This document shows positions 1 to 28,973 of a DNA stretch of 28,973 nt, one piece after another. The position numbers and the translations under genes are program-made. Below the pieces are notes generated by a model, which was given only the letters and a program-made list of their open reading frames with translations, ran no database searches and was not told the DNA's origin. Every line of letters starts with the position of its first letter. Positions within the stretch are counted from its first letter, which is position 1. Location of the stretch: IMG/VR virus record IMGVR_UViG_3300025120_000364, positions 1 to 28,973 of that record; one strand, given 5' to 3'. The stretch is from a virus.

Positions 1-37
1 CCACATTTTTATGTATTATATTTATAGGGGCGAGTTT

Positions 38-208
38 CTAACGCAGTTTTTTAGTCCTTTCTTGTTGCGTTTCCTCTCTCTTGACTTGCCCCACTTCTTT
101 ATTTTTTTGATCCCAAGGGGCTTTTGAGAGGCTGACTTTTTGATGTCCATACGCTAGTTTACGTTTATACCCCTGCATCTCTTTCTGGTTCTTGGTCCAA
201 CGGCTCAT
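38..208 (-). CDS. Small basic protein of unknown function, last gene of the leftward operon in the window
   Basis: Not recognised. About 56 residues, rich in Lys, Gln and Arg, without hydrophobic segments, so probably soluble and perhaps nucleic-acid binding (inference). I chose the ATG at 208 because it overlaps the upstream stop in an ATGA junction typical of this operon. An in-frame TTG at 223 has a better-spaced AGGAG and would add five residues. The operon may continue past the left edge. Confidence 0.5.
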   Translation of the reverse strand: MSRWTKNQKEMQGYKRKLAYGHQKVSLSKAPWDQKNKEVGQVKREETQQERTKKLR

Positions 209-426
209 ACTACACCGTGCCAAGATCTTCTCCTATGTTCTACTACAATGCCCGCCGCCTTCAGGCCGTTCACGAAATCATCTAACTCTTCCATTGCGGC
301 AAATATCTCCTGTTGTATTCTTGGCCTTGGATTTTTACTAACACTTTCGTCTCGCAAGTTATCTACTTGTCTCTTTAGCCATTTTAGTTGTGACGCTTGC
401 CATTTAGTTAATTGCTCGTTTCCCAT
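205..426 (-). CDS. Small helical protein of unknown function
   Basis: About 73 residues beginning MGNEQLTKWQ. The ATG at 426 is preceded by AAAGGAG at good spacing, so the in-frame ATG at 453 is not needed. It contains charged, helix-favouring stretches (WQASQLKWLKRQVDNLRDE and EEIFAAMEELDDF-like), suggesting a short coiled-coil protein. It overlaps the upstream gene by 23 nt and the downstream gene by 4 nt (ATGA), so it is translationally coupled. Family unknown. Confidence 0.6.
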   Translation of the reverse strand: MGNEQLTKWQASQLKWLKRQVDNLRDESVSKNPRPRIQQEIFAAMEELDDFVNGLKAAGIVVEHRRRSWHGVV

Positions 427-709
427 AACTATCTCCTTTAAAGTTTTTATCATCTTTCAGAGAGACTTTACGATGTCTTCTATTCGCTTGGCGTAATTGG
501 TTCTTCCACTGTGGGGTTGGAGTGTCAGGTGTACTCCTTAGAACAATTCTACGCTTGCCTATTGGTATACCTAATTCTTCGAATAAAACTTTATCGACTG
601 ACTCTTCACCAGTATCAAAATGTATCCCGTCCAATCCATTATATTCTGGATGCCTTGGGTCTTGCGAAGCAAAGTGATGCTCTATCCAATAGTTTCTAAT
701 GTCTGACAT
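404..709 (-). CDS. Hypothetical protein in operon with VRR-NUC nuclease
   Basis: A 101-residue soluble protein, not recognised. The N-terminal half contains several aromatic, His and Asp residues (NYWIEHHF, NGLDGIHFD); the C-terminal half is basic (RQANRRHRK). The ATG at 709 has GAGGAAGT directly upstream. It overlaps the nuclease gene upstream by 28 nt and the next gene by 23 nt. The position suggests a role linked to nucleic-acid processing, but nothing in the protein proves this. Confidence 0.6.
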   Translation of the reverse strand: MSDIRNYWIEHHFASQDPRHPEYNGLDGIHFDTGEESVDKVLFEELGIPIGKRRIVLRSTPDTPTPQWKNQLRQANRRHRKVSLKDDKNFKGDSYGKRAIN

Positions 710-969
710 ACTTCCTCTATGTTTTCTTCGTTCACCACTAGCGCCACGCCATCGGCTGTTTCGATATCTGTCAAGTTCTTTTGTTGTAGTGCGGTAGGTT
801 TGTTTGTACCTGCTTTACACTCAATACCTATGAAACGACCTTTATAGCATGCAATGATATCAGGCACACCACTACGACCATAGCCACCTGTGACTGGGTA
901 GAAGTAATACGCGCCATACTGTTTTAGTATCTGCACCGCTTTCTTTTTAACTTTTGCTTCTGGTGTCAT
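682..969 (-). CDS. VRR-NUC domain nuclease
   Basis: A 95-residue single-domain protein of the VRR-NUC family, a PD-(D/E)XK nuclease fold common in phages and often near replication genes. Visible catalytic pattern: an acidic residue near the N-terminus (E4), then GRSGVPD with D37, then GIECKAG with E50 and K52, and a Gln at 62-63. The order G-x-PD...ECK matches the family, and the length is that of the stand-alone phage form. The ATG at 969 has GGAGAG upstream. Expected activity is metal-dependent cleavage of structured DNA such as branches or junctions (family knowledge). It sits in the leftward operon, preceded by a 25-bp perfect inverted repeat at 993-1017. Confidence 0.88.
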   Translation of the reverse strand: MTPEAKVKKKAVQILKQYGAYYFYPVTGGYGRSGVPDIIACYKGRFIGIECKAGTNKPTALQQKNLTDIETADGVALVVNEENIEEVCQTLETIG

Positions 970-992
970 TTTCTCTCCGTGGTAACTGGCAT

Positions 993-1017
993 AATTGGTA
1001 GTGTTTCACTACCAATT
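993..1017. repeat. Palindromic element copy 1, extended to 11-bp arms
   Basis: AATTGGTAGTG, TTT, CACTACCAATT: a perfect inverted repeat in the gap between the 87-residue gene and the nuclease gene. Its 15-bp core, GTAGTGAAACACTAC on the minus strand, is shared with eight other sites between 2433 and 7839. It has the longest arms of the family. No U-tract follows, so it does not look like a simple terminator. Confidence 0.85.
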
Positions 1018-1029
1018 TGCTCTTCGTTA

Positions 1030-1293
1030 TTATTCGTATATATAAAATACATCCCTGTATTTATTGTGACGTGCGCCAATTCCTTGAATACGATCAGTAA
1101 TCATTAACAATGCAACCTTTTCTTGTAACCATAAAGGGGTCTCGGAAATATTTGTATAATGACCTTTTATTGTCGTGTCAACGCATTTCATACCTAAACA
1201 TGTGATATGCACGTCATATGTGTGTTTCGTAAAGGAAACGCGATAAACGTTTCCTTCTAGTGGTAGTGCGTATGGTTCTTGCATGTCATTCAT
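1030..1293 (-). CDS. Hypothetical protein
   Basis: An 87-residue protein, not recognised. It is mixed in composition with beta-like segments (VYRVSFTKHTYDVHITCLG) and ends in an aromatic tail (YRDVFYIYE). The start ATG overlaps the upstream stop in an ATGA junction, so translation is coupled to the 322-residue gene before it. The downstream gap carries a palindrome before the nuclease gene. Function unknown. Confidence 0.6.
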   Translation of the reverse strand: MNDMQEPYALPLEGNVYRVSFTKHTYDVHITCLGMKCVDTTIKGHYTNISETPLWLQEKVALLMITDRIQGIGARHNKYRDVFYIYE

Positions 1294-2258
1294 AGTACGT
1301 AGAACGCCCCACTGTTGACACGATAGCCAATGTCTTCGACAAACTGTCCGTCTTCCAACATCTGCACAACTGCCAACTTACCTTGCAGCTCTTCCGGTAG
1401 ATCTTGTTGTGTATACGTAGACGTATTTTCAGGTGGTATATGATCCATAGTCCACTTGTTCAATTCCAGATCTGTTGCCACACGGAATAGGGTATCACCA
1501 AACGTATTCTTCTGCACTTCAACAAAAGTCCACAAGCTGTCACGAGCGTTTATTTTAGCCTTGGTAACAACGTCACGGTGTTTGAAAAACTCAACCATGC
1601 GTTCACCTAGTTCTCGATCAATAAACTCATAGCCACTTTCCACAAGATGTTTGAGTTCGTTGGTAAGCGGATCAGTTCTCGGCATTGTATTGAAGTTTGC
1701 GTAAGAGTTCGTTACATCTAAAGTATCGGAATTAATAACTTTGTTTCTGACTTCTTTAGCCGCTATCACAAGCTTCTCTACGCTATCGCTAATAGAACGG
1801 TTCACGTCTCTGTAAGACAGTCCACACGTTTGATTGACAGTAAGAGGACGCAGATACTTACGCACGTTTGACATTGCTCTAGGTATGTTTACACTTTCTG
1901 CCATGTGAGTTCGATTGCCATGTGAATACTTACCGTTGTTTATGTTAGGAGTAAACAAACAGTATCGTTCTTCGGCGCTCCCAGTGTCTCTGAAATCGGC
2001 ATAGTCAATCATACCCATTACATATTGATCGCCCTCTCGGTAGACATACAACGAGCCATTCCAACCGTTTTTACCCAAGCCAAACTTATAGCGTTTCTTC
2101 TCGAACTGGATCGCTCCTGCAAACTTCATCATGTTTTGCTGTTGCTCGTTTAGAAGATGCTCCTCTCCATTTGCAAAGACTTTTGCTTTCCATAAATCGC
2201 CTGTCACTTCTGACAAGTCCTTCACGAACGGTATGTTCATATTTATATTAGTACCCAT
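1290..2258 (-). CDS. Hypothetical 322-residue phage protein
   Basis: Not recognised. A soluble protein with mixed alpha/beta character. Around residues 50-90 is an aromatic- and Gly-rich stretch (KRYKFGLGKNGWNGSLYVY); a long helical middle follows around 165-195. No Walker, nuclease or metal-binding motif is evident. The ATG at 2258 has GGAGAA nine bases upstream and overlaps the zinc-finger gene by 11 nt. The place between the MoxR/VWA genes and the nuclease suggests an early or accessory role. Confidence 0.65.
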   Translation of the reverse strand: MGTNINMNIPFVKDLSEVTGDLWKAKVFANGEEHLLNEQQQNMMKFAGAIQFEKKRYKFGLGKNGWNGSLYVYREGDQYVMGMIDYADFRDTGSAEERYCLFTPNINNGKYSHGNRTHMAESVNIPRAMSNVRKYLRPLTVNQTCGLSYRDVNRSISDSVEKLVIAAKEVRNKVINSDTLDVTNSYANFNTMPRTDPLTNELKHLVESGYEFIDRELGERMVEFFKHRDVVTKAKINARDSLWTFVEVQKNTFGDTLFRVATDLELNKWTMDHIPPENTSTYTQQDLPEELQGKLAVVQMLEDGQFVEDIGYRVNSGAFYVL

Positions 2259-2451
2259 TAGTTATTCTCCATTTGTTTTTTGCGTTATAGATAGGCGTTA
2301 ACCTATCGTCTTTTTCAGTACACTGTGGACATGATATAATATCTTTCCACTTGTGATAGACTACACCGTTAGCTAGGTGTAGGTAGTACCAGTCTTCGAT
2401 CACACCGTGACCGTCACACTTCTCACACTTCGGTAGTGTTTCACTACTCAT
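2248..2451 (-). CDS. Small zinc-finger protein (DnaJ-type CxxCxGxG-like)
   Basis: About 67 residues. It contains CEKCDGHGVI near the N-terminus and CPQC about 25 residues later: two CxxC pairs of the kind found in DnaJ-type or zinc-ribbon domains, so one zinc ion is probably bound. I chose the ATG at 2451, which has GGAGAG at ideal spacing; the in-frame TTG at 2466 is unlikely. The start region coincides with a palindromic element (2433-2447) that encodes residues 2-7. It overlaps the next gene by 11 nt. The partner is unknown. Confidence 0.7.
   Translation of the reverse strand: MSSETLPKCEKCDGHGVIEDWYYLHLANGVVYHKWKDIISCPQCTEKDDRLTPIYNAKNKWRITNGY
2433..2447. repeat. Palindromic element copy 2, overlapping a gene start
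   Basis: GTAGTG TTT CACTAC on the plus strand, a few bases inside the zinc-finger gene start at 2451. It is read as SSETLP in the protein. If bound by a protein or folded in the mRNA, it would act right at the ribosome binding region. Confidence 0.8.
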
Positions 2452-2478
2452 TTGCTCTCCTTCCAATCTCGATCTTCA

Positions 2479-3714
2479 TTACATATCCTCCGAAGTAATG
2501 TGGACAGTCTTACCCACGTCTGAAGTCGCACCTTCGTTATCCAAGATGCACCAGAGTGTAGGCAGAGACCAACTACCCCAACCACCGTATATGTAACCAT
2601 CTGTCAGAACGATACACGCTTGCGCGTTGATGTTCTTATCTTGCAGATACTGAGGAACACAGCGTACATCTGTACCACCGCCACCTTCTGGCTTGGTTGA
2701 CTCAACTATGCCTCCTGCTTCTTGCAAGTCGTAGTACTCGTCACGACATACCTCTGTATCCCAGTAGACAATCCTGATACCTGAAGGCTTTACAGTGTCC
2801 ACCACCTCTTTGACTTCGGTCAAGAAGGCAGATAGTTGACGCATACCGATAGATCCAGATGTGTCGATAGCCACAACCAATTCACCGACTTGCTCCGTCA
2901 CACCGCTAGGCATGTAGATACCTGACGATAAGTATCTGCGATTTGGCTTACGGTACGTGCTGTAGTCTTTACCTGCACATGTGTCCGTAATAAATTCACG
3001 CAACACCTGACGCCAATCGATCTGTGGTTTTAGCAAGTCTTCAAGGTCACGATCACCACCGCTTCCAACTTTCCCTGCGACAAGCAAACCCTGACGTACA
3101 GCTTCTTCGATCTCACGACCCAGTTCACGCTTGTCTGCGTCTGACATTTCTTTTGCGCCATCCCAGTCGTGATCGTCAAACGGTTGCTGTCCATTAGGTA
3201 GTGAACCACTACCCTGACCATCGCCCTGACCTGAACCTCCGTTACCGGGGTTTTGAGGTTTGTTCTTACGCAGAGACTTGTATACCTGTGCGCTGTCCAT
3301 GCCACGATACTGCTCGTCATAACAACCGTTCTTCAACACGCCAGTCATGGTAGCAAAACCATCTTGGTTCTCTGCGGCAATCTTGAGATTAATAACAAAG
3401 TCATTAGCACAGTTAGCAAGATGCGGATCTTCATCATACAAGTGTCGCCACGTTGTAAGATGCCTGAACAGTTTGTGATACACCTCATGCAACACAAGGA
3501 ACCTAAGTTCTGGATCTGTAAGTTGCTTCACAAACTCACGTCCATAGAACTCGTCACGTCCATTGGTACATGCCGTGGGGACTTTGGGGTCGTCCGTGAT
3601 GGTACGCTCCCCAATCATTAGCACACCGACTAGTGCGATATACCTATCGTTGCTCATTACGGATACAACGGCTTTTGATAGCCGTTGCTCCTCAGTTAGA
3701 TTTTGTATAAACAT
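2479..3714 (-). CDS. Fused HExxH metallopeptidase-like / VWA-domain protein (DUF2201-type)
   Basis: A 411-residue, two-domain protein. N-terminal half: LVLHEVYHKLFRH with HEVYH at 76-80, the zinc signature of a gluzincin-like domain, followed by NCANDFVINL at 101-110 as in the family I recall as the DUF2201 N-terminal putative metallopeptidase. A Gly/Gln/Ser-rich linker (about 153-175) follows. C-terminal half: a VWA-like domain with the MIDAS set DTSGS at 284-288, Thr in GGGGTD near 348, and Asp in LTDGY near 372. Such proteins usually pair with a MoxR-type ATPase, and one lies just upstream (3915-5006). The gene starts at a TAATG junction with the 63-residue gene, with AAGGAAT as ribosome binding site. 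It probably acts as substrate adaptor or effector of the ATPase; its target is unknown. Confidence 0.85.
   Translation of the reverse strand: MFIQNLTEEQRLSKAVVSVMSNDRYIALVGVLMIGERTITDDPKVPTACTNGRDEFYGREFVKQLTDPELRFLVLHEVYHKLFRHLTTWRHLYDEDPHLANCANDFVINLKIAAENQDGFATMTGVLKNGCYDEQYRGMDSAQVYKSLRKNKPQNPGNGGSGQGDGQGSGSLPNGQQPFDDHDWDGAKEMSDADKRELGREIEEAVRQGLLVAGKVGSGGDRDLEDLLKPQIDWRQVLREFITDTCAGKDYSTYRKPNRRYLSSGIYMPSGVTEQVGELVVAIDTSGSIGMRQLSAFLTEVKEVVDTVKPSGIRIVYWDTEVCRDEYYDLQEAGGIVESTKPEGGGGTDVRCVPQYLQDKNINAQACIVLTDGYIYGGWGSWSLPTLWCILDNEGATSDVGKTVHITSEDM
3198..3212. repeat. Palindromic element copy 3, inside the VWA gene linker
   Basis: GTAGTG AAC CACTAC. It encodes GSGSLP at residues 168-173, within the Gly/Ser-rich linker between the metallopeptidase and VWA domains, where an insertion would be tolerated. 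The centre differs from copies 1 and 2. Confidence 0.78.
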
Positions 3715-3905
3715 TAGTTATATTCCTTCCCTTTAGTTTCTACATAGAGTTGCAAACTCCAGATTGGATCTTCAGTGTAATCTTCTCCAATCACAGAACG
3801 CCACTCCCATTCCCATTTTGCTGAACCAAGCTTTTCTTCGAGTGCTTGCTCCAACGCGATTATTACTTCAGCGGTGTCGTTGTAAAATTTATCTTCTTCA
3901 CTCAT
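3714..3905 (-). CDS. Small acidic protein between MoxR and VWA genes
   Basis: A 63-residue acidic protein, rich in Glu and Trp (KWEWEWRS, DPIWSLQLYVE). Not recognised. GAGGAGT lies upstream of the ATG at 3905, and the stop overlaps the VWA gene start (TAATG). Its tight place between the ATPase and its presumed VWA partner suggests a small subunit or adaptor of that complex (inference). Confidence 0.6.
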   Translation of the reverse strand: MSEEDKFYNDTAEVIIALEQALEEKLGSAKWEWEWRSVIGEDYTEDPIWSLQLYVETKGKEYN

Positions 3906-3914
3906 TGTTACTCC

Positions 3915-5006
3915 TCACACATCTGCTGTATACAAATGCTTGTTTTTCAATGCCCAGTCACGGAACACTTGCGAACCCATCACCATTGCTTGCTTGCTGT
4001 ACTTTGGTGAACGGACACCATTGGCAAACATAGCTTGCGCTTCGGTATCAAGACGTTGCATATAATCCATCCAAGGCTTGACCCAATCTTTCTCCAACGT
4101 GGACAAAGTTCTGTACACAACCATACAGACAGCCGCCACGGACGTTGGAACAATAGCGTTCTTCGGATCGTTCTTGATACTCTCCAAGCTAGGCAACTGA
4201 TCGGACATCTTGACGTGTGTCATAATCAACGCTGCTGCTTGATCGCCAATCGTACCAATCAATGCCGCTTGCAACGTAATGTCGTCAAGGTGTTCCCGCT
4301 TCTTCAGTACGTCCGAACACGCGTGTAGAGATCTTGGTGTAGAGAACGAAACACGTTGCGCCTTCGGATGGAAGATGTAGGGGTTCTCAGTAGGATCTTT
4401 TACGTCTTCGTATGACTGGCACAACTGTGGGTTGTCCTTGATGCAACCAAGCATTGTGTGATCCCAACCGTCATTGATACCAAACTCGATAACTTCCAAG
4501 TGTGTACTTTTACGGATCTGAACAACACATATACGATTGCAAGCGTGTGGCGGTAACATGTCACCAACACCTTCACCACCTTTGTTTGTCGTTGCAAACA
4601 CGATACTGTCAGGGTGTAGTGAAGCACTACCAATTTTACGCTCCAACATGAGACGTAACAAACCGTTCTTGACTGCAGGATTTGCTTTACCAAACTCGTC
4701 AATCATAAGAATGATAGGCTTGTCGTGATGCAAACCCAGTTCTTCGTTTGGGATCATACGGACACAACCGTCAGTCTCGATAGACTGAAGGCTAGGTATC
4801 ATAAGATCACCAAGGTCTTTGGTAGTCGCGTCAAAATATACCTGTATGTGATTAGGATGCCGCTCCCCCAAGGTGTGGATCATAGAGGATTTACCTTGGC
4901 CTATGTCACCTTGAGCAAGAACGGTACGTTCGGTGCCCACTGTTGAGATTAGATTAACACACCTGTCGAGATTAAGGTGATACTGCGCGTGTACTTGATT
5001 TGTCAT
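3915..5006 (-). CDS. MoxR/CobS-type AAA+ ATPase
   Basis: A 363-residue AAA+ ATPase. Walker A is GDIGQGKSS at 33-41, Walker B is ILMIDE at 99-104, and sensor 1 is FATTNK at 137-142. A sensor-2-like STPRSL lies near 223-228, followed by the helical lid. The order and the ATTNK motif fit the MoxR/CobS branch. These ATPases act as rings that remodel proteins, often with a VWA partner for metal insertion, complex assembly or maturation. The VWA/metallopeptidase gene follows in the same operon and a DUF3150-like gene precedes it. AAGGAGAAG lies upstream of the ATG at 5006. Residues 126-130 (GSASL), in the loop before sensor 1, are encoded by a palindromic element. The substrate is unknown. Confidence 0.88.
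   Translation of the reverse strand: MTNQVHAQYHLNLDRCVNLISTVGTERTVLAQGDIGQGKSSMIHTLGERHPNHIQVYFDATTKDLGDLMIPSLQSIETDGCVRMIPNEELGLHHDKPIILMIDEFGKANPAVKNGLLRLMLERKIGSASLHPDSIVFATTNKGGEGVGDMLPPHACNRICVVQIRKSTHLEVIEFGINDGWDHTMLGCIKDNPQLCQSYEDVKDPTENPYIFHPKAQRVSFSTPRSLHACSDVLKKREHLDDITLQAALIGTIGDQAAALIMTHVKMSDQLPSLESIKNDPKNAIVPTSVAAVCMVVYRTLSTLEKDWVKPWMDYMQRLDTEAQAMFANGVRSPKYSKQAMVMGSQVFRDWALKNKHLYTADV
4616..4630. repeat. Palindromic element copy 4, inside the ATPase gene
   Basis: GTAGTG AAG CACTAC. It encodes GSASLH at residues 126-131 of the AAA+ protein, in the turn before the sensor-1 strand. Six-base arms are intact although they lie in a catalytic-domain coding region. Confidence 0.78.
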
Positions 5007-5030
5007 TTATACTTCTCCTTATAATGACGA

Positions 5031-6005
5031 TTAGAAATCTAGGGTTGGTAAAGCAGCAATAGCTTGATCTACTGCGGCTTTGGTTTCGGCGCGGAAGTAA
5101 TCGTCTTCACGCAATGCGTCAGGGGTTACGTCCGACATGGTTTCTTCCAGACGATTTGCCATAGCCGACATCTGTGCAGAACCTGTCACGTTACATACAC
5201 GTAACAATTCGATCATGTCTTGCACGTTAGTCACCAACGTATCACGAAAGATCTTTTTGGTCTCGTTGTCTGTGTAGTCCAGACGTTCGGACATATTGGT
5301 AAGATGCTTGTGTAAACGTGTCCACACGTCACCCATAGCTTTCTCATATTGCTGGGTGTAGAACGTGTCGTACTGCTCCTTCACTTCACGCAATGCATCA
5401 TTGCCAATGTCCACACGAAAATCCCCTGCGTCAGGCAACGGCATATAGTTGATGCCCATGTCGAACTTGCGTGTGAGAGACTGAAGTGTTGGGTAGTCTT
5501 CACGTAAGAACAAGTCACCAAGCTTTAGCTGTACGTCCACAACCGCGTCTTCGTATTTGCCGAGGAACGACTGAACAAGCTTCTCGAACTCGCCTTTCAT
5601 ACCTGTCATTGCTTCCTGATACTTGAAGAACTGTTTAGTCGGTAACAGCCGCAAGCCAGAGTTTGACCAAGGCATGGTCATATTCGCATGCATAGCACGA
5701 GTAGCTGTGACGTGTTGCTGTATCGCTTTCAAGTCGTCGTTGTCTGCGAGCAATGCTTTGTTGACTGAAGCTACACCGTCTTTGGCGTGGTTCTGTACTG
5801 TCACATCTTGTGATGCTCGCTTGTCTTTCTTTCTACCAACCCAGTTAGAGATGTTGACCTCCACTAGCATTGCGGATGAAGCAAGTGTTGCTTCGTGAGT
5901 TTGTAGTGTTTCACTACCACGATCAGCTAGTATTTGATCCACTGCGTCTTTAGTTTCTGCGGATGCGTCCACAGGAAATTCTTCGTTGATTGAATGCTCA
6001 GTCAT
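5031..6005 (-). CDS. DUF3150-like protein, companion of the MoxR ATPase
   Basis: A 324-residue, mostly helical soluble protein. The segment MLVEVNISNWVGRKKDKRAS at about 46-65 resembles the start of the phage family I recall as DUF3150, which is often found beside CobS/MoxR-type ATPases; this is memory, not a search. The remainder has long charged helices (about 150-165 and 205-260), suggesting a coiled-coil or oligomeric scaffold. The first ~45 residues are acidic and probably disordered; GSETLQ at 30-35 comes from a palindromic element. The start at 6005 is a TAATG junction with the zinc-ribbon gene, with GGGAGAAG upstream. Likely a third component of the ATPase-VWA system. Confidence 0.7.
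   Translation of the reverse strand: MTEHSINEEFPVDASAETKDAVDQILADRGSETLQTHEATLASSAMLVEVNISNWVGRKKDKRASQDVTVQNHAKDGVASVNKALLADNDDLKAIQQHVTATRAMHANMTMPWSNSGLRLLPTKQFFKYQEAMTGMKGEFEKLVQSFLGKYEDAVVDVQLKLGDLFLREDYPTLQSLTRKFDMGINYMPLPDAGDFRVDIGNDALREVKEQYDTFYTQQYEKAMGDVWTRLHKHLTNMSERLDYTDNETKKIFRDTLVTNVQDMIELLRVCNVTGSAQMSAMANRLEETMSDVTPDALREDDYFRAETKAAVDQAIAALPTLDF
5903..5917. repeat. Palindromic element copy 5, in the disordered N-terminus of the DUF3150-like gene
   Basis: GTAGTG TTT CACTAC on the plus strand. It encodes GSETLQ, nearly the same peptide as copy 2, in an acidic region that should tolerate insertions. Confidence 0.8.
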
Positions 6006-6220
6006 TAGACTTCTCCCATATACTTGTTGAGACCTAGTAGGTCTGATTTACGTGTGACAAGAGTTGCCCCTTGCTTGTGCGCGACTGGTGCGACACACCA
6101 TGATTGTCGCTTTTGCTCTGCGTTAGTTTGCCCACAGTCAAGACAGATATTGTATCCCAACTGCCAACGTCTTACGTCATAGATTGTACCGCAATCGATA
6201 CAGGTTGGCTTTCGTGCCAT
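6005..6220 (-). CDS. Zinc-ribbon protein, first gene of the leftward operon
   Basis: 71 residues. CIDCG near residues 7-11 and CLDCG near 26-30 form two CxxC knuckles about 15 residues apart, a compact zinc ribbon. The basic C-terminal part (HKQGATLVTRKSD) could bind nucleic acid. AAAGGAG sits upstream of the ATG at 6220. As the first gene after the promoter it could be an early regulator, perhaps of the palindromes in its own leader (inference). The stop overlaps the next start (TAATG). Confidence 0.75.
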   Translation of the reverse strand: MARKPTCIDCGTIYDVRRWQLGYNICLDCGQTNAEQKRQSWCVAPVAHKQGATLVTRKSDLLGLNKYMGEV

Positions 6221-6236
6221 TGTCGTTCTCCTTTCG

Positions 6237-6251
6237 GTAGTGTTTCACTAC
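6237..6251. repeat. Palindromic element copy 6, in the leader of the leftward operon
   Basis: GTAGTG TTT CACTAC lies between the leftward promoter (6297-6325) and the first gene (start 6220), immediately before its ribosome binding site. It is placed to control transcription or translation of the whole operon. Confidence 0.82.
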
Positions 6252-6296
6252 TCTTGGTTTTTGGTTTGCGTTGTGATGTTTACCACAACTTCTTTA

Positions 6297-6325
6297 CTTA
6301 TATCATATAGGCGAACAAATGTCAA
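6297..6325 (-). promoter_or_regulatory. Leftward sigma70-like promoter of the 6220-38 operon
   Basis: On the minus strand, a perfect -35 TTGACA (6325-6320), a 17-bp spacer, then -10 TATAAG (6302-6297, five of six consensus bases). About 75 bases lie between the -10 and the first ATG. The spacer contains TTTGTTCGC, close to the AATGTTCGC repeats of the neighbouring iteron region, so the iteron-binding protein might also act here. Confidence 0.75.
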
Positions 6326-6390
6326 GTTTTTGGGGTTTAACATACTTATCAGTATATATAGTATTATAGGCTATTTATCGGGTAAATAGT

Positions 6391-6646
6391 AATGTTCGCT
6401 AATGTTCGCTACATGGTTCTCGTAACCTGTTGAATATAAAGTAATGTTCGAATGTTCGTTTGTTCGTGGACTTTATGAGGGCGGAAACGTGGTTGTGGTG
6501 ATACGAACAATCGCAAAAAGAGGGGGGTCGCGTACGTAGGGTATCTTTTTATTTAACGAACATTAGGAACATTAGGAACATTATAATAAAACCAATAACT
6601 TATATTTACACTAAAACGAACATTCAGGAACTTTTTTGCGAACATT
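6391..6646. repeat. Iteron-like repeat region, candidate replication origin
   Basis: Four copies of AATGTTC (6391, 6401, 6443, 6451) face right, including a perfect tandem AATGTTCGCT. Five copies of the reverse complement GAACATT follow (6558, 6567, 6576, 6618, 6640), three of them in a 9-bp tandem. Partial copies occur near 6461, 6503 and 6628. The two clusters are about 90 bp apart and in inverted orientation, with an AT-rich tail and a purine tract (AAAAAGAGGGGGG, near 6515). This is the layout of an initiator-binding origin or a multi-site operator. The whole 6221-6985 stretch has no convincing gene. Confidence 0.65.
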
Positions 6647-6653
6647 ACAAAAG

Positions 6654-6702
6654 GCGCAAAGCTGATCCTGTATAACTGGCTTCAAGGGTAGTGAATCACT
6701 AC
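6654..6702. repeat. 50-bp imperfect direct repeat, copy A, ending in palindrome copy 7
   Basis: It begins GCGCAAAGCTG, continues through AACTGGCTTCAA and ends in GTAGTG AAT CACTAC (6688-6702). A second copy lies 219 bp downstream. No gene is seen here. Confidence 0.7.
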
Positions 6703-6807
6703 ATGTTTTCACATGCTCACATACAACAGGCCTAAACAACACAGCTATAGGTTCGACAGTAACGGTAATGTTGGGATTGGGACAGACTAGCGAAGCTACA
6801 CCATTTG

Positions 6808-6823
6808 TGACAACATCTTGTCA
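6808..6823. repeat. Small palindrome TGACAA-CATC-TTGTCA
   Basis: A perfect 6-bp inverted repeat around a 4-base centre in the gene-free control region. It could be an operator or a short hairpin. It is unrelated in sequence to the GTAGTG family. Confidence 0.4.
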
Positions 6824-6842
6824 GGTGGTATACAACTTATAA

Positions 6843-6859
6843 GGTTAACCCGGTTAGCC
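6843..6859. repeat. Near-perfect 17-bp palindrome GGTTAACC-C-GGTTAGCC
   Basis: Eight-base arms with one mismatch around a single C, between the two copies of the 50-bp direct repeat. The symmetry suggests a dimer-binding site; no binding protein is known. Confidence 0.35.
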
Positions 6860-6872
6860 TGATTTTTCTGAC

Positions 6873-6922
6873 GCGCGAAGCTGCTCCGAGAACTGGCTTC
6901 AATAGGGTAGTGAATCACTACC
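6873..6922. repeat. 50-bp imperfect direct repeat, copy B, ending in palindrome copy 8
   Basis: GCGCGAAGCTG, then AACTGGCTTCAA, then GGTAGTG AAT CACTACC (6906-6922). It shares with copy A the same order of blocks and the same AAT centre, but has small indels between blocks. Confidence 0.7.
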
Positions 6923-6946
6923 AAAAACTGACTGTACAGTAGACAT

Positions 6947-6979
6947 AAAAAAAGCCCCGAAGCCCGAAGGCTCCGAGGC
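6947..6979 (-). terminator. Rho-independent terminator with UUCG loop (leftward)
   Basis: Read leftward, a 10-bp stem (GCCTCGGAGC / GCTTCGGGGC) closes a C-UUCG-G loop and is followed by seven T. It lies just after the stop of the 64-residue gene (6986), ending leftward transcription before the repeat region. Confidence 0.9.
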
Positions 6980-6985
6980 GGTAGG

Positions 6986-7180
6986 TTATCGTTTGATTAA
7001 AGTAAATCCCGTAGTGCGTGGATGCGTATTGTCGTATGCCGAAATCGCTTCACGTCTATCGAGTAGATATTTAAAATCAGCGTCTTTCATTTCTTGCTGC
7101 ATATATGGTGCAAGCTTTTCAAACTTTTCACTTGGCCATTGTGCGATCATATCGAGAGTACATCTAAATATATCTTTCAT
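6986..7180 (-). CDS. Small hypothetical protein
   Basis: 64 residues, soluble, not recognised. It is mostly helical and charged (EKFEKLAPYMQQEMKDADFKYLLDRRE) with a basic end. GGAGCAGAGAA precedes the ATG at 7180. It lies between a hairpin at 7199-7220 and a strong terminator at 6947-6979, so it is a short leftward unit probably read through from 7229-7792. Confidence 0.65.
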   Translation of the reverse strand: MKDIFRCTLDMIAQWPSEKFEKLAPYMQQEMKDADFKYLLDRREAISAYDNTHPRTTGFTLIKR

Positions 7181-7191
7181 TTCTCTGCTCC

Positions 7192-7220
7192 GAAAAGAGA
7201 GGGGAGCGTAAACTCCCCTC
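7192..7220 (-). terminator. Leftward hairpin terminator or attenuator
   Basis: A perfect 8-bp stem, GAGGGGAG with CTCCCCTC around a 6-base loop, followed leftward by TCTTTTC. The weak U-tract suggests partial termination between the 187-residue gene and the 64-residue gene, setting their ratio. Confidence 0.65.
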
Positions 7221-7228
7221 GGTTAAGA

Positions 7229-7792
7229 TTACTTCTGTACTTGGTTTGCCAATTCTTTAAGGTTAGCAATCCAATCATCGAGTTCGATGCCCATAACGTT
7301 GAAGCTTTCTAGCTTCTGTACTCGTGAGATAATAGTCTCTATCTCGCTGATACTAATCGCTTCAGGAGTACGTGTTGTTGCATCCGCGCCCTGTTTACCT
7401 GAAGCAATATCGGCATCGATTTCCTCACGTCTACCAAGTTGTTTCTTGATATCACCAAGTACAGCGTTTGCCTGTCGCATCCAATATGATCTAGACTGAC
7501 CATTGACGGTCTTATCACCGGCGACCTTAGCCGAAACCGTTATGAGATCTCTTGCCGCACTTGGAAAACCAGAGTTGATTGCGTTCTTGGCAAACTCCCA
7601 AGACGCTTCCGTTGCAGTTGATCCCGCTGATTTCGGCGAGACAAACATAGTTGAAGTCCAACCCATTGAGATCAGAATATCAGTTCGCTTGACCTTGCTA
7701 AGATCTTGCTTGTAGTTGTCTTTCGCCCAATCGCGGAACGCGATTTGAGACTGTTCGTTTAGTTTTGCAAATTTTGTTTTTGAATCAGTCAT
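7229..7792 (-). CDS. Hypothetical 187-residue protein
   Basis: Not recognised. A soluble, largely helical protein. The N-terminal part is basic and aromatic (FRDWAKDNYKQDLSKVKR). The middle has small residues (AGSTATEASWEFAKNAINSG) and a GQSRSYWMRQANAVL segment. The C-terminal third looks like a coiled coil (SEIETIISRVQKLES). GGAGAAT lies upstream of the ATG at 7792. It is transcribed away from the terminase genes, with a palindrome copy (7825-7839) just upstream of its start. An early regulator is possible, but no helix-turn-helix is clear. Confidence 0.7.
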   Translation of the reverse strand: MTDSKTKFAKLNEQSQIAFRDWAKDNYKQDLSKVKRTDILISMGWTSTMFVSPKSAGSTATEASWEFAKNAINSGFPSAARDLITVSAKVAGDKTVNGQSRSYWMRQANAVLGDIKKQLGRREEIDADIASGKQGADATTRTPEAISISEIETIISRVQKLESFNVMGIELDDWIANLKELANQVQK

Positions 7793-7824
7793 GTTAATTC
7801 TCCATTAGTGACTGTTATAAAAGA

Positions 7825-7839
7825 GTAGTGAAACACTAC
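7825..7839. repeat. Palindromic element copy 9, upstream of the 187-residue gene
   Basis: GTAGTG AAA CACTAC. On the minus strand it lies immediately upstream of a -10-like TATAAC (about 7816-7811), where it would cover the promoter spacer. No good -35 is seen, so the promoter is uncertain, but an operator role fits the position. Confidence 0.75.
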
Positions 7840-7896
7840 ACATCCAAAGCTTTATTGCCTCGTGACAAGATGTTTATACGTGATTTGTCTACGCCT

Positions 7897-7911
7897 GTCT
7901 TATTATAAGAC
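7897..7911. repeat. 15-bp palindrome GTCTTA-TTA-TAAGAC
   Basis: A perfect 6-3-6 inverted repeat with the same architecture as the GTAGTG family but a different sequence. It sits in the divergent region between the leftward 187-residue gene and the rightward terminase genes, and is a candidate operator for a second regulator. Confidence 0.4.
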
Positions 7912-7934
7912 AACTTATTGTAGTATATGGTGAA

Positions 7935-7975
7935 CCCCACCTACCCCCCACCCCCCTGCATGTGCGCGTGTGTGT
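7935..7975. other. Non-B DNA-prone tract upstream of the terminase genes
   Basis: At 7935-7956 the minus strand has G-runs of 6, 6, 2 and 4 with one- to two-base gaps, able to form a G-quadruplex. At 7957-7975 follows a strictly alternating pyrimidine-purine tract (TGCATGTGCGCGTGTGTG), prone to Z-DNA. A TATAAT (7984-7989) follows without a good -35. The role could be a packaging start or late-promoter control; this is inference. Confidence 0.45.
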
Positions 7976-8042
7976 TACAACTATATAATACTATTCTGGA
8001 CAAAAATTTTGCGTTTTGCTCAAAAATGAGTATGTTGCGAAC

Positions 8043-8636
8043 ATGGCTATACACATAGAACCCGAAAAGGGGGTCGCTAGACGCACCCCACTCAAGATAA
8101 AAGATCTAGCAGTCAAGGCGAGTGCCGCTGCAAAAACAGCAGAGTTGCTTCATGAGAACGGATTAGAAATCAAACCTAATGCTGATGACAAAGATGTTGC
8201 TGCCACACTTGCAGTTTCTTATGCCGAAGATCCTGAAAAAACTTCGAAGGCCGCTACGCAGAAAAGGGTAGCCCACCTCACCCCAGCCACCCTACTTATG
8301 ACAGACCGTATTTTAAAAGATTTCGGTCATTCCGTAGTGAAATCGGCTACGCAGGTAAGACATCTAGTTACAAATAAGTTAATCGAGGAGACTGAGAACC
8401 CCGACCCACGGGTACGCATTCGCGCTTTGGAGTTGTTAGGTAAGGTAAGTGACGTAGGATTGTTTGCAGAAAAGACAGAGGTGACAATCACACACCAGAC
8501 TACAGATGATCTTAAAGACAGATTACGGGAAAAGCTGACAAGGTTGGTCAATCCTGAAACACAAATTGAAGAAGCCATCGTAATAGAAGGCGAAACGATT
8601 GATGTAGACAAGGAATTAGGATTGGATGACGACTAA
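8043..8636 (+). CDS. terS: Putative terminase small subunit
   Basis: About 197 residues, directly before and overlapping the large terminase gene by 11 nt, the usual place of the small subunit, which recognises phage DNA and starts packaging. The N-terminal half is Ala/Lys-rich and helical. The central PRVRIRALELLGKVSDVGLF followed by AEKTEVTI resembles the end of the helical core seen in many phage small terminases. The C-terminus is acidic (VDKELGLDDD), as expected of a TerL-binding tail. I chose the ATG at 8043; an in-frame TTG at 8016 exists, and neither has a strong ribosome binding site. The start lies in an inverted repeat, ATGTT-GCG-AACAT. Confidence 0.72.
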   Translation: MAIHIEPEKGVARRTPLKIKDLAVKASAAAKTAELLHENGLEIKPNADDKDVAATLAVSYAEDPEKTSKAATQKRVAHLTPATLLMTDRILKDFGHSVVKSATQVRHLVTNKLIEETENPDPRVRIRALELLGKVSDVGLFAEKTEVTITHQTTDDLKDRLREKLTRLVNPETQIEEAIVIEGETIDVDKELGLDDD

Positions 8637-10179
8637 CCTTGCCGAAATCGCCGCAGGTATGGACTTCTCTCCAGAAGAGATACAACATATGCTGGACAAT
8701 CTAGACAACTTCAACTCTGAAGAGTTGGGTGAGATTGATAAAATTGTCGAGGAGTTGTATACAAGAAACGAAAATCAGGCAGCGTATGATGACCTGATTG
8801 AGTTCTGTAAGCGTATGCAGCCAGATTATAAGGTCGGTAGGCACCACCGCATACTCGCAGATCAGCTTATGGCGATTGAGAGGGGTGATAAGGACCGTGT
8901 ATGTGTCAACATACCCCCACGTCATGGTAAGTCACAGCTTGTAAGTATCTTTTATCCAGCTTGGTTTCTTGGTCGGAACCCCAGCAAAAAGGTTATGATG
9001 GTCTCTCACACTACCGATTTAGCTGTAGATTTTGGTAGGAAAGTTCGTAATCTTATAGACGTAGCTGATTACAAAGACATCTTTCCAGATGTTAAGCTAG
9101 CTGTTGACAGTAAGTCGGCAGGTAGATGGAATACAAATTTTGGAGGTGAATATTTTGCGTGTGGTATTGGGTCTGCTCTTGCTGGTCGTGGTGCTGATCT
9201 TCTCCTTGTTGATGATCCTCACTCTGAGCAAGATGTTATTAATGGAAACTTCTCAGTGTTTGAAAAAGCCTATGAATGGTTCACATTTGGAGCGCGTACT
9301 CGACTAATGCCGGGGGGCAGGGTGGCTATTGTACAGACACGTTGGCACATGGATGACCTCACGGGGCGTGTAACCAACGATATGGTGAAGAATGAGCTGT
9401 CTGACCAGTACGAGATTGTAGAATTTCCAGCGCTTCTGGATGCTGATGACGGGACAAAGAAACCTTTGTGGCCTGAGTTCTTTGATTTGGCAGCTTTGGA
9501 GCGTACAAAAGCGTCAATGCCCGCGTTTCAGTGGAACTCTCAGTACCAACAGCAGCCTACAGCCGAAGAAGCGTCTATAATTAAGCGAGAATGGTGGGGA
9601 AAATGGCCTAAAGATGACCCACCCCCAGTAGAATACATAATCATGTCGCTCGATGCTGCAGCAGAAAAACATAATCGCGCCGATTACACCGCTCTGACTA
9701 CGTGGGGTGTGTTCCTAAACGAGGAAGAGGACGCTAGACACCTAATATTGCTGGATTCTATCAAAAGAAGACTAGAATTTCCTGAATTAAAAGAACTTGC
9801 GTTGGAAGAATATAAAAATTGGGAGCCAGATGCGTTTATTGTGGAGAAAAAGTCCTCTGGTGTGGCTATCTATCAGGAAATGCGCCGTATGGGGCTACCT
9901 GTACAGGAGTATACACCCCACCGAGGGACAGGTGATAAGCTAGCTAGACTAAATTCTGTGGCTGATATCATAGCGTCTGGCATGGCGTGGGTTCCCTCCA
10001 CCCGCTGGGCAGAAGAATTAGTAGAAGAAGTCGCAGGATTTCCGTTTATGTCGAATGATGACCTTGTGGACAGCACTGTCATGGCGTTAATGCGCTTTAG
10101 ACAGGGTGGGTTCATACGTTTACCCACTGACGAACTGGATGATGAGCCTATTTATCGGCGGCCTGTTGAGTACTATTAA
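8626..10179 (+). CDS. terL: Terminase large subunit (ATPase and nuclease)
   Basis: 517 residues, full length. ATPase domain: Walker A PPRHGKS at 97-103, Walker B LLLVDDPHS at 192-200 and coupling motif VQTRWH at 236-241. Nuclease domain of RNase H-like fold: SLDAAAE with D343, VEKKSSG with E407, and NDDLVDS with D478-D482. This motor cuts concatemeric DNA and pumps it through the portal (family knowledge). The start overlaps the small-subunit gene by 11 nt, pointing to coupled translation. It is followed by a 90-bp gap containing an AT palindrome (10181-10193) and then by an oppositely oriented cassette. Confidence 0.97.
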   Translation: MTTNLAEIAAGMDFSPEEIQHMLDNLDNFNSEELGEIDKIVEELYTRNENQAAYDDLIEFCKRMQPDYKVGRHHRILADQLMAIERGDKDRVCVNIPPRHGKSQLVSIFYPAWFLGRNPSKKVMMVSHTTDLAVDFGRKVRNLIDVADYKDIFPDVKLAVDSKSAGRWNTNFGGEYFACGIGSALAGRGADLLLVDDPHSEQDVINGNFSVFEKAYEWFTFGARTRLMPGGRVAIVQTRWHMDDLTGRVTNDMVKNELSDQYEIVEFPALLDADDGTKKPLWPEFFDLAALERTKASMPAFQWNSQYQQQPTAEEASIIKREWWGKWPKDDPPPVEYIIMSLDAAAEKHNRADYTALTTWGVFLNEEEDARHLILLDSIKRRLEFPELKELALEEYKNWEPDAFIVEKKSSGVAIYQEMRRMGLPVQEYTPHRGTGDKLARLNSVADIIASGMAWVPSTRWAEELVEEVAGFPFMSNDDLVDSTVMALMRFRQGGFIRLPTDELDDEPIYRRPVEYY

Positions 10180-10268
10180 GATATTTTAAATATGACTTTG
10201 CCACTATACGGCTTGACGTAAGTAACAACACAGTACCTGTATCGCTGTATATTGCGTATCGATTTCTT

Positions 10269-10439
10269 TTAGTTTCCACCAACTTCAAGACACTCGACCT
10301 TCATACTTGAATGTGTGACTAACACTTGTGCTTTTTCTTTTTCCAACTCGCACTTTTCAAGGCTAGAAAAAGAAGCTATTTGATAATATTTTAGATGATC
10401 TGCATTTACAAAATGTAAAAATATTAAAACATAAATCAT
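10269..10439 (-). CDS. Small secreted or membrane-anchored two-cysteine protein
   Basis: 56 residues from the ATG at 10439. Residues 1-13 are hydrophobic (MIYVLIFLHFVNA), a short signal peptide with possible signal peptidase I cleavage after VNA; there is no lipobox. The mature part has two cysteines, EKCELE and VECLEV, about 20 residues apart, perhaps forming a disulfide. The start overlaps the stop of the upstream gene in an ATGA junction, so the two are translated together. It lies on the opposite strand to the structural genes. It could be a lysis or superinfection-exclusion factor, but nothing proves it. Confidence 0.6.
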   Translation of the reverse strand: MIYVLIFLHFVNADHLKYYQIASFSSLEKCELEKEKAQVLVTHSSMKVECLEVGGN

Positions 10440-10891
10440 GGTAGATAATCCCAAATGTCTAGCCAACCCATATGATGGAGGTAAGCAGTCGCTCCTATAA
10501 AAGTAAAGATAAGCAAAACAACTATACCTACTATAGTTATAGCTACTTCTTGCCGCTGTATAGCATCTCTCCGAGCTTGAGCCTCGGCTTCTCTCTTTTC
10601 TGCAAGCACCTCCCGCCTAATTTTTAAAAGTTCTAGGTACTTTGATCTTCCGTAACTTTGGGTAATCCACTCTTTGAGTTCTTCTTCAGCTTCTGCAGCC
10701 TGTCTAAGTTTCGCCCAACGATCCAACGCCGTAGCATTGGTGCTTTTGCTTGATATACCTTTTTTCTGTAGCGCTTTCTTAGCTTGGTCAGTTGCGTCAA
10801 AGAATTGTCCAATCTGTTTACTTAGTCCAGCCACAGTTTTACCTGCCGCAAGGCCTGTTTTGATTCCTGTGAGTATTGTTAATGGGTCCAT
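10436..10891 (-). CDS. Coiled-coil protein with one C-terminal membrane segment
   Basis: 151 residues. The N-terminal part is amphipathic (MDPLTILTGIKTGLAAGKTV), followed by a helical, charged middle (REVLAEKREAEAQARRDA, about 94-110). One transmembrane segment lies at about 116-138 (VAITIVGIVVLLIFTFIGA), and a short aromatic tail follows. This layout resembles a small phage protein I recall from marine cyanophages that starts MDPL/MDPI; its function is unsettled, and holin-like or virion-internal roles have been considered. The ribosome binding site is weak. It forms a leftward pair with the secreted 56-residue protein. Confidence 0.65.
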   Translation of the reverse strand: MDPLTILTGIKTGLAAGKTVAGLSKQIGQFFDATDQAKKALQKKGISSKSTNATALDRWAKLRQAAEAEEELKEWITQSYGRSKYLELLKIRREVLAEKREAEAQARRDAIQRQEVAITIVGIVVLLIFTFIGATAYLHHMGWLDIWDYLP

Positions 10892-10997
10892 TCTTGTTTT
10901 TACACCGTGGTTTAGTTACATTGAGAGCGGGACGTACTCCCAACTGTCCCACGGCGGGGCGTGTAAACCCCCCTACACGCTCTGCCAACTTAACATA

Positions 10998-11026
10998 TAG
11001 ACCAAACGATAGTTTTTGTGTACAAT
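10998..11026 (+). promoter_or_regulatory. Candidate promoter for the portal operon
   Basis: TAGACC (10998-11003, four of six to -35), a 17-bp spacer and TACAAT (11021-11026, five of six to -10), 29 bases before the portal ATG. Just upstream, GCGTGTA and TACACGC (10959-10980) form a 7-bp inverted repeat around a C-rich loop. The leftward cassette before it makes a new start of transcription necessary. Confidence 0.45.
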
Positions 11027-11054
11027 AAATTAACATATATCAGAAAGAGTGCTT

Positions 11055-13469
11055 ATGGCTATTGAAAAACCTATGGTTCCAGCAGAGCTGGAAGTAGAAG
11101 GCAACCCCTCTGAAGAGGAACTTACAGTAGAAATTGTGAACCCAGACGCTGTGTCGATGGAGACAGAAGATGGCGGAGTGGTAATTGATTTTACCGGAGA
11201 AATTACAGAGGACCTTGTTGGTCCTGACCACGATGCGAACTTAGCAGAGTTTATTGATGAGTCCGAACTTCAATCTATGGCGTCAGAACTTATATCAGAT
11301 TTTAATGCCGATAGAGAGTCTCGTTCGGACTGGGCCAGAGCATATGTCAAGGGTCTTGACCTACTAGGTATGAAGATAGAAGAACGTCAACAACCTTGGG
11401 CAGGTGCTTCTGGAGTGTTTCATCCCGTTCTAACCGAAGCTGTTGTGCGGTTTCAAGCGCAAGCTATGGGAGAACTTTTTCCCGCCAGTGGGCCAGTCAG
11501 AGCCAAAATTATGGGGAAGATGACCCCAGAAAAATTTGACCAAGCAGATCGTGTAGAAACAGAGCTTAACTATCTCCTAACTGAAGAGATGACAGAATAC
11601 AGAGATGAGCTTGAGCAGATGTTGTTTAAGTTACCTTTAGCAGGATCAGCGTTCAAGAAAATATACTATGATCCTTTAACAGAAAGGCCATGTGCCGTAT
11701 TCGTTCCATCTGAGGATTTTGTTGCTTCGTATGGCACTACTGATCTTATGACATGCCCAAGATATACTCATGTTATGAAAAAAACCAAAAATGAGATCTT
11801 ACAGCTTCAAGTAAACGGATTCTATAAAGATGTAGAGTTATCCGACCCACAACCAGACTTCTCTGACATACAAGAGAAGTATGATGAATTGGATGGTGAA
11901 GAGGCTATTATCGAAGATGATGATCGGCACACCATATTAGAGATGCATCTAGACATTAACATGCCTGAAGAGTTTGACGATCCTGACGGTATAGCTAGAC
12001 CTTATGTCATAACCATAGATAAGTCGTCACAAGAGATATTATCTATCAGAAAGAATTGGTACGAAGATGATGAGAAGAAAAGGAAACGTATGCACTTCAT
12101 CCATTACAAGTACCTACCGGGCTTGGGATTCTATGGTACAGGGCTTATTCATCTCATTGGGGGTCTGGCGAAGTCAGCTACTTCGATACTCCGACAGCTT
12201 ATTGATGCGGGTACGCTATCGAACCTACCTGCAGGTCTTAAAGCTAGGGGAATGCGTATTAAAGGTGATGACACGCCCCTTATGCCGGGGGAGTTCAGGG
12301 ACGTGGATGTACCGGGCGGGGCAATACGCGATTCGATTACGTTCATCCCTTATAAAGAGCCAAGCGGAGTGTTATATTCTTTACTTGGCAACATTGTCGA
12401 AGAGGGGCGGCGTATAGGGTCTGTAGCCGATATACAGGTTGGTGACATGAACGCTCAAGCACCAGTCGGCACAACTCTTGCCCTTCTAGAGAGATCCATG
12501 AAGGTGATGTCTGGAGTACAGGCTCGCCTTCATGCGGCAATGAAAAAAGAATTGCGGCTACTTGCAAAGATCGTGCATGATTACATGCCAGCAGAATACG
12601 CCTACGAAATGGAAGGTGATTTCAGCAGAACAGAAGACTTTGATAAGCGGATCGATGTTATACCTGTAAGCGATCCTAACGCTGCTACGATGTCACAAAG
12701 AATTATGCAGTATCAAGCAGCTCTACAGCTATCACAGCAAGCGCCACAGTTATACGACATGGGCAAACTACATCGCCAGATGCTAGAAGTTCTGGGCATA
12801 CAGGATGCAGGCGATATAATTAAGTTACCTGATGACATTAAGCCAGCAGATCCCGTGACCGAAAACATGATGATCCTAAAACAAGAGCCTGTGAAGGTTT
12901 TCAAGTATCAGGACCACGAAGCACACATCGGTGTTCACATGGCGGCAGCACAAGACCCAAAAATTATGCAGATGGTGGGGCAGTCTCCGTTCGCACAGCA
13001 GATACAGCAAGCAATGGCTGCACATATAACCGAGCATGTTGCGTTCCAGTATCGCCGCGAGATAGAGAAGCTGCTCGGCGTAGAAATGCCAAACGAAGAG
13101 CAACCACTACCAGAAAATATAGAGGTAGATATTTCTCGCTTGGCGAAAGACGCAGCGGAAAAGCTGTTGAAGAAAGATCAGGCAGAAGCACAACAACAGC
13201 AAGTTGCTCAACAGCAGCAAGATCCCATTGTGCAGATGCAGCAACAAGAGTTACAGCTCAAAGCACAGGAGCTGCAGCATAAGATGCAGACTGATATGGC
13301 TAAAATTCAGCTTGAAGCTGAGAAGATTAAAGCGCAGAATCAAAGAGAGGGCGCTAAGTTGGGAGTTACGCTTGCTACCGAGTTGGATAAAAACCAGCGT
13401 GAAGATCAGCAAGCGGGCGCTAAGTTGGGAATAGAAGTAGCGAAGGAGTTAACTAAGGGGAATGGATGA
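11055..13469 (+). CDS. Portal protein (P22 gp1-like)
   Basis: About 804 residues, a long podovirus-type portal that forms the dodecameric DNA channel at the head vertex. Family-like segments: SRSDWARAYVKGLDLLGM near 95-112, QPWAGASGVFHPVLTEAV just after, LPLAGSAFKKIYYDP near 195, and the HYKYLPGLGFYGTGLIHL wing near 355-372. The region up to about residue 75 is acidic. The C-terminal ~100 residues are Gln/Lys-rich and strongly helical (QQQQVAQQQQDP and following), consistent with a barrel-like tail inside the head. The ATG at 11055 follows AGAAAGAG; an in-frame GTG at 11049 is an alternative. It overlaps the next gene by 8 nt. Confidence 0.93.
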   Translation: MAIEKPMVPAELEVEGNPSEEELTVEIVNPDAVSMETEDGGVVIDFTGEITEDLVGPDHDANLAEFIDESELQSMASELISDFNADRESRSDWARAYVKGLDLLGMKIEERQQPWAGASGVFHPVLTEAVVRFQAQAMGELFPASGPVRAKIMGKMTPEKFDQADRVETELNYLLTEEMTEYRDELEQMLFKLPLAGSAFKKIYYDPLTERPCAVFVPSEDFVASYGTTDLMTCPRYTHVMKKTKNEILQLQVNGFYKDVELSDPQPDFSDIQEKYDELDGEEAIIEDDDRHTILEMHLDINMPEEFDDPDGIARPYVITIDKSSQEILSIRKNWYEDDEKKRKRMHFIHYKYLPGLGFYGTGLIHLIGGLAKSATSILRQLIDAGTLSNLPAGLKARGMRIKGDDTPLMPGEFRDVDVPGGAIRDSITFIPYKEPSGVLYSLLGNIVEEGRRIGSVADIQVGDMNAQAPVGTTLALLERSMKVMSGVQARLHAAMKKELRLLAKIVHDYMPAEYAYEMEGDFSRTEDFDKRIDVIPVSDPNAATMSQRIMQYQAALQLSQQAPQLYDMGKLHRQMLEVLGIQDAGDIIKLPDDIKPADPVTENMMILKQEPVKVFKYQDHEAHIGVHMAAAQDPKIMQMVGQSPFAQQIQQAMAAHITEHVAFQYRREIEKLLGVEMPNEEQPLPENIEVDISRLAKDAAEKLLKKDQAEAQQQQVAQQQQDPIVQMQQQELQLKAQELQHKMQTDMAKIQLEAEKIKAQNQREGAKLGVTLATELDKNQREDQQAGAKLGIEVAKELTKGNG

Positions 13470-13650
13470 TACGATTATTGCGCTTATAAAGCGTGTTATC
13501 ACTGAATCTGGGGACGAGGTAAAACAGTTCCTAGCTGATGGGAGAGCGGAAGACATATCTGCATATAACAGACTTGTTGGACGTTATGAGGCTCTCAAAC
13601 TAATAGAAAGAGAGCTAGAAGACTTAGAAAAAAGATTTATTGCAGAATAG
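13462..13650 (+). CDS. Small helical protein after the portal
   Basis: 62 residues, almost all helix-forming, ending in a charged coiled-coil-like stretch (ALKLIERELEDLEKRF). The start lies inside the end of the portal gene (8-nt overlap) after AAGGGG, so it is coupled to portal synthesis. Not recognised; a small assembly or head factor is a reasonable guess. Confidence 0.7.
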   Translation: MDDTIIALIKRVITESGDEVKQFLADGRAEDISAYNRLVGRYEALKLIERELEDLEKRFIAE

Positions 13651-13687
13651 GTCTTTTCGTTCTATGCATTAACTGGGGGCTTCGTGG

Positions 13688-13722
13688 GTGATCCGCGCAA
13701 GGTTTCTGTGAACCTAAATCAC
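13688..13722 (+). promoter_or_regulatory. Possible structured leader of the co-chaperonin gene
   Basis: Inner stem AGGTT/AACCT (13700-13704 with 13711-13715, 6-base loop) lies within outer stem GTGAT/ATCAC (13688-13692 with 13718-13722). The AAGGA ribosome binding site follows directly. It could tune translation or protect the mRNA end; short stems make this tentative. Confidence 0.3.
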
Positions 13723-13735
13723 TGCAAGGAATATT

Positions 13736-14104
13736 ATGTATACAGCAGAAATTAAAACTGAAGAAAAAGTAGCTACACAGCTACCAGAGCCAAAAGGCTA
13801 CAAACTACTCATAGGGATTCCAGAAGTAAGCGAGAAGACAGAGGGCGGAATATTTATGCCTGATGGTATAAGAAGCGCAGAAGAAACCGCTTCAATCGTT
13901 GGTTTTGTCATGAAGACAGGGCCAGATGCCTATTCTGACAAAGAAAGATTTCCTAATGGAGCCTACTGTAAAGAAGGCGATTTTGTAATTTTTAGATCCT
14001 ATTCAGGAACAAGGTTTAAAATACACGGCAAAGAGTTTCGTTTAATTAATGACGATACTGTTGAGGCTGTGGTAGATGATCCAAGGGGGTATACAAGAGT
14101 ATGA
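13736..14104 (+). CDS. GroES-like co-chaperonin
   Basis: 122 residues of Cpn10 fold. PKGYKLLIGIPEVSEKTEGG is the first strand plus mobile loop; GGIFMPD at 38-43 matches the GroES loop tip GGIVLTG, whose hydrophobic tripeptide binds GroEL. Later segments follow the family: ASIVGFVMKTGPDAY near 52-66, KEGDFVIFRSYSG near 79-91, and EFRLINDDTVEAVV near 100-113. It is slightly longer than bacterial GroES because of an insert (about 66-76). No GroEL is encoded here, so it should work with the host chaperonin, as T4 gp31 does. Its place directly before the scaffold and capsid genes fits a role in folding the capsid protein. Confidence 0.9.
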   Translation: MYTAEIKTEEKVATQLPEPKGYKLLIGIPEVSEKTEGGIFMPDGIRSAEETASIVGFVMKTGPDAYSDKERFPNGAYCKEGDFVIFRSYSGTRFKIHGKEFRLINDDTVEAVVDDPRGYTRV

Positions 14105-15081
14105 GTAATGTAGCTAAAGAACAAGAATTTAAAGAAGAGACTGTTGCAGAAGCAGTAGTTAGCGCACAACAAGATGTTGAGAACGAATCACCTGAAACAC
14201 AAGATGTTGATTCTTTTGAGATTGAAGTTGTAGATGACACTCCTGAACAAGATCAGGGAAAGCCGCGCCGCGCCGAGGACGCTGAACCACAGCTACCTTC
14301 GGATGACGAAGTAGGAAAATATTCTGATGGTGTGCAGAAACGTATCAAACAGCTAAAGTTTGAGTTTCACGAAGAGCGCCGTGCGAAAGAAGAAGCAGGG
14401 CGGTTACAGGAAGAAGCGTTACGTTATGCAGAAACGATTAAGACTGAAAATGAAAAACTACGTAAAACTTTAGATGACGGGGAGCAAAGTCTCATCGGTC
14501 AAGCTAAAGGTCGTATAGAAGCGCAGCTAGAAAAAGCTAGAAAAGAGTACAAAGCTGCATACGAGTCTGGAGATCCAGATGCCTTGTTGCAAGCGCAGCA
14601 GGATCTTACGACAATTCAGAATGAAAAGTACCGTGTGGATAATTACAAACCACAACCTAGAGCGGCAGAAAAACCTCCCGCACCCGCACCGCAACCCGCT
14701 GCTCAACCTCCACAGGTGGATCAGAAGGCTATGGAGTGGGGTAAAAACAACGAATGGTTTGAAAAAGACCCTGAAATGACAGGGTATGCATACGGACTTC
14801 ATCAAAAACTTGTAAATCAGGGTATTGATCCGAGAACAGATCAGTACTATGATGAGATAGACAAAGCCGTAAGGCGAGTCTTTCCAGATAAGTTTGACGC
14901 TGGGCAAATTGAGGAAGAAGCACCCCAACGTCAAAACGGCCCCGTGGTTGCCGCACCGTCTAAAACGACAAAGAAACCACGCACAGTGCGACTGACCTCA
15001 ACGCAAGCTGCTCTCGCCAAGCGGCTTGGTCTGACAAATGAGCAATATGCGGCGCAGTTAATGAAGGAAGCATCCAAATGA
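14101..15081 (+). CDS. Putative scaffolding protein
   Basis: 326 residues. The N-terminal third is acidic and disordered (EVVDDTPEQDQGKP). The middle has a long coiled coil (about 80-160, FEFHEERRAKEEAGRLQEEA). A Pro/Ala/Gln linker (about 185-205) precedes a C-terminal part with a basic, helical end (KKPRTVRLTSTQAALAKRLG). Acidic coiled-coil protein with a basic tail, just upstream of the capsid genes, is the usual pattern of a procapsid scaffold that is released or digested on maturation. The start overlaps the co-chaperonin stop (ATGA). Confidence 0.8.
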   Translation: MSNVAKEQEFKEETVAEAVVSAQQDVENESPETQDVDSFEIEVVDDTPEQDQGKPRRAEDAEPQLPSDDEVGKYSDGVQKRIKQLKFEFHEERRAKEEAGRLQEEALRYAETIKTENEKLRKTLDDGEQSLIGQAKGRIEAQLEKARKEYKAAYESGDPDALLQAQQDLTTIQNEKYRVDNYKPQPRAAEKPPAPAPQPAAQPPQVDQKAMEWGKNNEWFEKDPEMTGYAYGLHQKLVNQGIDPRTDQYYDEIDKAVRRVFPDKFDAGQIEEEAPQRQNGPVVAAPSKTTKKPRTVRLTSTQAALAKRLGLTNEQYAAQLMKEASK

Positions 15082-15521
15082 CAAACAGAACTTCACGCAA
15101 CAATCAAACTCGTGACAACGAGAAACGTAAAGCGTCATGGCAGAGACCTTCGATGTTACCTACCCCCGATCCACGAGACGGAATAGAGTTTCGCTGGATT
15201 CGCACAGCAATACTGGGTAATACGGATAACCCGAATGTTTCTTCTAGATTTCGTGAAGGCTGGACGCCTGTTCGTAAAGAGGATCATCCCAACCTTCAAG
15301 TTGTGTCTGATATCGACTCACGATTTCAAGACAATATTGAGGTCGGTGGATTACTGCTTTGCCAGAATGCTACCGAAAAAGTTCAAGCTAGAAAAGATGC
15401 ACAGTTACAGCAGGCTCAACACCAAATGGACGCTGTGGATAATTCTTACTTGAAGCAATCAGACCCTCGTATGCCTGTTCTAAATCCAGAGCGGAGTACG
15501 AGGACTTCATTTGGCAAGTAA
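15078..15521 (+). CDS. Conserved head-region protein of unknown function
   Basis: 147 residues. The N-terminus is basic and probably disordered (TSRNNQTRDNEKRKASWQR). A folded middle follows (FRWIRTAILGNTDNPNVSSR, then GWTPVRKEDHPN), and the C-terminal part is Gln-rich helical (ARKDAQLQQAQHQMDA). The start overlaps the scaffold stop (ATGA). I recall similar proteins beside the capsid genes of marine phages, but no function. Probably a virion or assembly component. Confidence 0.65.
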   Translation: MTNRTSRNNQTRDNEKRKASWQRPSMLPTPDPRDGIEFRWIRTAILGNTDNPNVSSRFREGWTPVRKEDHPNLQVVSDIDSRFQDNIEVGGLLLCQNATEKVQARKDAQLQQAQHQMDAVDNSYLKQSDPRMPVLNPERSTRTSFGK

Positions 15522-15572
15522 CCTTTACGGGGAGCTTGCTTGGTTAAAATTTTAATGTAAGGAACTAGAGCA

Positions 15573-16184
15573 ATGGCTACAACAGCAGCTCCTTATGGTC
15601 TCCGTCCCGTACGCCGTGCGGATGGAATGCCATATGCTGGGGCAACGTCCCAGTTTCTCATCGATCCTGCAGGTGAAGCTACAAACCTATTTTATGGGCA
15701 AGCAGTTATCATCGGGGCCGATGGGTACATCGCGCTGGCTACAGGTAAAGGGTCAGACCTAACCTCTAACAGCATTTCCGGTACATCAGGCGTAGGCGCT
15801 ATTGGCGTTTTTGTCGGGTGTGAGTATGTAAATGACTCAGGCCAAACAGTGCAAGCACAGTACTACCCATCTGGCACAGCCAATGGTGGTGCGATCAAAG
15901 CATATGTGATTGACGATCCTAACGTACTATTCGAAGCGCAGCTTGATGGTACAGGGGCGCAAACAATCATTGGTGCAAACACATTTTTTGCGGCTGTACA
16001 ATCTACCTCTACAGGTAACACAGCGACAGGCAATTCCACATCAGCGTTAGACGCAACTGTTCAGACAGCAGCGGCAGCGTTTAGAATTGTGGCGCATGTC
16101 TCTGATGCAGCAGACGCATTTCCAGATGTGTTGGTTAAATTCAACCCCGGTGGTCATCAGATGACCAACAACGTCGGCTTATAA
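15573..16184 (+). CDS. Putative head decoration or cement protein
   Basis: 203 residues, Gly/Ala/Thr-rich with beta character. It starts ATTAAPYGLRPVRRADGMPY, a pattern I associate with small capsid-associated proteins of alphaproteobacterial and marine phages. The following FYGQAVIIGADGYIALATG and VGAIGVFVGCEYVN resemble beta-barrel segments of decoration proteins. AAGGAACTAGAGC lies before the ATG, and the stop is 12 nt from the capsid gene. The assignment rests on place and composition. Confidence 0.65.
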   Translation: MATTAAPYGLRPVRRADGMPYAGATSQFLIDPAGEATNLFYGQAVIIGADGYIALATGKGSDLTSNSISGTSGVGAIGVFVGCEYVNDSGQTVQAQYYPSGTANGGAIKAYVIDDPNVLFEAQLDGTGAQTIIGANTFFAAVQSTSTGNTATGNSTSALDATVQTAAAAFRIVAHVSDAADAFPDVLVKFNPGGHQMTNNVGL

Positions 16185-16196
16185 GGAGGCTAACTA

Positions 16197-17102
16197 ATGG
16201 CTATTTCACGCGCACAGCTCCTTAAAGAGCTACTTCCCGGCCTAAACGCATTGTACGGCTTGGAATACGACAAGTACGAAAATGAGCATGAAGAAATATA
16301 CGAGACAGAAACTTCAGATCGTAGTTTTGAAGAAGAAGTAAAACTGTCTGGTTTTGGTGCAGCTCCTGTGAAAGCAGAAGGTTCATCTATTGCTTATGAT
16401 AATGCTCAAGAGCATTATACTGCTCGGTACAACCATGAAACTGTTGCTATGGGTTTCTCTATCACCGAAGAGGCGATGGAAGACAACTTGTATGACTCTC
16501 TTTCCGCACGTTACACCAAGGCACTTGCCCGTGGTATGGCGTACACAAAGCAGACGAAGGCAGCTTCTTTGTTGAACACTGGTTTTGATACTTTCAATTC
16601 TGGTGATGGTGTTACACTATTCTCAACAGCGCATCCGACTGTTGAAGGTGGTACAAACGCTAACCGTCTAACAACAAATGCTGACTTGAATGAAACTTCA
16701 CTTGAGCAAGCTGTGATTGATATCGCTGCGTTCACTGACGAACGTGGTTTGTTGATCGCTGCTCGCCCACGTAAGCTAATTATTCCTCCAGCACTCATGT
16801 TTGTTGCTACACGTCTGCTACAGACTGAACTTCGTGTCGGTACAGCAGATAATGATTTGAACGCAATACGCTCAAACGGGTCTATCCCAGAGGGCTATAG
16901 CATCAATCACTATCTAACTGATACAGATGCGTTCTTCATCACAACAGACATACCTAACGGTATGAAGCACTTTGTGCGTACTGCTATGCAGACAGGTATG
17001 GACGGTGATTTCGACACAGGTAACGTTCGCTACAAAGCGAGAGAGCGTTATTCTTTCGGTGTTTCCGACCCACTAGGAATTTATGGTTCCCCCGGAGCCT
17101 AA
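16197..17102 (+). CDS. Major capsid protein (Mu gpT-type, HK97 fold)
   Basis: 301 residues, the usual length for this group. Family features: an N-terminal helical part (SRAQLLKELLPGLNALYGLE), the EMxxxD-like stretch YDNAQEHYTARYNHETVAMG, FSITEEAMEDN, then DGVTLFSTAHPTVEGG near residues 136-151 (the F/L-S-x-x-HP signature of Mu gpT-like heads), RPRKLIIPPALMFVATRLL near 191-210, and a C-terminal RYSFGVSDPLGIYGS. AAGGAGG sits seven bases before the ATG, one of the strongest binding sites in the window, fitting high expression. A strong terminator follows at 17157. Confidence 0.93.
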   Translation: MAISRAQLLKELLPGLNALYGLEYDKYENEHEEIYETETSDRSFEEEVKLSGFGAAPVKAEGSSIAYDNAQEHYTARYNHETVAMGFSITEEAMEDNLYDSLSARYTKALARGMAYTKQTKAASLLNTGFDTFNSGDGVTLFSTAHPTVEGGTNANRLTTNADLNETSLEQAVIDIAAFTDERGLLIAARPRKLIIPPALMFVATRLLQTELRVGTADNDLNAIRSNGSIPEGYSINHYLTDTDAFFITTDIPNGMKHFVRTAMQTGMDGDFDTGNVRYKARERYSFGVSDPLGIYGSPGA

Positions 17103-17156
17103 ATTATGATATAACGGGGTTACTACTTTTTTCATAGTAGTCCTTCCTGTTTAACT

Positions 17157-17189
17157 GGGGCAGCGCAAGTTGCCCCTTTCTTTTTTTTC
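17157..17189 (+). terminator. Rho-independent terminator after the capsid gene
   Basis: GGGGCA and TGCCCC pair around an 8-base loop and are followed by TTTCTTTTTTTTC. A further inverted repeat, ACTACT/AGTAGT (17122-17141), lies just before. It separates highly expressed head genes from the downstream virion genes. Confidence 0.88.
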
Positions 17190-17218
17190 TTTCTTATGTA
17201 TAGTTAAATTATCCCTGA

Positions 17219-17237
17219 CAGTTGCATTGGGCAACTG
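17219..17237 (+). promoter_or_regulatory. Hairpin in the leader of the 159-residue gene
   Basis: CAGTTGC-ATTGG-GCAACTG, a perfect 7-bp inverted repeat with a 5-base loop, about 25 bases before the start at 17263. There is no U-tract; it is probably an mRNA-stabilising 5' hairpin or an operator. No clear promoter is seen between it and the terminator. Confidence 0.4.
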
Positions 17238-17262
17238 ACTTAACCCAAGACAGGAGTATATC

Positions 17263-17742
17263 ATGGGTACGACAACTTTTTCAGGTCCGATTAAAGCTGG
17301 GACCATTAAAGAAACCACAGGTACAACCCTTGGTTCAAATATTAAAAACACTGGTCAAGTTGTAATGGCTCAGTCCTTTACAACAGGTACAACACTAGCA
17401 GCAGGAGCATCTGCGGCAAACGTCACTAACGTTGTCATTCCCGCAAAATCTCAGATTATTGATTGTGTGATTGATGTTCCAACTGCAATGGGTAACGCCA
17501 CTTGTGTGTTCAGCGTTGGAGATACGGTTGGCGGTAATGCCACAATAATCAACTCATTTTCCATTACAGTAGCTTCTGGGGCAGGCCGTAAGTATCCGAC
17601 TACTGAAGCGGGCGGTGCGTTGACTTGGGCAGAAACTTCAGCAACTGCTGATCTTCGCCTTACCTTTACATCAACAGGTGCTACTGATGCAGGCGAAATC
17701 AGAGTTACGGTCTTGTATCAACAAGCGAGTGATCTCGTTTAA
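17263..17742 (+). CDS. Putative virion surface or decoration protein
   Basis: 159 residues, Gly/Thr/Ala-rich and beta-predicted. The start GTTTFSGPIKAGTIKETTG resembles the TTFSGP opening I recall from small structural proteins encoded beside the capsid gene in marine phages. The central part (AANVTNVVIPAKSQIIDCVI) and the C-terminal RVTVLYQQASD suggest a jelly-roll-like fold. CAGGAG lies upstream of the ATG. A capsid or neck fiber role is likely but unproven. Confidence 0.65.
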   Translation: MGTTTFSGPIKAGTIKETTGTTLGSNIKNTGQVVMAQSFTTGTTLAAGASAANVTNVVIPAKSQIIDCVIDVPTAMGNATCVFSVGDTVGGNATIINSFSITVASGAGRKYPTTEAGGALTWAETSATADLRLTFTSTGATDAGEIRVTVLYQQASDLV

Positions 17743-17760
17743 TAAGAAAGAGGGTAGCTA

Positions 17761-18039
17761 ATGTCTCAGTCAGATATTTTTGCTGTTACGAAAACTGCTG
17801 ATGCTTCCGTTTACGCTTCAAGAGCTAGAGTTCGTCAGGTGCAAGTACACACCGCTGGAAGTGGTAGCCCAGCTATCACACTTAAAGATGGTGGATCAGG
17901 TGGCACGACACGCCTGACTATGACTTTTACTACTGGAGTTGTGCATTCTGTTAACTTGCCAGACAATGGTATCTTGTTCTCTACGGATGTCTATTTGGAT
18001 TTAACTGACTGCACAGGCGTAACTGTATTCTTGTCGTAG
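17761..18039 (+). CDS. Small beta-rich virion-region protein
   Basis: 92 residues, without charge-rich helices and rich in Thr, Val and Gly (VRQVQVHTAGSGSPAITLKD, RLTMTFTTGVVHSVNLPDN). Short strands of this kind are typical of decoration or fiber-base proteins. It is 18 nt after the preceding gene, which it resembles in composition, and 4 nt before the basic protein gene. Specific function unknown. Confidence 0.65.
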   Translation: MSQSDIFAVTKTADASVYASRARVRQVQVHTAGSGSPAITLKDGGSGGTTRLTMTFTTGVVHSVNLPDNGILFSTDVYLDLTDCTGVTVFLS

Positions 18040-18043
18040 AATT

Positions 18044-18334
18044 ATGGCAGAGCGTAAACCAAAAGGCAAAATGCCAGCACGTAATAAAAAGAATTTCCGC
18101 TCCACAAAATCTGGGGCGGGGATGACTAAAGCTGGTGTGGCTGCGTATAGACGCAAAAACCCCGGATCAAAGTTAAAGACTGCGGTTACAGGTAAAGTCA
18201 AAAAAGGTAGTAAAGATGCAAAAAGGCGCAAGTCTTTCTGCGCTCGTTCTGCTGGACAAATGAAGAAGTTTCCGAAAGCAGCAAAAGATCCAAACAGTCG
18301 CCTACGACAGGCTAGAAAAAGGTGGAAGTGTTAG
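18044..18334 (+). CDS. Highly basic protein (DUF6321-like)
   Basis: 96 residues with very many Lys and Arg. The central GMTKAGVAAYRRKNPGSKLK and the following KRRKSFCARSAGQ match a pattern I recall as DUF6321, found in small marine-phage proteins. Composition indicates nucleic-acid binding; it might condense or coat packaged DNA, or bind phage RNA (inference). The stop directly abuts the next start. First of a run of four small basic proteins. Confidence 0.75.
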   Translation: MAERKPKGKMPARNKKNFRSTKSGAGMTKAGVAAYRRKNPGSKLKTAVTGKVKKGSKDAKRRKSFCARSAGQMKKFPKAAKDPNSRLRQARKRWKC

Positions 18335-18631
18335 ATGGCTATTTCTCGTTCTCAAATGGGCAGTCAACTTGTAGGTAACAGAGTTTCTACAGGTGATGAT
18401 GCTAAAGATCTTAATATAATTCGTATGGGTAAAGGCGGTAAGACTAAAAAGAAAAAGTCTAAAAGCCGTGTTAATGAAGCAGGTAACTATACAAAACCGG
18501 GCATGAGAAAAAGAATATTCAATAGAATAAAAGCAGGTGGAAAAGGTGGCGCTCCCGGTCAATGGTCAGCTAGGAAAGCTCAAATGGTTGCTGCTGCCTA
18601 TAAAAAAGCAGGTGGGGGATATAAGAATTAA
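18335..18631 (+). CDS. Basic protein with GGxPGQWSARKAQ signature
   Basis: 98 residues. A Lys-rich stretch (GKGGKTKKKKSKSR, about 33-46) precedes NYTKPGMRKRIFNRIKAGGK and GAPGQWSARKAQMVAAAYKK, a pattern known to me from small proteins of cyanophages and giant viruses (I believe DUF5872). Function unestablished. It begins immediately after the preceding stop and ends in a TAATG junction with the next gene, so the group is co-translated. Confidence 0.75.
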   Translation: MAISRSQMGSQLVGNRVSTGDDAKDLNIIRMGKGGKTKKKKSKSRVNEAGNYTKPGMRKRIFNRIKAGGKGGAPGQWSARKAQMVAAAYKKAGGGYKN

Positions 18632-19164
18632 TGTCGAATGACATAGAGAAAGATCTTCGTAGCTGGTCAACTCAGGTATTAGAAGTTCCGAGTCCCAAAC
18701 TAAAAGGACTTTCTCCGTGTCCCTATGCTAAAAATGCATGGGAAAAAGACAAAGTGTTAGTTGTTGAAACAAATGATGTATACGCAGAGAGCCTAACATA
18801 CTGCGCCGATTTTACAGTAACAGGGAAAGAACTTATTGTAGTTGCATCCCACAACGTCCCAAAACTACATAGATTTCATAAGTATGTACAGAACCTAAAC
18901 ATACTATTCGAAAATTTGCATTGTATGGAATTTCATCCAGAATACGGTGCAGAGGATGCAGAGCTTGATTTTCTTTCTGAAGTAGATTGGGAAAGTTCTG
19001 TAGATAAACCCTATTGTATGGTGTTCATCCAAGATCTGGAGCAAGTTGTTTACGCCAGTGACAAGTTACATCGTTTAGGGTACTATGATGTATATCCGAA
19101 AGAGGAATACGAAGAACTAGTCACTAACAGAAAAAGGAGACTGAAAAATGGCTATGAAACCTAG
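18631..19164 (+). CDS. Hypothetical acidic protein
   Basis: 177 residues and acidic, unlike its basic neighbours. It contains LSPCPYAKNAWEKDKVLVVE near 28-47 and an acidic tract (EYGAEDAELDFLSEVDWESS, about 104-123). The C-terminal segment CMVFIQDLEQVVYASDKLHR, followed by LGYYDVYPKEEY, looks like an alpha/beta fold. The CPYAK motif is distinctive, but I cannot name the family. The start is a TAATG junction; the end overlaps the Met-rich gene by 17 nt. Confidence 0.65.
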   Translation: MSNDIEKDLRSWSTQVLEVPSPKLKGLSPCPYAKNAWEKDKVLVVETNDVYAESLTYCADFTVTGKELIVVASHNVPKLHRFHKYVQNLNILFENLHCMEFHPEYGAEDAELDFLSEVDWESSVDKPYCMVFIQDLEQVVYASDKLHRLGYYDVYPKEEYEELVTNRKRRLKNGYET

Positions 19165-19294
19165 GGCTATGAAGAAAAAACCCATGGCAATGAAACGTGG
19201 CGGTGCAGCAAAGAAAATGATGCGCGGTGGCGGTATGATGGCTATGAAGAAAAAGCCAATGGCAATGAAACGTGGCGGCAAAGCCAAAAAGTAA
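19148..19294 (+). CDS. 48-residue Met/Lys-rich protein with internal duplication
   Basis: The ATG at 19148 follows AAGGAG with 8-base spacing, and the stop overlaps the next start (TAATG), so it fits the operon exactly despite its size. By my count 12 of 48 residues are Met and 14 are Lys. AMKKKPMAMKRGG occurs twice (residues 7-19 and 32-44), and the DNA is duplicated almost exactly, so the gene arose by tandem duplication. No known domain. Possible roles: binding nucleic acid or copper through Met clusters, or a minor virion protein; all are inference. Confidence 0.75.
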   Translation: MAMKPRAMKKKPMAMKRGGAAKKMMRGGGMMAMKKKPMAMKRGGKAKK

Positions 19295-19545
19295 TGGCGC
19301 TAAAAAAATCTCAGAAGAGCTTAAAGTCTTGGACAAAGCAAAAATGGCGTACCAAAAGTGGGAAGCCTAGCGGTAAAACTGGTGAACGGTATTTACCTAG
19401 TGCGGCTATTAAGTCTCTTAGCCCTTCTGAGTACGCAGCCACAACACGAGCTAAACGAAAAGGCAAGGCTTCAGGCAAACAGCATGTGGCTCAACCTAAA
19501 AAAATTGCAAAGAAAACCAAACGATTTAGGAGCGTAGTGACATAA
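19294..19545 (+). CDS. Basic phage protein (SLKSWTKQKW family)
   Basis: 83 residues, strongly basic. SLKSWTKQKWRTKSGKPSGK, ERYLPSAAIKSLSPSEYAAT and TRAKRKGKASGKQHVAQPKK follow a pattern I recall from many cyanophage and marine-virus small proteins without a settled function. The start and stop both form TAATG junctions. Together with 18044, 18335 and 19148 it makes a run of basic proteins suited to DNA packing or to a nucleic-acid role in the virion. Confidence 0.75.
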   Translation: MALKKSQKSLKSWTKQKWRTKSGKPSGKTGERYLPSAAIKSLSPSEYAATTRAKRKGKASGKQHVAQPKKIAKKTKRFRSVVT

Positions 19546-20228
19546 TGGCTGTAGTAACCCCCGAATTATCTGAAATATTTGAAGAAGCTTATGAAAGAGC
19601 AGGTCTTCAAATGCGAAACGGTTATGACTTGCGAACAGCAAGACGTAGCCTCAACCTATTAACATTGGAGTGGCAAAATCGTGGTCTTAATCTCTTCACT
19701 ATTGAATCGGGTACGGTCTCTGTTACAGCGGGTACGGAGACTTATACCCTTCCTTCGGACACCATCGACATCCTTGAACACCAAATCCGAACCGGAACAG
19801 GCACAAATCAAATCGACACGGCCCTCGAAAGGATCAGTGTCGCAACCTACGCTCAACAAACCAACAAAAAAACGGAAGGTAGGCCGACCCAAATCTTCGT
19901 CCAAAGGCTCTCAACGGAAACAAAAGTAACGTTATGGCCCGTTCCAGATAGCACAATTACATACACAATCTTCTATTACAGGTTAAAAGGTATAGATGGG
20001 TTAGCATCTGGGGTTGGCTCTACCACTAATTTTGTACCTCCAAGGTTTGTCCCTTGTTTGGTTTCTGGTTTAGCATATTACATAGCTATGAAACGCCCTG
20101 AGGTAGCAAATCGTGTGGTTGCATTGAAGCAAGAATACGAGTTTCAATTTGAACTAGCGGCTGGAGAAGACGAAGAAACAGCGTCAATCAAATTTGTGCC
20201 CTATGATACGTTTATGTTAGGTGCTTAA
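19545..20228 (+). CDS. Head-tail adaptor or tail accessory protein (P22 gp4-like)
   Basis: 227 residues. SEIFEEAYERAGLQMRNGYD followed by LRTARRSLNLLTLEWQNRGL (about 8-48) and a TYTLPSDTIDILEHQIRTG strand resemble the tail accessory family of P22 gp4, which joins the portal to the tail. The C-terminal part has VPCLVSGLAYYIAMKRPEVA and a helix (VVALKQEYEFQFELAAGED). It adjoins the fibers and a second adaptor at 21245, in the usual order for podoviruses. A second reading frame inside it (19681-19929) is open by chance. Confidence 0.75.
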   Translation: MAVVTPELSEIFEEAYERAGLQMRNGYDLRTARRSLNLLTLEWQNRGLNLFTIESGTVSVTAGTETYTLPSDTIDILEHQIRTGTGTNQIDTALERISVATYAQQTNKKTEGRPTQIFVQRLSTETKVTLWPVPDSTITYTIFYYRLKGIDGLASGVGSTTNFVPPRFVPCLVSGLAYYIAMKRPEVANRVVALKQEYEFQFELAAGEDEETASIKFVPYDTFMLGA

Positions 20229-21004
20229 TGTCATATACAAGGGGTAGATACGCTTTTGGTTTTTGTGATAAAACCGGGTTTCGTTACCCGCTGTCTGACC
20301 TTGTGCCTGAGTTCAGAAATGGTGTTAAGACTGGTTTTCTTGTAGGCAGGGATGTTGTAGATCCTGACCAGCCACAAAATTTCTTAGGACGTTTAAAGAT
20401 ATTTGATCCTCAAAGTCTACGGAACCCTCGTCCTGATACTTCAGAAGTTGAAAGCAGGCGGCTCTTTGGCTTTGATCCTGTGGGAAATGATGCTCAATTT
20501 ATGGTAGCAGAAGTAGGCACCGTTTCGATTAGTATAACAGACGCTCCTATTCTAGACGTTGGTAGCTTTACTTTAACGGGTCAAGCCGCTACTTTAACAG
20601 TTTCTGACACAACGTTAGTTTGTGATGCGGGCAGTTTCACTTTAACGGGTCAAAACGCAACGCTTGGTTCTTTTGAGACCTTAACCATAACTGTGCAAAG
20701 CACCGGATACGGTAATAAATACTACATAGATGGTTCGCAAACACCTACTCTCACCCTTAATGAAGGTAATACTTATCGTCTTGACCAAAGCGATGGGACT
20801 AATGGCGGTCATCCTCTTCGATTTAGCACGACCTCTGATGGCACACACGGAGGAGGCTCTGAATATACAACTGGCGTAACAACTAATGGAGTTCCGGGTA
20901 ATGCTGGTGCTTACACACAGATAGTTGTAGCCGTGGGAGCGCCAACGTTGTATTATTATTGCACACAACATAGTGGTATGGGAGGTCAAGCAAACACGCC
21001 TTAA
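20228..21004 (+). CDS. Virion-region protein with cupredoxin-like C-terminal domain
   Basis: 258 residues, three parts. Residues 1-72 form a domain (RYAFGFCDKTGFRYPLSDLV, then PQSLRNPRPDT) found N-terminal in marine phage proteins; relatives I recall carry CxxC zinc ligands that are mostly lost here (one Cys at 13). Residues 108-146 hold two copies of GSFTLTGQxATL. Residues 150-258 form a cupredoxin-like beta domain with GHPLRF (H195) and YYYCTQHSGMGG (C245, H248, M251), the plastocyanin-type His-Cys-His-Met type 1 copper set. If real it would bind copper in the virion. Signal peptide absent. The start is a TAATG junction with the adaptor gene. Confidence 0.75.
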   Translation: MSYTRGRYAFGFCDKTGFRYPLSDLVPEFRNGVKTGFLVGRDVVDPDQPQNFLGRLKIFDPQSLRNPRPDTSEVESRRLFGFDPVGNDAQFMVAEVGTVSISITDAPILDVGSFTLTGQAATLTVSDTTLVCDAGSFTLTGQNATLGSFETLTITVQSTGYGNKYYIDGSQTPTLTLNEGNTYRLDQSDGTNGGHPLRFSTTSDGTHGGGSEYTTGVTTNGVPGNAGAYTQIVVAVGAPTLYYYCTQHSGMGGQANTP

Positions 21005-21055
21005 CGGTAGCTTTGAGAATTTAAACATGTTAGTACTACAAAAAGGAGATTAGAT

Positions 21056-21241
21056 ATGCCCGGAAAAACTTTAAAAGCAGCCCCTGCAGGTAATAAAGGT
21101 TTAGGCAAGTTACCAACAGAAGTCCGTAACAAAATGGGCTTTATGGAAAAAGGTGGCAAGGTAAAGAAGATGGGAATGGGCGGCAAGTGTCGTGGCATGG
21201 GTGCCGCTACTAAAGGCGGCAGTTTTAACAAGATGGGCTAG
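21056..21241 (+). CDS. Small Gly/Lys/Met-rich basic protein
   Basis: 61 residues. The N-terminal GKTLKAAPAGNKGLGKLPTE leads to VRNKMGFMEKGGKV, a motif I recall from short marine-phage proteins, and the C-terminal half is Gly/Lys/Met-rich (KKMGMGGKCRGMG), like the product of 19148-19294. AAAAGGAG precedes the ATG at good spacing. Probably nucleic-acid binding or a minor virion protein; function unknown. Confidence 0.7.
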   Translation: MPGKTLKAAPAGNKGLGKLPTEVRNKMGFMEKGGKVKKMGMGGKCRGMGAATKGGSFNKMG

Positions 21242-21244
21242 ACA

Positions 21245-21877
21245 ATGAACTATTCAGAACTGACACAAGCCATTAAAGATTACACGGAAAATACAGAAAC
21301 AACTTTCGTGAATAATATAGATGACTTTGTTCGTCAGGCTGAAGAGCGCATATACAGGGATGTCATAATTCCTGAGTTAAAGAAAAATTCTGTTGGTAAC
21401 ATGACCGCAGGTAATCAGTATCTTGCACGACCTTCAGACTTTTTATCTACGTTTTCCCTCGCCATATCTAATAGTAGCGAATATACATATCTTCTTGAAA
21501 AAGAAGTTAATTTTATAAGGGAAGCCTACCCCAATTCCTCTACACAAGGCGCTCCAAAGTACTATGCAATATTTGATGGAGACTCCGCATCTTCAGACGG
21601 TAACTTTATAATAGGCCCAACACCAGACGCTTCTTACGCTATAGAGCTACATTATTACTATGACCCACCATCAATAGTTACAGCGAGTACTTCTTGGCTG
21701 GGAGATAATGCGGAAGCTACATTGCTTTATGGGAGCTTAATCGAAGCATATACGTTCATGAAAGGCGAACCTGATATACTACAGTTGTATCAACAAAGGT
21801 ATGAAAGCGCTTTATTAAACATGGCAAGCCTAGGCGTTATGCTTAAAAGTGATATTTACAGAACGAGTGCAGCATAA
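21245..21877 (+). CDS. Second adaptor-like tail protein
   Basis: 210 residues. NYSELTQAIKDYTENTETTF, DDFVRQAEERIYRDV (about 25-39) and ELHYYYDPPS, and a helical C-terminus (DILQLYQQRYESALLNMASL) follow a phage adaptor family I recall from podoviruses such as SU10, which links head to tail nozzle. It lies 3 nt after the basic gene and overlaps the next gene start (TAATG). Confidence rests on pattern memory and gene order. Confidence 0.7.
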   Translation: MNYSELTQAIKDYTENTETTFVNNIDDFVRQAEERIYRDVIIPELKKNSVGNMTAGNQYLARPSDFLSTFSLAISNSSEYTYLLEKEVNFIREAYPNSSTQGAPKYYAIFDGDSASSDGNFIIGPTPDASYAIELHYYYDPPSIVTASTSWLGDNAEATLLYGSLIEAYTFMKGEPDILQLYQQRYESALLNMASLGVMLKSDIYRTSAA

Positions 21878-22311
21878 TGGCTATTACACAAACAACATGT
21901 ACTTCATTTAAAATTGAGCTTTTTAAGGGAGAGCATGACTTTGACTCACACACTTTCAAAATTGCTCTTTATACAAGTTCTGCATCACTAGGTGCAACTA
22001 CCACCGCGTATAGCTCCACTAACGAAATAACCAATACATCAGGGAGCGCTTACAGCCCGGCTGGAAAAACTTTAACGCTGACCTCCACGTTTCCAAAAGC
22101 TTCTGGAACCACCGCTATTGTTGATTTTGATAACGTAAAATGGGAGAACGCAACCTTTACTGCACGAGGTGCTTTAATATATAACTCAAGCGCTTCCAAT
22201 AAAGCAGTTGCTGTGCTAGACTTTGGTAGTGACAGGTCTGCTTCGGCTAGTACCTTTGAAATACAGTTTCCAATAGCGGATGCTTCGTCTGCTATCTTAA
22301 GGATAACATAG
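21877..22311 (+). CDS. Small beta-rich virion protein, paralog A
   Basis: 144 residues, mostly beta and rich in Ser/Thr/Ala. TFKIALYTSSASLG near 27-40 leads to a core ending FTARGALIYNSSASNKAVAV, then LDFGSDRSA and FEIQFPIADASSAILRIT. The end is built like that of the following gene (22322-22756), so the two seem to be diverged duplicates. A tail or fiber-base protein is likely. Confidence 0.65.
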   Translation: MAITQTTCTSFKIELFKGEHDFDSHTFKIALYTSSASLGATTTAYSSTNEITNTSGSAYSPAGKTLTLTSTFPKASGTTAIVDFDNVKWENATFTARGALIYNSSASNKAVAVLDFGSDRSASASTFEIQFPIADASSAILRIT

Positions 22312-22321
22312 GAGATAAAAA

Positions 22322-22756
22322 ATGGCATCCTTTACTAAAGTAAATAAGTTTGTTGAAAACGCAGTTGAAGGTATGAATCTAGGGACAGATACCCTTGCCG
22401 TTGCTTTGTCAAACACTGCACCCGGTTCTGAATCTACTAACCCAACGGGAGATTCTGGCGGCATATTGGCTAATATAACGCAAATTAGTTACACAAACTG
22501 CTCTTCAAGAACGCTTACTACAACTTCTTCTTCTCAGACAAGCGGCACTTACAAGCTTGTTGTAGCTGATTTGACGCTAACCGCTTCAGGCACGGTGGGT
22601 CCGTTTAGGTATATATACTTGTACGATGACACAGTTACTTCCCCCGCTGATCCTTTAATCGGTCTTTACGATTATGGAGCGAGCGTTACGTTAAACAACG
22701 GCGACACTTTCACATTGGATTTTAGCCCGTCAAATGGTGTAATTCAACTAGCGTAA
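22322..22756 (+). CDS. Small beta-rich virion protein, paralog B
   Basis: 144 residues, the same length as its neighbour. TLAVALSNTAPGSES near 22-36 corresponds to KIALYTSSASLG of paralog A; VGPFRYIYLYDD, LIGLYDYGASVTLN and FTLDFSPSNGVIQLA correspond to the A end. GGAGATAAAA precedes the ATG. Probably part of the tail; a distinct partner is not visible. Confidence 0.65.
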   Translation: MASFTKVNKFVENAVEGMNLGTDTLAVALSNTAPGSESTNPTGDSGGILANITQISYTNCSSRTLTTTSSSQTSGTYKLVVADLTLTASGTVGPFRYIYLYDDTVTSPADPLIGLYDYGASVTLNNGDTFTLDFSPSNGVIQLA

Positions 22757-22765
22757 GGTAAGAAC

Positions 22766-23290
22766 ATGGCAAAGCTCTTCAACAGGGCAAAAATGGGGAC
22801 CAGTACAACAGGCACTGGAACTGTTACTTTAGGCAGCGCCTCTTCAGGTTTTCAATCCTTTGCAGATGCGGGTGTTAGTAATAGTGATGTCATTCAGTAC
22901 GTTATTGAGGACGGTTCTAATTTTGAAATAGGCACAGGTACATATACTAGTTCTGGCACTACCTTAACTAGAGCAGCAGTTACAGAAAGTTCAAACTCTG
23001 ACAGTGCTATAACTTTATCTGGTACTGCGGTAGTTTTTATTAGTGCGGTTGCTGATGATCTCAATCGTTTACAAAACGCAGGTTCCACTAAAGTAGCAGC
23101 TACTTCTTCGGGTGCTACCATTACAGGTGATCTTGCACTTACCGGAACAATGAGCAGCGGTGCGTTAGCTTCTTCAGTAACAGGTGCAACTCAAGCCGCA
23201 GGGACAAGCAACACGACTATTGCTACGACTGCATTTGCTGCAACGGAAGCTGCCAATCAATCAGTGGCTATGGCAATCGCTCTAGGTTAG
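22766..23290 (+). CDS. Fiber-like protein with a common marine-phage N-terminal domain
   Basis: 174 residues. NRAKMGTSTTGTGTVTLGSA and SGFQSFADAGVSNSDVIQYV open a domain I recall from cyano- and pelagiphage tail fibers (up to about residue 93). After it come VAATSSGATITGDLALTGTM and SNTTIATTAFAATEAANQS, a C-terminal motif often at the ends of fiber proteins. Probably a short fiber or an attachment adapter for the long fibers. Confidence 0.7.
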   Translation: MAKLFNRAKMGTSTTGTGTVTLGSASSGFQSFADAGVSNSDVIQYVIEDGSNFEIGTGTYTSSGTTLTRAAVTESSNSDSAITLSGTAVVFISAVADDLNRLQNAGSTKVAATSSGATITGDLALTGTMSSGALASSVTGATQAAGTSNTTIATTAFAATEAANQSVAMAIALG

Positions 23291-23304
23291 ATAGGGAGTA
23301 AAGA

Positions 23305-23634
23305 ATGGCAAACGCATTTAAATTGGTGACAGACACGGGAGTAGGCACTTCGGCAGCTACTGTACATACTGGCGCTTCTTCGACAGAAACTACAATTATC
23401 GGTTTAAATATATCAAATATTGTGACTTCTCAAATAGAGATAGACGTTCAGATTGAAAACAATGACGGTGACAACATTTACCTCATAAAGGCGGCTCCTG
23501 TGCCTGTAGGTTCAAGTTTGGTTGTTGTAGGCGGTGAACAAAAGGTTGTGCTTAACGCAAGTGATGTTTTAAAGGTTACAAGTAATACAGCTACCAGTGC
23601 TGACGTTGCACTGTCTATCTTAGAGGTTACTTAA
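23305..23634 (+). CDS. Small beta-rich tail-region protein
   Basis: 109 residues. The protein is mostly strands: ETTIIGLNISNIVTSQIEID, YLIKAAPVPVGSSLVVVGGE, then KVVLNASDVLKVTSNTATSA. Similar proteins occur beside fibers in cyanophages. AGGGAGTAAAG precedes the ATG and the stop overlaps the fiber start (TAATG), so it is made together with the first long fiber and may anchor it. Confidence 0.65.
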   Translation: MANAFKLVTDTGVGTSAATVHTGASSTETTIIGLNISNIVTSQIEIDVQIENNDGDNIYLIKAAPVPVGSSLVVVGGEQKVVLNASDVLKVTSNTATSADVALSILEVT

Positions 23635-25376
23635 TGGCGTACTTAGGGGCAGGTATTACCAGATTTAATACAGCAGATGAATTGACTGTAACTGGCGATG
23701 CTAAGATTGATACAAACACACTTGTAGTCGATAGCACAAACAATCGCGTGGGTATACTCAACGCAAGCCCTGCCACGGCTTTTGATGTTACTGGTACTAT
23801 TACGGCTGACGATGTAATTTTGTCTAACGACATGACTGTTGCTGATAATGGTAAGGTCATCTTTGGCGCAGGGTCAGACTTACAGATTTATCATGACGGC
23901 TCAAATTCATACGTTGACGACACTGGAACAGGCCGACTTTATTTAAGAGGCAACGACAGGGTACAGATACAGAAGTATACTGGCGAAGATATGATAACCG
24001 CCATAGCAGATGGTGCAGTAAATTTATATCACAACAATTCGAAGAAGTTTGAGACTTCAGCATCTGGCGTAGATGTTACTGGCACTGTCACGGCTGATGA
24101 TATTATTTTATCTGATGCAGATGCGCCTAGCATTACACTAACAGACACTACCAATACGCTGACAACACTTATTCAAAGTGGAAATTCTACGGCTATTATT
24201 GGAACGACAACTGACCATGATTTGCGGATACTTACCAATAACACAGAACGTATGCGTATCGACTCGTCAGGCAACGTTGGAATTGGCGAAACAGCACCTG
24301 CAAATTTACTTCATGTTAAAGCTAGTGACACTGGAATAACCCCTCACGCCTCTGCACAAATTGTTTTAGAAAGAGAAGGTACAAACTATTTACAGTTTCT
24401 AACTGCAGAAACAGGTACTTCTGGAATACTATTTGGTGATGGTTCAGATGTAGATGTTGGTGGAATAAAGTATGACCACAATACAACAGCTATGCAATTT
24501 GTTACTGAAGCAGCAGAACGTATGCGCCTCGATGCATCAGGAAACTTGCTTGTGGGTAAGACCTCTGCAGCTCTCGCAAGCGATGGTTTTGAAGCAAGAG
24601 CAGGTAGCCATGTTGTAGTCACAAACTCTGGGGGTACGCCTTTATTAGTCAATAGAAAGACTAATGATGGAAATCTTGCTCTTTTCTACAAAGACGGCAC
24701 CAGTGTGGGCAGTATTCAGTCTCGTTCTGGTGTTGTTTCTACAATCATTCTTGACCCTAGAAGTGGCGGTGTTGGCCTTACAGGTACACAAACGGCTGTT
24801 ATGCCTACGAGCAACACAGGGGTTCTCTCAAACGCCGCAATGGATCTAGGTACAGCTGGCCAACGCTTCAAAGACCTCTACCTCTCTGGCGGTGTATACC
24901 TTGGCGGCACTGGGTCGGCTAATCATTTAGAGGATTACGAAGAGGGAACTTGGACGCCACTCCTTTCTGGTTCAAGACCGGGTGGGGGTAATCCGACTTA
25001 TAATAATCAGTATGGTTGGTATACAAAAATTGGTAACTTAATTGAATTTAATATGATTATTGGAGTTAATGGAAGCACTATTGAAACACAAGCAAACGAT
25101 TTTACTATCGCAGGTTTACCTTATACCAATTTAAATTCAAACAACGCTAATTTTCCTGCTCCAGTTGTTTGGCCTCAAGCGGGTATTAACAACACTACTG
25201 CCACGCAAGGTTACGGAGCGTTAATTCAAAACAATGATACAACTATGGTTGTTTATGGGTTTGTTAGTGGCACAGGAAACAATTATGTTAATTTGAAATA
25301 TAATCAGTTATCGACATCAAATAGCGCTAATACTGTAATGATGAGAATTACGGGAACTTACAGAACGGCATCATAA
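23634..25376 (+). CDS. Long tail fiber 1
   Basis: 580 residues, Gly/Thr/Asp-rich. The N-terminal half has repeated shaft-like units, such as GAGSDLQIYHDGSNSY near 80-96 and GTVTADDIILSD. ERMRIDSSGNVGIG and ERMRLDASGNLLVG are two copies of a unit that also occurs in fiber 2. FKDLYLSGGVYLGGTGSANH, then LEDYEEGTWTP (about 412-442), marks the junction to a unique C-terminal tip (about 443-580), which should carry receptor binding. The start is a TAATG junction. Confidence 0.85.
   Translation: MAYLGAGITRFNTADELTVTGDAKIDTNTLVVDSTNNRVGILNASPATAFDVTGTITADDVILSNDMTVADNGKVIFGAGSDLQIYHDGSNSYVDDTGTGRLYLRGNDRVQIQKYTGEDMITAIADGAVNLYHNNSKKFETSASGVDVTGTVTADDIILSDADAPSITLTDTTNTLTTLIQSGNSTAIIGTTTDHDLRILTNNTERMRIDSSGNVGIGETAPANLLHVKASDTGITPHASAQIVLEREGTNYLQFLTAETGTSGILFGDGSDVDVGGIKYDHNTTAMQFVTEAAERMRLDASGNLLVGKTSAALASDGFEARAGSHVVVTNSGGTPLLVNRKTNDGNLALFYKDGTSVGSIQSRSGVVSTIILDPRSGGVGLTGTQTAVMPTSNTGVLSNAAMDLGTAGQRFKDLYLSGGVYLGGTGSANHLEDYEEGTWTPLLSGSRPGGGNPTYNNQYGWYTKIGNLIEFNMIIGVNGSTIETQANDFTIAGLPYTNLNSNNANFPAPVVWPQAGINNTTATQGYGALIQNNDTTMVVYGFVSGTGNNYVNLKYNQLSTSNSANTVMMRITGTYRTAS
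24869..24953 (+). repeat. Shared fiber junction block, copy in fiber 1
   Basis: About 85 bases coding for the DLYLSGGVYLGG...LEDYEEGT segment. It is highly similar by eye to 27050-27135 in fiber 2, while the sequence after it is unrelated. It is a natural crossover point for tip exchange. Confidence 0.75.
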
Positions 25377-25401
25377 TTACCCCAGTCGGAGACTAACTAA
25401 T

Positions 25402-25470
25402 ATGACAAGATCAAGAGACTTAGCAGACAGCGCTGACAAGGAAATTTTAGGTAATAAATGGCATATTTAG
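25402..25470 (+). CDS. Short ORF: orphan N-terminal peptide of a tail fiber
   Basis: 22 residues, MTRSRDLADSADKEILGN then four more. The N-terminus matches that of the third fiber (27818, MTRARDLANIADGDI). GGAGACTAACTA lies before the ATG. Instead of running on into a fiber it stops at 25470, inside the start of fiber 2 (25458). It is probably a recombination remnant, perhaps still used as a translational leader. Confidence 0.5.
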   Translation: MTRSRDLADSADKEILGNKWHI

Positions 25471-27473
25471 GAAGAACACCGTCACAAGCTACGCGTAGTA
25501 GGTATTACTTTACCGCCTCTGGGGGAGAAACTTCTCTTAGTGGTAATGACAGTAATGGTAATACGTTAACTTTTACTGACGGGAATTTTGTAGATGTCAA
25601 TTTAAACGGTGCTACGCTTGTTGCAGGTTCAGACTACAATACGACAACGGCAAACACTATAGCAGGGTTGGCGGCTTTAGCTGCTAGTGATATTGTTGAG
25701 ATAGTGGTCTACGATACGTTTAGTGTGTTTGGTGGTAACGTACTGGGTGATTTTACGGTTAGTAATGGCACACTTACGGCTGAAGCCGTGGCTATTTCTT
25801 CTTTATCTACCACGGGTAACATAACTTTTGGAGACAACGACAAAGCCATCTTTGGAGCAGGATCTGACCTACAGATTTACCATGATGGGTCTAATAGTTA
25901 TATTGATGATGTTACTGGTAGCGGCACTGGTGATTTATTTATTAAAGCCTCTGATGCTGTAAGAGTTTTAACAACTAACTTTGTAGTTAATAACGCTGCA
26001 AATAATGAAAACATGATTACGGCAGCGCAAGATGGCGCAGCTAAATTATTCTTTAATGGTAGCACTAAGATTGCAACTACTAACACTGGTGTAGATGTTA
26101 CGGGCACTGTCACGACTGATGGGCTGACTGTGGATGGTAACGCTCGAATTGAAGAAGTTGGTGCTATTTCAAAACTGACCTTAGAGCGTGGTGGTTCAGC
26201 TAATTCTGCCGATAGTGCAGCGGTTGATTTATTAGAAACTAACTCTGGATCAGAAGGTGCAAACTTTGGTGATGCTGCAACAAACGGTTTTAGATTAAAA
26301 CTTGATGGTAGTGCAAATGACTTCCTAATTCAATCAGGTGCTTCTGGTACAGTCAGGACTAGGCTTGGAGTTGATCGTGACACTGGCGACATCAGCTTCT
26401 ACGAGGACACAGGCACCACTGCCAAGTTATTCTGGGATGCGAGTACTGAACGGCTTGGGTTGGGGACGAGTTCGCCTGACAGTCCTTTAGAAATACAAGC
26501 GGCAACTAACAGTAGCTCAGACACAACATACCTCAAACTTTTTAATGCAGGTGAAAATGTTGGCAACATAGATTTTGAAAACGGTAATGGTAGTCTTGCG
26601 AGAATTACAGGCACTAAAACAGGGTCAGGTGCAAGTGCAAATGACGGCATTCTCACTTTTTCAACAGCGCTTGACACATCTCTTGCAGAACGTATGCGTA
26701 TCGATGCGTCAGGCAACTTGCTTGTGGGTACTACTGATGATAACGTCACCAACAACTCAGGCAATAACCCCGGCATAAATATTGGTGTCGCAGGTATTAA
26801 AGGGTTTATGTCTTCTGCACGTTATCAAGGACCACCTCTTTCTATCAATCGTTTAGGCAACGATGGGGACATTCAATTATTTTCTAAAGACGGCTCCACG
26901 GTGGGGAGTATTGGTGCTAATGGCAGTCGTGCATATATGTCTGGTCCACAAAAAGGTATAAAGTTTGGTAATGCTTCTGTTGATCCTTGCACAAACACAG
27001 GAGCAACTGCTGATAACGCTTATGATCTAGGTGGGAGTTCTGTACGCTATAAAGACCTCTACCTGTCTGGCGGTGTATACCTTGGTGGCACTGCTGCGGC
27101 TAATAAGTTGGAAGATTACGAAGAGGGAACTTTCACTCCATCTGTTATTGGTGGCACTCAAACGGCGACAATAGTTAGCGCTCATTATACCAAGATAGGA
27201 AGACTTGTAACTTTAAATGTTTACATTCAGTTAAGTAATGTAACGGATGCTACTGCTCTGGATATTGGAGGGTTTCCTTTTACAGCCGATGGATATACGG
27301 CAACTAACATTGTTAATTCTCAATACAGTGACACTGATAAAACTGTATTAGTTCGTTCACATAGTAACGCAACTAAAGTAAATGTAATTTACGCAGATGG
27401 AGATCAAACGGCAGTTGTTCAGACTAACCTTAGAGGCAATTTTATTTTTACCTTAACTTACGAACAAGCATAA
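25458..27473 (+). CDS. Long tail fiber 2
   Basis: 671 residues. The N-terminal AYLGRTPSQATRSRYYFTAS, followed by GNTLTFTDGNFVDVNLNG and YNTTTANTIAGLAALAASD (to about residue 95), is the common virion-attachment domain of cyanophage and marine-phage fibers. A repetitive shaft follows, sharing GAGSDLQIYHDGSNSYIDD and AERMRIDASGNLLVGTT with fiber 1. The same YLSGGVYLGGTAAANKLEDY block (about 531-560) leads to a different C-terminal tip. No strong ribosome binding site is seen; translation may depend on the short ORF before it. Confidence 0.87.
   Translation: MAYLGRTPSQATRSRYYFTASGGETSLSGNDSNGNTLTFTDGNFVDVNLNGATLVAGSDYNTTTANTIAGLAALAASDIVEIVVYDTFSVFGGNVLGDFTVSNGTLTAEAVAISSLSTTGNITFGDNDKAIFGAGSDLQIYHDGSNSYIDDVTGSGTGDLFIKASDAVRVLTTNFVVNNAANNENMITAAQDGAAKLFFNGSTKIATTNTGVDVTGTVTTDGLTVDGNARIEEVGAISKLTLERGGSANSADSAAVDLLETNSGSEGANFGDAATNGFRLKLDGSANDFLIQSGASGTVRTRLGVDRDTGDISFYEDTGTTAKLFWDASTERLGLGTSSPDSPLEIQAATNSSSDTTYLKLFNAGENVGNIDFENGNGSLARITGTKTGSGASANDGILTFSTALDTSLAERMRIDASGNLLVGTTDDNVTNNSGNNPGINIGVAGIKGFMSSARYQGPPLSINRLGNDGDIQLFSKDGSTVGSIGANGSRAYMSGPQKGIKFGNASVDPCTNTGATADNAYDLGGSSVRYKDLYLSGGVYLGGTAAANKLEDYEEGTFTPSVIGGTQTATIVSAHYTKIGRLVTLNVYIQLSNVTDATALDIGGFPFTADGYTATNIVNSQYSDTDKTVLVRSHSNATKVNVIYADGDQTAVVQTNLRGNFIFTLTYEQA
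27050..27135 (+). repeat. Shared fiber junction block, copy in fiber 2
   Basis: Counterpart of 24869-24953. It begins TATAAAGACCTCTACC and runs to GAAGAGGGAACTTTC. Differences are mostly at third codon positions, which points to purifying selection on the peptide or recent exchange. Confidence 0.75.
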
Positions 27474-27527
27474 TACCCCATGTGGATCATGGGTAGTCAG
27501 TCCAATCAGCCATAAAGGAGATAAACA

Positions 27528-27806
27528 ATGGCATTAACAGAAGAGTTTGAATACGATTGTGAGATACGGGGCGAACACAAAAATGTTCAAGTCAGAAAAT
27601 CAACGATCATAAAAAAAGACAACGCAGAAATAAGCCGTTCCTATCACAGGCACGTATTGTCTTGCCGCACTAAGTCAGGTGACACTTGGGGTGATACAGA
27701 CATCAGCGGTGAGGACGCAGCAATACAAGCCGTGTGCAATGCAGTATGGACTAGCGATGTTAAGTCTGCTTATGAGGCGGCTATGGATGCACAGACAGAC
27801 CCGTAA
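27528..27806 (+). CDS. Conserved small protein between fiber genes
   Basis: 92 residues. VQVRKSTIIKKDNAEISRSY and HRHVLSCRTKSGD, then DTDISGEDAAIQAVCNAVWT, follow a pattern I recall from a small cyanophage protein beside tail fibers; function unknown. AAAGGAG lies before the ATG. It could be a fiber assembly chaperone (inference from place). An inverted repeat, CCCATG/CATGGG (27477-27493), lies in the gap before it. Confidence 0.65.
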   Translation: MALTEEFEYDCEIRGEHKNVQVRKSTIIKKDNAEISRSYHRHVLSCRTKSGDTWGDTDISGEDAAIQAVCNAVWTSDVKSAYEAAMDAQTDP

Positions 27807-27817
27807 GGAGGTAATTA

Positions 27818-28973
27818 ATGACACGCGCCAGAGACTTAGCAAACATTGCAGATGGTGATATCACAGGCACATTAACGCTTGATGGTTTGACTGTTGCGGG
27901 AAACGTGTCTGTCGATAGCGGCACAGTAAAGCTAGACGGTAATTACCCGACTGGCTCAAACAACCTAGCATTAGGCGACACAGCGCTAGACAGCTTGGAT
28001 GGCACAAGTCCCGGTGGTTATAGTACTGCTATTGGTAGTACAGCATTAACAGCACAAACTACTGGTAATGGAAACGTAGCTGTTGGATTTGCTTCTGGTT
28101 TAGCTTTAACATCTGGTGATGCTAACGTAGCCGTTGGTACGCAAGCCCTTAATGCGAATACTACTGCTGACAACAACACCGCAGTTGGTTATCAGGCTGC
28201 TTATGCTAACACTACTGGAACGCAAGTATCAGCCTTTGGTTATTTGGCTTTAAATGAAGCTACAACACCAAACAACAATGCAGCATTTGGCACACAAGCC
28301 ATGCGTAGATTAACAACAGGGTCTGAAAATACGGCCATTGGAACAGAGGCTTTACGGCAAAGTACAACGGGTTCCAACAACACAGCAGTCGGTAGTGCCT
28401 CATTGATTTTAAATACTACTGGCTCAAACAATGTTGCACATGGTTATCATGCTTTGTTCAACAACACCACCGCAAGCAACAATACTGCTGTTGGGTATCA
28501 GGCAGGGTATAGTAATACGACTGGTACTGCCAATACTGCAATGGGACATGCAACATTAGACGCTAATACAACTGCATCTTATAATACGGCTTTTGGGGCT
28601 ACAGCTTTAACAGACAATACTACTGGCGCATCAAATGTAGGTATTGGATATGGAGCATTAGCAAACAACACTACAGCAGGTAATAACACTGCAGTAGGAA
28701 CAAACGCATTAGAAGCAAATACAACAGGTGCATCAAACGTAGCAGTTGGAACTCAAGCATTAGACAACAACACCACCGCAGACAATAATACAGCGGTTGG
28801 GTATCAAGCAGGGTTTAGTAATACTACTGGTCAGATTGAAGCATTAGGGTATCAAGCAGCGTATAGTAACACTACAGGAAACTATAACCAAGCATTTGGC
28901 TATCAAGCACTTAACTCCAACACAACTGGTTCTTATAACATTGCTATTGGTAGAGGTGCTGTCCAGTTAAATA
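27818..28973 (+). CDS. Repeat-rich tail fiber or adhesin, 3' end beyond the window
   Basis: At least 385 residues, cut by the window edge. TAAGGAGG lies before the ATG. The N-terminus MTRARDLANIADGDITGT is a fiber attachment segment. From about residue 48 come roughly 20 units of 17 residues, such as NNTAVGYQAGYSNTTGT and SNVAVGTQALDNNTTAD. The pattern N-T-A-V-G-x-x-A-L-x-x-N-T-T resembles the left-handed head repeats of YadA-like trimeric adhesins. One unit near 28836 is one residue short. It should form a rigid trimeric stalk. Confidence 0.85.
   Translation, partial: MTRARDLANIADGDITGTLTLDGLTVAGNVSVDSGTVKLDGNYPTGSNNLALGDTALDSLDGTSPGGYSTAIGSTALTAQTTGNGNVAVGFASGLALTSGDANVAVGTQALNANTTADNNTAVGYQAAYANTTGTQVSAFGYLALNEATTPNNNAAFGTQAMRRLTTGSENTAIGTEALRQSTTGSNNTAVGSASLILNTTGSNNVAHGYHALFNNTTASNNTAVGYQAGYSNTTGTANTAMGHATLDANTTASYNTAFGATALTDNTTGASNVGIGYGALANNTTAGNNTAVGTNALEANTTGASNVAVGTQALDNNTTADNNTAVGYQAGFSNTTGQIEALGYQAAYSNTTGNYNQAFGYQALNSNTTGSYNIAIGRGAVQLN
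27959..28973 (+). repeat. 51-bp coding repeats
   Basis: About 20 tandem units, each coding for 17 residues and diverged in DNA but regular in period. They run to the edge of the window. The units have no spacers, so this is not a CRISPR array. Confidence 0.85.

Follow-up and report, generated by a model that had tools for sequence, protein, structure and literature searches.

The gene at positions 20228 to 21004 of the DNA analysed here (the window: the whole 28,973-base IMG/VR virus record IMGVR_UViG_3300025120_000364, with 37 predicted proteins) encodes a 258-aa protein in whose C-terminal part a His, a Cys, a second His and a Met follow one another in the order of the ligands of type 1 copper proteins. 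This raises the question whether a phage protein may carry a copper site of this kind, and what such a site would do there. An earlier note, made from the sequence alone, had proposed a plastocyanin-like copper site in a phage tail-region protein; a recheck of the sequence confirmed exactly the open reading frame on the plus strand, the numbering of the ligands and the pair of GSFTLTGQ repeats. The protein has His at 195, 207 and 248, Cys at 13, 132 and 245, and Met at 1, 92 and 251, and the cupredoxin domain described below is present once in the window. The features of the locus are:

19545..20228, plus strand: upstream SU10-type adaptor gene (PF24175, E 9e-14)
20228..21004, plus strand: 258-aa protein with a degenerate zinc-ribbon N-domain, a flexible repeat linker and a C-terminal cupredoxin domain
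20228..20443, plus strand: N-terminal domain, residues 1-72, phrog_28581; zinc ribbon with three of four Cys lost (CDKTG ... LVGRD)
20444..20671, plus strand: linker, residues 73-148 (from pLDDT)
20561..20584, plus strand: GSFTLTGQ repeat 1, residues 112-119
20630..20653, plus strand: GSFTLTGQ repeat 2, residues 135-142
20672..21001, plus strand: cupredoxin domain, residues 149-258 (from AlphaFold2, Foldseek and ligand conservation)
20810..20812, plus strand: H195, predicted first His ligand, within GHPLRF, invariant in 24 of 24 diverse rows
20960..20962, plus strand: C245, predicted Cys ligand, closing strand 241-245; the domain has no other Cys
20969..20971, plus strand: H248, predicted second His ligand
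20978..20980, plus strand: M251, predicted axial Met ligand
21245..21877, plus strand: downstream second SU10-type adaptor gene (PF24175, E 2e-25)

Conservation of the four putative ligands

Among the 37 predicted proteins of the window, the pattern H-x(25-75)-C-x(2-4)-H-x(2-4)-M was matched by the 20228-21004 protein only. A shuffling control gave 0.18 matches per window and 0.0005 (0.05%) for this protein. As sequence evidence the H-C-H-M motif by itself is modest, and conservation is stronger.

A plain tblastn search, in which the ligand motif played no part in retrieval, matched 49 phage records, and all of the 18 different phages checked from this list, which include Synechococcus, Prochlorococcus, Pelagibacter and Methylophilales phages, keep H...C-x2-H-x2-M. 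An alignment of 24 rows, combining phage rows with cellular and other distant relatives at a mean identity of 40% and a minimum of 16%, contained six invariant columns only: G180, H195, Y243, C245, H248 and M251. Every row (24/24) had exactly one Cys per domain; an unpaired, conserved Cys of this kind in an exposed domain is compatible with a metal site and rules out an immunoglobulin disulfide. When 39 rows sharing less than about 80% identity were compared, no column except the four ligands was invariant. Conservation across the relatives thus rules out that the H-C-H-M motif arose by chance.

Concordantly, a scan of genome contigs with a search pattern containing no ligand residues returned matches that kept the ligands almost throughout, with one clear loss (L196), where the ligands were lost together. 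Some patterns used for scanning IMG/VR did include the Cys-His-Met motif, and the results of those scans are the matches listed; the conservation counts therefore rest on the tblastn records and the genome-contig scan, which were retrieved without the motif. H207, considered as a fifth ligand, is kept in 90% of near relatives, but since it is Trp or absent in distant ones it does not belong to the core ligands. At L115:1513-2238 the first His is changed to Asp together with the axial Met to Leu, the Cys and the second His being kept, and judged from these substitutions this site is probably dead.

Fold and sequence affinities of residues 149-258

AlphaFold2, run on residues 149-258 with 39 diverse rows as input alignment, predicted a compact and almost entirely beta domain (pLDDT 94.0, pTM 0.86). 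When the model was compared with the PDB by Foldseek, the top match was rusticyanin (E 2.7e-4, probability 1.00, TM 0.59), followed by nitrite reductase, multicopper oxidases (among them laccases), AcoP and amicyanin, and all but about three of the best 50 matches were copper proteins. With a pLDDT of 94 and neighbours that are almost all cupredoxins, residues 149-258 are predicted to form the cupredoxin beta-sandwich. TM-scores to solved cupredoxins were moderate (about 0.5-0.63), which counts against the explanation preferred below, and identity to the best structural neighbours, rusticyanin and the cupredoxin domains of nitrite reductase and multicopper oxidases, was 15-18%. These neighbours are secreted redox proteins, unlike the phage domain.

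In the predicted model H195 immediately precedes a strand, strand 241-245 ends with C245, and the loop ahead of the last strand (253-256) carries H248 and M251, an arrangement as in cupredoxins; the order is His, Cys, His, axial Met, with Cys, His and Met on one loop before the final strand. The predicted fold and the strand positions suggest that H195, C245, H248 and M251 meet in space.

Comparison with profiles of amicyanin, plastocyanin and pseudoazurins gave E 1.1e-5 with all four ligands aligned. The score was reached by none of 200 full column shuffles and still by 9 of 200 shuffles in which the CxxHxxM stretch was fixed and the other columns were permuted, which implies that the sequence link rests mainly on the motif and that similarity outside CxxHxxM is weak. 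The fold evidence is a line separate from this sequence link. Searches of Pfam, NCBIfam and PDB sequences with the window protein gave no match above threshold. Among profile matches a nitrite reductase came closest (E 0.011), and none of the copper families of Pfam and NCBIfam exceeded its cut-off. PF00127 (plastocyanin/azurin) yielded no match for the window protein and only weak matches in 3 of 39 relatives (best E 0.013, 16.3 bits versus a cut-off of 21.2 bits), and nearly all relatives have His-Pro at the first ligand in place of the His-Asn motif of this family. Pfam, NCBIfam and PHROGs do not call the domain a cupredoxin; family libraries label it only tail fibre or unknown, and some records say immunoglobulin.

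The ligand loop is spaced C-x2-H-x2-M in amicyanin and C-x2-H-x4-M in plastocyanin, and Asn usually follows the first His. Amicyanin (Paracoccus, 1AAC) and PF00127 share with the phage domain the cupredoxin fold, the order His, Cys, His, Met and four ligands that align, and amicyanin shares in addition the exact loop length. In contrast to them, the phage domain follows its first His with Pro rather than Asn and has a ligand loop without Pro, a long Gly/Thr-rich insert ahead of the Cys strand and a score below the Pfam cut-off, and the phage protein has no export signal. Plastocyanin proper was rejected on account of the C-x2-H-x2-M loop and the missing His-Asn. Of the plastocyanin-like site proposed in the earlier note, the order of the four residues is therefore retained, whereas the spacing is that of amicyanin, without His-Asn. 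Altogether, the model and the alignments support well that residues 149-258 are genuinely of cupredoxin fold, with a predicted metal site that is type-1-like and intact and has an amicyanin-style loop. The predicted fold, its neighbours among solved structures and the conservation of the ligands likewise give good support to the proposal of a type-1-copper-like domain fused to a phage N-domain in a virion-region protein.

Genomic surroundings and distribution of the domain

Genes in the window are arranged in the order terminase (8626), portal (11049), GroES (13736), major capsid (16197) and SU10-type adaptor (19545), followed by the 20228-21004 protein, a second SU10-type adaptor (21245) and then fibre-like proteins. 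Where the sequence of a relative reaches far enough, an adaptor gene usually lies immediately upstream (63 of 75 loci); the second adaptor follows downstream in 73 of 76. In the SU10 neck, according to the passages of the report drawn on here, long tail fibres are held by the adaptor ring (PMC9509320); both genes flanking 20228-21004 match the SU10 adaptor family PF24175, and the same passages, which concern the adaptor and the long tail fibre, describe no cupredoxin. The position between SU10-type adaptors implies that the protein is most likely a neck or fibre-attachment component, and gene position together with annotations of relatives points to its presence in the virion. The earlier note placed the protein in the tail region; for a gene between two SU10-type adaptor genes the neck fits better.

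Residues 1-72 match phrog_28581, a PHROG of unknown function. In relatives (L088, L137, L165, L169 and others) the N-domain reads CDRCG...CxxC, that is, a zinc ribbon, of whose four Cys one remains in the window protein. The zinc-ribbon Cys were lost in the window lineage (20228-20443), and CxxC...CxxC is kept in other lineages. Prediction of the full-length protein was confident only in the two end domains, between which the linker is predicted to be disordered, with pLDDT <50 across residues 70-113, 115-122 and 127-146.

A survey with the N-domain alone as query provided a sample of 80 N-domain loci among the matches listed. The cupredoxin resides in the same protein as the N-domain in 10 of these 80 loci, forms an N-terminal extension of the neighbouring adaptor in 2, and, in a divergent version, ends a downstream 217-aa fibre-like gene in 17, while 51 of the 80 loci listed have no cupredoxin in reach. 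All 17 loci with the downstream 217-aa cupredoxin gene (L242, L233, L221 and 14 more), and no other locus listed, have an N-domain protein with an FDST..LDST..TFDE tail, which from its sequence is possibly a docking tail. Fusion of the cupredoxin to the N-terminus of an SU10-type adaptor homologue was found at L080:4967-5998 and L013:4985-5989, and L013 carries the domain on both the adaptor and the zinc-ribbon protein. Beyond these loci, tail fibres and baseplate connectors of cyanophages and pelagiphages contain the domain, which is common in viral sequence collections. Cellular occurrences comprise SAR86 lipoproteins (L182, L183), very large Photobacterium proteins and others. This distribution suggests that the cupredoxin domain behaves as an optional displayed module, moving between neighbouring virion genes.

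The SAR86 lipoproteins (L182:2521-3069 and L183:4833-5396, lipobox LAAC) are small and consist of the cupredoxin domain, and L183 sits on a chromosomal contig. Matches to the predicted fold in BFVD include short 'beta-sandwich proteins' (A0A481Z6J5, A0A481YVH3 and A0A481Z7Q7) from Pithovirus LCPAC302/304 and Marseillevirus LCMAC201; these are matches of fold only.

Possible metal and role of the domain

The best explanation overall, which we consider reasonably probable, is a cupredoxin with a type-1-like site that is held at the neck, loaded with copper after lysis and used as a display add-on for host contact. The degenerate zinc ribbon would anchor the protein at the neck, at or close to the adaptor ring whose genes flank 20228-21004, and the flexible linker would allow the cupredoxin to project from the particle. 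Inside the host, where the cytoplasm is reducing, the site would probably be empty or hold Cu(I). Copper from seawater or lysate would probably fill it once the cell bursts, and the domain would become stiffer as the metal clamps its C-H-M loop. Most likely the domain would work as an add-on on display, comparable to the Ig-like domains of other phages; contact with polymers of the host surface or with copper ligands, stabilised by the metal, may help the particle to find or hold cells. The Ig-like accessory domains of phage structural proteins are similarly optional beta-sandwiches displayed on varied virion proteins, but the phage cupredoxin belongs to a different fold family and has a predicted metal site. 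Against this explanation count the weak similarity outside CxxHxxM, the lack of a copper family above its cut-off, the missing His-Asn motif and the scarcity of free copper in the cytoplasm where phage proteins fold. As far as the model goes, virions may carry copper via the cupredoxin domain. A wider claim, that the virions of many ocean phages (cyanophages, pelagiphages and phages of the SU10-adaptor type) bear functional type 1 copper centres on exchangeable display domains, loaded post-lysis and used in host contact, is advanced here tentatively, as a possibility about which we have some doubt. Phages would then be copper-binding particles of the sea that have been overlooked as a class.

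Zinc fills the type 1 site of recombinant azurin when this protein is expressed in a copper-poor cytoplasm. Since Zn occupies type 1 sites of cupredoxins made under such conditions, the phage site might have a structural role only or contain a metal other than copper, for instance zinc; the cupredoxin scaffold would then be reused as a stable spacer, its ligands being conserved solely because the metal keeps the loop together. The many unrelated carriers and varied positions of the domain are as expected of a generic stable module. However, a structural zinc site should tolerate other ligand sets, whereas the full His2-Cys-Met set is invariant, the weak axial Met included, and the soft Met ligand points to copper; we therefore regard this alternative as unlikely.

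A redox function, in which the domain would carry electrons, scavenge superoxide or sense redox state at the host surface, is less likely than the role of displayed add-on and seems improbable to us, even though fold and ligands are those of an electron-transfer protein. Redox sensing was among the roles suggested in the earlier note, next to stabilising the tail and binding metal at the host surface. No redox partner protein was recognised adjoining the gene, and a fixed path for electrons is not what one would read from a domain that moves among fibres, neck and baseplate proteins. Its transfer between fibre and neck proteins and its occurrence in bacterial surface proteins favour surface contact over electron transfer. 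The cyanophage auxiliary gene for plastocyanin (petE) likewise represents a cupredoxin in marine phages, but its product is a free, host-derived photosynthetic electron carrier, whereas the domain described here is built into neck and fibre proteins.

Slightly more improbable still is that host copper-uptake receptors recognise virion-bound copper, by analogy with the Ferrojan/Trojan Horse hypothesis, for which iron HxH sites have been proposed in T4-type tail fibres (PMC11705849). The existence of this iron proposal and the presence of the domain on tail fibres of many marine phages would speak for such a copper Trojan horse, but the domain is also found on neck proteins and the 258-aa protein, with His only at the three positions given above, has no HxH motif. 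The two systems have in common a metal site, predicted in our case, in a virion appendage, and differ in fold, ligands and probably metal.

That the domain is immunoglobulin-like and its CxxHxxM incidental is very improbable: antibody heavy chains are weak profile matches through the 'YYC' motif, and existing annotations give Ig V-set (PF07686) for a homologue in phage P-HM1 and Ig domain protein for one in MED4-213, but the single Cys (24/24), in place of the two of a V-set, leaves no Ig disulfide, H, C, H and M are invariant, and Foldseek places copper proteins far above Ig domains. The proteins with these records are P-HM1 PHM1_104 (L214) and MED4-213 M4QD42, where the cupredoxin domain is listed as Ig V-set and immunoglobulin domain, respectively; the labels probably arise via the YYC motif.

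Cupredoxins as such are long known, as is free plastocyanin in cyanophages. No report of a virion cupredoxin was found in the open-licence literature on cupredoxins or type 1 copper together with phages, tail fibres or virions, which is weak evidence of novelty. A metal site typical of proteins of respiration and photosynthesis appears, from its sequence, to be intact as a detachable module of marine phage particles. If it truly binds copper, phages would be a further part of the organic copper ligands in seawater, and copper could influence how phages attach. Moreover, the predicted site makes a simple colour test possible for virion proteins that, as an entire class, lack annotation.

Three further loci of the window were noted. 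A GroES co-chaperonin gene (13736-14104; PF00166, phrog_3188) lies inside the head module. The frame at 27818-28972, open at the window end, contains many NTAVGYQA-type repeats and matches phage virion structural and tail spike families. At 2479-3714 and 3915-5006 (minus strand) a VWA/metallopeptidase-like protein appears, as read by eye, to adjoin a MoxR-type AAA ATPase.
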